From contig QHVT01000011.1 of the NCBI GenBank assembly GCA_003223645.1, forward strand, positions 62,001-126,000: a stretch of 64,000 bases of DNA, in the 5' to 3' direction. Below, piece by piece: positions 1-64,000 of the stretch (its first letter is position 1; every line of letters starts with the position of its first letter). The notes beneath the pieces were generated by a model. The model was not told where the DNA came from, did not search any database, and saw nothing but the letters and a program-made list of their open reading frames with translations. This stretch comes from Acidobacteriota bacterium (GTDB taxonomy: Bacteria > Acidobacteriota > Thermoanaerobaculia > Gp7-AA8). The translations under genes were made by a program, and so were the position numbers.

Positions 1-1
1 G

Positions 2-700
2 GTCGGCGCGACGTACTACTTCACCTGGCTCGACCGCCGCTTTCACACCACCGATCCCGATCAAGTGTGGATGGTGCACAGCGGCGGGTTTTACGTCGTC
101 AACAAAACCTCGAAGCCGTCGCCTGACCACACGCTGCACTGGTTCAAGTGGGAGGCGGCGATCACCTGGATCAGCGGATTGCTCCTGCTGATCCTCGTCT
201 ACTACCTCGGCGGGCTGCTTGTTTCCGAACAGAATTTCAAAGTCGCCGCTGTGACTGGTATTGCCGTGATCTTCCTCGGATGGAAGGTCTACGACCTGCT
301 GTGGCTCTCGCCGCTACCCGAGCCGCTGCTCGTCGTGATCTCGTATGCCGGGATCGTAGGCCTGGCGTGGTGGCTACCGCACGTGATGAGCACGCGCGCG
401 GCGTACATGCACGTGGGCGCGCTGATGGGGACGATCATGGCGGCGAACGTTTGGGAGCGTATCATCCCGGCTCAGAAGAAAATGGTTGCGGCCGTGCGTG
501 AAGGCCGCGAGCCCGACCAGCGCCTCGCCGATCGCGCAAAGTTCCGTTCGAAGCACAACACCTACATCGTGTGGCCCGTAGTGTTTCTGATGATCAGCAA
601 TCACTACTACGGGACGTATGGCAGTGACCATGCGTGGATCATCCTCGCGGTGCTGGTGCTGGTCGGATGGGGAACGGCCCACGTGATCAGGAAGCATTGA
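2..700 (+). CDS. puuD: Membrane urate oxidase PuuD, 5'-truncated by window edge
   Basis: The open frame runs in from the left edge, so the true start lies outside the window. It encodes at least six hydrophobic segments and the family motifs NVWERIIPAQ and KHNTYIVWPVVFLMISNHYY, typical of the membrane domain of PuuD-type urate hydroxylases, which oxidise urate to 5-hydroxyisourate and pass electrons to the respiratory chain. The described proteobacterial PuuD carries a C-terminal cytochrome c domain. Here the protein stops at VIRKH, directly after the last membrane segment, and no CxxCH motif is seen, so a separate cytochrome would be needed. The next gene starts 1 bp after the stop. The downstream 5-hydroxyisourate hydrolase supports the assignment. 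Confidence 0.85.
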   Translation, partial: VGATYYFTWLDRRFHTTDPDQVWMVHSGGFYVVNKTSKPSPDHTLHWFKWEAAITWISGLLLLILVYYLGGLLVSEQNFKVAAVTGIAVIFLGWKVYDLLWLSPLPEPLLVVISYAGIVGLAWWLPHVMSTRAAYMHVGALMGTIMAANVWERIIPAQKKMVAAVREGREPDQRLADRAKFRSKHNTYIVWPVVFLMISNHYYGTYGSDHAWIILAVLVLVGWGTAHVIRKH

Positions 701-701
701 G

Positions 702-1997
702 TTGAAGACGACGATCGACGACTACTCGAAATTCACCGCGCCGCTCGATCGCGCGCTCGTGCCGTTCATGAAGCGCTTCCCGGGCAACGCCGGCGAGCGG
801 CAGCCGGTGCACACGGTGTACGGCGGCGCGCAGCTGTTCAAGTCCGACACCACGCGCAAGCTCGGCGAGAAGGCGAGGAGCATCCTCGACGAGCAGGGGG
901 TGGATCCGTTCACGTTCGCGCGCGCGATCGACATCGCCGACGTGCACGCGGAAAGAATCTGGCAGCGCGTCGTCGAGAAGCTCGCGCGCGAGCCGGTCGA
1001 AGACTTCCGCATCGACTTCGAAGACGGCTACGGCAATCGTCCCGACGATGAAGAGGATCGCGACGCGGAGCGCTGCGCGCGCGAAGTCGCGACCGGCATG
1101 CGCGAAGGCACGCTGCCGCCTTTCATCGGCATCCGCATCAAGCCGTTCTCCTCGGAGTTGATGCGCCGGAGCTTGCGCACGCTCGACATTTTTCTCACCA
1201 CACTCCTCGGCGAATCCAACGGCAAGTTGCCGTCCGGCTTCGTCGTCACGCTCCCGAAAATTCAACTGCCCGAGCAAGTCACGCTGCTCGTTGACATCTT
1301 CGACGCGATCGAGCCGAAGCTCGGTCTCGCCGCGAACACGCTGCGGCTCGAGTTCATGATCGAGACGACGCAGTCGATCCTGAGCGAGCGCGGCGAGTCG
1401 AACCTGCCGCGCTTCCTCGACGCCGCGCGCGGCCGCGCCGTCGCCGCGCACTTCGGTACCTACGACTACACGGCGAGCTGCAACATCACGGCGAGCGAAC
1501 AGCGCATGGATCATCCCGCGTGCGACTTTGCGCGGCACATGATGCAGATCGCGTATGCCGGCACCGGCATCTGGCTCAGCGACGGCGCGACGAACGTGTT
1601 GCCGATCGGCGATCGCGACACGATTCATCGCGCCTGGAAGCTGCACGTCGATCACATCCGCCACTCGCTCATCAACGCCTACTATCAAGGATGGGATTTG
1701 CATCCCGCGCAACTCCCGACGCGCTACGCCGCGATCTACTCGTTCTTCCTCGAAGGCCTCGCCGCCGCGACCGAGCGCCTGCGCAACTTCATGCAGAAAG
1801 CCGGACAGGCGACGCTCGTCGGCGACGTCTTCGACGACGCCGCGACTGGGCAAGGCCTCCTCAACTACTTCATCCGCGGCATCAACAGCGGCGCGCTGAC
1901 GGAAGAAGAAGCGCTCGCGACCGGCCTCACGATCGACGAGCTGCGCTCGCGCTCGTTCGTGAAGATTTTGCAGGGACGGCGCGGTGCGGTGCGCTGA
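702..1997 (+). CDS. HpcH/HpaI aldolase/citrate lyase-like protein (DUF6986-type)
   Basis: The 431-residue protein looks like a TIM-barrel of the citrate lyase beta/HpcH-HpaI superfamily. A conserved acidic metal-site motif RIDFEDGYG lies at residues 103-111, followed by GIRIKPF, VVTLPKI and RLEFMIET strands and a conserved HFGTYDYTASCNI block. The start is TTG at 702, one base after the puuD stop, so translation is probably coupled. Proteins of this type recur next to purine catabolism genes. Inference: it may act on glyoxylate or a related 2-oxo acid released from ureidoglycolate. The sequence does not fix the reaction. The gene ends directly at a large inverted repeat that separates it from the convergent gene. 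Confidence 0.75.
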   Translation: MKTTIDDYSKFTAPLDRALVPFMKRFPGNAGERQPVHTVYGGAQLFKSDTTRKLGEKARSILDEQGVDPFTFARAIDIADVHAERIWQRVVEKLAREPVEDFRIDFEDGYGNRPDDEEDRDAERCAREVATGMREGTLPPFIGIRIKPFSSELMRRSLRTLDIFLTTLLGESNGKLPSGFVVTLPKIQLPEQVTLLVDIFDAIEPKLGLAANTLRLEFMIETTQSILSERGESNLPRFLDAARGRAVAAHFGTYDYTASCNITASEQRMDHPACDFARHMMQIAYAGTGIWLSDGATNVLPIGDRDTIHRAWKLHVDHIRHSLINAYYQGWDLHPAQLPTRYAAIYSFFLEGLAAATERLRNFMQKAGQATLVGDVFDDAATGQGLLNYFIRGINSGALTEEEALATGLTIDELRSRSFVKILQGRRGAVR

Positions 1998-2103
1998 TAG
2001 GACAGATAGGACGAATAGGACGAATAGGACAGATAGGAAGTCCTACAGGTCCTATTCGTCCTACAGGTCCTATTCGTCCTACAGGTCCTATTCGTCCTAT
2101 TCG
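1998..2103. repeat. Inverted repeat, TAGGACGAA family
   Basis: The left arm consists of 9-bp units (GACAGATAG, GACGAATAG) and the right arm of their complements (TCCTATTCG, TCCTACAGG). It fills the whole gap between two convergent genes, so a bidirectional terminator role is likely. Related copies lie at 31943-32038 and 53753-53862. Confidence 0.9.
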
Positions 2104-2104
2104 G

Positions 2105-2569
2105 TCACCAAAATCTTCGCGAGATCCCAACCTGCAGCACCGCGCCCTTTTCTTCGACTTCATCCCGAAACACCGGCACTTTGAAGTTGTAGAAGCGCAG
2201 CGAGAAGAACGGCTCCCACGCGCCGCCGCGCAGGCGCCAGGCCATGCCCGCGTCGACATTCCATGTGTGCTCGGAGGAAGGTTCGTTCGTGCGCACCCAC
2301 GTCGGTCCGGCTCCGATCCAGTACGTGTTCTTCGTCGTCTGAAAAATCTTGCGCAGGTTGATGTGCGTCGCGTGCGTGCCGTAGCCGCCCTGAATGGCCT
2401 CGTACGCGGGCGCGAGCGCCCAGCCGTGATAGCGCGCTTCGAGCTCGAGTGTACCGACGGGATCATCGTTGCCGCCGATGAACGCGCCGAGGCGGAGGTC
2501 ACCGCGGATCTCGGCGTGAAGGGGAAGGGCGAGAACAACCAGAAGGAGAAGGGGGAGGACCGTTTTCAT
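2105..2569 (-). CDS. Secreted outer-membrane beta-barrel-like protein, 154 aa
   Basis: The protein begins with a clear signal peptide (MKTVLPLLLLVVLALPLHAE) and continues with alternating polar and aromatic residues typical of a small outer-membrane beta-barrel. It ends in a terminal aromatic residue (RRFW), as such proteins often do. I do not recognise a specific family. The start lies 15 bp after the stop of the 5-hydroxyisourate hydrolase gene, so it is probably the last gene of the purine operon and might assist uptake of purine degradation intermediates. That role is inference from position only. Confidence 0.7.
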   Translation of the reverse strand: MKTVLPLLLLVVLALPLHAEIRGDLRLGAFIGGNDDPVGTLELEARYHGWALAPAYEAIQGGYGTHATHINLRKIFQTTKNTYWIGAGPTWVRTNEPSSEHTWNVDAGMAWRLRGGAWEPFFSLRFYNFKVPVFRDEVEEKGAVLQVGISRRFW

Positions 2570-2584
2570 ACAAGATGTATACGG

Positions 2585-2887
2585 TCAACTTCCGCGATAC
2601 GTCGCATACCCGAACGGGCTGAGCAGCAGCGGCACGTGATAGTGCTGTTCCGCGTTCTCCACCCGAAACGCGATTGTCGCCTCGGGGAAAAACCCGTCGG
2701 GGTTGTACGCGCCGGTGTGAAACGTGAGCCGATACGTTCCCGGCTCCGCGCGATCCGTTAGCCGCGCGCGGCCGTCGTTGTCCGTCGCGCCGTCGAAGAT
2801 CGTTTCGTCGCCGCGGACGAGCGTCACGCGAACATTCGCGGCCGGACGGCCTTTCGCGGTGTCGAGGACGTGGGTGGTAATTCCCAT
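2585..2887 (-). CDS. uraH: 5-hydroxyisourate hydrolase
   Basis: This 100-residue protein is a transthyretin-like 5-hydroxyisourate hydrolase. It hydrolyses the PuuD product to OHCU (2-oxo-4-hydroxy-4-carboxy-5-ureidoimidazoline). It has the N-terminal THVLDTAKGRPA motif with the conserved His, the EQHYHVPLLLSPFGYATYR block with the second conserved His, and the diagnostic C-terminal YRGS. The length matches the family. It lies downstream of the allantoicase/OHCU decarboxylase gene, separated by an inverted repeat, and 15 bp upstream of the 154-residue barrel-like protein. Confidence 0.95.
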   Translation of the reverse strand: MGITTHVLDTAKGRPAANVRVTLVRGDETIFDGATDNDGRARLTDRAEPGTYRLTFHTGAYNPDGFFPEATIAFRVENAEQHYHVPLLLSPFGYATYRGS

Positions 2888-2895
2888 TGTTTTCT

Positions 2896-2973
2896 GTTGC
2901 GCAGTTACGCAGTCGCGCGGTTGCTCGGAAGGACTTTACCGCGTAACCGCGCGACCGCGTGACCGCGCAACCG
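2896..2973. repeat. Inverted repeat, GCGCGGTTGC family
   Basis: Arms 2896-2924 and 2941-2973 are built from degenerate 8-bp units such as CGCGCGAC and CGCGTGAC. The element lies inside the minus-strand purine operon, between the stop of the allantoicase fusion (TAA at 2976-2974) and the start of uraH, so it could attenuate or stabilise the transcript. A related copy lies at 33886-33955. Confidence 0.85.
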
Positions 2974-4383
2974 TTACAAAACCAGCTTCTCCAAGCGCAG
3001 CGCGATGATCTTCGCCTGTTCTTCGGCCGCGACGCGCAGTTCGGCCGCACGCTCGTTCGTCATCCGCTCGCGGCAGTTCGCGAGCATCTCGTCCGCGCTG
3101 CGGCCGGTGGCGCAGACGAGGTAAATGAACCCGAATTTCTCTTCGTAGTCGCCGTTCGCCTGCGCCAATGCGTCCATCGTCTCCGAAGATGCGCTACGCG
3201 TTCCTGACTGCTCCTGCTGCGACCAACCAGCTTTTCGTTCGCCGATACGCGGATGTGCCGAGAATGCTTCGAGCCAGTCGTGCTCATCGAGGTCGAGCCA
3301 GATGTGCGACGCGGCACCGGTCATCTCATCCCACGACTTGAACGGACGTGCCTTCGCGAATGCTTCGACCCATCGCTGCGATCCGCAAATTTTCTTTAGT
3401 TCGGCGAGGTCGAGCAGCGTGTTCACGCGGGTGACCGCTGCGTTGCGGCGACCGGCGTCCGTCGCGCGGCCCCACACGCGGAGGCGGCTCACGCCTCCAT
3501 CGGGATACACGTTCAGTCGCAGATGCGTGAACGGTCCGCTCGCCTGCAGCTCGTCGATGAAGAAGTGGCGCGTGTGCGCCTGCAGCTTCGTGCGCGGCAG
3601 AAGCTCGGTCCAATGTTTGCCGTCGGTCGAGCCGTCGATCGACGCGGTGTCGGGATAGTTGCCTTTGAAGTAATTGGTGTCGACTTCGATGCGTCGCACG
3701 TGGCCTTCGGTCGCGAGCTGCACGATGACCCAGTCGTGTCCCGGTCCGCGGCGGCGACGCGTTTCCCATCCGTCGCTCATGTTGTGCGCGCGGCCCGGCA
3801 TGATGAGGTTGTGCTTCGGACCGAAGAACATGTCGCTGCACGTCAGCACCTCGCCGCCGTTCTCCGCGGCCGCGAGATCGAGCTCGTTTCCGAGTCCGCC
3901 GATGAGCCGCCATTCCGGAACGACGTTGCCGTGCACGCGCAGGCGCGCGACGCCGCCGTCAGGGAAAATGTTGAAGCGGAGATGCGTGACCGCGAACGGC
4001 TGCGTCACTTCGAGCTCGTTTTTCGAGTCGCCCTTCAACTTCGATTGCGGAAGCAGCGCGGTCCAGTTTTCTCCACCGACCGATCCGTCGATCGAACAGG
4101 AGTCGGGATAGTTGCCGCGGAAGAACGCGGTGTCGACGATGACGCCGCGCACGACGCCGCGCGCGCCGAGTCGGAGGATCGCAAAGTCGTGACCCGGGAC
4201 GCGCTTGCGGCGCGACTCCCAGCCGTCCATCCACTTCCCGCGGTCGGTGTACTCGTGCTCCTTCCACACGGCCTCGTGCGGCTTGATGAGATTTTCCTTC
4301 TCCGCGAAAAAGTCGTCGTTCGCGTAGAGGACGGAACCGCCGAGCCGCTCGGAGGCGAGGTCGAGTAAGTCGGTGAAGCTCAC
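2974..4383 (-). CDS. alc: Allantoicase-OHCU decarboxylase fusion protein
   Basis: This 469-residue protein joins two steps of urate breakdown. Residues 1-305 are an allantoicase with two homologous jelly-roll repeats: FRGNYPDSCSIDGS near 88-101 and FKGNYPDTASIDGS near 239-252, each followed by a PDGGV.RLRV block. It converts allantoate to ureidoglycolate and urea. Residues 320-469 are an OHCU decarboxylase domain with catalytic His377 in AHPRIGE and the NGDYEEKFGFIYLVCATGRS motif, which produces S-allantoin. The two reactions are not consecutive, because allantoinase acts between them and is encoded immediately upstream with a 4-bp start/stop overlap. No frameshift is seen at the junction, so the fusion looks genuine. 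Confidence 0.93.
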   Translation of the reverse strand: MSFTDLLDLASERLGGSVLYANDDFFAEKENLIKPHEAVWKEHEYTDRGKWMDGWESRRKRVPGHDFAILRLGARGVVRGVIVDTAFFRGNYPDSCSIDGSVGGENWTALLPQSKLKGDSKNELEVTQPFAVTHLRFNIFPDGGVARLRVHGNVVPEWRLIGGLGNELDLAAAENGGEVLTCSDMFFGPKHNLIMPGRAHNMSDGWETRRRRGPGHDWVIVQLATEGHVRRIEVDTNYFKGNYPDTASIDGSTDGKHWTELLPRTKLQAHTRHFFIDELQASGPFTHLRLNVYPDGGVSRLRVWGRATDAGRRNAAVTRVNTLLDLAELKKICGSQRWVEAFAKARPFKSWDEMTGAASHIWLDLDEHDWLEAFSAHPRIGERKAGWSQQEQSGTRSASSETMDALAQANGDYEEKFGFIYLVCATGRSADEMLANCRERMTNERAAELRVAAEEQAKIIALRLEKLVL

Positions 4384-5642
4384 GGGCTGTGCAGTTTACC
4401 GCGCGCGATCGTCTCCTTCACGACGCCGTGCAGTTGCGCGCCGAGATAGGGCGTGACTTTGTGGCGATGCAGGACGAGGTCTTCGGTGACGGTGAAGGAT
4501 TCTTCCGGCGACCAGACAACAAAGTCCGCGTCGCGGCCGATTTCGATCGCGCCCTTGTTCGGAAGGTGCGCGAGCTTCGCCGGCGCTTCGCAGCACCAGC
4601 GTGCGATGTCGTTCAGCGTGAAGCCTCGTGCGCGCGCTCCGCTCCAGACGATCGGCAGCACGAATTGCAGCGAGGCGATTCCGCCCCACGCCTTGTCGAA
4701 GTCGCCGCGCTTCAGCTCCGGCGTGCAGGGCGAGTGATCGCTGACGACGAGCGAGATCACGCCGTCGCGCAGCCCCTGCCACAGGCGCTCGCGATTCTCG
4801 CGCTCGCGGATCGGCGGCGCGCATTTGTACTCGGTGTGTCCGTGCGGCACCGACTCGGCGTCGAAGTGCAGATAGTGCGGCGTCGTCTCCGCGGTCAGCG
4901 GCAACTTTTCTTTTCGCGCGCGCGCGACGATGTCGATCGCGCTCGCGGATGAGAGATGCACGACGTGCATCCGCGCGCCGGTATCGTGACAGACGCGCAG
5001 CAGCAGCTCGATCGCCTCGTCTTCGGCCGCGTTCGGACGCGAATGCAAATACGTTCGATAGTCGTTCGGGTCCGCGCCCGCGATTGCCGCGCGCGCGCCT
5101 TCGATCGGGCCGGGCAGTTCCGCGTGCACGAGCAGCGGCGCGTTCGTCGACGCGAGCGTCTTCGCCGCATCGCGCAATTCGCTCTCGTTCACGTTCGGAA
5201 ATTCGTCGACGCCGGAATGCACGAGAAAACATTTGAACCCGCGCGCGCCGCGCTCGATCATCGGCTTCAGCTCGCGCGTGTTGCCCGGGATCACGCCGCC
5301 CCACAGCGCGACATCGACGTCGCCGCGCGCGACGCTCTGCTTCGTCTCCAGCGCGTCGACCGTCGTCACCGGCGGCAGCGAGTTGAGCGGCATGTCGACG
5401 ATCGTCGTCGTCCCGCCCGCCCGCGCCGCCCGCGTCGCCGTCGCGAATCCCTCCCACTCCGTCCGCCCCGGCTCGTTCACGTGTACGTGCGAGTCGACGA
5501 GGCCCGGCATGATCACGAGCTCGCCGAAGTCGATGTCCGCCGGCGCGTTGTCTTCGATTGCAGCGATGCGCTCGCCTTCGATGTGGATGGTCGCGGGGGC
5601 GATGCCGTTCGGGGTGACGACGCGGGTGCTGCGGATGCGCAT
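4380..5642 (-). CDS. allB: Allantoinase
   Basis: This 420-residue cyclic amidohydrolase opens the allantoin ring to allantoate. The binuclear metal site is visible: H52 and H54 in DSHVH, the lysine to be carbamylated at K137 in GARGFKCFLVHSG, His in LLVHAE and HVVHLSS, and Asp in VSDHSPC. The length and the VDMPLNSLPP motif favour allantoinase over dihydropyrimidinase, and the downstream allantoicase supports this. It is the first gene of the minus-strand purine operon and is divergent from xdhC across an inverted repeat. Confidence 0.93.
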   Translation of the reverse strand: MRIRSTRVVTPNGIAPATIHIEGERIAAIEDNAPADIDFGELVIMPGLVDSHVHVNEPGRTEWEGFATATRAARAGGTTTIVDMPLNSLPPVTTVDALETKQSVARGDVDVALWGGVIPGNTRELKPMIERGARGFKCFLVHSGVDEFPNVNESELRDAAKTLASTNAPLLVHAELPGPIEGARAAIAGADPNDYRTYLHSRPNAAEDEAIELLLRVCHDTGARMHVVHLSSASAIDIVARARKEKLPLTAETTPHYLHFDAESVPHGHTEYKCAPPIRERENRERLWQGLRDGVISLVVSDHSPCTPELKRGDFDKAWGGIASLQFVLPIVWSGARARGFTLNDIARWCCEAPAKLAHLPNKGAIEIGRDADFVVWSPEESFTVTEDLVLHRHKVTPYLGAQLHGVVKETIARGKLHSP

Positions 5643-5655
5643 CGCGTGATGTTAC

Positions 5656-5760
5656 TGTCATCCCGAGCGTAAGCGAGGGGCCTGGGCGGGCGGGGCTGCG
5701 ATGTGTACGCCTCGTGCCGCCACCCGAGCCCCAGATCCCTCGACTCCGCTCGGGATGACA
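5656..5760. repeat. Inverted repeat, TCATCCCGAGC family, in a divergent promoter region
   Basis: Outer arms TGTCATCCCGAGCG and CTCGGGATGACA enclose a GC-rich interior. The element occupies nearly all of the 117 bp between divergent allB and xdhC, and its last A is the A of the xdhC ATG. Copies of this type lie at 42372-42471 and, as a TCATCCTGAG variant, at 10971-11074. Confidence 0.9.
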
Positions 5761-6527
5761 TGGTCACCTTCTTCGAAGCCGAAAGCGAGCTGGTCGAGTC
5801 GGGCGCGCCCTTCGTCGCCGTCACGGTCGTCGACACGCTCGGGTCGACGCCGCAGGATCGCGGCGCGAAGATGCTCGTCACGGAAGACGGCCGTCACTTC
5901 GGCACGGTCGGCGGCGGGAAGATCGAGGCGCGCGCGGTTCAGGAGGCGCTCTCGCTGCTGCGCGACGACAGCGCGCCGAAGACGCGCTTCTTTCAGTGGA
6001 GTCTCGAGAAAGACATCGGCATGACCTGCGGCGGGATCGTGCGCGTCTACTTCGAGGCGTTCAACGTCACGCGCTGGAAGATCGTCGTCTTCGGCGCGGG
6101 GCACGTCGCTAACGCGCTGATCGACTTCCTCATCAGGCTCGACTGCCGCGTGACGTGCTACGACACGCGCGAAGAGTGGCTCGCGCGACTGCCGTCATCG
6201 CCGAAGCTCACGAAAATTTTGTCGAGCGATCTCCCCGCCGAGGTTGCGAAAATTTCGGACGGTTCGTTCGTCGTGTTGATGACGATGGGCCACACAACCG
6301 ACAAGCCGATCCTCATCGAGATCCTCCGCACCCGCACGTTTCCCTACCTCGGCGTCATCGGCAGCAACGCCAAAGCGAAGCGCTTGCGCCAGGATGTCCG
6401 CGACGCGGGACTCGCCGAGGAGATGACGAAGGCGTTTTATTGTCCGGTCGGACTCGAGATCGGCTCGAATCATCCGCAGGAGATCGCCATCTCGATCGCG
6501 GCGCAAATGCTGCAAACGCGTGGCTGA
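5760..6527 (+). CDS. xdhC: XdhC/CoxI family molybdenum-enzyme maturation factor
   Basis: This 255-residue protein belongs to the XdhC family, which delivers and sulfurates molybdenum cofactor for xanthine dehydrogenase. The N-terminal XdhC_CoxI domain shows [14 protein letters not shown] and TVGGGKIEA. The C-terminal Rossmann domain shows [12 protein letters not shown] and [15 protein letters not shown]. The ATG at 5760 is chosen because the protein then begins in the family manner ([12 protein letters not shown]). An in-frame ATG at 5703 lies inside the inverted repeat and would add 19 residues encoded only by repeat. Xanthine dehydrogenase itself is not in the window. The glgB start follows 5 bp after the stop. 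Confidence 0.92.
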
Positions 6528-6532
6528 ACCAA

Positions 6533-8686
6533 ATGGCAGTAAGAAAAAAGAAAAAACGGACTGAAGAAGTGGTTGTGCATGAGCTGCAGACGGTCGGCGC
6601 CGATGTCGTGCCGAGCGTCAATCTCGAAGTCCCCGCGGCTCCGCAGCGCACGCTGCTGTCCGACTGGGACTTTCATCTCTTCAACGAAGGTACGCATCAC
6701 AAGCTCTGGCAGAAGCTCGGCGCGCACGTCGTCGAAGGCGGCGTGATCTTCGGCGTGTGGGCACCGAATGCCGCGCGCGTCAGCGTCATCGGCGACTTCA
6801 ACGGATGGGACGTGAATGCGCATCCGCTCGAGTCACGCGCCGCGTCGGGAATCTGGGAAGGCTTCGTCGACGGACTCGCAAAAGGAACGCATTACAAGTT
6901 CCACATCGACTCGCTGCATCACGGCTATCGCGTCGACAAAGCCGATCCGTTCGGTGTGCATCACGAGCCGTCGCCGCGAACGGCGTCGATCGTGTGGGAC
7001 CTCGAATACGAATGGAACGACGGCGATTGGATGGCGAACCGCCGCGCGCGCAATTCGTTCGAAGCGCCGATGTCGATCTACGAAGTGCACCTCGGCTCCT
7101 GGCGACGCACGAGCGACGACGGCGGCGAGACGTGGCGCTCGTTGAGTTACCGCGAGATCGCGCACGCGCTCGCCGACTACGTGAAGAAGATGAACTTCAC
7201 GCACGTCGAGCTGATGCCGGTGATGGAGCATCCGTTTTACGGATCGTGGGGCTATCAGGGCACCGGCTACTTCGCGCCGACGAGCCGCTACGGCACGCCG
7301 CAGGACTTCAAGTATTTCGTCGACGTGATGCATCAGAACGGCATCGGCGTGATCCTCGACTGGGTGCCGTCGCATTTCCCGAGCGACGAGCACGCTCTCG
7401 GGTATTTCGACGGTACGCATCTCTTCGAGCACGCCGATCCGCGCAAGGGATTTCATCCCGACTGGAACTCGCTCATCTTCAACTACGGGCGTCCGGAAGT
7501 GCGTTCGTTCCTCTTGTCGAGCGCGTTGTACTGGCTCGACGAGTATCACGCCGACGGACTGCGCTTCGACGCGGTCGCGTCGATGTTGTATCTGGACTAC
7601 TCGCGCAAGCACGGCGAGTGGGTGCCGAACGAGCACGGCGGACGCGAGAACCTCGAGGCGATCGCGTTTCTGCGGCGCGTGAACGAGGACGTGTACAAGG
7701 TGCATCCCGACGTGCAGGTGATCGCCGAGGAGTCGACGGCGTGGCCGATGGTGTCGCGGCCGGTGTATGTGGGCGGACTCGGGTTCGGCATGAAGTGGGA
7801 CATGGGGTGGATGCACGACACGCTGCGCTATTTCTCGAAAGACCCGATCCACCGCCGCTTCCATCACAACGACCTCACGTTCCGGATGATGTACGCGTTC
7901 AGCGAGAACTTCGTGCTGCCGCTCTCGCACGACGAGGTCGTGCACGGAAAGGGATCGCTGATCGGCAAGATGGCCGGCGACGAATGGCAACGCTTCGCGA
8001 ACCTGCGATTGCTGTTCGCATGGATGTACGCGAACCCCGGCAAGAAGCTGATGTTCATGGGCGGCGAGATCGGCCAGTGGCACGAGTGGAATCACGACGC
8101 GTCGATCGAGTGGCATCTGCTCAACGCGCCGCTGCACGCCGGCATCGCGCGTTGGGTCGAGGATTTGAACAAGGCCTACCGCGACATCGCGGCGTTCCAC
8201 GAGTTGGACATGAATCCGGAAGGATTCGAATGGATCGACTGCTGCGATCTCGAGAACAGCGTCGTGAGCCTGATCCGCCGCGGAAAATCGGAAGACGAGA
8301 TGCTCGTCGCGGTGCTCAACTTCACGCCGCACCCGCGATACAACTACCAGATCGGCATCCCGCACGGCGGCCACTGGCGCGAAGTCCTCAACAGCGACGC
8401 GACGCTGTACGGCGGCAGCGGACAGGGGAACATGGGCGGCCTCGATGCTGCGCCGATTCCGTTGCATGGGCGCAAATGGTCGGTGACGATGACATTGCCG
8501 CCGTTAGGGGCGGTGTTTCTGCGCCCTGACGCGCCCGCGCCCGCGCCCGCACCCGAGCCCGAGCCCGGGGTGGGGGCAGGAGCGCAGCGACTTCGTCGCG
8601 CCCCGGCCCCGGGCGCGGGTGCGGGCTCGGGCTCGGGCTCGGGCTCGGGAAAGAAGCGGCGCGCGACGACGAAAAAGAAGCAATGA
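6533..8686 (+). CDS. glgB: 1,4-alpha-glucan branching enzyme with repeat-encoded C-terminal tail
   Basis: The 717-residue GH13 enzyme transfers alpha-1,4 glucan chains to alpha-1,6 branch points of glycogen. An N-terminal CBM48-like region ([20 protein letters not shown]) is followed by the catalytic barrel with nucleophile Asp in [11 protein letters not shown], acid/base Glu in VIAEESTAW and [12 protein letters not shown]. The start at 6533 gives [12 protein letters not shown]; upstream frame sequence is the shadow of xdhC. From about residue 666 the enzyme is followed by a low-complexity tail of Pro-Ala, Pro-Glu and Gly-Ser repeats and a basic end ([11 protein letters not shown]). The tail is encoded by an inverted repeat and is not part of the usual enzyme. 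The stop overlaps treZ by 4 bp. Confidence 0.95.
8531..8650. repeat. Inverted repeat inside the glgB coding end (CCCGAG type)
   Basis: Left arm about 8531-8576 holds CCCGCG and CCCGAG units. Right arm about 8601-8650 holds the complementary GCGCGGG and GGGCTC units. The whole element is read in frame as the Pro/Ala/Glu then Gly/Ser tail of GlgB. Confidence 0.9.
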
Positions 8687-10551
8687 GCGCCATCCCCGGA
8701 CGCGAAACGTTTCCTCCTGCCGCCGGCCCCGGCGAGCATGGGCTCACGCCTTACGGCATCCCGCTCGGCGCACGCGTGCTCGATGGCAACCGTTGCGAGT
8801 TTCGCGTGTGGGCTCCGTATCACGAGCGTGTCGAGCTGCTCATCAACGAGCAATGCATCGCCATGGAGCCGGCGGCCGCGGGCTATCACGAAGTGATCGT
8901 CGATGATTGCGGTGAAGGCGCGCGCTATCTCTACAGACTCACGAACGGCAACGAGCGTCCCGATCCCGCGTCGCGGCATCAGCCGGACGGCGTCCACGCG
9001 GCGTCGGAAGTGATCGCGCGCGATTTCGAATGGCACGACGCGGGATGGCGCGGCGTCGCGCTCGAAGACTACGTCATCTATGAGTTGCATCCCGGCACGT
9101 TCACGCCGGAGGGGACGTTCGACGCGATCATTCCGCGCCTCAACTCTCTGCGCGACCTCGGCGTTACCGCGATCGAGCTGCTTCCGATCGCGCAGTTTCC
9201 CGGCGCGCGCAACTGGGGATACGATGGCACGTATCCGTACGCGGCGCAGAATTCGTACGGCGGTCCGCGCGCGCTCAAGCGACTCGTCGATGCCTGTCAT
9301 CAGCGCGGTCTCGCGATTCTCCTCGACGTGGTCTACAACCACCTCGGTCCGGAAGGAAACTACCTCTCCGAGTTCGGTCCGTACTTCACCGATCGCTACA
9401 AAACGCCGTGGGGACTCGCGCTCAATTTCGACGGGCCGCGCAGCGACGACGTGCGCTGGTTCTTCATCAACAACGCGCTGCAGTGGATCGACGAGTTTCA
9501 CTGCGACGGACTGCGCGTCGACGCCGTGCATGCGATCGTCGATCACTCCGCCGAGCCGTTTCTGCAGGACCTCACGAGCGCGGTTCGCTCGCGCGGTGCC
9601 TCACTGCATCGCCGCGTGTATGCGATCGCGGAGAGTGATCTCAACGATCCGCGCGTGATCACTCCGAAAGAGGACTACGGCCTCGGCTTCGACTCGCAGT
9701 GGACCGACGACTATCACCACGCCCTGCACGCGATCCTCACCGGCGAGCGCGACGGATACTACGAGGCCTTTCACGGCGCGCCGAGCGAGATCGCGCGCGT
9801 GCTCAATCACGGCTACCTTTTCGTCGGACAGCATTCGTCGTATCGCGGGCGCAAGTACGGCGCGATGCCGAAGACGAAAGACGGCGCGCGGTTCGTCGTC
9901 TCCGCGCAGAACCACGACCAGGTCGGCAACCGGATGATGGGCGAGCGGCTTGCGGCGATCGTGTCGATCGACAAAGTGCGCGTCGCCGCCGCGGCGATCG
10001 TGCTCTCGCCGTTTCTGCCGATGCTGTTCATGGGAGAGGAGTACGGCGAGAAGGCGCCGTTCCAATACTTCACGTCGCACGGCGATCCCGATCTGATCGA
10101 AGCCGTGCGCAAGGGACGGCGCGAAGAGTTCGACGACTTCGAATGGCACGGCGATCCGCCCGATCCGCACGACGAGCAGACGTTCGCGTGCTCGAAGTTG
10201 AACTGGTCGTGCATCGAGCGCGACGAGCACGCATCCCTCCGCCGGCTGTACACGCAACTGCTCGCGCTCCGGCGCGACACGCCCGCGCTGCGTACGCTCG
10301 ATCTCGCGTCGCTCGAAACGTACGCGGACGACGCGCGGCGAATTCTGCTCGTGCGACGCTGGACGGAGAGCGATCAGGCGCTCATCGCGTTCAACTTCGA
10401 CGAGAAGGCGCACAGCATCGACATCCTCTTCGCCGATGCGCAGTGGCGCGCGCTCATCGACACCGGCGCGAAGATCGAAGCGAATCGCATCACGCTGCCG
10501 CCGATCTCGTTCGCCGTCTTCAGCGGCATCCCGACGAACGAATCACCGTGA
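8683..10551 (+). CDS. treZ: Malto-oligosyltrehalose trehalohydrolase
   Basis: This 622-residue GH13 enzyme cleaves the terminal maltooligosyltrehalose bond to release free trehalose. An N-terminal E-set domain ([20 protein letters not shown]) precedes the barrel. Visible are the [17 protein letters not shown] motif typical of TreZ, nucleophile Asp in [12 protein letters not shown], acid/base Glu in [11 protein letters not shown], and QNHDQVGNR. It overlaps glgB by 4 bp (ATGA), which suggests translational coupling. Its 3' end overlaps the convergent glycosyltransferase gene by 32 bp. The partner treY lies about 1.6 kb downstream beyond that gene. Confidence 0.95.
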
Positions 10552-12142
10552 ACACCGCGCCGTCGCGCCCGATGAACTGCACGACCGGCGTCGCATCGTA
10601 GTTCGCGGCGCAACTCCAGCGCGTCGTGCCGACGTAGTAGTCGTATTGCGGCGGAAGCGCCCCGCGCAGTCCGACCTGGCCAATCTGCGTGACGGTGAAT
10701 CGATCGCGCGGCAGGTAGTAGCGCAGACATGCGATCGATGACTGCGTTGCCGCGGCGAGCACGCGCGTCGGACGATTGGGACACGCGTGCGCGCGCAGCC
10801 ACATCGCCGCCTCGCGATAACTCGACAGCCAGTAATCGGTCTCGAATCGCAGCGCTGCGCCGCGCGTCCCGCCAACGAGCTCGTTGTAATACGTCATCTG
10901 ATACGGATGCAGGCGGATGATCGGAATGATCGACAGCGCGAGCACGGCAACGATCGCGAGTTGCGCAACGCCGCCGTCATCCTGAGCCGCGAAGACGGCG
11001 AAGGATCTCGAAATGGCAGGATGTTGCGCATCGAGAGATCCTTCGCCGCGCTGCGCCGGCTCAGGATGACGGCGGGGCCACCGCCGCGTGATTTCCTTCG
11101 CAGCCATCGCGACACTCAACGCGAGAAACGGCATGAGAAAGAGAAAGTGCCGCACGCCGTCGTACACATTCGGCCGCCAGATCGTGAAGAGCACGACCGG
11201 TACAATCAGCCACGCGGCGATGAGCACACGCGGGCGCTGCAGCGGCGGATGGAGCGCGATGATGATTCCGAGGATGCCGAGGATGAGGATGGGAAGCGGG
11301 ATGGTGATCGCGAGCATCTCCGCGAGATAGCGGCGCGGAAGGAGATTGCTGCGGACGAAGTCTCCTTCGAACAGCACCGGCATCACCGCGCTGAACGACG
11401 CGGCCTCGCGAATCGCGCGAATCGGATTCAGGATCGGATTCAGATGCGCCCACGGCCAGAGCGCGACCATCACGATCCAGCCGACGATGCCGGCAATTGC
11501 AATGCGCCACTTCAACAGCGGAATGAGCGCGATCGCAGTCAACCCGAAAAAGAGCGCGCCACCCGGCCGAATCGCGAGCGCCGCGCCTAACGCGACACCG
11601 GCCACGCCTGCCCGCCCGATGGCAGATGGCGGATGGCGGATGGCCGAGCCGCCGTCGCTTTTGCCATCTGCCATCTGCCATCTGCCATCGGCGTCAGCCA
11701 TCCTCACGAACGCCAACACCACCACCACGCACGCGCACGCAAACGGCACATCCTTCGAGTTGTTGAACGAATGCCCCCACCACTGCGGCATCATCACCAG
11801 CGCGAGCTGCGCGATCAGCGGATCGACGTCCGCGCGCTTCGCCAAACGTCCCGTCGCGATGAGCGTCACGACCGCGGTCGTCGCGATCAGCAGATGACGG
11901 ATGTCGAACTTCCACGCCGGAAACGGCGCGTACGCGATCGCGGCGATCGTCTCGAACAGCGGCCCGTAAAACCGTAGATCGCCGAACGTGTAGGCGCCGT
12001 GGCCCGTGAAATAGCGCAGCGTGAGCTCGCCGTACAGGGCCTGCACGCTTTCGTCGAAGGTGATGCCGTATTGGCGGAACGTCAGCAACGCGACGAGGCC
12101 GTATGCCGACGGGACGATGGCCTCGCGCACGCGCTCGCGCAT
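10520..12142 (-). CDS. Membrane glycosyltransferase, GT39/ArnT-like, carrying two in-frame inverted repeats
   Basis: This 540-residue protein is a polytopic membrane enzyme of the polyprenyl-phosphate-sugar-dependent type. The first luminal loop has the characteristic acidic motif GITFDESVQALYG, followed by many hydrophobic segments, and the sequence HPYQMTYYNELVGG near residue 425 is typical of this class. The acceptor is unknown. Two insertions look foreign to the fold. Residues about 151-175 (DADGRWQMADG...IRHPPSAIG) and about 357-391 (PRRHPEPAQRGEG...SFAVFAAQDDGG) are encoded by inverted repeats also found between genes. Both keep the frame open and fall between hydrophobic segments. The gene runs against treZ and treY and overlaps the treZ end. 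Confidence 0.8.
   Translation of the reverse strand: MRERVREAIVPSAYGLVALLTFRQYGITFDESVQALYGELTLRYFTGHGAYTFGDLRFYGPLFETIAAIAYAPFPAWKFDIRHLLIATTAVVTLIATGRLAKRADVDPLIAQLALVMMPQWWGHSFNNSKDVPFACACVVVVLAFVRMADADGRWQMADGKSDGGSAIRHPPSAIGRAGVAGVALGAALAIRPGGALFFGLTAIALIPLLKWRIAIAGIVGWIVMVALWPWAHLNPILNPIRAIREAASFSAVMPVLFEGDFVRSNLLPRRYLAEMLAITIPLPILILGILGIIIALHPPLQRPRVLIAAWLIVPVVLFTIWRPNVYDGVRHFLFLMPFLALSVAMAAKEITRRWPRRHPEPAQRGEGSLDAQHPAISRSFAVFAAQDDGGVAQLAIVAVLALSIIPIIRLHPYQMTYYNELVGGTRGAALRFETDYWLSSYREAAMWLRAHACPNRPTRVLAAATQSSIACLRYYLPRDRFTVTQIGQVGLRGALPPQYDYYVGTTRWSCAANYDATPVVQFIGRDGAVFTVIRSSGCR
10971..11074. repeat. Inverted repeat inside glycosyltransferase gene (TCATCCTGAG type)
   Basis: The arms begin CCGCCGTCATCCTGAGCC (10971 on) and end GGCTCAGGATGACGGCGG (to 11074), with a second paired block GAAGGATCTCG / GAGATCCTTC inside. 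It is read in frame as about 35 residues of the membrane glycosyltransferase. Confidence 0.93.
11617..11690. repeat. Inverted repeat inside glycosyltransferase gene (GGCAGAT type)
   Basis: Left arm 11617-11644 has units GATGGCA/GATGGCG. Right arm 11663-11690 has GCCATCT units. It is read in frame as about 25 residues of the glycosyltransferase. Intergenic relatives are at 28371-28476, 35499-35589 and 62995-63162. Confidence 0.93.
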
Positions 12143-12197
12143 CGTCTCAGCTTAACGCAGTGTCCGGCACCGCCGTTGCACCCCTCGCTGCACAGAA

Positions 12198-14711
12198 GTG
12201 TTTCGCGTTCCTGTCGCCACGTACCGCCTTCAATTCAACGCGCAGTTCACATTCGCCGACGCGCGCAGGATCGTCCCCTATCTCCACGACCTCGGCATCA
12301 CGGACATCTACGCCTCGCCGATCCTCCGCGCCCGCAAGGGAAGCGCGCACGGCTACGACACGGTCGACGCGGCGCAGCTGAACCCGGAGCTCGGCACCGA
12401 GGACGACTTCATGGAGCTGTGCGGCGAGCTCGATCGGCACGACATGGGCCTCGTCCTCGACATCGTGCCGAATCACATGGCGGCGAGCCACGAGAACGCC
12501 TGGTGGATGAGCGTGCTCGAGAACGGACTGCAGTCGCGATTCGTCCACTACTTCGACATCGACTGGCGCGGCGACAAGCTCCTGCTCCCGATCCTCGGCC
12601 GTCCGTACGGCGAGACGCTCGAGTCGCACGAGATCCGCCTCGGCTTCGACGCAGACGGATTCTTTTTCACCTACTACGACAAACGCCTCCCGCTCGCGCC
12701 GCAGTCGTATCTCCTGATCCTTCGCAAGTGCGTCGACGCCGTGCCGTCGGAGGGAGTGGGAGTCGAGCTGCGCGATCTCGCGCAACAGGACGCCGTCGTG
12801 GCGAACAGCAAGTTTCTGAAGGAAACGCTGTCGCGCATTTACGAACAGTCGGAAGAATTTCGCGCCGCACTCGATGCGGCGATCGCGCGGATCAATGAGG
12901 ACGTGGACGCACTCGATCGACTGCTCGACGCGCAGTGGTATCGCGTCGCGTACTGGCGCATCGCCAGCGAGACGATCAATTACCGGCGCTTCTTCGACAT
13001 CACCGATCTCGTCGGTGTGCGCGTCGAGAATCCGGAAGTGTTCGAGGCGCGCAACCGCCGCATTCTCGATCTCGTCGACGAGCAGAAAGTGACGGGCCTG
13101 CGCATCGATCACATCGACGGCCTGCACGATCCCGCCGGCTATCTCACGCGCCTCCAACACCGCCTCGGCGACCGGATGTACACGGTCGTCGAAAAGATTC
13201 TCGGCTACGACGAGACGCTGCCGTCGTCGTTTCCCGTTGCCGGCACGACCGGCTACGACTTTCTCGACACCGTCAATCGCGTGTTCGTCGATCCGGACGG
13301 CCTCGCGCGATTGAACGGCACGCTGCCGCCGTTCGGCGACGTCGTGTACGAGAAAAAGAAGCAGGTGATCGATCAGTTGTTTTCCGGCGAGATGCGCGCC
13401 CTCGGCACACACCTGGCCGCGCTCGCCGTTGCCGATCGCAACGCGCGCGACTTCGCGCCGAGCGAGCTGCTCGCCGCGCTGGTCGAGGTTACGGCCTGCA
13501 TGCCGGTGTATCGCACGTACGATGTTTCGAAATGTGATCGCTCAATTATCGAGAAAACGATCGGCGAGGCGCGGCATCGCGCATCATCGCGCGTCGACGC
13601 GCGGCTGTTCGATTTTCTGCAGCGCGTCCTCACTTCGCCGTCGGACTTCGTGATGCGCTGGCAACAGTTCACGCCGCGCGTGATGGCGAAAGGTGTCGAG
13701 GACACGGCGTTCTACAACTACAGCCGGCTGCTTTCGTTGAATGAGGTGGGCGGCGATCCGGGGCGGATCTCGACGGATCCGATAGCGGAGTTTCACGCGC
13801 GCAACGAGCGGATCGCGCGCGACTGGCCGCGGACGATGAACGCGACGTCGACACACGACACGAAACGTTCGGAGGACGTGCGTGCGCGGATCAACGTGGT
13901 GTCGGAAATCGCGGAGGAGTGGCAACGCGAGCTGCGGAAGTGGCGGCGAATGAACGGGTCATTCGACGACGATCTGCTCATCTATCAGTCGCTGATCGGC
14001 ATCGGCCTCGATGCGAAAGAGCGCGTCATCGCGTACGCCGAGAAAGCCGCGCGCGAAGCGAAGACGCACACGAGCTGGCTCGCGCCGAACGGCGAATACG
14101 AATCCGCGCTGAAGGATTTCGTCGCACGCATCCACGATCACGAGCCGTTCCGCAAAGCGTTCGCGCGGTTCCACCGCCACATCGCCTTCCACGGCTTCCT
14201 CAACTCGCTCGCGCAAGTCGTGCTGAAAATCTTCTCGCCCGGCGTCCCCGATTTCTATCAAGGCACCGAGCTGTGGGACTACAGCCTCGTCGATCCCGAC
14301 AATCGCCGCCCCGTCGACTACGCGCTCCGCGCGCAATCGCTCGAGCGCAACGCCATTCCCGCGACGCTGCTGCGCAACTGGAAAGAAGGCCGCATCAAAC
14401 TCTTCGTCACCGCGCGCAGCCTCGCCATCCGCGCACGTCACGCCGATGCACCATACCGCGCCGTCGACACGCACACGCCGAACGCAATTGCATTCACGCG
14501 CGGCGACGACCTGCTCGTCATCGTCCCCCGCCTCACCACCCAAATCACACGCGCGCCGCATCTACCGATTGGAGATGTTTGGCGCGATCACGCGATCGAC
14601 GCGGGCGGGCGGTGGCGAAACGTGCTTACGGATGAAGTAGTTGCAGACGACGCGCTCGCGCTCAGAAACCTATTGGCGTCGTTTCCTGTAGGAGTGTTTG
14701 AAAAGGCGTAG
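12198..14711 (+). CDS. treY: Malto-oligosyltrehalose synthase
   Basis: This 837-residue GH13 enzyme isomerises the reducing-end glucose of a maltodextrin to an alpha,alpha-1,1 linkage, making the substrate of TreZ. Family motifs are PVATYRLQFNAQFTFADAR at the N-terminus, DIYASPILRARKGSAHGYD, LVLDIVPNHMA, nucleophile Asp in GLRIDHIDGLHDP, acid/base Glu in TVVEKILGYDE, and TSTHDTKRSEDVRAR. The start is GTG at 12198 and the product begins MFRVPVATYRLQF as in the family. It is separated from treZ by the opposing membrane glycosyltransferase gene. Residues IFSPGVPDFYQGTELWD near 680 are also typical of TreY. Confidence 0.96.
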   Translation: MFRVPVATYRLQFNAQFTFADARRIVPYLHDLGITDIYASPILRARKGSAHGYDTVDAAQLNPELGTEDDFMELCGELDRHDMGLVLDIVPNHMAASHENAWWMSVLENGLQSRFVHYFDIDWRGDKLLLPILGRPYGETLESHEIRLGFDADGFFFTYYDKRLPLAPQSYLLILRKCVDAVPSEGVGVELRDLAQQDAVVANSKFLKETLSRIYEQSEEFRAALDAAIARINEDVDALDRLLDAQWYRVAYWRIASETINYRRFFDITDLVGVRVENPEVFEARNRRILDLVDEQKVTGLRIDHIDGLHDPAGYLTRLQHRLGDRMYTVVEKILGYDETLPSSFPVAGTTGYDFLDTVNRVFVDPDGLARLNGTLPPFGDVVYEKKKQVIDQLFSGEMRALGTHLAALAVADRNARDFAPSELLAALVEVTACMPVYRTYDVSKCDRSIIEKTIGEARHRASSRVDARLFDFLQRVLTSPSDFVMRWQQFTPRVMAKGVEDTAFYNYSRLLSLNEVGGDPGRISTDPIAEFHARNERIARDWPRTMNATSTHDTKRSEDVRARINVVSEIAEEWQRELRKWRRMNGSFDDDLLIYQSLIGIGLDAKERVIAYAEKAAREAKTHTSWLAPNGEYESALKDFVARIHDHEPFRKAFARFHRHIAFHGFLNSLAQVVLKIFSPGVPDFYQGTELWDYSLVDPDNRRPVDYALRAQSLERNAIPATLLRNWKEGRIKLFVTARSLAIRARHADAPYRAVDTHTPNAIAFTRGDDLLVIVPRLTTQITRAPHLPIGDVWRDHAIDAGGRWRNVLTDEVVADDALALRNLLASFPVGVFEKA

Positions 14712-14723
14712 CATTTCTCGAGC

Positions 14724-15362
14724 ATGACTGTCGTCGAAACATCCCACAAGCTGACCTACGAGGATTACCTCAATTTCCCGGATGACGGGAACCGCTACGA
14801 GATCATCGACGGGGAGCTGTACTTGAATCCATCGCCGAACATGAAGCACCAGCTCGTATTGATGAATATTCTGCGCGCCCTCGATCGATACGTGCGGAAG
14901 AACCGATGCGGCGAGATCTTCTTTGCGCCGTTCGACGTCGTGCTGTCGAAGCACAACGTCGTTCAGCCGGACGTGCTGTACATCAGCAACGAGCGGATGG
15001 AGATCATCACCGCCGCGAACGTGCAGGGCGCGCCCGACATGGCCATCGAAGTTCTCTCCGACGGCACGCGCAAGAAGGACGAGACCAAGAAGCGGCGAGC
15101 GTACGAGCGGTTCGGCGTCAGTGAATACTGGATGATCGATCCGCTCGAGGAGGACTCGGTGCGGATCTTCCGGTTCAAGGGGAAAAAGTACGAGCGCCGC
15201 ATCGTTGGCGGCAAGATCACTTCGCCTCTTCTTCCCGGGTTCTCGCTCCCGCTGCGCGACGTGTTCGCAATGCGGCCCTCGCTCGCGGCAGCGCTGCGGC
15301 TGCGCATGGAAGCCAAATCCACGCGGCCTCGCTCGCGGGTGTCTCCGGACCGCGTGCACTGA
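14724..15362 (+). CDS. Uma2-type endonuclease fold protein, copy 1
   Basis: This 212-residue protein belongs to the Uma2 (DUF820) family, a PD-(D/E)XK nuclease-fold group of unknown cellular role. Visible are LTYEDYLNFPDDGNRYEIID at the N-terminus, the acidic site VVQPDVLYIS and DMAIEVLSDGTRKKDETKK, and FGVSEYWMIDP. It begins 12 bp after treY. The paralogue follows 20 bp downstream. Relative to that copy it has a 25-30 residue C-terminal extension rich in Arg and Ala that ends in RSRVSPDRVH. The extension aligns with DNA lying beyond the stop of copy 2, so it looks like a by-product of tandem duplication. Confidence 0.85.
   Translation: MTVVETSHKLTYEDYLNFPDDGNRYEIIDGELYLNPSPNMKHQLVLMNILRALDRYVRKNRCGEIFFAPFDVVLSKHNVVQPDVLYISNERMEIITAANVQGAPDMAIEVLSDGTRKKDETKKRRAYERFGVSEYWMIDPLEEDSVRIFRFKGKKYERRIVGGKITSPLLPGFSLPLRDVFAMRPSLAAALRLRMEAKSTRPRSRVSPDRVH
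15326..15361. repeat. Direct repeat, left copy (650 bp from right copy)
   Basis: This 36-bp segment (core CTCGCTCGCGGGTGTCTCC) matches 15976-16011 with about four differences at an offset of exactly 650 bp. It encodes the last residues of Uma2 copy 1. Confidence 0.85.
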
Positions 15363-15382
15363 GAGGCATAGGACAAACCCGC

Positions 15383-15937
15383 ATGACCATCACCGAGATC
15401 TCATCCAGGCTGACGTACGACGACTACCTCAACTTCCCGAACGACGGGAAACGATACGAGATCATCGAAGGGGAGCTGTACGTGAATCCCTCACCGAATA
15501 TGAAGCATCAACGAGTGCTGTTGAGGCTTGCTCGATCGCTGGCAGATTTCGTCGAGACGCACGGCCTTGGGGAAGTGTTCATTGCTCCATTCGACGTCGT
15601 ACTGTCCGAGATCGACGTCCTGGAGCCGGATGTACTGTTCATCAGCGCCGCGCGGATGCACATCCTCACGCAGGCGAATGTGAAAGGCGCGCCCGATCTC
15701 GTCGTCGAAGTTCTCTCCGACGGAACGCGCCGTTACGATGAGACGACGAAGCGGAAACGGTACGAGCATTTCGAGGTCCAGGAATACTGGATCGTCGATC
15801 CGATCGACGACTCGGTACGCATCCTGCGGCTGCAGGGCAAACAGTACGAGCGCATCATCGTGGGCGGCAACATCACCTCGCCGTTGTTTCCCGGCCTCTC
15901 CCTCGAGCTGAAAAAACTGTTCGCAGAGCAAGTCTGA
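15383..15937 (+). CDS. Uma2-type endonuclease fold protein, copy 2
   Basis: This 184-residue protein is closely similar to copy 1, starting with LTYDDYLNFPNDGKRYEIIE and sharing the blocks NPSPNMKHQ, APFDVVLSE, PDVLFIS, VEVLSDGTRRYDETTK and EYWIVDP. It keeps the PD-(D/E)XK-like residues. The length is normal for Uma2 proteins. Its 3' end overlaps the convergent YdjM-like gene by about 65 bp. The spacing between the two starts (659 bp) agrees with the flanking 650-bp-offset direct repeat, so a local tandem duplication is the simplest origin. Divergence between the copies shows the event is not recent. Confidence 0.85.
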   Translation: MTITEISSRLTYDDYLNFPNDGKRYEIIEGELYVNPSPNMKHQRVLLRLARSLADFVETHGLGEVFIAPFDVVLSEIDVLEPDVLFISAARMHILTQANVKGAPDLVVEVLSDGTRRYDETTKRKRYEHFEVQEYWIVDPIDDSVRILRLQGKQYERIIVGGNITSPLFPGLSLELKKLFAEQV

Positions 15938-16412
15938 GCAGCGCCGCGACGCCGCACGGAATCCACACCCATACCACCTCGCTCGCGAGTGTCTCCAGAC
16001 CGCGTGAACTGAAAAAGCGATGGCCGATGCCGATCGGCGACACGCGGATCGGACGCCACGGAAAGAAATAGCGCGCGTTGCTGAAGGGCGAGAAGAACGC
16101 GATGCCGAGGCCGCCGTCCGTCAATGCATCGAAAAGCGGGTGGGAGATCGCGCAGAGGAAGAGGAACGGGAACGCGGAGCGCGTCCTCACCATGACTGTT
16201 CCGAGTGTTGCGGTGATGAGCGCGAAGGCGATTGAGTGCGTGAAGCCGCGGTGGCCGAATGTCGATCCGTACGGGATGCCGTAGGCGAAGCCGATGGTGT
16301 CGAGGTCGGGGAGGATCGAGAGCACGGCGCCGAGGATGGCTATGCGCCAGGACAGGCGCGGGAACCACGTCTTGAGCAATGCGGCGGCGGGATGCGTGAG
16401 GATCGTCGGCAT
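15873..16412 (-). CDS. YdjM-like metal-dependent hydrolase, integral membrane
   Basis: This 179-residue protein resembles the YdjM/DUF457 family of inner-membrane putative metal-dependent hydrolases. It shows hydrophobic segments and the family pattern LPDLDTIGF, HRGFTHS and ISHPLFDALTDGG, whose His and Asp residues are likely metal ligands. The start at 16412 shares one base with the malQ stop (TGATG), so it is co-translated with malQ. The C-terminus beyond about residue 158 overlaps the opposing Uma2 gene and includes the right copy of the 36-bp direct repeat. The substrate is unknown. Confidence 0.75.
   Translation of the reverse strand: MPTILTHPAAALLKTWFPRLSWRIAILGAVLSILPDLDTIGFAYGIPYGSTFGHRGFTHSIAFALITATLGTVMVRTRSAFPFLFLCAISHPLFDALTDGGLGIAFFSPFSNARYFFPWRPIRVSPIGIGHRFFSSRGLETLASEVVWVWIPCGVAALLRLALRTVFSARGRGRETTAR
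15976..16011. repeat. Direct repeat, right copy
   Basis: This is the partner of 15326-15361. Here it lies within the 3' part of the minus-strand YdjM-like gene, downstream of Uma2 copy 2. Confidence 0.85.
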
Positions 16413-17878
16413 CAGCGGCCTGTCAGCTCGGCGAGACGGCGCAGGCGCGCGGCGTGATCGTGCGTGAGTGCGCCAGGACGCAGGCGCCACGTCCAATTTC
16501 CTTCCGTCGCGCCGGGGCGATTCATGCGCGCTTCGCTGCCGAGGTTGAGGATGTCCTGCGCGGGGACGATCGCCATTTCCGCGACCGACGTGTACGCCGC
16601 GCGGATGAGACACCACGCGACGCTGTCGCTCGCGCATCCGAGGTACGTCGTCGCCGCTTCGTGCTCCTCGGCGGACGCCGATTCGTACCAGCCGCGCGCG
16701 GTATCGTTGTCGTGCGTGCCGCTGTAGACGACGGTGTGCGGCTCGTAGCGATGCGGCAGATGCGGACTGTCGTTCTGTCCGAATCCGAACTGCAGGATGC
16801 GCATGCCGGGAACGCCGATCGCGTTGCGCAGCTCGTGCACGTCCTGCGTAATGTGGCCGAGGTCTTCGGCGATGAGCGGGAGACCGCCGAGTGCGTCGCG
16901 CAACGCGTCGAAGAGCGCGATGCCGGGCCCGGGCTTCCACTGTCCGTGCACCGCGGTTGGCTCGTTCGCGGGGATCTCCCAATACGCGACGAAGCCGCGG
17001 AAGTGATCGAGGCGCAGGACGTCGGCGAAGCGAAGGTTGGTGCGCACGCGTGCGATCCACCACTCGAAATTCGTCGCACGCATCTCGTCCCAGCGATAGA
17101 GCGGATTGCCCCAACGCTGCCCGGTCTCGCTGAAGTAATCGGGCGGCACGCCGGCGACGAACGTCGGATGTCCCGACGCGTCGAGCTCGAATAGCTCGCG
17201 GTGCCCCCAGACGTCCGCGCTATCGCACGCGACGTAGATCGGCACGTCGCCGATGATCCGGATGCCGCGTGCGTGCGCCGCCGCGCGCACCGCGTCCCAC
17301 TGCTGGAAAAAGGCGAACTGGACGAACTGCCAGAAGCGGACCTCGTCCGCGTTTTGATCGCGCGCGCGTTTCAGCGCCGCGGTGTCGTGTCGCACGAGCT
17401 TGCGGTCCCATTTCCACCATGGCGCGCCGTCGGACTTCGCTTTCAGCGCCATGAACAGCGCGTAGTCATCGATCCAATGCGATTGTTCATTGACGAATGC
17501 ATCGAGTGCGGCGTGATCGTGGAAGCGTTGATAGGCGATGCGCAGCAGTTCGAATTTGAATGCGGCGACGCGATCGAATTGGACGTGGTCGTCGTCGAAG
17601 TGCGGAATGTCGTTGACGTCCAGTTGCAAACGATCGGGCGAGATGAGCAGCGGATTGCCGGCGAAGGACGACACGCATCCGTACGGCGACGCGCCGAAGC
17701 CGGGCGGATTGAGCGGCAGCACCTGCCACAGGCGCATGCCGGCGCTCGCGGCCCAGTCGAGGAACGCGAACAGCTCGTCGCCGAGATCGCCGATGCCGTA
17801 GCGTCCGGGGAGCGACGTCGGATGGAGGAGAACGCCGGCCGCGCGGTGCTCGCTCGGAGAGTGTGTCGACGTGTGCAT
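16412..17878 (-). CDS. malQ: 4-alpha-glucanotransferase (amylomaltase)
   Basis: This 488-residue GH77 enzyme disproportionates maltodextrins, supplying chain lengths for TreY and GlgB. Seen are AAGVLLHPTSLPGRYGIGDLG, RLWQVLPLNPPGFGASPYGC, nucleophile Asp in FADVLRLDHFRGF, acid/base Glu in IAEDLGHITQDV, and the VYSGTHDNDT motif. The ATG at 17878 lies 2 bp after the GH57 gene and is preferred over upstream in-frame alternatives that overlap that gene. It shares the TGATG junction with the downstream membrane protein. Confidence 0.95.
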   Translation of the reverse strand: MHTSTHSPSEHRAAGVLLHPTSLPGRYGIGDLGDELFAFLDWAASAGMRLWQVLPLNPPGFGASPYGCVSSFAGNPLLISPDRLQLDVNDIPHFDDDHVQFDRVAAFKFELLRIAYQRFHDHAALDAFVNEQSHWIDDYALFMALKAKSDGAPWWKWDRKLVRHDTAALKRARDQNADEVRFWQFVQFAFFQQWDAVRAAAHARGIRIIGDVPIYVACDSADVWGHRELFELDASGHPTFVAGVPPDYFSETGQRWGNPLYRWDEMRATNFEWWIARVRTNLRFADVLRLDHFRGFVAYWEIPANEPTAVHGQWKPGPGIALFDALRDALGGLPLIAEDLGHITQDVHELRNAIGVPGMRILQFGFGQNDSPHLPHRYEPHTVVYSGTHDNDTARGWYESASAEEHEAATTYLGCASDSVAWCLIRAAYTSVAEMAIVPAQDILNLGSEARMNRPGATEGNWTWRLRPGALTHDHAARLRRLAELTGR

Positions 17879-17880
17879 GG

Positions 17881-20322
17881 TCAGATCGTGAACGACAACT
17901 CCTCGCCGAGCGCGTCGAAGAGATCGAGCCACTGCCGCGCGGCGTGTCCGTTGCCGGACGACGCGTCGATCGCCGGACGCACGAGATTGCGCATGCGGAA
18001 GTAGCGGTTTTGCGCGCGACGCAGATCGACGGCGATCTTGAACTCGCGCACGAGTCCCGCCAGCGTCTCGAATACTTCCAATCGATCGAGATCCTCGGGA
18101 TGTTCGTGAAAGCGATCGGCCGCGCGCTCGATCGCGTGCTTGAACGACAGCAGCGTGGTCTCGTCGAGCGTCACGCTTTCGTCGCGCGCTTCGCGCAGGC
18201 GCGCCTCGAGCTCCGCGATCCGCAGCGGCTCTTCGTCGAGCATCCGGCGGAGCTGCAGATTGAGATCGAACTCGGCAGCGGTCTGCAGCACCTTTGGAAC
18301 CGGAATGCCGAGTCGTGCGTGAAAACGCATCAGCGGATCGTAGCGCTCGTGCAACTGGCGGAACGTCGACTCCGCCTCGTCGAGCGTCGCGTTCAGCAAT
18401 TGATGGAGGATGCGGCGCTGCTCGTCGCGGAACAGCGAGCGGATCGAGATCGGGATGCGTCCGAAGTGTTGATCGAGGAGGCGAATGACCGCGGGGATCT
18501 CGCCGGGCTCCATCGTGTTCGCGAGTTGCGCGCGAACGTCGGCGTAGTCCGATGCATCGCCGACGACGCGCACACCGCCGGTCAGTTCCGTTTCGCCGAG
18601 GTGAAGGACGGCGAGCTCGAACAGCTCGGACTCACGCGTGATGATCGAGCGCACTTCGATCGAGCCGATGGCGAGACGCGCGCGGCCGGCTTTGTGGATC
18701 TCGAATTCGCGGCGCTTCACGTCGTAGCAATAGACGCGCGTGTCGTCGTCGAACGAATCGAAGAGCGAGAGCACCGCGTAGTGCGCAGCCACGCGCGCGA
18801 GATCGAGTCGCGCGGGGATCACTTCGCGCTCGTAAATATCGCGCGCTGTGCCGCGCTCGGGGTGATTGCTGCGCGCCGGCGCGATGCGCTCGAGGAACGC
18901 GCGCTCCAGTTCGACTCCGGAAATGCGCTCCGCGAGCTGGATCGCGCGCGCGGCGTAGTGCAGCACCTGCACGGTCTCGATGCCGGAGATGTCGCTGAAG
19001 AACCAGCCGCAACTGGTGAACATCAGCATCGCATTGCGCTGCAGCTCCAAAAGTTCCAGTGCGAGTTGATCGCGTCGAGTGGTGCGCGCCTCCGGCGCGC
19101 TCTCGCCCGGAGGTGTGCCGGAGGCACGCACCACTCCGTGCGCGTCGAGGAAGCGCGCGACGTTGTCGTCGCCGCGATCGAGGATCACGTCGATGTAGTC
19201 GTCGCGCGCCTGCCACGGATCGTTGAAGACCATGCGACCGTGGCGCTCGAAGATCAGCGCGAGCTCGTCGCGCAGCCAGTCGAGCGCGTCGCGCAGCGGC
19301 GCACGCCACTGCTGGTTCCACCCCGGCGACGAGCTGGTGGTGCATCCGCAGTCGCTGCGCCATCGCTCCACTCCGTGCACGCAGCTCCACGACGTTCGTT
19401 CCGCGATCTTCACTTCATGCGACGGCGGATGTTGCTCGAGTTGCTCGCCGTAATTCGTGATGCGTGCGAGCTTGTTGTCTTCGATGAACTGCAGCGCGTA
19501 CGCGAGCGCCATCTCGCCGAAGCGATGGTGATGTCCGTACGTTTCGCCGTCGGTGGCGATGTTGACGAGCTGCACGTGTGTGCGCGCATCGTTGAACGCG
19601 CTGATGAGGCGGTGCGCGAAAATTTCGCCGCGCGCGAGCAGTCGTTCGAACGCGACCGCGCGCGAGATCGGCCCGTCGTAGAAAAAAATCGCGAGCGACG
19701 CGCCGGACGGCAGCTTGCAGACATACGGCAGCGTCGGATCGATCGGTCGCTGCGCCTGATGCGGCTCGAGAATCGTGAACGCGATTCCCTCGGCCGCGAG
19801 CGCTTCGAGCGTTGCGACGTCGACGGCCGTCTCCGGCAGCCACATCCCTTCCGGCTTGTGTCCGAATCGATGCTGAAAATCGCGGATGCCCCAGCGCACC
19901 TGCGTCCGCTTGTCTCGCTCATTCGCGAGCGGAAGGATGGTGTGGTTGTAGGCCTGCGCGATCGCGCAGCTGTGGCCGGAGAAGCGCTGCCGCGACAAAC
20001 GATCGGCGTCGATGATCGATCCGTACGTCTCCGGCGCGTTGATGGCGAGCCAGCTCAGGAGCGTCGGCCCGAAGTTGAAGCTGATCGACGCGTAGTTGTT
20101 CACGATGCGGCGGATGCGATCGGTAGCGTCGAGGATGCGCGCCGACGCGTTCGGCTCGTAGCACTCGACGGTGATGCGCTCGTTCCAGTCGTGATAGGGG
20201 AACGCCGTGTCCTGCGTCTCCACCGCCTCGAGCCACGGATTCTCCCGCGGAGGCTGGTAGAAGTGGCCGTGAATGGTGATGAACCTCTCTCCGCTCACTT
20301 TCGAGGATCGTATTACAACCAC
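17881..20322 (-). CDS. Glycoside hydrolase family 57 protein with DUF3536
   Basis: This 813-residue protein has an N-terminal GH57 domain: ITIHGHFYQPPRENPW near residue 15, putative nucleophile Glu164 in PEGMWLPETAVD, and putative acid/base Asp258 in NIATDGETYGHHHRFGE. The long helical C-terminal region (about 340-800) is DUF3536-like. GH57 enzymes act on alpha-glucans; the exact reaction is unknown, but location with malQ, treY and glgB points to glycogen or maltodextrin processing. The GTG at 20322 overlaps the upstream response regulator by 10 bp; a second GTG at 20298 is possible. Residues about 396-414 are encoded by an inverted repeat read in frame, an apparent insertion within DUF3536. 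Confidence 0.88.
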   Translation of the reverse strand: MVVIRSSKVSGERFITIHGHFYQPPRENPWLEAVETQDTAFPYHDWNERITVECYEPNASARILDATDRIRRIVNNYASISFNFGPTLLSWLAINAPETYGSIIDADRLSRQRFSGHSCAIAQAYNHTILPLANERDKRTQVRWGIRDFQHRFGHKPEGMWLPETAVDVATLEALAAEGIAFTILEPHQAQRPIDPTLPYVCKLPSGASLAIFFYDGPISRAVAFERLLARGEIFAHRLISAFNDARTHVQLVNIATDGETYGHHHRFGEMALAYALQFIEDNKLARITNYGEQLEQHPPSHEVKIAERTSWSCVHGVERWRSDCGCTTSSSPGWNQQWRAPLRDALDWLRDELALIFERHGRMVFNDPWQARDDYIDVILDRGDDNVARFLDAHGVVRASGTPPGESAPEARTTRRDQLALELLELQRNAMLMFTSCGWFFSDISGIETVQVLHYAARAIQLAERISGVELERAFLERIAPARSNHPERGTARDIYEREVIPARLDLARVAAHYAVLSLFDSFDDDTRVYCYDVKRREFEIHKAGRARLAIGSIEVRSIITRESELFELAVLHLGETELTGGVRVVGDASDYADVRAQLANTMEPGEIPAVIRLLDQHFGRIPISIRSLFRDEQRRILHQLLNATLDEAESTFRQLHERYDPLMRFHARLGIPVPKVLQTAAEFDLNLQLRRMLDEEPLRIAELEARLREARDESVTLDETTLLSFKHAIERAADRFHEHPEDLDRLEVFETLAGLVREFKIAVDLRRAQNRYFRMRNLVRPAIDASSGNGHAARQWLDLFDALGEELSFTI
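19079..19135. repeat. Inverted repeat inside the GH57 gene (GTGGTGCG type)
   Basis: The 21-nt arms 19079-19099 and 19115-19135 are near-perfect complements (outer AGTGGTGCG / CGCACCACT, inner CCTCCGGC / GCCGGAGG). The element is read in frame as VVRASGTPPGESAPEARTT. Confidence 0.9.
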
Positions 20323-20711
20323 GCTTCGACTCGCTGCGCGAGGTCGCGCACGTCGATCGGCTTGCGCATCACGCCATGCACGAGCGACGGGAAGCGCTGC
20401 TCGATGTCGCCGGCCGACACTGCATCCTGCGGCATGCTGGTGATGACGAAGACACGCGGCGGCGCGGCGAGCGATTTCAGCGACGGATCCGACGTGAGCG
20501 CATCGAGCGACGAGAGAAAATCGACGCCGCTCATGTGCGGCATCATCAGGTCGAGCAGGACGACGGCGTAGTCTTTCGTACTGATCTGATGCAGCGCTTC
20601 CGCTCCGTCGCGCGCCCAGTCGACCTCGACGTCGTGCTCCTTGAAATACTCGACGAGCAGACCGCGAATCGCGTCGTCATCCTCAACCACGAGCAAGTTT
20701 CGATGGCGCAT
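20313..20711 (-). CDS. Single-domain response regulator receiver
   Basis: This 132-residue protein is a CheY-like receiver domain without an output domain. Acidic residues near the N-terminus are in VVEDDDAIRG, the phosphoacceptor is Asp54 in VVLLDLMMPHMSG, the switch Ser/Thr region is VFVITSMPQD, and the conserved Lys is in VMRKPID. It overlaps the GH57 start by 10 bp, so it is likely co-expressed with the glucan genes. No partner kinase is adjacent. Confidence 0.9.
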   Translation of the reverse strand: MRHRNLLVVEDDDAIRGLLVEYFKEHDVEVDWARDGAEALHQISTKDYAVVLLDLMMPHMSGVDFLSSLDALTSDPSLKSLAAPPRVFVITSMPQDAVSAGDIEQRFPSLVHGVMRKPIDVRDLAQRVEAWL

Positions 20712-20753
20712 CGGCGGCGCGTTCCGCCGACAACAAGAGCATAACTCGCGCCG

Positions 20754-20939
20754 TCACAGCGAGCGCGTCATCTCCAGCTGCCGCACGAACCGCGTCGCGC
20801 CTGCGTTTTCGAGAAATGCCACGATGCCGTGGTCGCGCTCGCCGACGTTCATGAACGGGACGACGCAGTCGCTGAACGCGGCGATGAACGCAGCGTGCAC
20901 GGCATCAAAGTCGTCGTCGGTCAGCGGGCGAATTACCAT
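20754..20939 (-). pseudogene. Internally deleted GNAT acetyltransferase remnant
   Basis: The 61-residue product starts like a GNAT family acetyltransferase (MVIRPLTDDDFDAVHAAFIAAFSDCVVPF) and then jumps to what looks like the C-terminal end of the same kind of protein (NVGERDHGIVAFLENAGATR, then FVRQLEMTRSL). The acetyl-CoA-binding core (R/Q-x-x-G-x-G/A) that should lie between is absent. An in-frame deletion near residue 29 explains this best. It overlaps the upstream DinB-like gene by 7 bp. It could still be translated as a small protein but cannot be an acetyltransferase. Confidence 0.6.
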
Positions 20940-21460
20940 CCCATGCGCTCGCGCAGCGAGGTGATGTGCGCGACGTGATGGCGGCTGTGCCACGAGTACA
21001 TTGCCACGAGCCAGTCGAGCGTCTGCACGCCGTCGTGATCGGGATGTTTGAACGTGCGGGCGAAGTCGGACGGATCGAGCTCGCGCATCAGTCCGGCCCA
21101 GCGCGCGTGCAGCGACTCGAGCAGCGTCAGCGACGTCTCGACCGGCGTGACGCGCATGTCCGCGAGCTTTGCCCACGCCGCTTCGTCATACGGACGAATC
21201 ACCGGCTGCTCTTCCGTCAGCGCGAGCTTTAGTCGCGTGTACGCGTTGAGATGACTGTCCGGAACGTGATGCACGACCTGCCGCACCGTCCATCCGCCCT
21301 CGCGATAGGGCGTGTCGAGCTGCGCGTCGTCGAGTCCCGCGACTGCCTCACGCATGCGCGCGGGACAGGTCGCAATCGCGTCGATCATCTCGACGCGCTC
21401 GTCGACCGAAAGCTCTGTGCGCGATTGAAATTTGCCGACCGGATATCGCGGATCGCTCAT
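20933..21460 (-). CDS. DinB/YfiT family putative metal-dependent transferase
   Basis: This 175-residue protein belongs to the DinB superfamily and resembles YfiT/BstA thiol S-transferases. It begins DPRYPVGKF like YfiT, and has the three expected His positions in VRQVVHHVPDSH and in WHSRHHVAHI near the C-terminus, which would bind a divalent metal. The function is probably detoxification by thiol transfer; the thiol used by this organism is unknown. Confidence 0.85.
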   Translation of the reverse strand: MSDPRYPVGKFQSRTELSVDERVEMIDAIATCPARMREAVAGLDDAQLDTPYREGGWTVRQVVHHVPDSHLNAYTRLKLALTEEQPVIRPYDEAAWAKLADMRVTPVETSLTLLESLHARWAGLMRELDPSDFARTFKHPDHDGVQTLDWLVAMYSWHSRHHVAHITSLRERMGW

Positions 21461-21480
21461 GATCCGCGCAGCATATCTGC

Positions 21481-21996
21481 TTACAACGCAGCGAGCGCCG
21501 CCGCGTAATACCTCTTGATCGTCGACACGTATTCGGTTGCCTCGGCCGTCGCATTCGGACCGACCTGCGCGACGAGCGTGGGGCCGGCGTTGTACGCGGC
21601 GAGCGCGTAGTCGACATTGCCGCCGAACTGGTCGAGCAATTTGCGCAGGTACTTCACGCCGCCGAAGACGTTCTGCTTCGCGTCGAACGAATCCATGACG
21701 CCGAGGTGGCGCGCGGTTTTCGGCTTGAGCTGCATGATCCCCTCGGCGCCGATGCGCGACACCGCGCGCGGGTTGTATCGCGACTCCTTGAACGCAACCG
21801 ACGCAATTAGATTCGGATCGACGCCGTACTTGGCAGATGCCTCGCGGATGATGTCGGCGAGATACTCCGGCACCGCGATCGGCAGAGCCTGCGCGGCGAG
21901 CGGACGCGACGTGAGCGCGGCCGAGGCCGGAGATTTCGCGAACATCGGAATCGCGAACACAGCAATAACGACAAACGCAGACAGACGTGTCTTCAC
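21481..21996 (-). CDS. Lytic transglycosylase, SLT domain
   Basis: This 171-residue exported protein cleaves peptidoglycan glycan strands. A signal sequence (MKTRLSAFVVIAVFAIPMFA) is followed by the SLT fold with catalytic Glu in VAFKESRYNPRAVS, the GAEGIMQLKPKTARHLGV motif, and the ALAAYNAGP motif. The start is GTG at 21996, preceded by a strong GGGAGGAAG ribosome binding site. Upstream lies a spacer containing the inverted repeat at 22121-22181. Confidence 0.92.
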   Translation of the reverse strand: MKTRLSAFVVIAVFAIPMFAKSPASAALTSRPLAAQALPIAVPEYLADIIREASAKYGVDPNLIASVAFKESRYNPRAVSRIGAEGIMQLKPKTARHLGVMDSFDAKQNVFGGVKYLRKLLDQFGGNVDYALAAYNAGPTLVAQVGPNATAEATEYVSTIKRYYAAALAAL

Positions 21997-22120
21997 GAGG
22001 CTTCCTCCCGGTTATTCAGTTGTGTTGAGTACCGTGGAAAACGCATCGGCACGCGTCGCTACTCCCGGCCGCGCTTGCTGGGTGTCATGGACCTGCTGAC
22101 GTCTCTGTTTACGAAGCTAG

Positions 22121-22181
22121 GTGTGGGGCAGGCTTTCCAGCCTGCCCTCCCGGGGGACAGGCTGGAAAGCCTGTCCTACAC
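22121..22181. repeat. Inverted repeat, GGCTTTCCAGCC family
   Basis: The outer ends GTGTGGGG and CCTACAC pair. Each arm is itself a dyad (GGCAGGCTTTCCAGCCTGCC and its counterpart GACAGGCTGGAAAGCCTGTC), so the element can form one long hairpin or two adjacent ones. Other copies are at 24111-24173, 46131-46188, 53022-53081 and 57389-57459. It lies between two minus-strand genes, just after the beta-ureidopropionase stop. Confidence 0.93.
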
Positions 22182-22188
22182 GATCACA

Positions 22189-23058
22189 TCACAGCCGGCA
22201 AATGCCGCCGTACGTTTCCGGCCGGCGGTCGCGGAAGAACTGCCACGTGTTGCGCACTTCGCGGATCTTGTCGAGATCGAGCTCCGCGGTCACGAGCGCG
22301 TCTTTGTCGCGATCGGCGATCGAGAGGATCTGTCCGCGCGGATCGCAGAAGTAGCTCTGTCCGTAAAACTCGCCGATGTTCCACGGCCCTTCCATTCCGA
22401 CGCGATTGATCGCGCCGACGAAGTAGCCGTTCGCGACGGCGTGCGCGGGCTGCTCGAGCTTCCAGAGATACTCGGACAAACCGGCGACGGTCGCCGACGG
22501 ATTGAACACGATCTCCGCGCCCGCGAGCCCCAGCTCGCGCGCGCCCTCGGGGAAGTGGCGGTCGTAGCAGATGTAGACGCCGACCGTCGCGTACTTGGTT
22601 TTGAAAACGGGGTAGCCGAGGTTGCCGGGGCGGAAGTAGAACTTTTCCCAGAATCCGGGCGCGACGTGCGGGATGTGGTTCTTGCGGTACTTGCCGAGGT
22701 AGGTGCCGTCGGCGTCGATGACGGCGGCGGTGTTGTAGTAGACGCCGGTCGACTCCTCTTCATAGATCGGCACGACGATGACCATGTTGTAGCGCCGCGC
22801 GTACTCCTGCATCAGGCGCGTGGTCGGTCCGTCGGGAATCTGTTCGACCGAGTCGTACCAGCGCGTGTTCTGCTCCGCGCAGAAATACGGACCGGTGAAG
22901 ATCTCCTGGAAACAGATGATCTGCACGCCTTCCTGCGCGGCCTGATCGATGTACTTGACGGTGCGCTCGGTCTGCGCGTCACGGATCTTTTCGATCGGCT
23001 CGCTCGTGTCGATCGCGAGCGCGGTCTGAATCAAGCCTGCTTTGACGATGCGCGACAT
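22189..23058 (-). CDS. Beta-ureidopropionase (nitrilase superfamily)
   Basis: This 289-residue carbon-nitrogen hydrolase shows the Glu-Lys-Cys triad: E52 in CFQEIF, K126 in GKYRKNHIPH, and C164 in VYICYDRHFPE. The IPHVAPGFWEKFYF stretch and the neighbouring dihydropyrimidinase indicate N-carbamoyl-beta-alanine amidohydrolase, the last step of reductive uracil breakdown, giving beta-alanine, CO2 and ammonia. N-carbamoylputrescine amidase is the main alternative. The ATG at 23058 with a GGAGAC site upstream is preferred over an in-frame codon at 23094. It is divergent from the secreted peptidase gene. Confidence 0.9.
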   Translation of the reverse strand: MSRIVKAGLIQTALAIDTSEPIEKIRDAQTERTVKYIDQAAQEGVQIICFQEIFTGPYFCAEQNTRWYDSVEQIPDGPTTRLMQEYARRYNMVIVVPIYEEESTGVYYNTAAVIDADGTYLGKYRKNHIPHVAPGFWEKFYFRPGNLGYPVFKTKYATVGVYICYDRHFPEGARELGLAGAEIVFNPSATVAGLSEYLWKLEQPAHAVANGYFVGAINRVGMEGPWNIGEFYGQSYFCDPRGQILSIADRDKDALVTAELDLDKIREVRNTWQFFRDRRPETYGGICRL

Positions 23059-23132
23059 TCGGGTCTCCTGTTCTTGCTGGAAATTCGGGCGCAAAGCTTA
23101 CCGCAGATCCGAGGGAACGTCTCGCGCGTAAG

Positions 23133-24110
23133 ATGAGCATCATGCGAACGATTCGTTGGTGTGCTCTGCTCGCCATGGCTCTGCCTATACTCGCCGCGGA
23201 CGTGAAGACCGGCGGCTCGATGATGGTCCCGATCGAAGGCGGGAAGTACAACGTCTGGACGAAGCGCGTCGGCCACAGCGCCACCAAAATGCTCACGCTG
23301 CACGGCGGACCAGGATTCCCGCACGACTACCTCGAGTCGATGGAGGATTACCTTCCGCAGAACGGCATCGAGTTCTATTACTACGATCAGCTCGGCGTCG
23401 GGAACTCCGATGTGCCCGATGACAATTCGTTATGGACCGTCGATCGCTATCGCGAAGAAGTCGAGCAGGTCCGCAAGGGACTCGGACTCGATCAATTCAT
23501 CCTCTACGGCCATTCGTGGGGCGGCATGCTCGGTATGGAGTACGCGCTCGCGCATCAGGATCATCTGAAGGCGCTGATCATTTCCGACATGACCGCCGGC
23601 ATCACCGAGTACGAAGCGTACGCACAGAAGCTTCTGGGGGAACTATCCGAGGCCGACCGCGCGACGTTGAAGAAATACGAAGACGCCGGCAATTACGACG
23701 CGCCCGAGTATCAACAGATCATGATGGAGAAGGTGTACGCGGCGCATGTCCTCAGAATGAATCCCTGGCCCGAGCCGGTCCTGCGCGCCTTCAACAAGTT
23801 GAATACGAAGATCTACAACACGATGCAGGGCCCGAATGAATTCGTCATCACCGGCAATTTCAAGAACTGGGAGCGCTTCAACGATCTCTCGCGCATCAAA
23901 GTCCCGACGCTCGTCATCGCCGGCCGCCTCGGTACGATGAATCCCGACGACATCAAGCGGATGGGAAAACTCATTCCCAACTCGCGAGTCGTGCTGACCG
24001 AAGGCAGCCACCTCGAAATGTACGACGATCAGGACCGCTATTTCCGCGAGATCGTGAAGTTCATCAAGGACGTCGAGGGCGGAAAGTTCAAACCGGATAA
24101 GAAGATGTAG
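23133..24110 (+). CDS. Exported proline iminopeptidase-like alpha/beta hydrolase
   Basis: This 325-residue S33-type hydrolase has a signal peptide (IRWCALLAMALPILAAD). The oxyanion motif is LHGGPGFPHDY, the nucleophile Ser is in LYGHSWGGMLGMEYAL, the acid residue is near VIAGRLGTMNPDD, and the catalytic His is in TEGSHLEMYDDQ. It probably removes N-terminal proline from peptides in the periplasm. It sits on the plus strand between minus-strand pyrimidine genes and has no obvious link to them. Confidence 0.88.
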   Translation: MSIMRTIRWCALLAMALPILAADVKTGGSMMVPIEGGKYNVWTKRVGHSATKMLTLHGGPGFPHDYLESMEDYLPQNGIEFYYYDQLGVGNSDVPDDNSLWTVDRYREEVEQVRKGLGLDQFILYGHSWGGMLGMEYALAHQDHLKALIISDMTAGITEYEAYAQKLLGELSEADRATLKKYEDAGNYDAPEYQQIMMEKVYAAHVLRMNPWPEPVLRAFNKLNTKIYNTMQGPNEFVITGNFKNWERFNDLSRIKVPTLVIAGRLGTMNPDDIKRMGKLIPNSRVVLTEGSHLEMYDDQDRYFREIVKFIKDVEGGKFKPDKKM

Positions 24111-24173
24111 TCGTGTAGGACAGGCTTTCCAGCCTGTCCCCGGGCGGCAGGCTGGAAAGCCTGCCCCACACGA
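24111..24173. repeat. Inverted repeat, GGCTTTCCAGCC family, convergent terminator position
   Basis: TCGTGTAGG and CCACACGA ends enclose two internal dyads on GGCTTTCCAGCC. It fills the gap between the convergent peptidase and dihydropyrimidinase genes. Confidence 0.93.
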
Positions 24174-24178
24174 ACAGC

Positions 24179-25564
<1,386 letters not shown>

Positions 25565-25588
25565 GAGCGCGCATTCTAGCGCGCGTCG

Positions 25589-26944
25589 CTACTGCACTGC
25601 CGCGTCCGTGATCTCCAGCGCCCGATCGATGACGCCAAACGCATCCCGCAACTGCTCTTCGGTGATGCACAGCGGCGGATTCGTGAAGAGGTTGTTCCAG
25701 TTCACGAACGCGTAGATGCCTTGCTCGCGAAGGAACGCGCCGAGCTTCTGCATCTCCGGACTCGTGCCGTTGAACGGCGCCATCGGCTCCTTCGTCTCGC
25801 GATTGCGCACGAGCTCGAGCACGCCGAAGAGACCGATCGAGCGCACGTCGCCAACCGAGGGATGCTTCTCTTTCATTTCCGCATGCAGCTGCGACATCAC
25901 GCGACCCACGCGCTGTGTGTGTCCCATCGTGTCGTCGTCGATCATCACCTGCACGCACGCCTCCGCGGCGGCGAGGCACATCGGATGCGCGTTGTAGGTG
26001 AGGCCGCCGTAGAACACGTTGCGGTCGTAGTACGACGCGATGCTGTCGCCCACCGCGACCGCGCCGAGGGGGAGATACGCGGAGGTGAGGCCCTTCGCCA
26101 TCGTGATGATGTCGGGGATCACGTTCCAGTGATCGGCGGCGAACCAGCGGCCGGTGCGTCCGAGGCCGGCCATCACTTCGTCGCAGATGAGGAGGATGCC
26201 GTGGCGTTTCGTGATTTCGCGGAGACCTTGCAGGTAACCGTCGGGAGGAACGATGAGGCCATTCGTGCCCGTCACCGTCTCGATGAACATCGCCGCGATC
26301 GTGTGGCCGCCTTCGTACGCGATGATTTCCTCTACTTCTTCGAGACAGCGCTGCGTGAACGCCTCGTCGCTGTCGCCTTCGCGATAGAGATGGCTGCGGT
26401 ATTTGTACGGATCGAAGAAACGCACGACGCCCGGAACGCCCGGCTCATTCGCCCAGCGACGCGGATCGCCGGTCAGCGAAATCCCGCCCGCCGTCGCGCC
26501 GTGATACGAGCGATAGCGCGCCATGATCTTCTGCCGCCCCGTGACCGCGCGCGCGATGCGAATCGCATTCTCATTCGCCTCGGCGCCGCCAAGGGTGAAG
26601 AAGAAGTGATCGAGATCGCCGGGCGTGAACTGCGCGAGCATCTTCCCGAACCGCGCTCTCACCGCCGTCGCCATCCCCGGACCGGCATACACCAACTCAT
26701 CCGCCTGCCGCTTGATCGCCTCGATCACGCGCTTATCGCCATGCCCGATGTTCACGCACATCAACTGCGAGTTCATGTCGACATAGCGCTTGCCGTTCGC
26801 GTCCCAAAAGTAGATGCCTTCACCGCGCACCATGGGGATGGGCTGCACGCTGCCCTGTGCGGACCAGGAGAAGATGGTGTGTTTCTTGGTGAGGGAGACG
26901 ATTTCTTCGGCGGTTAACGTGGGAGTGATTTCGATCGCGGTCAT
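25589..26944 (-). CDS. Class III aminotransferase, probable beta-alanine (omega-amino acid) aminotransferase
   Basis: This 451-residue PLP enzyme has the class III layout: GGAEANENAIRIARAVTG, RYRSYHGATAGG, the pocket CDEVMAGLGRTGRWFA, and Schiff-base Lys in TMAKGLTSAYLPLGAV. The closest resemblance is to taurine/omega-amino acid:pyruvate aminotransferases. Lying 24 bp upstream of dihydropyrimidinase in a uracil-degradation locus, its likely substrate is beta-alanine, giving malonate semialdehyde. The amino acceptor cannot be read from sequence. Confidence 0.88.
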   Translation of the reverse strand: MTAIEITPTLTAEEIVSLTKKHTIFSWSAQGSVQPIPMVRGEGIYFWDANGKRYVDMNSQLMCVNIGHGDKRVIEAIKRQADELVYAGPGMATAVRARFGKMLAQFTPGDLDHFFFTLGGAEANENAIRIARAVTGRQKIMARYRSYHGATAGGISLTGDPRRWANEPGVPGVVRFFDPYKYRSHLYREGDSDEAFTQRCLEEVEEIIAYEGGHTIAAMFIETVTGTNGLIVPPDGYLQGLREITKRHGILLICDEVMAGLGRTGRWFAADHWNVIPDIITMAKGLTSAYLPLGAVAVGDSIASYYDRNVFYGGLTYNAHPMCLAAAEACVQVMIDDDTMGHTQRVGRVMSQLHAEMKEKHPSVGDVRSIGLFGVLELVRNRETKEPMAPFNGTSPEMQKLGAFLREQGIYAFVNWNNLFTNPPLCITEEQLRDAFGVIDRALEITDAAVQ

Positions 26945-27006
26945 CGTGTTGGTTCCTTTAGAACGCGCAACGGCTCGTCACGCGCGTCGATATTGCGAGG
27001 GCTTTC

Positions 27007-27133
27007 GGCGCACGGCCCGGGAATGCAGAACGCAGAATGCAGAATTGAGAATCACGGCCGCCCGCTCGAAAGGGGGCGGGTTTCTAAATTCTGCATTCTG
27101 CGTTCTGCCTTCTGCATTCCGGTGCCGTGCGCC
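27007..27133. repeat. Inverted repeat, GCAGAAT family, with nested hairpin
   Basis: Outer paired ends GGCGCACGGC and GCCGTGCGCC flank arms of 7-bp units (GCAGAAT/GCAGAAC left, ATTCTGC right). An inner GC stem CCGCCCGC / GGGGCGGG lies at about 27058-27080. The element occupies most of the 240 bp between preA (3') and the aminotransferase gene (5'). Confidence 0.9.
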
Positions 27134-27135
27134 CC

Positions 27136-27169
27136 GAGCATGCCACAAGGCGTGCTCTCGACGAGCACG
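27136..27169. terminator. Short paired hairpins after preA
   Basis: Two overlapping dyads, GAGCATGCC/GGCGTGCTC and CGTGCTC/GAGCACG, lie just downstream of the minus-strand preA stop. They are mutually exclusive structures and may serve as a terminator. No U-run is evident. Confidence 0.5.
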
Positions 27170-27184
27170 CACACGTCCTCGTCT

Positions 27185-28306
27185 CTAAGTCCCGGTCCCC
27201 GCCCCCACCGGCACCGCGTACCCCTCCGCCTCGTATCCTCCGCGGTAATCGATCTGCTCCGGTCTCTTGATCTGGGAGTGCGGGACGATGCGGTCGCGGC
27301 GCAGGCCGAGGAAGTCTTCGAGCGACGCGTAGCCGCGCTTGTCCATGAACTCGGTCATGCCGTTCCGCAGTTCGCGGATTACGTTTGGTCCGATCGCGCT
27401 GTCGAGCATCGCCGCGGTGCATACCTGCACCGTTCCGCAGCCGAGGAGGAAGTAGTTGAGGGCGTGCTCGAAGGTGGAGACGCCGCCGATGCCGGAGAAT
27501 TCTTTGTCGGGGAAAGCCCGCGTCATCTGCGACATCTTCGCCATCGACAGCGGAAGAATGGCCGGTCCGCCGAGGCCGCCGGAGGACGTGTATCCGTCGA
27601 CGCTCATCTCGAAGTCGAGCGTTTCGGAATCGATAGGCGTGAGCGACGGCCAGGTGTTCGACGACGAGATCGCATCCGCGCCGCCGCGGAACGAGGCTTC
27701 CGCTTCTTCCGCGATGTTGCTCGTCGCGGGCGTGAGCTTCACCCACACCGGGACTTTCGCGACTTCCTTAACCGCGACGGTCACGACCGAGCAGAGGACT
27801 TTGTCTTTCCCGACGTTCGATCCCATGTCGACGCGGTCCATGTGCGGACATGAGAAATTCAGCTCGAGTCCGTCGGCGCCGACGTCCTGCACGGCCTTCG
27901 TCAGCTCCTGCCAGTGGTGCAGTTCTTTGTCGTTGCCGGAGCCGGCCATGATCGACGCGATGAGGATCTTGTCGGGGAACGCCTTCTTGATGTTCTCGAG
28001 GCGCGGGATCCACCAGTCGATCGTCTTGTCGGAAATGAGCTCCCAGTTCCATGACGAATGCAGTGCCGTGTTCGGCCGCTTCTTCGTCGAGAGGCGCGGA
28101 CTGTCGGTGTCGACGCGGAGGAACTTGGTCTTCGGGCCCTTCACATTCACGACCGGATGGAGGCCGATGGTCTTCGTGACCACGCCGCCCCAACCCGCCT
28201 CGAACGCGCGCATGATGTTGGCGTCGGACTCGGTCGGTGGTGCCGATGCGAGCAGGAACGGGTTGTCGAACTTCAATCCTGTAAACGTCGTCGACAGCAT
28301 GGCCAT
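27185..28306 (-). CDS. preA: Dihydropyrimidine dehydrogenase PreA-like FMN subunit, lacking a ferredoxin domain
   Basis: This 373-residue dihydroorotate-dehydrogenase-fold protein reduces uracil or thymine to the dihydro form. Substrate and FMN regions are seen as NPFLLASAPPT, LELNFSCPHMDRVDMGSNVG with catalytic Cys153, and GGADAISSSNTWPS. E. coli PreA (411 residues) ends in a two-[4Fe-4S] domain; none of the required CxxCxxC motifs occurs here. No PreT partner is in the window. The start at 28306 (MAMLSTTFTGLKFDNPF) is chosen because the longer open frame upstream is translated repeat. A GGAGG-type site precedes it. Confidence 0.88.
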   Translation of the reverse strand: MAMLSTTFTGLKFDNPFLLASAPPTESDANIMRAFEAGWGGVVTKTIGLHPVVNVKGPKTKFLRVDTDSPRLSTKKRPNTALHSSWNWELISDKTIDWWIPRLENIKKAFPDKILIASIMAGSGNDKELHHWQELTKAVQDVGADGLELNFSCPHMDRVDMGSNVGKDKVLCSVVTVAVKEVAKVPVWVKLTPATSNIAEEAEASFRGGADAISSSNTWPSLTPIDSETLDFEMSVDGYTSSGGLGGPAILPLSMAKMSQMTRAFPDKEFSGIGGVSTFEHALNYFLLGCGTVQVCTAAMLDSAIGPNVIRELRNGMTEFMDKRGYASLEDFLGLRRDRIVPHSQIKRPEQIDYRGGYEAEGYAVPVGAGTGT

Positions 28307-28370
28307 TGGGTCCCTCCTTCGTGGGAAGGGCGTGATTATGCGCCCGCCGCGTACAATGCGGCAAACGAGC

Positions 28371-28476
28371 GGATGGCCTAGCGGATGGCAGATGGCGGAT
28401 GGCAGATGGCGGTCTTCTAATTCGGTTCTGCCATCCGCCGTCCGCCATCTGCCATCTGCCATCCGCTAGGCCATCC
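28371..28476. repeat. Inverted repeat, GGCAGAT family, in a divergent promoter region
   Basis: The outer 26 nt of each arm are exact complements, starting GGATGGCCTAGCGGATGG; the inner parts are 7-bp units GATGGCA/GATGGCG. It occupies most of the gap between divergent preA (start 28306) and the permease gene (start 28494). Confidence 0.93.
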
Positions 28477-28493
28477 AGAGAGAGGGATCGTTC

Positions 28494-30002
28494 ATGCCGG
28501 ATGCAGGGGAAGTGATTCGTCACGCCGACGGCCGCGTGGAGCTCCGAGACGCGTCATCGATCGAGACCAGCCGTCTGTTCAGCCACGATCTCGCGCCGGT
28601 TCCGGTCGCGAAGCGCAACTGGTCGACGTACAACTACGCCGCGCTCTGGATCTCGATGGCGCACTGCATCCCGACGTACATGCTCTCGTCCGGTCTCATC
28701 GGCTCGGGCATGAACTGGTGGCAGGCGCTGATCACGATTCTCCTCGGCAACACGATCGTGCTGGTCCCGATCCTCCTCAACTCGCATCCCGGCACCAAGT
28801 ACGGCATTCCGTTTCCCGTCTTTGCGCGCGCGAGCTACGGAACGGTCGGCTCGAACCTGCCGGCGATCATGCGCGCGCTCGTCGCCTGCGGCTGGTTCGG
28901 CATCCAGGCGTGGATCGGCGGACAGGCGCTGCATGTCTTTTTCCACTCGATCTTTCCTTCGTGGCCCACGCTTCTCGGCGGTCCGATCGGCGGACACGCA
29001 CCGACCGAATGGCTCTCGTTCCTCCTCTTCTGGGGGATGAACATCTACATCATCTTTCGCGGCATGGATCTGCTGCGCATGGTCGAAAACTGGGCCGCGC
29101 CGTTCGTCCTGGTGATGACCGCGGTTCTGCTCGCGTGGGCGGTGTCGCGCGCGGGCGGATTCGGACATCTCCTCGAGCACAAAGGCACGCTCAACTCGTG
29201 GGCCGCGTTCCGTCCCGTGTTCATTCCGTCGCTCACGGCGATGATCGGATTCTGGGCGACGCTCTCGCTCAACATGCCGGACTTCACGCGCTTCGGGCGC
29301 AGCCAGCGCGAGCAGGCGATCGGACAAACGGTCGCGCTGCCGACGACGATGACGGTGTTCGCGGCGATGGGCGTAATGATCACCTCCGCCGCGACGATCA
29401 TCTACAAGAACGAGCCGATCACCGAGTTGTGGGATCCGGTCAAGCTCGTCGGACATTTCACGCAGCCGCTCGTCGTCGCGATCTCGATGTTCACCGTCGT
29501 CGTGGCGACGCTGTCGGTCAACATCGCCGCGAACGTCGTCTCGCCGGCGAACGACTTCGCAAACGCGTTCCCGAAACTGATCTCGTTCCGCACCGGCGGT
29601 CTCATCACCGGAATCGTCGGCATCCTGATGCAGCCATGGCGGCTGCTCGCCGATCCGAGCGGCTACATCTTCCAATGGCTCCTCGGATACAGCGGCGGTC
29701 TCGGATCGATTGCCGGCGTGCTCATCGCCGACTACTGGCTCGTTCGTGACAAAGAACTGCGCCTCGCCGATCTCTATCGCGAGCATGGCGCGTACACGTA
29801 CAAAGCCGGATGGAACTGGCGCGCCGTCGTCGCTACGTCCGCGGGATGTTTCTTCGCCTGGATCGGATACTTCGTGGCGTCCATGCACACGCTGTACGAT
29901 TACGGGTGGTTCGTCGGCTTCGGCGTTGCGTTCGCCGTGCACTACGCGCTGATGAAGATCTCGAAGCCGGAGATCGTGCCCGCGCCCGCTGTTTTGTCCT
30001 GA
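28494..30002 (+). CDS. NCS1 family nucleobase/hydantoin permease
   Basis: This 502-residue protein has about 12 membrane segments and the NCS1 signatures NWSTYNYAALWISMAHCIPTY near the N-terminus, SYGTVGSNLPAIMRALVACGWFG and NMPDFTRFGRSQREQ. Members import uracil, allantoin, hydantoin or cytosine with a cation. Location opposite the preA-hydantoinase genes suggests a pyrimidine such as uracil, or dihydrouracil or hydantoin; the purine genes 20 kb away make allantoin a weaker option. A purine-rich GAGAGAGGG site precedes the ATG. Confidence 0.92.
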   Translation: MPDAGEVIRHADGRVELRDASSIETSRLFSHDLAPVPVAKRNWSTYNYAALWISMAHCIPTYMLSSGLIGSGMNWWQALITILLGNTIVLVPILLNSHPGTKYGIPFPVFARASYGTVGSNLPAIMRALVACGWFGIQAWIGGQALHVFFHSIFPSWPTLLGGPIGGHAPTEWLSFLLFWGMNIYIIFRGMDLLRMVENWAAPFVLVMTAVLLAWAVSRAGGFGHLLEHKGTLNSWAAFRPVFIPSLTAMIGFWATLSLNMPDFTRFGRSQREQAIGQTVALPTTMTVFAAMGVMITSAATIIYKNEPITELWDPVKLVGHFTQPLVVAISMFTVVVATLSVNIAANVVSPANDFANAFPKLISFRTGGLITGIVGILMQPWRLLADPSGYIFQWLLGYSGGLGSIAGVLIADYWLVRDKELRLADLYREHGAYTYKAGWNWRAVVATSAGCFFAWIGYFVASMHTLYDYGWFVGFGVAFAVHYALMKISKPEIVPAPAVLS

Positions 30003-30066
30003 CCCGCGCTCGGGCTCGGGAATCCGAATTGGATCCCCGCGCGTAAGTGCACGCAAGGGGGCTTGC

Positions 30067-30486
30067 ATGCATTCGATCATCGCCAATCCGACGGACGGGA
30101 CGCATCTCAATGTGACGGGGGATGCGATGCGCTTTCTCGCGACGTCGGATCAGACCGGAGAGTCGTACGAGATCTTCGAGATGGCGGCGGTCGAGGGAAG
30201 CGGCCCGCCGCCGCACGCGCACCCGTGGAGCGAGGCGTACTTTGTCCTGGAGGGGGAAGCGGACGTCTACATCGACGGAAAGCACTTCAGGGCCGTGCCC
30301 GGCTGCTTCATGCAGATTCCCGCCGGCACGTTCCACACGCATCGCGTGACCTCGAAGACGGCGCGGTTCGTCGTCGTCACGAGCCCGAAGGGCGCGAGCG
30401 CGTTCATGCGTGAGGTCGACGCGAAGACCGACATGGACGAAGTCGTCGGCATCGCCGTCAAGCACGGCTTCACCGTTCCCGCGTAG
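30067..30486 (+). CDS. Cupin-domain protein, 139 aa
   Basis: This is a single small cupin. Motif 1 is PPPHAHPWSEAYFVLEGEAD and motif 2 is PGCFMQIPAGTFHTHR, with the His and Glu residues expected for a bound metal. It lies 64 bp after the permease on the same strand. No substrate can be assigned; many such cupins are small dioxygenases, isomerases or sensors. Confidence 0.8.
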   Translation: MHSIIANPTDGTHLNVTGDAMRFLATSDQTGESYEIFEMAAVEGSGPPPHAHPWSEAYFVLEGEADVYIDGKHFRAVPGCFMQIPAGTFHTHRVTSKTARFVVVTSPKGASAFMREVDAKTDMDEVVGIAVKHGFTVPA

Positions 30487-30531
30487 CTTTTCGGGCACTC
30501 GTGCGTCTTAGGAAGCAGTGTGGGGTTTTTC

Positions 30532-30607
30532 CCGCGAAGCGTTAGCCCATTAGCCGTAATGTTTCGCGGAGCCTTGGGCAACGAACGCTGCCGGCCGTGC
30601 CGGCCGG
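30532..30607. repeat. Two small dyads in the spacer after the cupin gene
   Basis: CCGCGAAGCGTTA pairs with TAATGTTTCGCGG (30532-30569), and CCGGCC pairs with GGCCGG around 30591-30607. They may form the terminator of the permease-cupin unit. Confidence 0.5.
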
Positions 30608-30645
30608 AATCCTGCGCATAACTCCTGTCGTTCTGGTGCCTTGCT

Positions 30646-31938
30646 ATGCGCTCAATGCGAACTCTCTTGTGCTTTCTCCTCGCGGTGCCGGTTTTCGCCG
30701 ACACCGTCGTCTTCCGCAACGTCACCGTCATCCCGATGACTTCTCCCAACGCGATCGAGAAGCAGACCGTCGTCGTCAAAGACGGCAAGATCGCGTCGAT
30801 CTCGAAAGAGGTTGCGATCCCGAAAGACGCCACCGTCATCGACGGCACCGGCAAGTTTCTCCTGCCCGGCCTCGCCGACATGAACGTGAAGATTCCGCCG
30901 ACCGCCGCAAAGGGCGGACTGATGCAGGACGTGCTGACGATGCTCATGGCGAACGGCGTCACGTCCGCGCGCGGCATGTGGGGCTCGCCGGGACAGCTCG
31001 CCATTCGCGAGAAGGCGCGCGCGGGCAAAATCGTGTCACCCGATCTCTTCCTCGCCGGAACGCAGTTCGCGCAACAGACCGTCGCGTCACCCGAAGACGC
31101 GGTCGAGCGCGTGCACCAGCAGAAGAAAGAAGGATGGGACTTCCTGACGATCGAGCTCGGCCTTACGCCGGCCGAGTACGACGCGATCGCGAAGGCCGCG
31201 CGCGAGTCGAACATGCGCTTCGGCGGAACAGTGCCGGTGGGCGTCGCGCTGCCGCATGCGATCGAGATGGGGCAGGAGACGATCGATCACCTCGACGCAT
31301 TCGACATCTATCTCGACGTCGCCAAGGGACCGGTCGACGAGAAGAAGCTCGTCGAGATCGCGTCGAAGGTCGAAGATGCGGGAACGTGGGTCGTCCCGAC
31401 GCTGGCGCTTTCCGAGATCACATTCGGAACGCATTCGCTCGACGCGCTCAACGCGTATCCGGAAGTGATGTACTCGCCGCAGGCCGCGGTCGACGTCTGG
31501 TCGAAGTCGTACGACCTGCGCATGCAGGCGATCTCGCGCGATCAGGTCGTGAACGTCGTCAACAACAACCGCACGATCCTCCGCGCCCTCCGCGACACCG
31601 GCGTGCGCATGCTCCTCGGCACCGGCTCGCTCGAGCAATATCTCGAGCCCGGCTTCTCCGTGATGCGCGAGATGGTCGCGCTGAAGAACGCGGGACTCAC
31701 GCCATACGAAGTTCTCAAGATGGCGACCGTGAATCCCGCGATCTACTTCGGCCGCTCCGACGCCGGCACCATCGAGACCGGCAACCGCGCCGATCTCGTG
31801 CTCCTCGATGCTGACCCTCTCGCGGACGTCGCGAACGTCGCGAAAGTGAACGGCGTGATGCTCGCCGGAAAGTGGTACACGCGGCAGCAGTTGGATGATG
31901 CGCTGAAGACGATCAAGGAAAAGTACCGGTTCAATTAA
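30646..31938 (+). CDS. Exported amidohydrolase-fold protein with missing metal ligands
   Basis: This 430-residue protein has a signal peptide (MRTLLCFLLAVPVFAD) and the overall pattern of imidazolonepropionase-like amidohydrolases: FRNVTVIPM, DGTGKFLLPGLADM, NGVTSARGM, TIDHLDAFD and the C-terminal TIETGNRADLVLLDADPL block. The metal site looks lost. The usual D-x-H-x-H after PGL is ADMNVKIP here, and the usual GTD near the end is GTGSLEQ. It is therefore probably not a classical metal-dependent hydrolase and may bind ligand or have changed chemistry. An alternative ATG is at 30655. Confidence 0.82.
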   Translation: MRSMRTLLCFLLAVPVFADTVVFRNVTVIPMTSPNAIEKQTVVVKDGKIASISKEVAIPKDATVIDGTGKFLLPGLADMNVKIPPTAAKGGLMQDVLTMLMANGVTSARGMWGSPGQLAIREKARAGKIVSPDLFLAGTQFAQQTVASPEDAVERVHQQKKEGWDFLTIELGLTPAEYDAIAKAARESNMRFGGTVPVGVALPHAIEMGQETIDHLDAFDIYLDVAKGPVDEKKLVEIASKVEDAGTWVVPTLALSEITFGTHSLDALNAYPEVMYSPQAAVDVWSKSYDLRMQAISRDQVVNVVNNNRTILRALRDTGVRMLLGTGSLEQYLEPGFSVMREMVALKNAGLTPYEVLKMATVNPAIYFGRSDAGTIETGNRADLVLLDADPLADVANVAKVNGVMLAGKWYTRQQLDDALKTIKEKYRFN

Positions 31939-31942
31939 GAAC

Positions 31943-32038
31943 CTATAGGACGAATAGGACCTCTAGGACGAATAGGACCTCTAGGAGCTATGAGTCCTAT
32001 CGGTCCTATATGTCCTATTGGTCCTAGAGGTCCTATTA
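31943..32038. repeat. Inverted repeat, TAGGACGAA family
   Basis: 9-bp units (GACGAATAG, GACCTCTAG) form the left arm and TCCTAT-type units the right. It lies between convergent genes and contains the stop codon of the glutamate dehydrogenase gene (TAA at 32038-32036). Confidence 0.92.
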
Positions 32039-33364
32039 CGGCCAGATCCCGCGATTCATCGCCACCCGCGCCACCCTTTTGATCGCCAGCGCAAACGCCG
32101 AAGTTCGTAAATCCACGTTTGCTTTGCGCCGGTCGCGAATCTCCTGCTGCATGTCGAGCACGGCGTCGGTTGCGGCTTCCATCTTGTGGCGGAGTTTGTC
32201 GTTGACGAGATCTTCGCCCCAGTGCTCGTTCTCGTTGTTCTGCACCCACTCGAAGTAGCTGACCGTCACGCCGCCGGAGTTCGTGAGGATGTCGGGCAGC
32301 ACCGGGATGCCGCGCGCGAACAGCGCTTCGTCGGCCGCGGGCGTCGTCGGGCCATTCGCGGCTTCGGCGATCACTTTCGTGCTCACGCCGTCCACGTTGT
32401 CGGCGCGGATCTGGTTCTCGAACGCCGCGGGGATGAGCACGTCGCACGGGACGTGCAGCAGCTCCGCGTTGGTGATGTTCTTCGTGCCCGGCATTCCGAC
32501 GACGGAGCCGGTCTGCTTTTTGTGCAGCAGCGCGGCGTCGGGATCGATGCCTTCTTCCGCCAGCACGCCGCCGGTCGAGTCGCTCACCGCGATCACGCGC
32601 GCGCCGGCGTCGGTGAAGAGTCGCGCCGAGATCGCGCCGGCATTGCCGTAGCCCTGAATCACGATCGTCGCCCCTTCGAGCGAGTCGAGTCCCGGGACCG
32701 CGCCTTCTTCGATCGCGCGCTTCGTGACGAACAAACATCCGCGCGCGGTCGCTTCGTTGCGGCCTAACGAGCCGCCGAGGTAGACCGGCTTGCCTGTGAC
32801 GACGGGGAGGTTGTTCTTGCCGGGATGCATCATGTCGTACGTGTCGTAGATCCACGCCATCGTTTCCGCGGTCGTGTTCACGTCGGGCGCGGGGATGTCG
32901 GAGTACGGACCGATCGTGTCGCCGAGCTCCACGACGAATCGCCGCGTGATGCGGCGCAGCTCGTTCGACGACAGTTTCTTCGGATCGCACACGATCCCGC
33001 CCTTCGCGCCGCCGAACGGAATGTCGGCGACCGCGCACTTCCACGTCATCCACGACGCGAGCGCGCGCACTTCGTCGCCGTTCACGTCGGGGTGATAGCG
33101 AATGCCGCCCTTGCCGGGACCGCGCACGCGCGAATGCAGCGCGCGATAACCGGCGAACGTGCGCACCGTTCCGTCATCGCACTCGACCGGAAACTCCACC
33201 TTCACCAGTCGCGTCGTTCCGCGCAGCCAGTTGCGCAAACCATCCGGCAGCTCCGCGACGTGCACGGCAGCCGCGTCGAACTGCTTCTGCGCGATGTTGT
33301 ACGGATTGAGATCCTCGGATTCAACCGTGGGGGAGGCGGCGCGAGCATTCTGTTGCACGTCCAA
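32036..33364 (-). CDS. Glu/Leu/Phe/Val dehydrogenase (glutamate dehydrogenase)
   Basis: This 442-residue enzyme interconverts glutamate and 2-oxoglutarate plus ammonia. The substrate site is VRGPGKGGIRYHPDV, the catalytic lysine region is ADIPFGGAKGGI (K121), and the dinucleotide fold shows VIQGYGNAG. The SDIPAPDVNT motif is also present. The start is TTG at 33364 with a strong AGGAGG site 7 nt upstream. Next to the pyrimidine and beta-alanine genes it may handle ammonia or regenerate the amino acceptor. Confidence 0.93.
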   Translation of the reverse strand: MDVQQNARAASPTVESEDLNPYNIAQKQFDAAAVHVAELPDGLRNWLRGTTRLVKVEFPVECDDGTVRTFAGYRALHSRVRGPGKGGIRYHPDVNGDEVRALASWMTWKCAVADIPFGGAKGGIVCDPKKLSSNELRRITRRFVVELGDTIGPYSDIPAPDVNTTAETMAWIYDTYDMMHPGKNNLPVVTGKPVYLGGSLGRNEATARGCLFVTKRAIEEGAVPGLDSLEGATIVIQGYGNAGAISARLFTDAGARVIAVSDSTGGVLAEEGIDPDAALLHKKQTGSVVGMPGTKNITNAELLHVPCDVLIPAAFENQIRADNVDGVSTKVIAEAANGPTTPAADEALFARGIPVLPDILTNSGGVTVSYFEWVQNNENEHWGEDLVNDKLRHKMEAATDAVLDMQQEIRDRRKANVDLRTSAFALAIKRVARVAMNRGIWP

Positions 33365-33457
33365 GCGAGGTCCTCCTGTTTTCGGCGAGTGTGCGGAACG
33401 ATAGCACCGATGGCTAACTTCGTCGCCGTTCGCGCGTACTTACAACTGGAGGACACA

Positions 33458-33871
33458 ATGAGAAAACTCGCCATCGCAATGCTCATCCTCGTCGCCGCCG
33501 CGTCCTATGCGGACAAGGTGAAGGTGAAAAACAAGGACAAGCGATTCGAGCCCGTGGCGAAGTCGGCGGCCGAGGTGGTCGGCAGCTACCGCGGGCCGAG
33601 CGAGACATACGGCCTCATTCTCGAAATGCACGACGGAAAACTGAGCGGCACCTACGTCGAACAGGGACACGTCGCCGTGCTCACGCCGATCCACATCGAC
33701 GGCGCGGACTTCAAAACCACCGCGAGCTTCGACGACGGCAGCTGGCGCACGATCGAAGGAAGCTTCGCCGATCGCATCCTCAACGGCGTCCGCGCATTCG
33801 GCGTGCGCATGCACGACATCCCGGTCGAAGGCAACGGTGTGGTCGATACGTTCTTTGAACGCATGCGGTGA
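33458..33871 (+). CDS. Secreted hypothetical protein, 137 aa
   Basis: The protein has a signal peptide (MRKLAIAMLILVAAASYAD) and a mature part with a basic stretch (KVKVKNKDKR) and a beta-rich core (VVGSYRGPSETYGLILEMHDGKLSGTYVEQG). I do not recognise the family. The pattern GSY..P...G....L....GKLSGTY resembles small lipocalin-like or calycin-like domains. The ATG at 33458 has a CTGGAGGA site upstream; the long frame before it is the shadow of the opposing dehydrogenase gene. Confidence 0.7.
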   Translation: MRKLAIAMLILVAAASYADKVKVKNKDKRFEPVAKSAAEVVGSYRGPSETYGLILEMHDGKLSGTYVEQGHVAVLTPIHIDGADFKTTASFDDGSWRTIEGSFADRILNGVRAFGVRMHDIPVEGNGVVDTFFERMR

Positions 33872-33885
33872 GGAGCCTGCTGATC

Positions 33886-33955
33886 GGTTATGCGGTTGCT
33901 CGGTTACGCGGCAGAAGCACGCCGCGTGACCGCGCGACTGCGCAACTGCGCAACC
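33886..33955. repeat. Inverted repeat, GCGCGGTTGC family
   Basis: Arms 33886-33912 and 33921-33955 pair (GCGGTTGCTCGGTTACGC against GCGTGACCGCGCGACTGC). It lies between convergent genes and is the second copy of the 2896-2973 type. Confidence 0.85.
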
Positions 33956-33974
33956 GTCTAAAGGCGGCCGGTGG

Positions 33975-35459
33975 TCACGACATCCAGTTCACGCCCGCTT
34001 CCTTGCTCCACTTCGTCGTCATCTTCTTCGACTTCGTCCAGAACTCGATCGAGCCGCGGCCGGTGATGTCGCCGGTTCCGAATTTCGATTCGTTCCAGCC
34101 GCCGAAGCCGAAGGGCTCGCGCGGGACGGGGACGCCGACGTTGACGCCGACCATTCCGGCGCTCGCTTTTTCCATGACGTAGCGCGCAACGCCGCCGCTT
34201 TCGGTGAACACCGAGGCGGCGTTGCCGTAGCGCGAGCGCTGCTGCACGCCGAGGGCTTCGTCGACGTTCTTCGCGCGCACGATCACCATCACCGGCCCGA
34301 AGATCTCTTCCTGCGCGATGCGCATGTCGGGCGTGACGTAGTCGATGAGCGTCGGTCCGACGAAGTAGCCGCCTTCTTTTCCGGCGACCGTGTATCCGCG
34401 TCCGTCGACGAGCACTTTCGCGCCCGCGGCTTCCGCCTCGGCGATGTATTTCTCGATGCGCTCCTTCGCGGCCTTCGAGATCACGGGACCGAGGTGAACG
34501 CCCGGGACCATGCCGCGCACGATGCCGGTCATGCGATCGATGATGTGATCGGTCATGCCGACGGCGACCATCACCGACGCGGCCATGCAGCGCTGGCCCG
34601 CGCAACCCGCCATCGACGCGACGACGTTCGAGGACGTCATGTCCGGATTCGCGTCCGGCATGACGATCAGATGATTCTTCGCGCCGCCCAGCGCGAGGAC
34701 GCGCTTGAGATTCTCCGAGCCGCGGCGATAAACAATCTTCGCGACGTGCGTCGATCCGACGAAGCTGATCGCCTCGATGTCGGGGTGATCGCAAATCGCC
34801 TCGACCGTTGCCTGTCCGCCGTGCACGACATTGAGGATGCCGTCCGGCAGTCCCGCTTGGCTGAGCAGTTCGGCGATGCGGCCGGAGCTGAGCGGAACCT
34901 GCTCCGACGGCTTGAGGATCATCGCGTTGCCGAGCGCGATCGCGTTCGGGATCGTCCAGTTCGGAACCATGTTGGGAAAGTTGAACGGCGCGATCGACGC
35001 GACGATGCCGACCGGATAGCGCTCCACGCGGCATTCGACGCCGCGCGACACTTCCAGCACTTCTCCCGGAATGATCTGCGGCAGCGAGCACGCGAACTCG
35101 CACAGCTCCGCGGACTTGAGCACCTCCGCCTCCGCTTCACCGCGAATCTTTCCGTTCTCCTCGGTGACGAGCGCCGACAGCTCGTCGATGTTTTTCTCGA
35201 GCAGCGATTTGTAGCGATAGAAGACCTGCACGCGCTCCTTGATCGGTACCGCCGCCCACGCCGACTGCGCCTTCCGCGCGACTTGCACCGCGCGGTCGAC
35301 TTCGTTCATGCCCGACAGCGGCACGCGCGAGATCACCGACCCGTCCGCCGGATTCGTGACGTCGAGATGACCGGAGCCGTTCGAGTCGACGAACGAGCCG
35401 CCGATGTAGTTGCGGACGTCGGGGTATTTCGCGGGCGCGGATTGTTCGATGACGCTCAT
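33975..35459 (-). CDS. mmsA: CoA-acylating methylmalonate/malonate-semialdehyde dehydrogenase
   Basis: This 494-residue aldehyde dehydrogenase shows ASIAPFNFPNMVPNWTIPNA, FVGSTHVAKIVYRRG, the catalytic Cys in GCAGQRCMAAS, and FGGWNESKFGTGDI, typical of MmsA/IolA, which oxidise malonate or methylmalonate semialdehyde to acetyl- or propionyl-CoA. In this locus it would complete uracil or thymine breakdown after the aminotransferase. The ATG at 35459 gives MSVIEQSAPAKYPDVRNYIGG; a much longer open frame upstream is the shadow of the permease gene. It is divergent from the amino acid permease. Confidence 0.92.
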   Translation of the reverse strand: MSVIEQSAPAKYPDVRNYIGGSFVDSNGSGHLDVTNPADGSVISRVPLSGMNEVDRAVQVARKAQSAWAAVPIKERVQVFYRYKSLLEKNIDELSALVTEENGKIRGEAEAEVLKSAELCEFACSLPQIIPGEVLEVSRGVECRVERYPVGIVASIAPFNFPNMVPNWTIPNAIALGNAMILKPSEQVPLSSGRIAELLSQAGLPDGILNVVHGGQATVEAICDHPDIEAISFVGSTHVAKIVYRRGSENLKRVLALGGAKNHLIVMPDANPDMTSSNVVASMAGCAGQRCMAASVMVAVGMTDHIIDRMTGIVRGMVPGVHLGPVISKAAKERIEKYIAEAEAAGAKVLVDGRGYTVAGKEGGYFVGPTLIDYVTPDMRIAQEEIFGPVMVIVRAKNVDEALGVQQRSRYGNAASVFTESGGVARYVMEKASAGMVGVNVGVPVPREPFGFGGWNESKFGTGDITGRGSIEFWTKSKKMTTKWSKEAGVNWMS

Positions 35460-35498
35460 TGGGTGGGCCTCCGTGTTTGAAAAGGAAAATGTATCACT

Positions 35499-35589
35499 CC
35501 GGATGGCAGATGGCAGATGGCAGATGGCCACCCACCTATTGCCACCGCCATCTGCCATCTGCCATCCGCCATCCGCCATCCGCCATCCG
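35499..35589. repeat. Inverted repeat, GGCAGAT family, in a divergent promoter region
   Basis: Left arm 35499-35528 and right arm 35546-35589 consist of 7-bp units GGCAGAT and their complement GCCATCT/GCCATCC, with CCGGATGGC / GCCATCCGG ends. It lies between divergent mmsA and the permease gene. Confidence 0.93.
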
Positions 35590-35621
35590 GGGCGGGCGGG
35601 CGGGGTTATCATTCGCGCACA

Positions 35622-37205
35622 ATGTCGAGCCTGTCGCAACTGTTTCGCACGAAGTCTCTCGACGAACTGGTGGCCGAGACGCAGGAAGAGGGCCATCAGC
35701 TCAAAAAGGCGCTCGGGCCGTGGAACCTCGTGGCCCTCGGTGTCGGCGCGATCATCGGCGCCGGCATTTTCGCCACCATCGGCACCGCGGCGGCGGGCGA
35801 TATTCATCGTCCCGGCGCCGGCCCGGGACTGATGCTCTCGTTCGTCATCACGGCAATCGTCTGCGGATTCACGGCGCTCTGTTACGCGGAGTTCGCGTCG
35901 ATGGTGCCGGTCTCCGGCTCGGCGTATACATATTCGTACGGCACGCTCGGCGAGCTGGTGGCGTGGATCATCGGCTGGGACTTGATCATCGAGTACGCGA
36001 TCGGCAACGTCGCCGTCGCCATCTCGTGGGCGAACTACATGAACACGCTGCTGCAAGGATTGGGAATCCACTTGCCGGCGTGGCTCACCACCGATTTTCA
36101 GACCGCGACGCGGAAGATGCCGGATGTCGTCGCTTCGGCGCCGCACATTTTCGGTTTCCCGATCGTGATCAACATCCTCGCCTTTTCGATCGTTGCGCTG
36201 ATCACCATCGTGCTGGTGTGGGGGATCCGCGAGAGCGCGAACTTCAACTTCTGGATGGTCGCGCTGAAGCTGCTGGTCCTCGGATTTTTCGTCATCGTCA
36301 GCTTCAAATACGTGAAGCCGGCGAACTGGACGCCCTTCGCTCCGAACGGGATGCATGGAATCTTCTCCGGCGCAGCGGTCGTGTTCTTCGCCTACATCGG
36401 CTTCGATGCCGTCTCGACCACCGCGGAAGAGGCGCGCAATCCGAAGCGCGACATGCCGATCGGCATCATCGGCTCGCTGATCGTCTGCACGATCATTTAC
36501 GGCGTCATCGCGATGGTCTTCACCGGAATGATTCCGTATCGCGCGCTGGTCGGCGCGCTGGCGACCGAACAGGCCGAGCCGCTGACGCTGGCAATGAAGC
36601 ACGTTTCGATGGCGGGCTGGATGGTCGGCATCGTCGCGCTCGGCTCGGTCATCGCGCACACCGCGGTGCTGCTCGTGTTCCAGTTGGGACAGCCGCGCAT
36701 CTTCTTCGCCATGTCACGCGACGGCTTGCTGCCGAAGTTTTTCGCGAAGGTGCATCCGAAATTCCGGACGCCGCACGTCGCGACGATCATCACCGGAATC
36801 TTCGTCGGTGTGGCATCGATGTTCACCACGCTCGAAGAAATGGTCGACCTGACGAACATCGGAACGCTGTTCGCGTTCTTCCTCGTCTGTGTCGGCATCA
36901 TCATCCTGCGCAAGAAAGACCCGCATCGCGAGCGGCCGTTCCGTGTGCCGGGCGGGATCGTGTTGCCGGTCCTCGGCGCGATCAGTTGCGTCGGACTGGC
37001 GTGGTATCTGCCGCCCTCGTCGTGGAAACGCTTCGTGGCCTGGCTCGCGATCGGCCTCGTCTTCTACTTCTCGTATGGGTTTTGGAAGAGCCGGCTGCGC
37101 ACCGGACAGGCGCCGATCCTTCCGGCCGGACACAACGTCGTGCACGACTTCAATCCCGAGTCGCGGTTGCCCGAGCGCGATGTGAACGAGGAAGACAAGA
37201 AGTAA
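35622..37205 (+). CDS. APC family amino acid permease
   Basis: This 527-residue transporter has 12 or more membrane segments and the APC signature GPWNLVALGVGAIIGAGIFATIG in helix 1, GFTALCYAEFASMVPVSGSA in helix 3, and VVFFAYIGFDAVSTTAEEA. It resembles the YfnA/cationic amino acid transporter group. The ATG at 35622 follows the repeat; an in-frame ATG at 35517 lies within the repeat and is not credible. The downstream cupin gene begins at the base after the stop. Confidence 0.9.
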   Translation: MSSLSQLFRTKSLDELVAETQEEGHQLKKALGPWNLVALGVGAIIGAGIFATIGTAAAGDIHRPGAGPGLMLSFVITAIVCGFTALCYAEFASMVPVSGSAYTYSYGTLGELVAWIIGWDLIIEYAIGNVAVAISWANYMNTLLQGLGIHLPAWLTTDFQTATRKMPDVVASAPHIFGFPIVINILAFSIVALITIVLVWGIRESANFNFWMVALKLLVLGFFVIVSFKYVKPANWTPFAPNGMHGIFSGAAVVFFAYIGFDAVSTTAEEARNPKRDMPIGIIGSLIVCTIIYGVIAMVFTGMIPYRALVGALATEQAEPLTLAMKHVSMAGWMVGIVALGSVIAHTAVLLVFQLGQPRIFFAMSRDGLLPKFFAKVHPKFRTPHVATIITGIFVGVASMFTTLEEMVDLTNIGTLFAFFLVCVGIIILRKKDPHRERPFRVPGGIVLPVLGAISCVGLAWYLPPSSWKRFVAWLAIGLVFYFSYGFWKSRLRTGQAPILPAGHNVVHDFNPESRLPERDVNEEDKK

Positions 37206-37604
37206 GTGCATCCGCGCGCGCAACAGCTCATCGATGCGCTTGGCTTGAAACCGCACCCCGAGGGTGGGTGGTACCGGCAGGTGTACAAATCGGAAGAGCG
37301 CGTGATGCGCATGCGCGACGGCGCAGAGCGCAGCGCGATCACCACGATTTACTTTCTGCTCGTCGCAGGAACGGAGAGCGCGCCACACGTCGTGCAGTCG
37401 GACGAGGTGTGGCATTTCTACGAAGGCGATCCGCTCGAGTTGATGATCGGTGATGAGAGAGTTGCGCTCGATGCCGATCATCGCGTGCACGTCGTTCCTG
37501 CGCGCGTGCTGCAGTCCGCGCGGCCGTTAGGCGCATACACATTCGTCGGCTGCAGCGTCGGACCGGGATTCGAGTTCGACGACTTCGAATTACGAGGCGC
37601 CTAG
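37206..37604 (+). CDS. DUF985-type cupin, 132 aa
   Basis: This is a small cupin of the DUF985 (YML079w-like) family. Seen are LKPHPEGGWYRQVYKS, AITTIYFLLVAG, and HVVQSDEVWHFYEGDPLELMI, with C-terminal GCSVGPGFEFDDFEL. The start is GTG at 37206, directly after the permease TAA, so it is co-translated. The biochemical role of this family is not established. Confidence 0.85.
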   Translation: MHPRAQQLIDALGLKPHPEGGWYRQVYKSEERVMRMRDGAERSAITTIYFLLVAGTESAPHVVQSDEVWHFYEGDPLELMIGDERVALDADHRVHVVPARVLQSARPLGAYTFVGCSVGPGFEFDDFELRGA

Positions 37605-37675
37605 TGGAGCGGCGGCCGCTTCGGCCGCCGGCCCTTCGCGAGAACCCGGCGGCCGAGGGCGGCCGCCGCTCCACC
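37604..37675. repeat. Inverted repeat, GTGGAGCGGC family
   Basis: GTGGAGCGGCGGCCGC pairs with GCGGCCGCCGCTCCAC. It starts at the last base of the DUF985 stop. A second copy lies at 60373-60441. It is likely a terminator for the permease-cupin pair. Confidence 0.92.
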
Positions 37676-37752
37676 TGTTCACTTCCGGACAGCGCGTTCA
37701 TTCCTGAACACGTCGCTCGCGCTAAACCACTGAAAACACAAGCGCCAAAGCT

Positions 37753-37766
37753 GGTACGCCGCTCGC
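37753..37766 (+). promoter_or_regulatory. Candidate sigma-54 -24/-12 promoter
   Basis: CTGGTACGCCGCTCGC has GG at 37753-37754 and GC at 37765-37766, exactly 10 bp apart, close to TGGCACG-N4-TTGC. A dyad TGTTCA...TGAACA lies about 40-75 bp upstream. The predicted transcript would start only about 5 nt before the ATG, which weakens the case. Confidence 0.35.
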
Positions 37767-37782
37767 GATAAGTGAGCGCCGT

Positions 37783-39027
37783 ATGGATCGTGAAATCGCC
37801 CCCGAAGTTCGCAGGCGCAGGATCGTGCGGCGCGTCGCCGTCGCGATCATCGCCGTGGCCGCGGTCGTCTTTTCGTTCGCGGCGACGATTCAGTGGCTGC
37901 GCCCTTCGATCCATCGCAGCGACATCCGCATCGCGCGAGTGGAGCGCGGCTCCGTCGACGCGACCCTGCAGGCGAGCGGCACGATCGTTCCGCTCGTCGA
38001 GCAGGTCGTGTCGAGTCCCGTCGAGGCGCGCGTGCTGCGCATCGGACGTCACGCCGGCGATCGCGTGCATGCCGGCGACGAACTTCTGACGCTCGACACC
38101 GCGTCGACGCGCCTCGATGCCGAGCGCTTGCGCGAGCGTGTCGCGCAGAAGGAAAGCGAGAGCGCGCAGTTGCGACTGCACGTCGATGAAGACGTGGCCA
38201 CACTCGCCGCGCAGATCGAGCAGAAGAAGCTCGACGTGCAGATCCTGCACTACACGTCCGATCAGAAATCGAAGTTGCGCGAGGCGGGACTCGCATCCGA
38301 ACAGGAAGCGCTCGCAGCCGCGGCCGCGGCGAAGAAGAGCGACATCGAGCTGCGCCAACTCGAGGATGCGCTCGCGCGCTCGAAGCGCTCGCGCGACGCG
38401 CAGCTCGCGGGCGCGCAGATGGATCTCAACATCGCGCGTCGCGAGCATGAAGCATCCGAACATCAACTGCAGCTCGCGATGTTGCGAGCGGAGCGCGACG
38501 GCGTGCTGACGTCGATCGTGAGCGAAGAAGGGGCGACAGTGCGTCGCGGCGACATCCTCGCGCGCGTCGCCGACCTCTCATCGTTCCGCGTCGCCGCGAC
38601 GATCTCCGATCTGCACGCGGCCAAGCTCGCGCCGGGAATGCGCGCCCGCGTCAAGCTCGCCGAAGGCCGGATCCTCGGCGGCAGCATCACCGCGGTCGAT
38701 CCGCGCATCGAAGGCGGCGTCGTCCGCTTCACGGTCGCGCTCGACGAGCCCGCGTATCCGTCGCTGCGCAACAACATCCGTGCGGACGTCTTTGTCATCA
38801 CCGGCGTCCGCACCAACACGCTTCGCGCCCCCCGCGGCGCCCTCGGCCAGGGCTCATCCGAAGATCTCTTTGTCGTGCGCGGCGACAAGGCCGTGCGAAG
38901 AAACGTCCGCTACGGAATCGTCGGCGACGACTTCATCGAGATCCTCGATGGCGTCCACGAACGCGACGAAGTCGTGATCTCGAACATGAACGATTACGCC
39001 GGAGTGAAAGAGCTCCGGCTCAAGTGA
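37783..39027 (+). CDS. Periplasmic adaptor (HlyD/MacA-like membrane fusion protein)
   Basis: This 414-residue protein has one N-terminal membrane anchor (VAVAIIAVAAVVFSFAATI), a split lipoyl/barrel domain (EARVLRIGRHAGDRVHAGDELLTLD and DGVLTSIVSEEGATVRRGDILA) and a long alpha-helical hairpin about residues 110-230. It would link the inner-membrane ABC permeases to an outer-membrane channel; no TolC-like gene is in the window. It begins the operon that continues with ATPase and two permeases. No clear ribosome binding site precedes the ATG. Confidence 0.9.
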   Translation: MDREIAPEVRRRRIVRRVAVAIIAVAAVVFSFAATIQWLRPSIHRSDIRIARVERGSVDATLQASGTIVPLVEQVVSSPVEARVLRIGRHAGDRVHAGDELLTLDTASTRLDAERLRERVAQKESESAQLRLHVDEDVATLAAQIEQKKLDVQILHYTSDQKSKLREAGLASEQEALAAAAAAKKSDIELRQLEDALARSKRSRDAQLAGAQMDLNIARREHEASEHQLQLAMLRAERDGVLTSIVSEEGATVRRGDILARVADLSSFRVAATISDLHAAKLAPGMRARVKLAEGRILGGSITAVDPRIEGGVVRFTVALDEPAYPSLRNNIRADVFVITGVRTNTLRAPRGALGQGSSEDLFVVRGDKAVRRNVRYGIVGDDFIEILDGVHERDEVVISNMNDYAGVKELRLK

Positions 39028-39030
39028 AAG

Positions 39031-39125
39031 GTGCTGGGTGCTGAGTGCAGGGTGCTGGGTGCTGGGTGCTGAGGAGCAAAGCTTCTAACCCAGCACCCAG
39101 CACCCAGCACGCAGCACGTGGCACC
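39031..39125. repeat. Inverted repeat, GGTGCTG family, inside the ABC operon
   Basis: Arms of 7-bp GGTGCTG / CAGCACC units flank the loop GAGCAAAGCTTCTAA. The same loop recurs in 39805-39913. It ends just before the AGGAGGA ribosome binding site of the ATPase gene, so folding could influence translation. Confidence 0.93.
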
Positions 39126-39135
39126 AGGAGGAATG

Positions 39136-39798
39136 ATGATCAAGCTGGAAAACATCGACAAGGTCTATCGCACCGCGCGCGTGGAGACGCTGGCGCTTCA
39201 CAACATCAACCTCGACGTCCCGTCGGGCGAGTTCGTCTCGGTGATGGGGCCGTCGGGCTGCGGCAAGAGCACGCTGCTCAATCTCATCGGCCTGCTCGAC
39301 CGCCCGACCGCCGGCACGCTGGCGATCGACGGGCAGAACGTCGAGACGAGCGAGCGCAAGCTCGCGCGCGTCCGCAACGAGAAGCTCGGCTTCGTCTTTC
39401 AGACGTTTCATCTCGTGCCCGATCTCAAGGTCATCGACAATGTCGAGATCCCGCTTTTGTATCGAAAGATGAGTGGGGCGCAGCGGCGCAAGCTCGCCGC
39501 CGCCGCGCTCGACCGCGTCGGCCTCTCGTCGCGCATGCAGCACTTCCCGACGCAGCTCTCCGGCGGACAGCAGCAGCGCGTCGCCATCGCGCGCGCGATC
39601 GTCGGCAAGCCGCGCATCCTCCTCGCCGACGAGCCGACCGGCAATCTCGACTCGGCGATGGGCGACGAGATCATGGACATCCTGCACGAGCTCAATCGCG
39701 AAGAGAAAACGACGATCGTAATGGTCACGCACGACGACCGCTTCGCGCGCCGCACCGATCGCATCGTGCGCCTCTTCGACGGACGGCGGGTGGCGTAG
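39136..39798 (+). CDS. ABC transporter ATP-binding protein, MacB/LolD type
   Basis: This 220-residue ATPase has Walker [11 protein letters not shown]-loop [11 protein letters not shown], signature [14 protein letters not shown], Walker [14 protein letters not shown] and the switch His in VMVTHD. It energises the exporter formed with the flanking adaptor and permeases. ATG codons at 39133 and 39136 are both possible; the AGGAGGA at 39126-39132 fits 39136 better. Confidence 0.93.
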
Positions 39799-39804
39799 AG
39801 AAGC

Positions 39805-39913
39805 GGTGCAGGTGATGAGTGCTGAGTGCTGAGTGCAGGGTGCTGAGGAGCAAAGCTTCTAACCCAGCACCCAGCACCCAGCACCCAGCACTCTGCACCC
39901 AGCACTCAGCACC
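39805..39913. repeat. Inverted repeat, GGTGCTG family, second copy in the ABC operon
   Basis: Left arm units are GAGTGCT/GGTGCTG; right arm units are CAGCACC/CAGCACT. The loop sequence GAGCAAAGCTTCTAA is identical to that at 39031-39125, although arm lengths differ. Confidence 0.93.
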
Positions 39914-39928
39914 CGAAAGGAATCATGC

Positions 39929-41176
39929 ATGCGTAACTATCTAACTCTCGCGCTAAAGGTGTTGACGCGAAGAAAGTTCTTCACCTTCATCTCCCTCTTC
40001 GGCGTCAGCGTGACGCTGCTCGTGCTGATGGTGTTCACGGCGATCGCGGACAACGTCTTCTCGCCGCGTGCGCCGGAGTCGCGCTTCGACCGCGTGCTCT
40101 GCGCTTACGCGGTCGGCTGGTACGGCGATGGCGGCACGAGCCACAGCGGATGGCCGTCGTATGCGTTTCTCGACAAGTACGTGCGCACGCTGCCCGGCGC
40201 CGAGAAAGTGGCGGTGTTCACGACACCCGAGGGGACGGCGATTTACAAAGACGGACGCCGCACCGATGCGATCCTGCGCACGACCGACGGCGAATACTGG
40301 CGCATTCTCGATTTTCGTTTTCTCGAAGGACGCGCGCTCACGAATGCGGATGACACCCAGGGCGCGTACGTCGCCGTGATCACCGACAAGCTGCGCGAGC
40401 AGCTGTTCGGCGGCAAAGTGAAAGCCGAAGGACAGACGATCAGCATCGACGGCCGTCCGTTTCGCGTCGTCGGCGTCGTGAAGCGCGTCCCGGCGATGCG
40501 GCTTGCCGGCTATGCCGACGTATGGGTTCCGCTCCGCACGCTCGCGCCGAGCGGCTTCGAGACCGAGATGCTCAACGGCCACTATCAGGGCATCGTGTTG
40601 GCGAAGAGCCGCGCCGATTTTCCGCGCCTGCGCCGCGAGTTCGCGACGCGCATCGCGGCAATCAAGCCGATCGATCCGCGCTTCACGACCGTGAAGTCGA
40701 GCCTCGACACGACGTTCCAGTTCTTCGCGCGCATGTTCGCGCCGGGCAATCAATACGATCCGAACCGCGTCCTCTTCACCGCGTCGTTCTTCTCGATCCT
40801 CGCGCTGCTGTTCATGGCGCTGCCCGCGCTCAATCTCGTCATCATCGGTCTCAGTCGCATCCTCGAGCGCTCGTCGGAGATTGGAGTGCGCAAGGCGTTT
40901 GGCGCGCCGCGCGGCGCGCTGATCCGGCAGTTCGTGCTCGAGAACCTCGTCCTCACGTTTCTGGGCGCGCTGATCGGCTTCGTGCTGTCCGGCATCGTGC
41001 TGGCGATTCTCAACGGCACGGTCCCGATCGTGAACGGCGGACTCGATCTCAACGTGCGCATCTTCTTCTACGCGATGCTGATCGCCGCGTTCTTCGGCGT
41101 CGTCTCCGGCCTCTATCCCGCCTGGCGCATGTCGCGCCTTCATCCTGTCGCCGCGCTGCGCGGAGGTGTCCTGTGA
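39929..41176 (+). CDS. ABC transporter permease (FtsX/MacB-like), first
   Basis: This 415-residue permease has one N-terminal membrane helix (FFTFISLFGVSVTLLVLMVF), a large periplasmic MacB core domain about residues 45-270, and three C-terminal helices. The cytoplasmic coupling motif is ILERSSEIGVRKAFGAPRG, and the end is SRLHPVAALRGG. It probably heterodimerises with the next gene product, whose GTG overlaps this stop (GTGA). Confidence 0.92.
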   Translation: MRNYLTLALKVLTRRKFFTFISLFGVSVTLLVLMVFTAIADNVFSPRAPESRFDRVLCAYAVGWYGDGGTSHSGWPSYAFLDKYVRTLPGAEKVAVFTTPEGTAIYKDGRRTDAILRTTDGEYWRILDFRFLEGRALTNADDTQGAYVAVITDKLREQLFGGKVKAEGQTISIDGRPFRVVGVVKRVPAMRLAGYADVWVPLRTLAPSGFETEMLNGHYQGIVLAKSRADFPRLRREFATRIAAIKPIDPRFTTVKSSLDTTFQFFARMFAPGNQYDPNRVLFTASFFSILALLFMALPALNLVIIGLSRILERSSEIGVRKAFGAPRGALIRQFVLENLVLTFLGALIGFVLSGIVLAILNGTVPIVNGGLDLNVRIFFYAMLIAAFFGVVSGLYPAWRMSRLHPVAALRGGVL

Positions 41177-42363
41177 TTCGTCATCTGCTCAAGCTGATCT
41201 GGAACCGCAAGCGCGCCAATGCGCTGGTGATGATGGAGATCTTCTTCTCGTTTCTCGTCCTCTTCGCGGTGCTGTCGTTCGCGTTCTCCGCGATCGGGCG
41301 CTGGAACGATCCCCTCGGATACGACTGGCACGACGTCTGGATCGTGCAGCTCAACGTCGCCGGACATGAGCCGGGCGAAACCGACGAGTTCAAGCCGACG
41401 CTCGACCGTCTCTTGCGCGAGACGAAAACGTTCAGCGAGATCGAAGCGGTCTCGCTCGCCGACACGCCGCCGTACAACATGTCGACGAACTCCGGCACGT
41501 GGATGATCGGCGGAAAGAAGATTCGCATTACACGCGATGACGCGACGGACGGATACGCCGATGTGATGCGCATGCGCGTGCTGCGCGGCCGTTGGTTCAG
41601 CCGCGAAGACGACGCGCTCAATTTCGTTCCGGTCGTGATCGATAGCGATCTCGCCGGCACGCTTTACGCCGGCAAGGATCCCCTCGGACAGAAATTCGAC
41701 AGCGACGAATCGACCGAATGGCGCGTCGTCGGCGTGATTCCTCCGTATCGAAAGGACGGCGAGACCTCCGCGAGGGGAATGAACATGGCCTTCACGCGCG
41801 TCTCGCTCGTCAGTCCGAAAGGGCGCGCGCCGCGCAACATGGTGATCCGCGTGAAGCCCGGAACCGGCGCCGCCTTCGAAGAAAAACTCGTGCGCCGTTT
41901 GCACGACGTCGTGCCCGACGTTCCGTTCACGCTCACGCGCATGGACCGCCTGCGCGGTCTCTCGCTTCGCCTGCATCTCGTTCCGCTCATCCTCAGCAGC
42001 ATCGTCGCGTTCTTCCTGATGTCGATGGTCGCCCTCGGGCTGACCGGCGTTCTCTGGCAGAGCGTGACGCGCCGCACGCGCGAGCTCGGACTGCGGCGCG
42101 CGGTCGGCGCGAGCGGCAGCGGCGTGCGCAACCAGGTGCTGATCGAAGTTGCACTCATCGCAACACTGGCGGTGATCGTCGGCCTCGTCGTGATCCTGCA
42201 GCTCCCGCTCCTCGGCATCTTTTCCGCGCTCACGCCGCTCGTCTACACCCTCGGCATCATCGGCGCGCTTGCGGCGATCTACGCCATCACGTTAGTTTCG
42301 GCGCTGTACCCGAGCTGGCTGGCCTCGCGGCTCACGCCGGCGGAAGCGTTGCGATATGAGTAA
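41173..42363 (+). CDS. ABC transporter permease (FtsX/MacB-like), second
   Basis: This 396-residue permease has the same architecture as its neighbour: N-terminal helix (MMEIFFSFLVLFAVLSFAFS), periplasmic MacB core, coupling motif TRRTRELGLRRAVGASGSG and three C-terminal helices ending LTPAEALRYE. The start is GTG at 41173, overlapping the previous stop by 4 bp. The transported substrate is unknown. Confidence 0.92.
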   Translation: MIRHLLKLIWNRKRANALVMMEIFFSFLVLFAVLSFAFSAIGRWNDPLGYDWHDVWIVQLNVAGHEPGETDEFKPTLDRLLRETKTFSEIEAVSLADTPPYNMSTNSGTWMIGGKKIRITRDDATDGYADVMRMRVLRGRWFSREDDALNFVPVVIDSDLAGTLYAGKDPLGQKFDSDESTEWRVVGVIPPYRKDGETSARGMNMAFTRVSLVSPKGRAPRNMVIRVKPGTGAAFEEKLVRRLHDVVPDVPFTLTRMDRLRGLSLRLHLVPLILSSIVAFFLMSMVALGLTGVLWQSVTRRTRELGLRRAVGASGSGVRNQVLIEVALIATLAVIVGLVVILQLPLLGIFSALTPLVYTLGIIGALAAIYAITLVSALYPSWLASRLTPAEALRYE

Positions 42364-42371
42364 AAGCAAAC

Positions 42372-42471
42372 TGTCATCCCGAGCGTGAGCGAGGGACCTG
42401 GGGCGGGTGGGGCACGATGCTCGTGCCTGCCGCCCCTCCCGCCCAGGTCCCTCGCTACGCTCGGGATGACA
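42372..42471. repeat. Inverted repeat, TCATCCCGAGC family
   Basis: TGTCATCCCGAGCG / CGCTCGGGATGACA outer arms continue through GAGGGACCTGGG / CCCAGGTCCCTC. The centre holds another hairpin, GCACGA-TGC-TCGTGC. It separates the permease operon from the regulator gene. Confidence 0.95.
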
Positions 42472-42481
42472 AACAAAGTCA

Positions 42482-43885
42482 ATGTCCGCCATTCTCATCG
42501 TCGATGACGACGCGTCGATCACCGCGTCGCTGGCGCTGCTGCTGAAGCAGCACGGCTATCGATCCGTGTCCGCGCATTCTCAGGTCGAGGCGCTCGCGGC
42601 GTTGCGTCGCGAGCGTCCACGCCTCGTGATCCAGGACATGAACTTCAGCCGGCAGACGAGCGGCGAAGAGGGACTCGACTTGCTCGAGCGCATCCGCGCC
42701 GCGGAGCCGTCGCTGCCCGTCATCCTCATCACCGCGTGGGGATCGATCGCGCTCGCGGTCGAAGGGATGAAGCGCGGCGCGGCCGACTTCATTACCAAGC
42801 CGTGGTCGAACGCGACGGTGATCCAGTCGATCGAGACGACGCTGAAGCTCGCGGACTCGCGCGCGCCGGAATCGAGTCTCACGCGCGCGGAGCTTGACGA
42901 GCAGTACGACTTCTCGAACATCATCGGCTCCGACGCGAAGATGGTGCGTCTCCTCGAGATGATCGGCCGCGTCGCGCCGACCGATGCCTCGGTGCTGATC
43001 ACGGGCGAGAGCGGTACTGGCAAAGAGCTCGTGGCCGAGGCGCTGCATCGCAACAGCCGCCGGCGCGGCGGCGCGTTCGTGAAGGTGAACCTCGGCGGGA
43101 TCTCGTCGACGTTGTTCGAGAGCGAAATGTTCGGACACGTGCGCGGCGCGTTCACCGACGCGCGCGAAACGCGACGCGGACGATTCGAGACGGCTGACGG
43201 CGGGACGATTTTTCTCGATGAGATCGGCGAGCTCGATGCGCAATCGCAGGTGAAGCTGCTGCGCGTGTTGCAGGACCGCACGTTCGAAGTCCTCGGCACG
43301 AGCCGTCCGCGCACCGTCGACGTGCGCGTCGTCGCGGCGACGAATCGCACGCTGCACGAGATGGTGCAGCGCGGCGAGTTTCGCGAAGACCTCTTGTATC
43401 GACTGAACCTCATCAACATCCACCTGCCGCCGCTGCGCGATCGCCGCGGCGACATCCCGCCGCTCGTCAATCACTTCCGGGGGCTCGCGAATGAAGCGTA
43501 CGGAACGAGCGTCGAGTCGATCTCCACGCGAGCGATGGACTGGCTGCGCTCGGGTACGTGGCCGGGCAACATCCGTCAGCTAAAACAGACGATCGAACGC
43601 GCGCTATTGATCCGCGGCGGCCGCGAGCTCGACGTCGACGACTTCTTCGCGGTCCGCGACGCCGCGTCCGCGCCGGCGCCCGACGTCGCGCTCCCCGAGG
43701 CGGGCACGATCACGCTCGACGAACTGGAGAAGCGGATGATCGAGAAGTGCCTGAAGCACTACGAAGGCAACATCTCGCGCATGGCCGAGGCGCTGGGACT
43801 CTCGCGGGCGGCGTTGTACCGGCGGTTCGAGAAGTATGGGATCGAGGTGAAAGCAGAAAGCAGAAATCAGAAAGCAGAAAGCTAA
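42482..43885 (+). CDS. NtrC-family sigma-54-dependent response regulator
   Basis: This 467-residue regulator has a receiver domain with phosphoacceptor Asp52 (LVIQDMNFS), an AAA+ domain with Walker A GESGTGKE, Walker B GGTIFLDEIGEL, and a C-terminal Fis-type helix-turn-helix (GNISRMAEALGLSRAALYRRF). The sigma-54 contact loop reads GAFTDA instead of GAFTGA, a variant known from some regulators. The last residues (KAESRNQKAES) are encoded by the inverted repeat at 43850. Position after the exporter suggests it activates that operon with the kinase encoded downstream. Confidence 0.93.
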   Translation: MSAILIVDDDASITASLALLLKQHGYRSVSAHSQVEALAALRRERPRLVIQDMNFSRQTSGEEGLDLLERIRAAEPSLPVILITAWGSIALAVEGMKRGAADFITKPWSNATVIQSIETTLKLADSRAPESSLTRAELDEQYDFSNIIGSDAKMVRLLEMIGRVAPTDASVLITGESGTGKELVAEALHRNSRRRGGAFVKVNLGGISSTLFESEMFGHVRGAFTDARETRRGRFETADGGTIFLDEIGELDAQSQVKLLRVLQDRTFEVLGTSRPRTVDVRVVAATNRTLHEMVQRGEFREDLLYRLNLINIHLPPLRDRRGDIPPLVNHFRGLANEAYGTSVESISTRAMDWLRSGTWPGNIRQLKQTIERALLIRGGRELDVDDFFAVRDAASAPAPDVALPEAGTITLDELEKRMIEKCLKHYEGNISRMAEALGLSRAALYRRFEKYGIEVKAESRNQKAES

Positions 43886-43943
43886 AAAAGAACGTTCTGC
43901 TTCTTGCCGTCCTTTCTGCTTTTTGATTTCTGCTTTCTGATTT
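43850..43943. repeat. Inverted repeat, GCAGAAA family, overlapping the regulator 3' end
   Basis: 7-bp GCAGAAA/TCAGAAA units pair with TTTCTGC/TTTCTGA units, with an inner palindrome AGAACGTTCT. The left arm is read as the C-terminus of the NtrC-like protein, and the right arm ends 5 bp before the kinase ATG. Confidence 0.92.
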
Positions 43944-43948
43944 ACCCC

Positions 43949-45184
43949 ATGACACTCCGAACCAAATTCACGATCTACCTCATCGCCCTGCACGTCGTGC
44001 TGGCCGTCGCGGCGTGCATCGTGCTCATCAAACAGAACGTTCTCCTCTTTGTCGTCGAAGGATTGTTCGCGTTGCTTCTCGCCGGCGGAATCGTTTTGGT
44101 GCGGCGTCTCTTCGTGCCGCTCGATCTGATTCGCACGGGCGCGGAACTGATCAACGAGCGCGATTTTTCGACGCGGTTCGTTTCGGTCGGCGAGCCGGAG
44201 ATGGACACGCTGATCGGCGTCTACAACCGGATGGTCGATCGTTTGCGCGAAGAGCGGCTCGCGGCCGAAGAGCAGCATCAGTTGCTGCAGAAGATCGTCG
44301 CCGCGTCGCCGGTGGCGATCGCGATCTGCGACTTCGACGGCAAGATCGAGCAGATGAACCCCGAGGCGAAAGCGTTGATCGACGACGCGCTGTGGTCGGA
44401 GCTCGAGCAGATTGAAGTCGGGAAGTCGAAGCTGATTGCGTATCACGGCGCGCGGCGATTGAAGGCGGCGCGCGCGGAGTTTCGCGACCGCGGATTTGCG
44501 AAGAGTTTCTTTGTCATCGAAGAGATGACCGAGGAGCTGCGGCTGTCGGAGAAAGCGGCGTACGAAAAACTCGTGCGGATGATGTCGCACGAGGTGAACA
44601 ACTCCGTCGGCGCGGTGCGCTCGCTGCTGGAGTCGTCGCTTCGCTACGCGCCGCAGATCGGCGACGCCGACCGCGACGACTTCATCAGCGCGCTCACGAT
44701 CGCGTCCGCGCGCATCGACGCGCTCAATCGCTTCATGGCCGCGTTCGCGGAAGTCGTGCGCATCCCGCCGCCGAAGCGCGCGCCGGCGCGCGTCGACTAC
44801 CTCGTCGCGCGCGTCGCTGCGCTGTTGAAACCGGAGCACCTGATCACGCTCGATCTCGACGACAGGCAGGAGTACGACATCGACGAGAGCCAGCTCGAAC
44901 AGGTCGTGCTCAACATCTTCCGCAACGCGATCGACGCGACCGGCCGCGAAGGCGAGATCCGCGCGACGTTCCGCGACGGCACGCTGACGATTGCGGACAG
45001 CGGCCCCGGCATCAGCGAGTCGATCCGCTCCGATCTCTTCACGCCCTTCTTCACCACCAAGCGCGACGGCCGCGGCCTGGGCCTCACGATCGTGCAGGAC
45101 ATCCTCGCGAACCACGCCCTCCCGTTCGCACTGCGCAATCGGGAGGGTGGCGGGGCGGAGTTCGTGGTGGCGTTCAAGAGCTGA
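43949..45184 (+). CDS. Sensor histidine kinase
   Basis: This 411-residue kinase has two N-terminal membrane helices (about residues 8-26 and 32-50) with almost no periplasmic loop, a HAMP-like segment, a PAS-like domain (IVAASPVAIAICDFDGKIEQMN), phosphoacceptor His214 in MMSHEVNNSVGAV, and an ATPase domain with NIFRNAIDATG, ADSGPGIS and GRGLGLTIVQDIL. The short periplasmic part suggests sensing within the membrane or cytoplasm. It is the likely partner of the NtrC-like regulator upstream. An in-frame ATG at 43904 lies in the repeat and is rejected. Confidence 0.92.
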   Translation: MTLRTKFTIYLIALHVVLAVAACIVLIKQNVLLFVVEGLFALLLAGGIVLVRRLFVPLDLIRTGAELINERDFSTRFVSVGEPEMDTLIGVYNRMVDRLREERLAAEEQHQLLQKIVAASPVAIAICDFDGKIEQMNPEAKALIDDALWSELEQIEVGKSKLIAYHGARRLKAARAEFRDRGFAKSFFVIEEMTEELRLSEKAAYEKLVRMMSHEVNNSVGAVRSLLESSLRYAPQIGDADRDDFISALTIASARIDALNRFMAAFAEVVRIPPPKRAPARVDYLVARVAALLKPEHLITLDLDDRQEYDIDESQLEQVVLNIFRNAIDATGREGEIRATFRDGTLTIADSGPGISESIRSDLFTPFFTTKRDGRGLGLTIVQDILANHALPFALRNREGGGAEFVVAFKS

Positions 45185-45185
45185 A

Positions 45186-45208
45186 CGCAGAACGCTCTGC
45201 GTTCTGCG
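45186..45208. terminator. Short hairpin between convergent genes
   Basis: CGCAGAACG and CGTTCTGCG form a perfect 9-bp stem with a 5-nt loop right after the kinase stop. It resembles a minimal unit of the GCAGAA repeat family. Confidence 0.7.
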
Positions 45209-45219
45209 GCTTCAAGGCA

Positions 45220-46116
45220 TCATTTCGTCAAAATCTCTTCGATCAAATCGAGCGCCCTCGGGTCGTTCGTCTGCGCGAGCCAGAACATCGCTTTCTCGCG
45301 CACGTGCGCGCTTTTGTGATGGCGCACGAGGTCGATCAGGATCGGGACGGAGCGGTCGCGCGGCAGTTGTGAGATGGCGAAGACGGCGTGCTCGCGGACG
45401 TCGTCGTCGGAATCTTCGTCGACGGCGCGGCGCAGTTCGGCGGCGGCTTTCTCGCCGGCCTTCTGTCCGAGCCAGAAGATCGCTTCGCGGCGCATGCCGG
45501 AGCTCTTGTCGTTGCGCGCGATGTTGATCAGCTCTCCGGTCGCGGCGTCGACGCGCGACTGCGAGATCGAGAACACCGCTTTCTTGCGCAGCTCGAGATC
45601 GTCGTCGCTGTGAAGGAGATCGCGGAGGAAGCGAAAGCCCGCTTCGCCGCCGCGCTGGCCGATCCAGAAGACGGCTTTCTCGCGCATGTTGAAGCGCGAC
45701 GATTTGCTCGCGAATTTCTCGAGCATCGGCTCGACGCGCGGACTCTCGTGCATCGCGATCACGGCGAGGATGCGATCCTCGTCGGCGGGATCTTCGAGGT
45801 GACGCGCCAGGAAGTCGATGCTCGCGTTGACATCGAGATCGATGCGCTGGGCGTTCGTCGCCGGCGCGCAGGCGTGGTCGTGCGCTTTGAGGCGGATGAT
45901 CTTGTCGTTGCGCATTTGCGCGATGACGACCATCTCGCCGCTGCCCGGCTGGTCGGTCGAGATGTTGAAGCCGTCGTGATCGGCGTCCCAGCAGCCGACG
46001 CGCACGTCGCGCGCGGTCGGAACGGTCCATGCGTACAGTCCGTCCGAGGGCACGCTTTGCGCCGATGCTGCGGTGGTGAGAAGGAGAAGAGGAAGCAGCA
46101 GCAGATGACGTTTCAT
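45220..46116 (-). CDS. Secreted HEAT-repeat protein, 298 aa
   Basis: The protein has a signal peptide (MKRHLLLLPLLLLTTAASAQ), a beta-rich N-terminal part (residues 20-95) and about five HEAT-like repeats of roughly 30-37 residues (REKAVFWIGQRGGEAG, RKKAVFSISQSRVDAA, RREAIFWLGQKAGEKA, REHAVFAISQLPRDRS, REKAMFWLAQTNDPRA). HEAT repeats form a protein-binding solenoid, so a periplasmic scaffold role is likely. It follows the related 416-residue protein on the same strand with a repeat between them. Confidence 0.82.
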   Translation of the reverse strand: MKRHLLLLPLLLLTTAASAQSVPSDGLYAWTVPTARDVRVGCWDADHDGFNISTDQPGSGEMVVIAQMRNDKIIRLKAHDHACAPATNAQRIDLDVNASIDFLARHLEDPADEDRILAVIAMHESPRVEPMLEKFASKSSRFNMREKAVFWIGQRGGEAGFRFLRDLLHSDDDLELRKKAVFSISQSRVDAATGELINIARNDKSSGMRREAIFWLGQKAGEKAAAELRRAVDEDSDDDVREHAVFAISQLPRDRSVPILIDLVRHHKSAHVREKAMFWLAQTNDPRALDLIEEILTK

Positions 46117-46130
46117 GTTGTGTTCTCCTC

Positions 46131-46188
46131 GTGTGGGGCAGGCTTTCCAGCCTGCCCCCCGGATGCGGGCTGGAAAGCCCGCACCACA
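46131..46188. repeat. Inverted repeat, GGCTTTCCAGCC family
   Basis: GTGTGGGGCAGGC and GCCCGCACCACA form the ends. Each arm contains its own GGCTTTCCAGCC dyad. It lies between the two HEAT-repeat genes. Confidence 0.93.
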
Positions 46189-46192
46189 TGGA

Positions 46193-47443
46193 TCAGTCCT
46201 CGTTCAGAATCTCGAGCATGTAGTCGATCGCTTCTTTGTTGCCCATCACCGACAGCTTCTGCAGGATCTCGCGCTTGAGGCTCTTGTTCTTCTCCTGCTT
46301 CGAGAGATCGATCAGCGCGCGCGCGTTGTTCTGTACGAACAGCGCATCGATCACCGCTTCCTTGATGTCCGGGTTCGGATCGTTCTGATAGAACGAGAGC
46401 AGCGCCGGCGCGGTTTTCTTGCCCATCAGTCCGAGCTTGCGAATCGCTTCCCCGCGGACGTCGACGCTCTTGTCGTTCTTCGCGATCTCGCCGATGTGCT
46501 CGACGTCGCCGGCGACGAACATCGCGTCGATGATGGCTTCGCGCGCGCCGGGCGACGACTCGGTGGCCCACATCGCCGCGAGATCGTTGCGCGCGCCCAT
46601 CACGCCGAGGAGGCGGATCGCTTCTTCGCGCAGATCGGAGTCGGGCTCGGTCTTCGCGGCATTGAGAATGCGCACGCGGTCGCCCGAGACCATCAGCGCG
46701 TTGAGCACTTCTTCCTTCACGCTGCGCGACTTCGAGGCATTGTAGGCCTCGAGCAGGAGCTGGCGGTTGCGCTCACCGCCGGCAACGCCGAGGTAGTGCA
46801 CGGCCAGTTCCTGCAACTGCGGCGAGCCTGTGCCCTTCGCGAGGCTGGCCATCAGCTCGCGCGCCTTCTGTGACGGCGACTGGCTGAGGACGAACATCGC
46901 GCCTTCCTTGATGTTCTTCGACGCCTTGCCCTTGAGGATTTTTTCCAGCAGCGGGAACGCCCGCTCGGGATCGGTATTCATCAGCGAGTGAATCGCCATC
47001 AGCTTCACGTCTTCGTCGTCGACGTCGGACGGATTGACCGTGACTCCGCGGCGCTCTTTGACCTCGACGGACAGCGCATCCGCGTCGTCGATCCAGTCGC
47101 TCTTCGGATAGTTCTTCTTCAGCGCGGCGATCGTCTGCAGCGCACCGTCTTTGTTTCCGAGCTTGTTCAGCGCGTACGCGGTCCAGTACAGCGCACCGTC
47201 GGCGCGCTTGCCTTGCAGCTCCGCGCATTTCGCGAAGTAGCGGACGGCGTTTTCCCACTCCTCGTCGTCGATCGCGTCCTCTCCCTGTTCGTAGAGGTCG
47301 GCTTCGCGCTCGGAGACGCGCTCCTTCTTTTCCTTCTCTTTCTCGCCGGCGTCGACGGACGCGTACCAGCCGGCGCGCGCCGTTCCGCTCATCAGAATCG
47401 TGACCAGGACGGCCGCCAGTGTCTTCCACGCTTTCATGGTCAT
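46193..47443 (-). CDS. Secreted TPR/HEAT-repeat protein, 416 aa
   Basis: A signal peptide (WKTLAAVLVTILMSGTARAG) is followed by a charged segment (GEKEKEKKERVSEREAD), a TPR-like pair (LYEQGEDAIDDEEWENAVRYF and YWTAYALNKLGNKDGALQTI) and about eight HEAT-like repeats. It is probably a periplasmic scaffold. A GAGG site fits the second ATG (47437) better than the first (47443). The gene lies 14 bp from the anti-sigma gene, so it belongs to the same minus-strand unit as the sigma and anti-sigma factors. Confidence 0.85.
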   Translation of the reverse strand: MTMKAWKTLAAVLVTILMSGTARAGWYASVDAGEKEKEKKERVSEREADLYEQGEDAIDDEEWENAVRYFAKCAELQGKRADGALYWTAYALNKLGNKDGALQTIAALKKNYPKSDWIDDADALSVEVKERRGVTVNPSDVDDEDVKLMAIHSLMNTDPERAFPLLEKILKGKASKNIKEGAMFVLSQSPSQKARELMASLAKGTGSPQLQELAVHYLGVAGGERNRQLLLEAYNASKSRSVKEEVLNALMVSGDRVRILNAAKTEPDSDLREEAIRLLGVMGARNDLAAMWATESSPGAREAIIDAMFVAGDVEHIGEIAKNDKSVDVRGEAIRKLGLMGKKTAPALLSFYQNDPNPDIKEAVIDALFVQNNARALIDLSKQEKNKSLKREILQKLSVMGNKEAIDYMLEILNED

Positions 47444-47456
47444 TGCCTCGTTTTCA

Positions 47457-48221
47457 TTACACGTTGGGTTGTTGGTAACTCGCGGCGGTCTTCCCGCGGA
47501 CGTTGGCCCGCACGACGCGCAGCTTCAGGACCAGCCCTTTTGCTTCCACGCGCTTCTGGATCGCGCGAAGCTCGTTCGCGCTGACCTGCGAGGGCGCGTG
47601 TGCGATCTGCATCAGCACCGGCTCGAGATCGTCGAGGAGCGTGGCCACGTTCTCCTCGCCGCGATCTTCGGCGCTTCGGCGGTACAGTCGATTGCTCGCC
47701 AGCAGCCCCTCGGCGCGCGCGCGCTCCGGTCCGATGTCGAGCCCCTCTTCCGGTTTCAGATTCGACAGCTCGACCAGGATGCGCTCCGAATCATCGAAGT
47801 GTTCGTTGATGACGACGAGAAGGATGCGGTCGCGCTGCCGTTGCTGGTTTTGTTGTTGACTGACGATTTGATTCGGCGATTGCGCCGGCTTGCTGACGCT
47901 CTGCGGCGCGACGGCGCGGTTCTCGCGCTGCCAAAACAGTCCCGCGACGAAGGCCAGCGCCACGACGGCAGCGACTGCGCCCCAGCGGATCCACTCCCTG
48001 CGACGCTCGCGTTTCTTCTCGCCGCGCAGGCGCCACTCGAGGCGCTGCCAGACGCGCGACTCGTAGTCCGCATCCGGCTCCGGAACTTCGGGCGCATCGA
48101 CGCGGTCGAGCACGGCCGCGATGCGTGCGAGCTCGGTGCGGCATTCTTCGCAGTCATCGAGGTGCGCGAAGCGCTCGCCGTAGTAAGCCATGACGATTTC
48201 TTCCTGTGTGACATGGTTCAT
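47457..48221 (-). CDS. Anti-sigma factor with zinc-binding motif
   Basis: This 254-residue membrane protein has an N-terminal HxxxCxxC motif (HLDDCEEC) typical of zinc anti-sigma domains, one membrane helix (GAVAAVVALAFVAGLFW, about residues 80-98) and a Gln-rich then helical periplasmic domain. It overlaps the sigma factor gene by 4 bp (ATGA). It should bind and hold that sigma factor at the membrane until an envelope signal arrives. Confidence 0.88.
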   Translation of the reverse strand: MNHVTQEEIVMAYYGERFAHLDDCEECRTELARIAAVLDRVDAPEVPEPDADYESRVWQRLEWRLRGEKKRERRREWIRWGAVAAVVALAFVAGLFWQRENRAVAPQSVSKPAQSPNQIVSQQQNQQRQRDRILLVVINEHFDDSERILVELSNLKPEEGLDIGPERARAEGLLASNRLYRRSAEDRGEENVATLLDDLEPVLMQIAHAPSQVSANELRAIQKRVEAKGLVLKLRVVRANVRGKTAASYQQPNV

Positions 48222-48778
48222 GACGCGGATCCTGTAAATGGTTGCAGCCGCTCGCGCAGCTTGGTTACCGCGCGAAAGATCGTGTTCTTCGTCGCGTTGG
48301 TCTTGATGCCGAGGATGGCGCCGATCTCTTCGAGAGGGACGCCTTCGAAATGGCGGAGGACGAATGCGGTGCGCTCGTTGCCGCTCATCGCCTGCAGCGC
48401 CGCGGCGATGGCGCGCTGCATCTGCGCGCCGAGGACGACGCGCTCGGGGGAGGCGTCCTGCGAGACGAGCTCGCTCAGATCGTCGCTCGAGTCGTGGCGG
48501 GCCTCGCGGCGTTTGCGCGAGTCGAGAAGATCGAGCGCGCAGTTGACGGCGATGCGGTGCGCCCAGGTGGTGAAACTCGCGCGGCCGTCGTAGGTGTGGA
48601 GCGAGCGATACGCGCGAAGAAACGTCTCCTGCACGACGTCATCCGCGTCGGCGGAGTTGGAGGTGATGCGGTACGCCGTGCGGTAAATCCCGCGCGAGTG
48701 CCGCTCGACGAGCAGGCGGAACGCGTCGTCATCCCCGCCGCGCGCGCGCTCCACCAGCTCGAGGTCCGTCGTTTCCAT
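48218..48778 (-). CDS. ECF-type RNA polymerase sigma factor
   Basis: The 186-residue sigma factor has region 2 (DDAFRLLVERHSRGIYRTAYR and DADDVVQETFLRAYRSLHTY, with FTTWAHRIAVNCALDLL) and region 4 (MSGNERTAFVLRHFEG and LEEIGAILGI with the basic helix KNTIFRAVTKLRERL). The ATG at 48778 is preferred; a TTG at 48787 adds three residues. It probably controls its own operon, including the anti-sigma and HEAT-repeat genes. Its upstream region contains the large repeat block 48844-49489. Confidence 0.92.
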   Translation of the reverse strand: METTDLELVERARGGDDDAFRLLVERHSRGIYRTAYRITSNSADADDVVQETFLRAYRSLHTYDGRASFTTWAHRIAVNCALDLLDSRKRREARHDSSDDLSELVSQDASPERVVLGAQMQRAIAAALQAMSGNERTAFVLRHFEGVPLEEIGAILGIKTNATKNTIFRAVTKLRERLQPFTGSAS

Positions 48779-48843
48779 TCCGACCAAGTTTGACCGGACG
48801 GGACGAGAATAGTTAGCCGCCCGGCCTCCTGACCTCCTAGACG

Positions 48844-48958
48844 TTGCGCGGCAGAAACGGCCATCTCAGGCGCGTTGCGCCGCTCGAAGCCGCATTCGTG
48901 ACGTGGCGGCAAGCAGGCCGTAGGCGGAGCAACCCACCCAGCCGCTCGTTGCGGCTAG
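48844..48958. repeat. 115-bp direct repeat, copy A
   Basis: This copy runs from TTGCGCGGCAGAAACG to GCGGCTAG and matches copy B at 49374-49489 with about ten differences and one 1-bp indel. The internal core CTCAGGCGCGTTGCGCC is shared without change. Confidence 0.95.
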
Positions 48959-48986
48959 ATCACGCCCACGGCTTGACCCATATGAC

Positions 48987-49280
48987 GGAAACTGGCGATC
49001 CGCACGCGGGAACTGGCAATCCGCACTCGTGAAATGGCAAAACGCAGTCGTGAAATGGCAATCCACACTCGTGAAATGGCAAAACACAGTCGTGTAATGG
49101 CGAAACACACTCGTGAAATGCCAAAACGCACTCGTGAAATGGCAAAACACAGTCGTGAAATGGCAAAACACAGCCGTGAAATGGCAAAACGCAGTCGTGA
49201 AATGGCAAAACACACTCGTGAAATGGCAATCCGCACGCGTGAAATGGCGATCCGCACGCGAACCGGCGCTCCGCGCGCGC
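48987..49280. repeat. Minisatellite, 14 units of exactly 21 bp
   Basis: The units begin at 48987 and recur every 21 bp without any indel. The consensus starts GTGAAATGGCAAAACGCA; the first two and the last are degenerate. Most variation falls at the AAAACGC/AATCCGC/AAAACAC and AGT/ACT/ACG positions. Confidence 0.97.
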
Positions 49281-49373
49281 AAACTGCCGATTCGGAACGT
49301 GCGACTTACGCCGTATTACTGCTTCACTGCCGCGCAGGCTCCTAGGCGGCCAGGAGGCTCGGAGGCTCGGAGT

Positions 49374-49489
49374 TTGCGCGGCAGAAACGACGATCTCAGG
49401 CGCGTTGCGCCGCTCGAAGCCGCATTCGTGACGTGGCGGCAAGCAGGCCGCAAGGCGGAGCAATCCACGCAGCCGCCCGTGGCGGCTAG
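49374..49489. repeat. 116-bp direct repeat, copy B
   Basis: This is the same element and orientation as copy A, about 530 bp apart. Its right end (GCGGCTAG) includes the stop codon of the DUF3347-like gene, TAG at 49488-49486. Confidence 0.95.
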
Positions 49490-49902
49490 TCCTTCGTGAG
49501 CCACATCCCGCACTCTTTCATCGCCGGCTCGTACGGGTTGGCGATCTCTTCTTTGTTTGACTGCAGCCAGCGTTTCTTCGCCATCGGGCAGTAGGCGACT
49601 GCAGGCTTGTCGCCGGTCGCGGCTGCCCGAAACTTGACCATCTCGTCGGAAAGGAGGCCGAATGCCGTGCGCGCCTTCTCGAGGTCGGTGCTCGTTGCGA
49701 CGCTGTCGGCCGCTTTCGCGATCGTGTCGTTCTTCGCTTCGGTCGCCGCGGCCGAGAGCGCCTTCGCGCTCGACTGCACGTCTTTCAGCGAGTTCTTCAG
49801 CAATCCCTGGCGGATCGCTTCATATTTCGAGAAAACCGCGGGATTCGCGAAGAGAAGAGGCGCAGCGAGAGCGAAGAGGACGATCGGGAGGACGCGTTTC
49901 AT
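49486..49902 (-). CDS. Secreted DUF3347-like protein, 138 aa
   Basis: A signal peptide (MKRVLPIVLFALAAPLLFA) is followed by a helical domain with the C-terminal pattern YCPMAKKRW...IANPYEPAMKECG, which matches the DUF3347 pattern seen at the end of some copper-efflux adaptors and in small periplasmic proteins. The conserved Cys and Met residues could bind metal. The ATG at 49902 is chosen because it opens the signal peptide; the longer frame to 49956 overlaps the neighbouring gene. Confidence 0.75.
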   Translation of the reverse strand: MKRVLPIVLFALAAPLLFANPAVFSKYEAIRQGLLKNSLKDVQSSAKALSAAATEAKNDTIAKAADSVATSTDLEKARTAFGLLSDEMVKFRAAATGDKPAVAYCPMAKKRWLQSNKEEIANPYEPAMKECGMWLTKD

Positions 49903-49930
49903 GTGCAGGAAAACGGGCCGCCCTTTGCGG

Positions 49931-50626
49931 TCATTCCGACTGCCGCTTCTTTGCATTCCTCGAGAACCAGACCTCGAATTGACGCGCCTTCTCGTTGCCG
50001 TTCTGTTTCACTTCGACAGGCTTCGCGGTGACGCCCTCTTTCGCGAGCTGCGCGGCGATTTTCGCTGCTTCTTCTTTGTCTTCCTCGCGGAAGTAGCGGA
50101 CTTCCGTTTCCTTCGGAATGACGGCGCCTAACTTCGCGACGTTCTCGATTCCCGGCGCGACGTAGCCACCCTTGATGTAGTCCGTTTGCAGGTCTCTCAC
50201 GCCCTCGCGCTGACTTTCCTCCGCGATTTGAAGGTCGATTTTCGGCGCTGTCTCTGCTTTAGACTTATCGATCGCCCGCGTGATCTGCGCCTGGATGTGC
50301 GGACGCGTGCTCTCCGCCTGCACCCATTTCAGCGTGTTCTGCAAATCAGTCTTCTCGTTTTCGAGCGTTTCAATCCGCGCGTTGAGATTGGTCACGACTG
50401 CATCGAGGTCCGCCTTCTCTTCCATCAACTTGGCGTTGCTGGTCTGCAGCTTCGCGTTCGCGCCGTTCAGCTCAGCGTTCGCCTTCATGAGCCGCGATCC
50501 GGCGACGAGCACCAGCGCGATGACGATCAGCACCGGCAGCAGCGTTGCCAGCAGCGTGCTGCGACGCTCGCGCTTTCGCGAGCGCGCGATCTGTTCGCGG
50601 ATCCCGCCGTAGATGTCGTCGGTCAT
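49931..50626 (-). CDS. Membrane-anchored coiled-coil protein, 231 aa
   Basis: The protein has a short basic N-terminus, one membrane helix (STLLATLLPVLIVIALVLVAGS, about residues 23-44), a long coiled coil (LMKANAELNGANAKLQTSNA through LENEKTDLQNTLKWVQ, about residues 46-105) and a C-terminal domain with a beta-alpha pattern (EVRYFREEDKEEAAKIAAQL, VTAKPVEVKQNG, QFEVWFS). I do not recognise the family. The start overlaps the upstream gene stop by 4 bp. Confidence 0.75.
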   Translation of the reverse strand: MTDDIYGGIREQIARSRKRERRSTLLATLLPVLIVIALVLVAGSRLMKANAELNGANAKLQTSNAKLMEEKADLDAVVTNLNARIETLENEKTDLQNTLKWVQAESTRPHIQAQITRAIDKSKAETAPKIDLQIAEESQREGVRDLQTDYIKGGYVAPGIENVAKLGAVIPKETEVRYFREEDKEEAAKIAAQLAKEGVTAKPVEVKQNGNEKARQFEVWFSRNAKKRQSE

Positions 50627-50967
50627 GCGGTGCCTTTCTTCACGAAGTCGAGCAGCAGTCCTTCGAGCTGCGGCAGATCGGCGTTCGGCTGTTGCGCCTC
50701 CGTTTTCAGCCAGCGCAGGTAACGCACGCGCTGCTCGCGCGCGATGATCTCTTTCAGCGGAAAGCCGCCCATCGATCCGATGAACGTCCCGGCGATGGCG
50801 ATGATCGGCTTCATCGACTCCGAGACCGGCGTGATCGCCGGAAAGGCGAACACGATGACCAGCACGGCCACTCCGATCATGACCAGCGCCCCCGCGTAGA
50901 TATAGAACCAGCGGATCGAGCTGCGCTCGGTCTCGACGGCGAATTCGGCGGTCTCCGGGATGCGCAT
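50623..50967 (-). CDS. Small membrane protein, 114 aa
   Basis: It has two predicted membrane helices (FYIYAGALVMIGVAVLVIVFAF and SMKPIIAIAGTFIGSMGGF) and a helical C-terminal tail. No family is recognised. The ATG at 50967 gives MRIPETAEFAVETER. It is coupled by ATGA overlap to the coiled-coil protein, so the two may form a complex. Confidence 0.7.
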   Translation of the reverse strand: MRIPETAEFAVETERSSIRWFYIYAGALVMIGVAVLVIVFAFPAITPVSESMKPIIAIAGTFIGSMGGFPLKEIIAREQRVRYLRWLKTEAQQPNADLPQLEGLLLDFVKKGTA

Positions 50968-51016
50968 GGGAGTAGTTCCATATATTACGCCCGATCGCAA
51001 CCGTTACACTTTCCCC

Positions 51017-51355
51017 GTGTACGAACGACGTCACGAGAAGCTTGCATCACGCGCCCATTTCACGCGACGCGTCATCCGTCACGGAACGCTGGCGGTTTCC
51101 GTCGTCGCCGGCGCGCTGTTCGTCGGCATCCTCGGCTACCACACGATCGGCGGCCTCGGATGGATCGATTCCTATCTCAATGCCGCGATGATCCTCGGCG
51201 GAATGGGTCCCGTGAACCCGCTGGAGACGCCGGCGGCGAAGCTCTTCGCCGGCACCTATGCGCTGTTCGCGGGACTCGTCTTCATCACCATCTCCGGCAT
51301 CATCCTCGCGCCGTTCCTGCACCGGCTGATGCACCTGTTTCACCTGGAGAAGTAG
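51017..51355 (+). CDS. Small inner-membrane protein, 112 aa
   Basis: It has two hydrophobic segments (LAVSVVAGALFVGILGYHTI and LFAGTYALFAGLVFITISGIIL), a conserved-looking loop (GLGWIDSYLNAAMILGGMGPV) and a C-terminal His-rich tail (FLHRLMHLFHLEK). The start is GTG at 51017, divergent from the 114-residue protein. The loop wording resembles membrane proteins linked to potassium-channel-like pores, but I cannot assign a function. Confidence 0.65.
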   Translation: MYERRHEKLASRAHFTRRVIRHGTLAVSVVAGALFVGILGYHTIGGLGWIDSYLNAAMILGGMGPVNPLETPAAKLFAGTYALFAGLVFITISGIILAPFLHRLMHLFHLEK

Positions 51356-51423
51356 CCTCCAGGCCTCCAAGCCTCCCGGTCTCCGAGGTTTCTCGGAGGC
51401 AAGGAGGCCCGGAGGCTTGGAGG
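51354..51423. repeat. Inverted repeat, GGAGGCTT family
   Basis: GCCTCCAGGCCTCCAAGCC pairs with GGCTTGGAGGC-type units in the right arm, with an inner CTCCGAGG-TTTC-TCGGAG hairpin. It lies between convergent genes. Half-arms of similar sequence flank the 115-bp direct repeats. Confidence 0.9.
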
Positions 51424-51430
51424 CTGATGG

Positions 51431-52951
51431 TTACTTCTTCCCTCCGCCGTTGATGAACGCCACGATGTCGTCGGACACCGCCTGGTTGGACGGGCGGTAG
51501 AGATACATCATGTGTCCGCCGTCGTAGTCCTTGATCGTCATGCGGCTCGCATCGATGCCGCTGTGCTCGAGCATGTAGCTCGTGGCGAAGTAGGACGTCG
51601 TGAGGTCGTCGTAGCCGGCCGCGCAGAAGATGCGCAGCGCTTCGTTGTCTTTCGTTCCCTGCGCGAGAGCGCCGGTGACGTCGACGAATCCGGAGAATGC
51701 GCCACGGCGATTGGCGGGGCGCTTCCACTTCTGGTTCGCGTCGCCGCTCTGCGGGAAGTAGCGGCGATCCATGTCGACGCCCAGCTCGTCGTGCAGGTAG
51801 GTGTTGAACAGCGAGACGTAGATCGGGCCGGTCTTCGCGTTGAACGGATCGCCGTCGGGAAATTCGGCGGCGTCGTCGAGCTCGTCCTGTTCGTAGCGGC
51901 CGTCGAGAAGGCCGATCGATTTACCTTCGTCTCGCAGGAGCTCTTTGATGAAGCGCGGCGCGTAGATGCGGAGATTGCTGCGCAGGATGTACTGCTTCGA
52001 GAGTCCGGTGTAGCGATGCATCTGCTCCGCGATCTTGTCCTTCTCCGCGTCGGAAAGGTGGTCGCCCTGGAAGAGCGCGACGAGGTAGTCGGAGCCGGCG
52101 AATTTCTCAACCTCCCGTAGCAGAGTCGCGCGGTCCTTCCACGGGTCGGGAAGTTTGTGGTGATAGAACGCGGTGGCGGCGAGCGCGGGAAGGTGCGTGG
52201 CGAACGAGAGGTCGTTGCCGGCGACGACGAACGGCAGCGTGCCCATATTGAGCGCGGGCGAGATCAGGATGACGCCGTTGAGACCGACGCCGAGGTCGCC
52301 CTGCAGCCGCGGAACGAGCATCGAGGAGCGGATGCCGCCGTAGCTCTCGCCGAGGATGTACTTCGGCGAGTTCCAGCGATTGTGCTGCGTGATGTAGCCG
52401 CGGATGAACTCCGCGACCGAGTCCGCGTCCTCGTCGTATCCCCAGAAGTCTTCGTCTTTCTTGTCGCCGAGCGCGTGGCTGTAGCCGGTGCCGACGGGAT
52501 CGACGAACACGAGATCGGTGGCGCGGAAGATCGTCGACGTGTTGTCGCGCAGCTTGTACGGCGGCGCGCCGGGATCGGAGGCGTCGCTCGGGATGTCGAT
52601 CACCTTCGGACCGACGAGTCCGAAATGCAACCAGACGGATGCGGATCCGGGTCCGCCGTTGAAGACGAACGTGACGGGCCGGTCGTCCGCTTTCGCTCCG
52701 TCCTTCGTGTACGCGATGGTGAAGAAGCTCGCGGTGTTCTTTCCCGCGCCGTCCTTCAGAAAAATCTCTTCCGACGTCGTCGTGTACGCGACGTCTTCCG
52801 CACCGATCTTCATCCGATGCTGTTTGACGAACTTCTTCGGCTCGGGCGGTTTCTCCGACGGCTTGTCGCCGCCGGCCGGCTTCGCGTCCTGCGCGAAGAG
52901 GGGGAAGCAAAGAACGAACATCAGTGCTGCAATCACGGGCCTGACCTTCAT
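51431..52951 (-). CDS. Exported S10 serine carboxypeptidase-like protein
   Basis: This 506-residue protein has a signal peptide (VIAALMFVLCFPLFAQ) and the S10 fold: FVFNGGPGSASVWLHFGLVGP as oxyanion region, FVDPVGTGYSHA, nucleophile Ser in YILGESYGGIRSSML, Asp in AAGYDDLTTSY, and His in DYDGGHMMYLY. It probably trims peptides from the C-terminus in the periplasm or outside. The ATG at 52951 starts a standard signal peptide. Confidence 0.93.
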   Translation of the reverse strand: MKVRPVIAALMFVLCFPLFAQDAKPAGGDKPSEKPPEPKKFVKQHRMKIGAEDVAYTTTSEEIFLKDGAGKNTASFFTIAYTKDGAKADDRPVTFVFNGGPGSASVWLHFGLVGPKVIDIPSDASDPGAPPYKLRDNTSTIFRATDLVFVDPVGTGYSHALGDKKDEDFWGYDEDADSVAEFIRGYITQHNRWNSPKYILGESYGGIRSSMLVPRLQGDLGVGLNGVILISPALNMGTLPFVVAGNDLSFATHLPALAATAFYHHKLPDPWKDRATLLREVEKFAGSDYLVALFQGDHLSDAEKDKIAEQMHRYTGLSKQYILRSNLRIYAPRFIKELLRDEGKSIGLLDGRYEQDELDDAAEFPDGDPFNAKTGPIYVSLFNTYLHDELGVDMDRRYFPQSGDANQKWKRPANRRGAFSGFVDVTGALAQGTKDNEALRIFCAAGYDDLTTSYFATSYMLEHSGIDASRMTIKDYDGGHMMYLYRPSNQAVSDDIVAFINGGGKK

Positions 52952-53021
52952 CGACACACTCCTTCCTGGGGACATAGACGACGGAGTATAGATACGCGTT
53001 AGTCGCGCATGGGTTTACCTG

Positions 53022-53081
53022 GTGTGGGGCAGGCTTTCCCGCCTGCCGCCCGGAGGGCAGGTTGGAAAACCTGCCCCATAC
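53022..53081. repeat. Inverted repeat, GGCTTTCCAGCC family (variant)
   Basis: GTGTGGGGCAGGCTTTCC and the counterpart ending CCTGCCCCATAC form the arms. The right arm carries GGTTGGAAAACC in place of GGCTGGAAAGCC. It lies between two minus-strand genes. Confidence 0.9.
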
Positions 53082-53085
53082 GGGG

Positions 53086-53736
53086 TCACTTCGATTCGAC
53101 GATGCCGTGGCGCAGCGCGTAGCCGACGACTTCGGCGCGATTGTGCAGCCGCAGTTTGTCGAGGATGTTGCGGACGTGAAACTTCACGGTGTTCTCGCTG
53201 AGTCCGAGGCGCTTGGCGAGCTTGCGGTTCGACGTCACGCCTTCGACCATCAGCTCGAGCACTTCGCGCTCGCGCGCGGTCAGCGTCTCGTCGTCCGACG
53301 GCGCGGCGGCCGCGGTCTCGACCGGCTTCGCGAATTCCTGCAGCAGCTTGCGCGCGAGCGCCGGCGTCAGCGCGGGCTCGCCGCGTTGCGCGCGGTCGAG
53401 CATTTCGAAGAACGCTTCGGCTTCGAGGTTCTTGAGCAGATATCCCTGCGCGCCCGACTTGATCGCATCGAACAGTTTCGAGTCCTCCTCGGATGCCGTG
53501 AGGATGACGACTTTGATGTCCGGCAACTCCGTGGTGAGGAGCTTCGTCGCCTCGATGCCGTTGAGCTCCGGCATCTGCAAGTCCATCAGCACGAGATCGG
53601 GCTTCAGCTCGCGCGCGAGCGTCACCGCTTCGCGCCCATTCTTCGCTTCGCCAGCGATTTCGTGGCCTTCGGCCATCAACAGACTTCGGAGTCCGTCGCG
53701 GAACAGCGCGTGATCGTCGGCGATGAGGATGCGCAC
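53086..53736 (-). CDS. NarL/LuxR-family response regulator
   Basis: This 216-residue regulator has a receiver domain (ADDHALFRDGL, phosphoacceptor Asp52 in LVLMDLQMPELNG, ILTASEED, YLLKN) and a LuxR-type helix-turn-helix (LTAREREVLELMVEGVTSNR and LAKRLGLSENTVKFHVRNIL). It is separated by an inverted repeat from the downstream-oriented kinase gene, its likely partner. Confidence 0.95.
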   Translation of the reverse strand: MRILIADDHALFRDGLRSLLMAEGHEIAGEAKNGREAVTLARELKPDLVLMDLQMPELNGIEATKLLTTELPDIKVVILTASEEDSKLFDAIKSGAQGYLLKNLEAEAFFEMLDRAQRGEPALTPALARKLLQEFAKPVETAAAAPSDDETLTAREREVLELMVEGVTSNRKLAKRLGLSENTVKFHVRNILDKLRLHNRAEVVGYALRHGIVESK

Positions 53737-53752
53737 CGGGAAAAGAGTATAG

Positions 53753-53862
53753 GTGGATAGGACAAATAGGACAGATAGGACGAATAGGACGGATAGGACG
53801 AAGGACTTCCTATCTGTCCTATTCGTCCTATCTGTCCTATTTGTCCTATTTGTCCTATCCGC
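53753..53862. repeat. Inverted repeat, TAGGACGAA family
   Basis: GATAGGACAAATAGGAC-type units on the left pair with TCCTATTTGTCCTATCC-type units on the right. It includes the stop codon of the kinase gene (TAG at 53857-53855) and lies between kinase and regulator on the same strand. Confidence 0.93.
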
Positions 53863-55189
53863 TCACCGGCACTTCGAACCGCACCGTCGTTCCCGTGCCC
53901 GGCGCGCTCTCGATCTCGAGCGTCCCGCCGACGCCGGCCGCGCGCTCGCGCATGGTCGTCAGTCCGAATTGCGGGAACTCGCTGCGCGGACGCGGGGCGC
54001 CGGAGGCGAAGCCGACGCCGTTGTCGATCACCGTGGTCACGACTTTTCCGTTGCGGCGGTGGATCTCGACGCGCGCGAGCGATGCGCGCGAGTGTTTGCG
54101 CACGTTCGTCAGCGCTTCCTGCACGATGCGCACGAGCTGCAATTCGATCGCGGGTTTGAGCGGAACGTCGTTGTCGATGGTGAGCGACATCGAGATGCCG
54201 CTCATCTCCTGCCAGCGCTCGAGGTATTCCTGCAGCACGTCGGCGAGCGTTTTTTCCGCGCCGGGGAGCGTGCGCAGTTCGACGATCGACTCGCGCACGT
54301 CGCTGTATGCCTTGCGCGCCGCGGCGGCGAGCTCACGCAGTTGTCCGCCCGCTTCCTCCGTCTTCTCGCGCTTGAGGTACGTCTCCGCGGCCTGCGCCTT
54401 CGTGTTCACGTAGCCGAGGATTTGCGCGAGGCCGTCGTGCATCTCGTGGGCGATGCGGATGCGTTCTTCCGCCACCGCGAGATCCGCGACCTGTTGATGC
54501 AAATGCGCGTTGTCGATCGCGAGCGCGGCCTGCAGCGCGAAACGCGCCAGCGTTTCTTCGTCATCGCGCGTGAACTGCGACGGGGACAACTTTTCGGTGA
54601 GATAGAGATTGCCGAGGAACGGGCTCTTGCAGGGAATCGGAACCGCGAGCAGCGATCGCATCGGCGGATGGTTCGGCGGAAAGCCGTACGAATGCGGATG
54701 CTGCCCGATGTCGGGCAAGCGAAGCGTCTGCCCTTCGCGCAACACGACGCCGAGGAGGCCGTGGCCGACGGGAGGCGGCCCGATTGCGGCGCGCTGTTCG
54801 GGAGTGATGCCGCTGGTGATGAACGAGGAGATGCGTCCCTGCGCGTCGACGACGGAGAGCGCGCCGTATTGCGCGCCGACGAGATTCTTCGCCTGCTCGA
54901 CGACTTTCTTCAGCACGACGTCGAGCGAGAGATCGGCGGTGACGTCGAGTCCCGCGCCGTGCAGCGCGAGCAGCTCGCTGTTCTGCCGCTGCAGCCGCGC
55001 GTTCATCTCGTCGACGTAGCGGAAGATGATGGCCGTGAACACGACGATCGCCAGGATGGCGACGAGATCGAGCGTGAGCCGTTTTTGCCAGGCGATGAAG
55101 CCAATCAGGAACGAGCGCGACACGTCGATCAGAATCACGGCGAGGATCGGCGCGAGCGCCGCGACGAGACGGAGTCGTTTCAGCGTCAT
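53855..55189 (-). CDS. NarX-type sensor histidine kinase with GAF domain
   Basis: This 444-residue kinase has an N-terminal membrane region (two helices, about residues 8-30 and 40-58), a short coiled coil, a GAF domain (about 80-230), the HisKA_3 motif RIAHEMHDGLAQILG with His251, and an ATPase domain (EALTNVRKHS, IDNGVGF, GLTTMRERAAGVGGTLEI). It should phosphorylate the NarL-like regulator next to it. The ATG at 55189 lacks a clear ribosome binding site; the frame extends upstream to 55315. Confidence 0.92.
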   Translation of the reverse strand: MTLKRLRLVAALAPILAVILIDVSRSFLIGFIAWQKRLTLDLVAILAIVVFTAIIFRYVDEMNARLQRQNSELLALHGAGLDVTADLSLDVVLKKVVEQAKNLVGAQYGALSVVDAQGRISSFITSGITPEQRAAIGPPPVGHGLLGVVLREGQTLRLPDIGQHPHSYGFPPNHPPMRSLLAVPIPCKSPFLGNLYLTEKLSPSQFTRDDEETLARFALQAALAIDNAHLHQQVADLAVAEERIRIAHEMHDGLAQILGYVNTKAQAAETYLKREKTEEAGGQLRELAAAARKAYSDVRESIVELRTLPGAEKTLADVLQEYLERWQEMSGISMSLTIDNDVPLKPAIELQLVRIVQEALTNVRKHSRASLARVEIHRRNGKVVTTVIDNGVGFASGAPRPRSEFPQFGLTTMRERAAGVGGTLEIESAPGTGTTVRFEVPVSG

Positions 55190-55294
55190 CAGGAGATGAG
55201 AACCGTTGAACGGGAGAGCGTATTGTGTACTAAAGCGGCCGTAGCTCATGGCTGCCCGCATTGTCGGTCGCTCATCGCAGGAAAACGACATGCG

Positions 55295-55365
55295 AAAGGA
55301 TGGCTGACCGGCCATCCTTTGGGGTGGGACGGCTCATCCCGCGATTGGCCCACCTCGTCACATAA
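55295..55365 (+). other. Possible structured leader in divergent spacer
   Basis: A perfect 10-bp stem AAAGGATGGC / GCCATCCTTT (55295-55320) is followed by a nested pair, GGTGGG...CCCACC around GGGA...TCCC (about 55322-55356). It could be a structured 5' leader of the CBM6 gene. It matches no riboswitch class I can recall. Confidence 0.35.
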
Positions 55366-55403
55366 CTGTCGTCCATGCGGAAGTGCGGACCTACGTTCCG
55401 CGT

Positions 55404-57374
55404 ATGACCAGAAAGTTATTTACCCTCCTCCTTTTCCTCCTGACGTTCTCCCTCGCAGCACAACAGACTCCGTACGCGGGCGCGATCGCGATTCCCGGGA
55501 CTCTGCAGGCCGAAAACTTCGACAACGGCGGCGAAGGCGTCGCGTGGCACGACACGACGGCCGGCAATCTGTTCGGGTCGACGGTCTATCGCAATACCGA
55601 CGTCGACGTCGGCCAGATCCCGTCGGGCGGCTTTCACGTCGGCGCGGTCGAGGCGGCCGAGTGGACCGAGTACACCGTGAACATCGCGTCCGCCGGCACG
55701 TACACGGTGACGCTGCGCTGGGCTTCGGCGTACACCGGGAGCACGACCTTTCGCCTGCAGCTCGACAACGTCGTCATCGCCAACAGCACGCAGTCGGTGA
55801 CGTCGACGGGCGACTGGCAGGCGTACACGACGAAGACGTTCAACATCGATCTCAACTCGACCAGCACGCACATTCTGAAAGTCGACTTCCTGACCGGACA
55901 CTGGAACTTCGACTCGATGCAATTCACGAAGTGCCCGGCGCCCGTGCCTGCGAAGCCGAACGCGGTCACGTCGGATCCGAATCTCGACGTCACGTTCTCG
56001 ACGAGCAACGTCGTGGGCTGGACGTATCAATGGCTGAAGAACGGCGTGCCGATCGCCGTGACGGCGACGAACGGCGCAAACACTCCGACGCTGACGGTGA
56101 AGAACGTCGAGCAGTACAAAGACGGCGCGAACTACAGCGTGAAGGTGACGACCGGCTGCGGTCTTTCAGCGACGACGGGAACGGCATTGTTGCGCGTGCG
56201 TTGCGGAACGTCTCCCGGCAAGCCGGGCTGGGTCGAAGCGAACATCGGCCGCGCGTTGAATCCCGATCCCAACGGACCGGGCGATCTCTGCGACTGGCCC
56301 TCGAACGTCAATACGAATTTCCCGTACGACATCACGTTCGCCGGCAGCTACAACATCGCGCCGCTCGCGGCCGCCGTCGCCTACGTCAAAGAGCCGGTCC
56401 GGGCCGGCGTGTGGGACATGAACACCTGGTGGTCCGATTATCTGGCGGGCGAGCTCGGCGACCGGGGCAACGTCTGGTATTTCGGCGGCAAGGAATTCGG
56501 CTCGTACGTGTACCAGGAGTACAACGAGACCGCGGTGCTCGCGGTGCACTACATGGCGCACGTGCGCGGCAACACGGCGCTCGAGAATCTCGCGAAACGC
56601 TGGTTGCGCGCGGCGATCGGATTGCACGCGATCGCGGCCTCGTCCAGTCTGCCGGCGACACTGCATGCGAACGGTCTGGCGATCAACGTCACGACGCCGT
56701 ACACCGGCCCTTACACGGCCTTCGCCGGAGATCGCTCGGGCTGGGGCTTCTGGACCTCGCCGCAACGCAACATCCTTCTCGCGCAAGGCGCCGGAATCTT
56801 CTGGTCCGGGAACAATACGACCGAGACGACCGCGCAATCGACGACGCGGGGATACATCGAGCAGGGTTGGATCGCGGGAGGTTTCCCGGTGGTCGCCGCC
56901 TACGGAATGAGCTCGACGGATGCGTCGAATCTCACGAAGGCGATCAACACCGATTGTCTGCCGCCGAGCTTCGTCTCGAGTTTCCTCGGCTCCAATCTGC
57001 GGACCCTGAGCCGCTATCACGTCGTCGCGTGGTCGGGAGTGAAGGCGACGCTGATGGAGACGAGCAACAACAACAACACGGCGCCGACGTTCGGCGCGGT
57101 GTATTTCTCTTCATCGCGCGAGGCGCATTTCCTCTATCCGTGGGGCGGCGTATTCGACGGCAACAGCAGCCAGGACCGCAACGGCATCTGCAACGGCACG
57201 GCGACGCTCGATCTCGCCGGACACACGATGTCCGCATCGCATCCTGATTGCTTCGGCGGTCAGGCGGCGCAGTCGGCGACGATCAACTACCTGCCGTCGA
57301 CGACGGTGAAGTATCACGTGATTCTCGATCCGAACGCGGCACCGACGGCGACAACGACGTCGACCTGTCAGTGA
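55404..57374 (+). CDS. Secreted CBM6-containing protein, 656 aa
   Basis: A signal peptide (KLFTLLLFLLTFSLAAQ) is followed by a CBM6-type carbohydrate-binding module (IAIPGTLQAENFDNGGEGVA to about residue 175), an Ig-like segment (WTYQWLKNGVPIAVT, about 195-265), and a large C-terminal domain of unknown type with many Trp and Tyr residues (VWDMNTWWSDYLAGELG, SYVYQEYNETAVLAVHYMAH, GDRSGWGFWTSPQRN). The last may be an alpha/alpha-barrel carbohydrate-active domain, but no catalytic pair can be assigned. Probably extracellular polysaccharide binding or degradation. The start at 55404 opens the signal peptide. Confidence 0.8.
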   Translation: MTRKLFTLLLFLLTFSLAAQQTPYAGAIAIPGTLQAENFDNGGEGVAWHDTTAGNLFGSTVYRNTDVDVGQIPSGGFHVGAVEAAEWTEYTVNIASAGTYTVTLRWASAYTGSTTFRLQLDNVVIANSTQSVTSTGDWQAYTTKTFNIDLNSTSTHILKVDFLTGHWNFDSMQFTKCPAPVPAKPNAVTSDPNLDVTFSTSNVVGWTYQWLKNGVPIAVTATNGANTPTLTVKNVEQYKDGANYSVKVTTGCGLSATTGTALLRVRCGTSPGKPGWVEANIGRALNPDPNGPGDLCDWPSNVNTNFPYDITFAGSYNIAPLAAAVAYVKEPVRAGVWDMNTWWSDYLAGELGDRGNVWYFGGKEFGSYVYQEYNETAVLAVHYMAHVRGNTALENLAKRWLRAAIGLHAIAASSSLPATLHANGLAINVTTPYTGPYTAFAGDRSGWGFWTSPQRNILLAQGAGIFWSGNNTTETTAQSTTRGYIEQGWIAGGFPVVAAYGMSSTDASNLTKAINTDCLPPSFVSSFLGSNLRTLSRYHVVAWSGVKATLMETSNNNNTAPTFGAVYFSSSREAHFLYPWGGVFDGNSSQDRNGICNGTATLDLAGHTMSASHPDCFGGQAAQSATINYLPSTTVKYHVILDPNAAPTATTTSTCQ

Positions 57375-57388
57375 CGTAGTGCTTCCAA

Positions 57389-57459
57389 CCCCCGGTGTGG
57401 CGCAGGCTTTCCAGCCTGCGCTCCGGGGGGCAGGCTGGAAAGCCTGCCCTACACCGGGG
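57389..57459. repeat. Inverted repeat, GGCTTTCCAGCC family
   Basis: The long outer pair CCCCGGTGTGG / CTACACCGGGG encloses two GGCTTTCCAGCC dyads. It lies between convergent genes and contains the stop codon of the methyltransferase gene. Confidence 0.93.
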
Positions 57460-58045
57460 CTTCCAGCTCGGCGAGCGCCTCGCTCAGCGACAGCGCTCGC
57501 CAGCAATACGGCGCGACCTGCTCCAATCCTGCTTTGCGAAAGGCACCGCGATACCACGCCGCCGGGCGCACGAGGAACGAGTCGAGATCGCCGATCACTT
57601 CGTCTTCCTTCGTCAGCACTTCCATGAACGCGATGCCGTTGCACACCTTGGCGACGGTCGTGAGTCCGGCGCGGATCTCGTTGTCGGGAACGTAATGCAT
57701 CACGTCGGAGCAGACGACGAGGTCGTACGTCTCGAGATCGAGCGACGGCAGCTCACCGAAGGTTGCGAGCCGGATGTTGCGCTGTTTGCCGAAGCGGTGG
57801 ACGGCGTACTCCGATGAATCGAATCCTGTGTACTGCACGCGCGGACGAAACGCCTGCAGGTGCGCGAGCCACGCGCCTTCGCCGCAGCCGATGTCGAGCA
57901 CGGAGCGCAGCTGGCGGCGGAGGAAGTACTCCGTCGTCGCGATCGCCAGCGCGACTTTCCGCCGCACTTCTTCGTGGGAGTTGATGCGCGTCGCGCGGTC
58001 GTGGTACCAGCGGCGGAAGTATTCGCGGTCGTACTGCTTGGTCAT
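57449..58045 (-). CDS. Class I SAM-dependent methyltransferase
   Basis: This 198-residue protein has the Rossmann methyltransferase fold: motif I VLDIGCGEGAWLAHL, motif II region YTGFDSSEYAV, and LVVCSDVMHYVPD. The N-terminal FRRWYHDR segment is common in small-molecule methyltransferases. The substrate is unknown. The final residues (ELEAPV) are encoded within the edge of the inverted repeat. Confidence 0.85.
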   Translation of the reverse strand: MTKQYDREYFRRWYHDRATRINSHEEVRRKVALAIATTEYFLRRQLRSVLDIGCGEGAWLAHLQAFRPRVQYTGFDSSEYAVHRFGKQRNIRLATFGELPSLDLETYDLVVCSDVMHYVPDNEIRAGLTTVAKVCNGIAFMEVLTKEDEVIGDLDSFLVRPAAWYRGAFRKAGLEQVAPYCWRALSLSEALAELEAPV

Positions 58046-58051
58046 GATCGC

Positions 58052-58267
58052 TCAGCGGCGCGGCAGAAAGTCCCGCGCATCGAGATACTCCTCGGGGATC
58101 AACAGAAACTCTTCGACCGCGTATTTGCGGCGGATTTCTTCGGAAGAGAGATGGTCGGCGAGGATGAGTCCTTCCACTTCGCCGCTCCGTCCCGGCAGGT
58201 CCCAGCCCGTCCAGATCTCGGCGTCGCTGTACGGTCGCAGCGAGATCTTTTGCAGGTAACGCGACAT
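58052..58267 (-). CDS. Small hypothetical protein, 71 aa
   Basis: The product starts MSRYLQKISLRPYSDAEIWT and contains a charged helical middle (LSSEEIRRKYAVEEFLLIPEE). No family is recognised. Its ATG shares a base with the upstream gene stop (TAATG), and the methyltransferase gene follows 6 bp later, so the three genes look like one operon. Confidence 0.65.
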   Translation of the reverse strand: MSRYLQKISLRPYSDAEIWTGWDLPGRSGEVEGLILADHLSSEEIRRKYAVEEFLLIPEEYLDARDFLPRR

Positions 58268-58779
58268 TACGTGGCGCGTCCTTTTTTGCGTTGCTCGGGA
58301 TACAACGACAGGAACTGTTTGAGCGCCGCCATCGCCTCGACGATGCCTTCGGGAATCGTCTTGAGCCGGAGCCAGTAGCAGCCGGGATCGAGCAGGTTGC
58401 GCAGCAGCTCGATGAAGTGATTCAGCGAAAGGTAGGTGTTCTGGTAGAGCTTTCCTTTGGCGCCGGCGTCCTGCTGCGTGCGCTGCAGTTTGCTGATGAT
58501 GCGCGCGGCGAGGTAGTACGGCGTCTGCAGCGCGTCGAACTCCTCGTGCGACATGCGCGGACCTTTGGTGATGTGCTGCCGGTTGACGGTCGCCTGCAGA
58601 TAGTCGAGCGTGACGAGGACGGCGGTCTTCGGAATCGGACTGCATTTGCCGGTGTCGATCGACTGCGTGAGGAACGCGAGCAGCGTCTTCACCTGCTCGC
58701 TGTCGGGATAGCTCAATTCGCGAAGGCCGTACTTTTTCGCAATCGCTCGCTCGTCGATTTGGTTGGGAGGGACCTCCAT
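58267..58779 (-). CDS. Hypothetical helical protein, 170 aa
   Basis: A mostly helical soluble protein (VKTLLAFLTQSIDTGKCSPI, ALQTPYYLAARIISKLQRTQ, LNHFIELLRNLLDPGCYWLR) with a basic end (EQRKKGRAT). No family is recognised. The ATG at 58779 is chosen because the longer upstream frame is the shadow of the divergent cyclic-nucleotide gene. It is coupled by TAATG to the 71-residue protein. Confidence 0.65.
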   Translation of the reverse strand: MEVPPNQIDERAIAKKYGLRELSYPDSEQVKTLLAFLTQSIDTGKCSPIPKTAVLVTLDYLQATVNRQHITKGPRMSHEEFDALQTPYYLAARIISKLQRTQQDAGAKGKLYQNTYLSLNHFIELLRNLLDPGCYWLRLKTIPEGIVEAMAALKQFLSLYPEQRKKGRAT

Positions 58780-58819
58780 ATGGATCGCGGTGCAGAATAG
58801 CACGCTAGAATCACCGCCA

Positions 58820-59674
58820 ATGCAGCCGGTATCCGACATCCTGAGCAAGGCTTCGCTCTTCAATCTTCTCGATCCGTCCGAACGAAATGACCTCGAGCGG
58901 ACGCTCGAGTGGCGCGCGTTCGGAACGGGGGACACGGTCTTCAGCATCGGCGAGCCGGGCGACTCGATGTACATCGTCGGCAGCGGCCAGGTCGAGCTGT
59001 CGGTGAAGGACAACGTCGGCGCGAAGATCGTGCTCGCGACCGCGGGACCGGGCGAACAGTTCGGCGAGCTGTCGCTCCTCGACGGCGGCGCCCGCACGGC
59101 CAGCGCGGTCGCGCTCGAGGACTCGATGCTGCTGATGCTCGACCGCGACGACCTGCTCGAGTTTCTCAAAAGCCATCCCGACGCGTCGCTCGACCTGCTC
59201 GCGACGATGGGGCAGCGCATCCGCGCGACCGACGAGCTGCTGCGCCGGCGCGTCGCGCGCAACATCAACGAAGAGATCGCGATCCGCAGCACGCCGATGG
59301 AACGCTTCGCCGATCTCATCGCCGTCTTCAGCGGCAGCATTCAGTTTCTGCTGCTCAACGCGCTCTGGTTCCTGGCCTGGATTCTTTGGAACACGACGCC
59401 GAAGGTCCGGCACTTCGATCCGTATCCGTTCGGCTTCCTGACGATGGTCGTGTCGCTCGAGGCGATCTTCCTCTCGATCTTCGTCCTCGTCAGTCAGAAC
59501 CGGCAGGCCGCGAAGGACCGCTTGCGCGCCGACGCCGAATATGAAGTGAACTTGAAGGCCGAGCTCGAGGTCGCGCACCTGCACGAGAAGATGGACAAGC
59601 TGACCGAGGACCTCTTAGCGCGGATGCCGAAGCCGGAGCGGCCGTCCGCGCGGACGCATGCAGTTAGCGAGTAG
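58820..59674 (+). CDS. Cyclic nucleotide-binding domain fused to DUF1003 membrane domain
   Basis: The 284-residue protein has an N-terminal cNMP-binding domain (residues 8-125: FSIGEPGDSMYIVGSGQVEL, GEQFGELSLLDGGARTASA with the phosphate-binding Glu/Arg pattern) and a DUF1003 domain with two helices (FLLLNALWFLAWILWN and GFLTMVVSLEAIFLSIFVLV) and the FDPYPFGFL motif, followed by a coiled tail. It would couple a cyclic nucleotide signal to a membrane protein of unknown function. Confidence 0.88.
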   Translation: MQPVSDILSKASLFNLLDPSERNDLERTLEWRAFGTGDTVFSIGEPGDSMYIVGSGQVELSVKDNVGAKIVLATAGPGEQFGELSLLDGGARTASAVALEDSMLLMLDRDDLLEFLKSHPDASLDLLATMGQRIRATDELLRRRVARNINEEIAIRSTPMERFADLIAVFSGSIQFLLLNALWFLAWILWNTTPKVRHFDPYPFGFLTMVVSLEAIFLSIFVLVSQNRQAAKDRLRADAEYEVNLKAELEVAHLHEKMDKLTEDLLARMPKPERPSARTHAVSE

Positions 59675-59726
59675 CGGGCAGCGGGTAGGAGTTCCTGCTC
59701 GCCGCCCGCTACCCGCTGCCCGCTAT
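59666..59726. repeat. Inverted repeat, AGCGGGC family
   Basis: 7-bp AGCGGGC/AGCGGGT units pair with GCCCGCT/ACCCGCT units. It lies between the convergent DUF1003 and V4R genes and includes the DUF1003 stop. Confidence 0.9.
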
Positions 59727-60355
59727 TTCCAATTCAACTCGAACGTGCACGTGCGGTCGCCGTGGCACTGGCACTTCGTCTCCGTCACCGTCGGATTCGC
59801 GCCGCCGTGGCGGAGGATCGACTCCTGGAAGTATCCGATCGCGCTGCCGCAGAAGATCGGGCTGTAGCAGGGGTACGCGCTGTAAATCATCCGCGCGCCG
59901 TTCGGCGTCTTCTCGAATTTCACGCTGCCGAATTTCTGATACTGGTTGTGAAAGAGCGCATTGTTTTCCAGGAACTTCTCGAGCTCTTCGGAGTCGAGCG
60001 ACTTGTACACGCGTCCGATGCCCAGCTCCGCCGACGCCGCGCCGATCAGCGCGAGGACGTTCGGGTAGTTCGCTTTCAGCTCTTCGTGAATCGCGCGATC
60101 GAGCTCGATCAGCGACTCGAACTCGCACCACGAAGAGGCGAGGGGAGTCTTCGCGTAGCCGCGCGTCCGCGGCGTCAGCTTCGCCAGCAGTTTGATGAAC
60201 CCTTCTTCGCCAAGCGTGTCGAGGAGGAACTGCTTCCGCCCGCCGAACATCACGCCCTTCACTTTGCAGACCGAAGGATCGGGACCGATGAGAACTTCTT
60301 TTCCTTCGAGGCGGGGCGGGTGTGCGGGCGCGGGGCGCTCCTGCAGCAGGGACAT
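59723..60355 (-). CDS. V4R-like / TIGR02265-type protein, 210 aa
   Basis: The C-terminal half shows the V4R (4-vinyl reductase) signature, with conserved Cys in YSAYPCYSP and the ending TETKCQCHGDRTCTFELNW. The N-terminal part (VCKVKGVMFGGRKQFLLDTL) resembles the DUF2378/TIGR02265 family known from myxobacteria. V4R folds bind small hydrophobic ligands or heme-like groups and often act as sensors. It lies 86 bp downstream of the AAA+ gene on the same strand, across an inverted repeat. Confidence 0.8.
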   Translation of the reverse strand: MSLLQERPAPAHPPRLEGKEVLIGPDPSVCKVKGVMFGGRKQFLLDTLGEEGFIKLLAKLTPRTRGYAKTPLASSWCEFESLIELDRAIHEELKANYPNVLALIGAASAELGIGRVYKSLDSEELEKFLENNALFHNQYQKFGSVKFEKTPNGARMIYSAYPCYSPIFCGSAIGYFQESILRHGGANPTVTETKCQCHGDRTCTFELNWK

Positions 60356-60372
60356 GCGGGGATTCTACGCCG

Positions 60373-60441
60373 GTGGAGCGGCGCCCGCTTCGGGCGCCGG
60401 GATCTCGCGAGTAATCGGCGGCCGAAGCGGCTGCCGCTCCA
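60373..60441. repeat. Inverted repeat, GTGGAGCGGC family
   Basis: GTGGAGCGGCGCCCGCTTCG pairs with the right arm ending GCGGCTGCCGCTCCAC. It fills the spacer between AAA+ and V4R genes. Confidence 0.92.
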
Positions 60442-62079
60442 CTATCTCAGACTGCGGAACGCTTCGGGAACGAAGTCTCCGTCGCTCGCTTCGCGCGCGG
60501 CGATCGCGATCTGGAACTGCATCACGTCGGCGGGCACTGGATTCTGATAGCCGTCGAGTGTGTCGCGCAGCGCCTCCTGCGCCGAACAATTCGCGGTCTT
60601 CACCGAGCGATACAACTTCACCGCGATCGCCTCGGCCGCTCCCGGCGTGAGGAGCGTCGGAATCATCGGTTCGATCGCGGCGAAGTCGGCGTCGTTCAGC
60701 TCGATGCCGCGACGCTTCGACAGCGCGCGGATCAGCGCGAAGCTTTCCGTCGGATTCGTCGTCGGGAAGATCGGAATCTTCACGTCGACGCGGCCGGGGC
60801 GTTTCAAGTCGACTTCGATCAGGTCGGGACGGCTCGACGCCAGGATCCAGACGATGCGTCCGCGATTCGCGGGATTGCTCATCTGCTCCGCGAACATTCC
60901 GTAGATGCGGCCGGAGAGTCCAGAGTCGCTCGATCCCGCTTCGCGCTTGCCGAGCGACTGATCGGCTTCGTCGATGAAGACGAAACAGCGTCCGAGGCCT
61001 TGCAGCAGGCGAAAGATTTTCTCGAGATTGCCCTCGGTGCTGCCGACCCATTTGTCGCGGAAGTTCTTCAGCTTCACGACCGGCACGCCCGCTTCGCCGG
61101 CGAGGCATTCGACGAGATACGTTTTGCCGGTGCCGACCGGACCGCAGATGAGATAGCCCATCGGCAGCGCCTGCACGTCGTTCATCTGCCACAGCTTCAC
61201 GTCCTGCCGCAGCCACGCTTTCAGTTTGTCCTGCGCGTGGAAGTCGTCGAGCGTGCGCTTCGACTCGATGAAGTCGATGAGTCCCGCGGAGTCGCGCTCG
61301 ACCAGCTCCTTGCGCATGTCGACGAGATCGTGCGCGTGCAGCGGCTGACGCTCGTATGTCCGCGTGCGCAGCAGGTTCTCGACGGACGTCAGTGTCGTGC
61401 CGGTGAGCTGCGCGGCGAGCGAGTCGTACGCCGGCGCGAACTCCGCGAGCGCGGGCGCGTGGTCTTTCGAGAGCAGCGTGATCGCTTCGCGCAATTCGTC
61501 GCTCGACGGGATCGGCACTTCGATCGCGGCCGCACGAGGATTCGTGACGATGAGCGGATGCAGATCGTGCAGGTTGTCGGAGATGAGAAACGTCGCCAGT
61601 GAATGGCGCGCGAGTTGATCGTCGGCGGCCCAGTCGCGCATCAGAAGCGCGAGCGCGTTGAGGTCGTAATTGAGCGCGCCGGGCAGCGCGGGCGCGACGA
61701 GATGCGCGGCCTTCATGTAGAAGCCGATCTGATAGCAGTCCTGCCCGAGGCGCGTGAGATTCGCGCAGTAGCGGAAAAAGCGGGTGAGCCATTCGGTGGC
61801 GGCGCGCGGCGCGCGGGGCAGCTCGGGCGTCTCGCGATAGCCGGGCCACTTCTGCACGATCTCGCCGCCCTTGTCGATGCGTACGCCGTTGCCGAGGTCG
61901 TAGGAGAGGATGACGTCGAAGCGCGGCAACATCACGCGCGAGAGAAACTCGTACAGACTGCCGAGCGTTTTCCCTTCGAGGACGAAGCGGTCGTTCACGT
62001 TGCCGAACAGCAGGAACTGATTCGCGGCCGTGGACGCGTAAAGAGAGATGAGCTTTTCAGCCCAGTTGGGGAGGCTCAT
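60442..62079 (-). CDS. AAA+ ATPase, 545 aa
   Basis: The N-terminal half (about residues 1-270) is a variable domain starting WAEKLISLYASTAANQFLLFGNVND. The AAA+ module lies in the second half, with Walker A CGPVGTGKTYLVE, Walker B CFVFIDEADQSLG, sensor 1 ILASSRPDLIE and an arginine-rich second-region motif LKRPGRVDVKIPIFP. This pattern matches the classic FtsH/VPS4/katanin-like clade of protein-remodelling ATPases. There is no protease domain. Downstream of PspA-like and membrane coiled-coil genes, it may remodel or disassemble their polymers (inference). Confidence 0.85.
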   Translation of the reverse strand: MSLPNWAEKLISLYASTAANQFLLFGNVNDRFVLEGKTLGSLYEFLSRVMLPRFDVILSYDLGNGVRIDKGGEIVQKWPGYRETPELPRAPRAATEWLTRFFRYCANLTRLGQDCYQIGFYMKAAHLVAPALPGALNYDLNALALLMRDWAADDQLARHSLATFLISDNLHDLHPLIVTNPRAAAIEVPIPSSDELREAITLLSKDHAPALAEFAPAYDSLAAQLTGTTLTSVENLLRTRTYERQPLHAHDLVDMRKELVERDSAGLIDFIESKRTLDDFHAQDKLKAWLRQDVKLWQMNDVQALPMGYLICGPVGTGKTYLVECLAGEAGVPVVKLKNFRDKWVGSTEGNLEKIFRLLQGLGRCFVFIDEADQSLGKREAGSSDSGLSGRIYGMFAEQMSNPANRGRIVWILASSRPDLIEVDLKRPGRVDVKIPIFPTTNPTESFALIRALSKRRGIELNDADFAAIEPMIPTLLTPGAAEAIAVKLYRSVKTANCSAQEALRDTLDGYQNPVPADVMQFQIAIAAREASDGDFVPEAFRSLR

Positions 62080-62241
62080 GGGTGCAGGCTCACAGGCTCA
62101 CAGGCTCATAGACTCATAGGCTCATAGGCGCACAGGCTCATAGGCGCACAGGCTCATAGGCGCACAGGCTCATAGGCTCACAGATCATATTGTGGTCGGT
62201 GGCTCCTCTGGGCCCATGAGCCTCTGAGCCTCTGCGCCTGT
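62072..62241. repeat. Tandem and inverted repeat, AGGCTCATA family
   Basis: Tandem 9-bp units GGCTCATAG/GGCGCACAG fill about 62085-62182. A partial complementary arm (GAGCCTCTGAGCCTCTG) lies at 62201-62241. It spans the gap before the AAA+ start and is read as the C-terminus of the upstream 266-residue protein. Confidence 0.85.
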
Positions 62242-62985
62242 CCCTGCTCCTTCCTCGATGTTCAACAAGCGCGACGTCAATTCGACGCCGATGGAAATTG
62301 CAGCGGGGCGTCCGCGCAGCGTCGCCTCTTCCAGCGCGAGATCGAACTGCGTCTCGATGCGTGCGAGATCGGCTTCGATCTCGTCGAGCGACGTCGCGCG
62401 ATCGTCGATGTTGTCGAGCCGTCCGCGCAGCAGATCGAGCGTCGCTTGCTTCGAGTCACGCGCCGCCGCGGAGAGTTGCGGCGCGGCGATCTCGCGCTGG
62501 AGCGCGTCGATCTGTTTTTGCAGCTCGCGCTCGTCGGCGCTCGGCGCGATGATGAGATTGCGCTGCGCGACGAGGAGTCGCAGAAAGAGAAACGTCAGCT
62601 TCTGCAGCGCCTCGCGATTGCTGTCGACGAAGAGATCCTCGTCCGGCGCGGTCTCGCGATACAGCGTCTCCAGTCGCTCGCGCTTGTCTTCGATCTTCTT
62701 GTAGCGCTGCCGCGCCGCGCCGCCGACGTTCGACAGCAACCGGTCGCGCGATTCTTCCGTGTCGTCGCGCAACTGACTCACGCGCTGCTCGTCGATCCAC
62801 TTCTGAAATCCGGGATTCGACGCCATCGTGAGGAGATAAAGGAACTCCCCCGCGGCAGTCACTCCCCAGATCGCGGGATCGAACCATCCCGCGACGAGGC
62901 CCGCGACTACCGCGAGCGCGTTCCACGGAACGCGGAGCAGCGGAACGTCCGGTCTCGCGAAGAAGGCGTGCCAGAGATAGCGCAT
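62185..62985 (-). CDS. Membrane-anchored coiled-coil protein, 266 aa
   Basis: Two hydrophobic segments near the N-terminus (VPWNALAVVAGLVAGWF and IWGVTAAGEFLYLLTMA) are followed by a long charged helical region (residues 60-240: YKKIEDKRERLETLYRE, ERELQKQIDALQREIAA, LDEIEADLARIETQFDLALE). The last about 20 residues (GAGTGAEAQRLMGPEEPP) are encoded by a repeat arm. No family is recognised. It sits between the PspA-like and AAA+ genes and could recruit or anchor them. Confidence 0.75.
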   Translation of the reverse strand: MRYLWHAFFARPDVPLLRVPWNALAVVAGLVAGWFDPAIWGVTAAGEFLYLLTMASNPGFQKWIDEQRVSQLRDDTEESRDRLLSNVGGAARQRYKKIEDKRERLETLYRETAPDEDLFVDSNREALQKLTFLFLRLLVAQRNLIIAPSADERELQKQIDALQREIAAPQLSAAARDSKQATLDLLRGRLDNIDDRATSLDEIEADLARIETQFDLALEEATLRGRPAAISIGVELTSRLLNIEEGAGTGAEAQRLMGPEEPPTTI

Positions 62986-62994
62986 GTCAGGCTA

Positions 62995-63162
62995 CGCCCG
63001 ATGGCGGCTGCGCTGATGGCGGATGGCGGATGGCAGCTGCGCTGATGGCGGATGGCAGATGGCAGATGGCAGAGGTGATGAAGTGCTCATATTGATCTTT
63101 CCACTTTTGCCATCTGCCATCTGCCATCCGCCATCCGCCATCAGCGCAGCCGCCATCGGGCG
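62995..63162. repeat. Inverted repeat, GGCAGAT family, longest copy
   Basis: The outermost 42 nt of the two arms are exact complements (starting CGCCCGATGGCGGCTGCGC). The left arm carries an extra internal duplication of about 22 nt. The loop is about 35 nt. It lies between the PspA-like gene and the 266-residue membrane protein gene. Confidence 0.95.
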
Positions 63163-63168
63163 AAGCCC

Positions 63169-63915
63169 TCACTCCGTCGCCGGCCCCATCGACTTCACCG
63201 GCTCGGCTGCCGGCGCGCTTACGTCCGCGGACGGTTCGATCGCGATTCCTTCTTTTGCCGCAAAGTCGGCGAGCGCCTGTTCGGCGAGCGCCTTCTGTTC
63301 TTCTTCCTTCTCCACGATCTCGGAGGTGTTCATCGAGTCGCGCGCGACGCGCGCGCGTCCGGCCGCTTTCTCGCGCTCTTCCTCGACCATCTTGTGCAGG
63401 CGGTCGAGTGTGTCGCCCGAGCCGCCGATCGAGGTGATCATTCCCGATGCCATCTCCGTCAGCTCGGCCGTCGCCTTCTTGATCTTCAGATCATCGAGGC
63501 TCGACTTCAGCTCCTGAATCTTCGCCTGCGCCGCCTTCACCGACACGTCGCGCGCTTTGATCAATTCTTTGTAGGTCGTCTCCGCCTGCTGCAGCTGCGT
63601 GCGGTTCTCCGTCAGCTCGCGCTGGCTGCTCTGCAAACGCAGCGCGTAGTTGCCCGCGGCTTCGCGATTTCCTGCGCGCAGGTTCGCGGCCGTCTTCGCG
63701 CGCAGTTCGCGCTCTTCCGTCTCCAGCCTGCGGATCTGCGTCATGAGGCGCTCGCAGAGTCCGGCGTGCGCGGCGAGTCCCTCGTTGTAATTCCCGATCT
63801 GCTTGCGGAGGTGTTCCTTCTCCACCTCGAGCAGCGCCTCGGGGTTCTGGCGCTCGAGTCCGGAAATGAAAAGCCCGAAGAAACCGCGGATCAGGTTGCC
63901 GAGTCGTTTGAACAT
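63169..63915 (-). CDS. PspA/IM30 (Vipp1) family protein
   Basis: The 248-residue protein is almost entirely helical. The amphipathic N-terminus (MFKRLGNLIRGFFGLFI) is as expected for membrane binding. The long hairpin coiled coil spans about residues 25-150 (LLEVEKEHLRKQIGNYNE, LQSSQRELTENRTQLQQAETTYKELIKARD), followed by shorter helices and an acidic tail. PspA/Vipp1 proteins belong to the ESCRT-III superfamily and polymerise on membranes to repair or remodel them. An AAGGAG site 6 nt upstream supports the start. It is the first gene of the minus-strand cassette. Confidence 0.82.
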   Translation of the reverse strand: MFKRLGNLIRGFFGLFISGLERQNPEALLEVEKEHLRKQIGNYNEGLAAHAGLCERLMTQIRRLETEERELRAKTAANLRAGNREAAGNYALRLQSSQRELTENRTQLQQAETTYKELIKARDVSVKAAQAKIQELKSSLDDLKIKKATAELTEMASGMITSIGGSGDTLDRLHKMVEEEREKAAGRARVARDSMNTSEIVEKEEEQKALAEQALADFAAKEGIAIEPSADVSAPAAEPVKSMGPATE

Positions 63916-63968
63916 GAGCGCTCCTTGCGGACGAGAGTTTATACGTAGACTTGCAGGATGGAGTTCCG

Positions 63969-64000
63969 ATGAACGCAGCCCTGATCGCCGCCGTCTGGAT
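63969..64000 (+). CDS. Start of an unidentified gene, 3'-truncated by window edge
   Basis: An ATG at 63969 opens a frame reading MNAALIAAVW to the window end, divergent from the PspA-like gene. Only about ten codons are visible, starting like a membrane or exported protein. No function can be assigned. Confidence 0.4.
   Translation, partial: MNAALIAAVW

Follow-up and report, generated by a model that had tools for sequence, protein, structure and literature searches.

The window analysed here, a 64,000-nucleotide stretch of an Acidobacteriota genome (class Thermoanaerobaculia; contig QHVT01000011.1, positions 62,001 to 126,000 of the forward strand), contains a block of repeats between two minus-strand genes, one for an ECF sigma factor and the other for a DUF3347-like protein. 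A 21-bp minisatellite held between two end modules is flanked on either side by one copy of a second, dispersed element, as follows (window coordinates):

48218–48778, minus strand: ECF sigma factor gene, a neighbour outside the element (Pfam and gene call)
48789–48818, minus strand: likely ECF autoregulatory promoter, GGCTAAC-N17-GTCAAA, apart from the repeat block
48837–48958, minus strand: first copy of a dispersed element of about 122–124 bp, with boundaries from comparing copies
48844–48958: the 115-bp repeat of the preliminary description of this DNA, within the first copy
48959–49345, plus strand: whole array element (left end, 21-bp array and right end), with sharp loss of identity at both borders
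48959–48986, plus strand: left-end module ATCACGCCCACGGCTT(C)AGCCCATATG, slightly altered in the window (GGCTTGACCC)
48987–49259, plus strand: 13 tandem 21-bp units in strict register, core GTGAAATGGCAAAACACAGTC
49260–49280, plus strand: degenerate 14th unit, with 2 bp deleted relative to homologous loci
49279–49345, plus strand: right-end module GCAAACTGCCGATTCGGAACGTGCGACTTACGCCGTATTACTGCTTYACTGCCGCGCAGGCTCCTAG, from a nine-locus alignment and 30-bp exact copies
49327–49345, plus strand: terminal motif CTGCCGCGCAGGCTCCTAG, found also in the 115-bp family and in 24 of 148 same-class genomes
49366–49489, minus strand: second copy of the dispersed element of about 122–124 bp, in which the 115-bp repeat is 49374–49489
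49486–49902, minus strand: neighbouring gene, DUF3347-like, under the cut-off (24.6 against 25.5 bits)

The preliminary description placed this block directly upstream of an ECF sigma factor gene and ending on the stop codon of the neighbouring gene, and both statements hold: Sigma70_r2 (E 1.7e-22) and Sigma70_r4_2 (E 8.1e-12) are matched in the former gene, and the stop codon of the latter is the TAG from the CTAG of the second 115-bp copy. The minisatellite is likewise genuine, being reported by TRF at 49001–49248 with period 21, 11.8 copies, 85% matches, 0% indels and a score of 321. Of the 14 indel-free units originally counted, 13 stand, whereas the last mismatches the core consensus at 15 of 21 positions and has lost 2 bp (GCACGC--GAACCGG, compared by eye with the same place in L118 and L125). 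The edge units of the array are diverged and GC-rich. Gene borders throughout are those of a home-made codon-usage caller, trained on the organism's own genome (G000) and applied to the other genomes too; it places zero genes in 48779–49485, and the possibility that the array is part of a translated gene was rejected on this ground. The two direct 115-bp copies around the array are also as described (97% identical over 77 nt and 89% over 37 nt, with an offset of 530/531 that implies one 1-nt indel), although the true element is longer, at about 122–124 bp. The first copy starts at the CTAG of 48955–48958 and ends in a degenerate terminal motif (CTAGACGTTGCGCGGCAG, plus strand). Phage and plasmid collections gave zero matches.

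Distribution of the array element

Searching for the array recovered two more loci with the window unit, on contigs C20 and C41, and the three loci have both ends in common. A 30-bp stretch near the start of the right end occurs in seven exact copies in the organism's own genome, window included, four of which enclose arrays of a second 21-bp unit, TTTTCRTTTGCRACSGGCCYG; the same right end thus encloses two different unit types. The two-unit pattern of this second unit has 215 matches in the genome at three mismatches or fewer. Altogether the genome holds 18 array loci (one with fewer than two units), three built of the first unit and 15 of the second unit or its diverged variants, and TRF copy numbers across them run from 8.1 to 30.4. 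The right end is common to nine of the 18 and is near-identical over about 65 bp, after which identity drops at once. The left end, whose border is just as sharp, is found at five array loci, window included, all of which also have the right end; its pattern has four exact copies elsewhere in the genome, and the window copy lies more than three mismatches away. At four further loci a divergent right end, assigned by eye on printed sequence, runs in the opposite direction relative to the second unit, and at the remaining five neither end was recognised. The array core therefore changes while the ends stay, and it sits in either orientation. This is an architecture of the BOX type, in which fixed modules (right at nine of 18 loci, left at five) surround a variable tandem core, the likeness being one of architecture only.

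In the window element the two ends do not pair as inverted repeats. The terminal motif stands at its right end only, the left end being ATCACGCCC. CTAG borders are common on both sides of the elements. As to target-site duplication, the border tetranucleotides differ between sides in three of the five loci with both ends; at L117, for example, they are CTAG on one side and CTGG on the other. No empty insertion site was seen, the sole same-genus genome (G001) being without the terminal motif. The absence of the block from all relatives, which the preliminary description raised, applies to the two-unit pattern of the window array (absent from 59 relatives at three mismatches or fewer) and fails for the terminal motif and for other 21-bp arrays, which relatives do contain. 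Scanned against wider genome contigs, in a search that may omit records of the organism's own genome, the second-unit pattern had one match, in Parazoarcus communis.

Further arrays lie near the 21-bp arrays (L111:2113-2473, L122:9026-9278, L122:5365-5845, L112:2623-2742 and L121:2515-2561), and include units of 43 bp (at two loci), 22 bp and 21 bp, the last of sequence CTCGCGAGCTAAAA.

Dispersed elements sharing a terminus

The 115-bp sequence has at least 42 matches in the organism's own genome, counting the two window copies and a few partial ones, a lower bound from scoring 40 of 106 candidates. When copies are compared with their flanks, the full unit of this family opens with (C)TAG and the hairpin GCCGCC-ACG-GGCGGC, continues for about 80 bp and closes with TTTCTGCCGCGCAGGCTCCTAG. 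Mean column identity is 92% across 27 aligned copies, in which three predicted pairs show compensated changes (ten cells); two of these pairs belong to the first hairpin and change in one copy each, and the third, outside that hairpin, changes in eight. Covariation contributes little to the predicted structure (-0.68 kcal/mol), in which one pair is broken by the first window copy.

The borders of this element often coincide with stop codons. Scoring covered 24 copies with the TAG-hairpin pattern, from 30 loci (L001–L030) and without the first window copy. In 12 of them the left-border TAG serves exactly as the upstream gene's stop, in nine a minus-strand gene has its stop at the other end, and in 18 one or both borders hold a stop codon. 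In a search of 40 genomes the element has, besides its copies in the organism's own genome, a near-full match only in G003 (78% across 115 of 124 bases), while three further genomes match mainly in the terminal motif. A copy or fragment adjoins four of the 18 array loci, as judged by eye, and two copies are found at the window array alone. The 115-bp repeats are therefore an independent dispersed family and not, as had been supposed, part of one device with the array, and their candidacy as its recombination arms was rejected.

Array element and 115-bp element both close with CTGCCGCGCAGGCTCCTAG. The window contains two matches to this motif with three mismatches or fewer, where 0.06 are expected. 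With one mismatch allowed it occurs in 24 of 148 same-class genomes, including 25 matches in the organism's own genome, 27 in G014 and 47 in G116; a reversed control pattern has one match in each of two of the 148 genomes and none in the rest. Class relatives also contain the motif as inverted-repeat ends (CTAGGAGKCTGCGCGGYAG...CTRCCGCGCAGRCTCCTAG), at L148, L154, L171, L176 and L177, where these ends enclose roughly 100–200 bp. In same-class genomes other than the organism's own, 17 of 37 scored loci have the CTAG of the motif exactly as the stop of a gene on the minus strand; six of these rows represent a single orthologous site, with one place entered twice, and collapsing them gives 12 of 32. 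At L131, L134, L155, L158, L162 and L165 the same motif insertion lies at the stop of seemingly one orthologous gene; as the insertion is the same in five genomes of genus g19, some motif copies are probably old and retained.

No transposase with matching ends was found, in a genome-wide search that covered one transposase family, PF01797, and gave one hit. This sole PF01797 gene (Y1-type, RAYT-like; C4:53122, L127:1501-1812) is flanked by a REP family of its own, TGTGGAGCGGCGCCCGC, different from the elements described here. A RAYT was considered as the mobiliser; the neighbours of this gene belong to that other REP family, and nothing was found that ties it to the CTAG elements.

Two other occurrences of the motif may be recorded: the viral contig IMGVR_UViG_2847832212_000004 carries it (L284:9728-9746), and in G014 a 79-bp element with the motif is present in three copies, head to tail (L185:18081-18320).

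Gene context of the arrays and of the sigma factor gene

The 18 array loci comprise nine convergent, eight co-directional and one divergent gene arrangement, against 42, 117 and 38, respectively, among 197 background gaps. For the arrays alone the convergent excess has a Fisher p of 0.016 and the divergent deficit one of 0.21; with the 24 scored 115-bp copies added, these become 0.0008 and 0.02. A weak gene call overlaps the array at L112, the sole such case among the 18. At seven of the other array loci, none of ten neighbouring genes scanned belongs to a sigma-factor family.

Orthologous sigma genes could be compared in four informative relatives (L282 was left out as too short). A promoter-like pair with the same spacing and similar hexamers, recognised by eye on printed sequence, is present upstream of the orthologue in L279, L280, L281 and L283, and in the window this conserved promoter position falls between the sigma gene and the repeat block. 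In L279 (same genus), L281 and L283 the DNA upstream of the orthologue contains no long array; L283 has a single TRF row there, of 1.9 copies of a 21-bp unit at 606-646. In L280 (G005), an unrelated 21-bp array of 7.7 copies lies 188–348 bp upstream of the orthologous gene; were arrays as dense as in G014, the DNA covered by this comparison should by our arithmetic contain about 0.16 of them.

Period and divergence of the arrays

Across 16 arrays, mismatches to the core consensus fall from 9.9 at the edges to 1.4 in the core, in ranges that take in some module sequence and with a phase shift in L121 that adds mismatches inside that array. A uniform core with diverged edges is the usual pattern of homogenisation by slippage or unequal exchange.

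The preliminary description had also singled out the 21-bp period, and in this it appears borne out, as most long non-coding arrays of unrelated units in sampled DNA of this genus and two others share periods of about 21 (or 41–44, or 63) bp. A census over sampled stretches took in arrays of at least 100 bp whose base period was clear and that no called gene spanned, the window being left out of G000. Periods of 21, 22, 41–44 or 63 were found in 15 of 17 arrays in G014, three of five in G000, three of three in G116, one of one in G001 and none of one in G011, and the samples of G009 and G028 had zero arrays left to count. Against a uniform lag of 6–63, binomial p values are 2e-12 for G014, 0.015 for G000, 0.002 for G116 and 0.12 for G001; the stretches of G014 and G116 were partly picked near motif matches, which biases array density and should affect the distribution of periods less. 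Arrays dropped for an unclear period numbered four of nine in G000, three of 23 in G014, none of two in G001, two of three in G011, one of one in G009, two of three in G028 and one of nine in G116; those then set aside as gene-spanned were three in G014, one in G001, one in G028 and five in G116. By inspection, the unit sequences of the counted arrays have no evident mutual relation.

Discussion

We consider that the block is a pile-up of dispersed non-coding elements at the 3' end of gene 49486–49902, in which the array element is modular and MITE-like, and that it is no dedicated switch of the sigma operon, a reading to which we would assign a probability of about 0.72. The array element would consist of a fixed left module, a variable 21-bp minisatellite and a fixed right module ending in CTGCCGCGCAGGCTCCTAG, and a transposase working in trans on those ends probably copied it to its present site, with insertion favouring CTAG or TAG sites at the ends of genes. 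The flanking 115-bp copies would be a second element that inserted twice, independently. Because this element ends in the motif of the array element, it was probably moved by the same enzyme, and the simplest inference from the sequences is that both elements form a family of non-autonomous elements mobilised by one enzyme; the mobilising IS would carry ends CTAGGAGYCTGCGCGGCAGAAA. Once placed, an array may grow and shrink by slippage or unequal exchange, which would explain why its core is uniform while the edge units have diverged. The ends of these elements are precise, their terminus is common to two families, and the number and even the type of units differ from locus to locus; we infer that the array element itself has no regulatory role.

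The alternative closest to the preliminary description, that the array acts in cis on the ECF sigma operon and is tuned by its unit number, we regard as highly improbable. Position upstream of the sigma gene speaks for it, as does the unrelated 21-bp array upstream of the orthologue in G005. On a model of pure insertion that array has to be a coincidence, which it may be, but of all the results it alone still leaves room for a positional role. Against this, 17 further loci contain the element or its relatives, three of the four informative relatives have no long array upstream of the orthologue, and the divergent, promoter-only setting is rare among the arrays (one of 18). The sigma gene has, moreover, a separate conserved promoter between itself and the block, and the proposed link to the operon is unsupported; an operator array was rejected. 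Gene 3' ends, at which many of these elements lie, would suit a structural RNA, transcribed and folded as a terminator, attenuator or sponge in the way suggested for BOX and REP elements, as would the compensated changes in the 115-bp element and the folding of one second-unit array, which exceeds that of shuffled sequences (z -3.8 and -2.4). The window array (z -0.87 and -0.84) and its end modules (z 0.78 and 1.10) nevertheless fold no better than shuffles, an Rfam search of the window returned no family at gathering score, and we think a role of this kind rather unlikely.

Arguments from the period lead to a different alternative, in which each 21-bp unit, spanning two helical turns, would be a putative site for a protein that coats or bends DNA; selection for phasing would maintain the period, the ends would act as borders of the scaffold, and the sequences would drift along with the protein. 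The recurrence of periods of about 21, 22, 41–44 and 63 bp in G014, G000, G116 and G001 fits such a phased binding array, and so do the dyad-symmetric units CAGTTCATGAACTG in L220 and GTTGCGATGCCGCAAC in L197 (p 0.03 each). Dyad symmetry is not general, however: the window unit forms four of eight pairs (p 0.99, not above shuffles), most second-unit arrays give p values of 0.32–0.53, and general palindromy of the 21-bp units was rejected, the permutation test backing a minority of arrays. The single array counted in G011 has another period, G009 and G028 contributed none, single-base length changes in several arrays would spoil strict phasing, and there is no common sequence for one protein to read. 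We therefore judge this explanation unlikely. The excess of 21-bp periods is consistent with helical phasing, and equally with any process of copying or exchange that has a two-turn step.

Slippage by itself does not explain a period of about 21 bp in arrays of unrelated sequence, and we regard this period as the part of these findings most worth pursuing. It is conceivable, if doubtful, that a dedicated process in this lineage generates or maintains long intergenic arrays at a 21-bp (or 42–44-bp) period whatever their sequence, for instance by way of a chromatin-like scaffold protein or of an enzyme that copies in steps of 21 nt. The vehicles for such two-turn-period arrays would then be the BOX-like elements with their swapped unit families.

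Among known systems, REP and BIME elements are moved by RAYT transposases. The 115-bp element resembles them in its arrangement of a short motif and then a hairpin (TAG-CCGCCACGGGCGG) and in its location at the 3' ends of genes; it differs in that no RAYT gene was met among copies of the same repeat, the one RAYT-like gene of the genome adjoining another REP family. For the array element, the closest published counterpart that we found in the open-licence literature is BrickBuilt of Porphyromonas gingivalis, described as a leader, a tandem 23-nt repeat (1 to 22.8 copies) and a tail, with 19 copies per genome that are always intergenic and some of which are without leader or tail (PMC4596501). 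The same source reports other P. gingivalis MITEs with similar inverted ends and unrelated insides, one of them with 41-nt direct repeats, and a resemblance of the BrickBuilt ends to those of ISPg1/ISPg9 (PMC4596501). Succession of end module, tandem core and end module in many intergenic copies is the likeness, which is one of architecture only. Measured against BrickBuilt as there outlined, the unit is 21 bp here rather than 23 nt, two unit types occur under one right end, the terminus is common with a high-copy 115-bp element that often overlaps stop codons exactly, and no parent comparable to ISPg1/ISPg9 was found here.

BOX of Streptococcus pneumoniae is made up of boxA, a variable tandem core of boxB units and boxC; it is dispersed, and is clustered with and inserted into other small repeats, and in S. 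suis two types of ends surround the same boxB (PMC3049150). Here too the comparison concerns architecture only, namely fixed modules around a variable tandem core; relative to BOX so described, the core unit of our element is 21 bp, the right end of about 65 bp is near-invariant, and structured RNA is unsupported for the window array. A looser parallel to the short-unit arrays of the window is the lineage-specific intergenic heptamer repeat of Beggiatoaceae (PMC4679880). By analogy, the array element appears to work like BrickBuilt and BOX, whose defining architecture it has. No paper on these sequences was found in the open-licence literature, within a search of partial coverage judged by titles and the openings of abstracts.

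These results add another bacterial minisatellite-bearing, MITE-like element, with two unusual traits: the exchange of unit types inside constant ends, and a two-turn period in unrelated arrays of three sampled genera. If it is true that a protein or an enzymatic step sets this period, then a question arises about the packaging of bacterial DNA or the generation of repeats. More practically, they warn that an adjacent gene is, taken alone, no ground for calling such arrays its operators.

A separate class of repeat in the window consists of inverted pairs of short tandem arrays, with units of 7, 9, 14 or 18 bp, which give rise to long potential hairpins. They lie at 1996-2103, 28381-28466, 31941-32037, 35502-35589, 39023-39117, 39806-39914, 43849-43943, 53755-53859 and 63000-63157, and the same inverted-pair design is found inside a terminal-motif element of G116 (L171).
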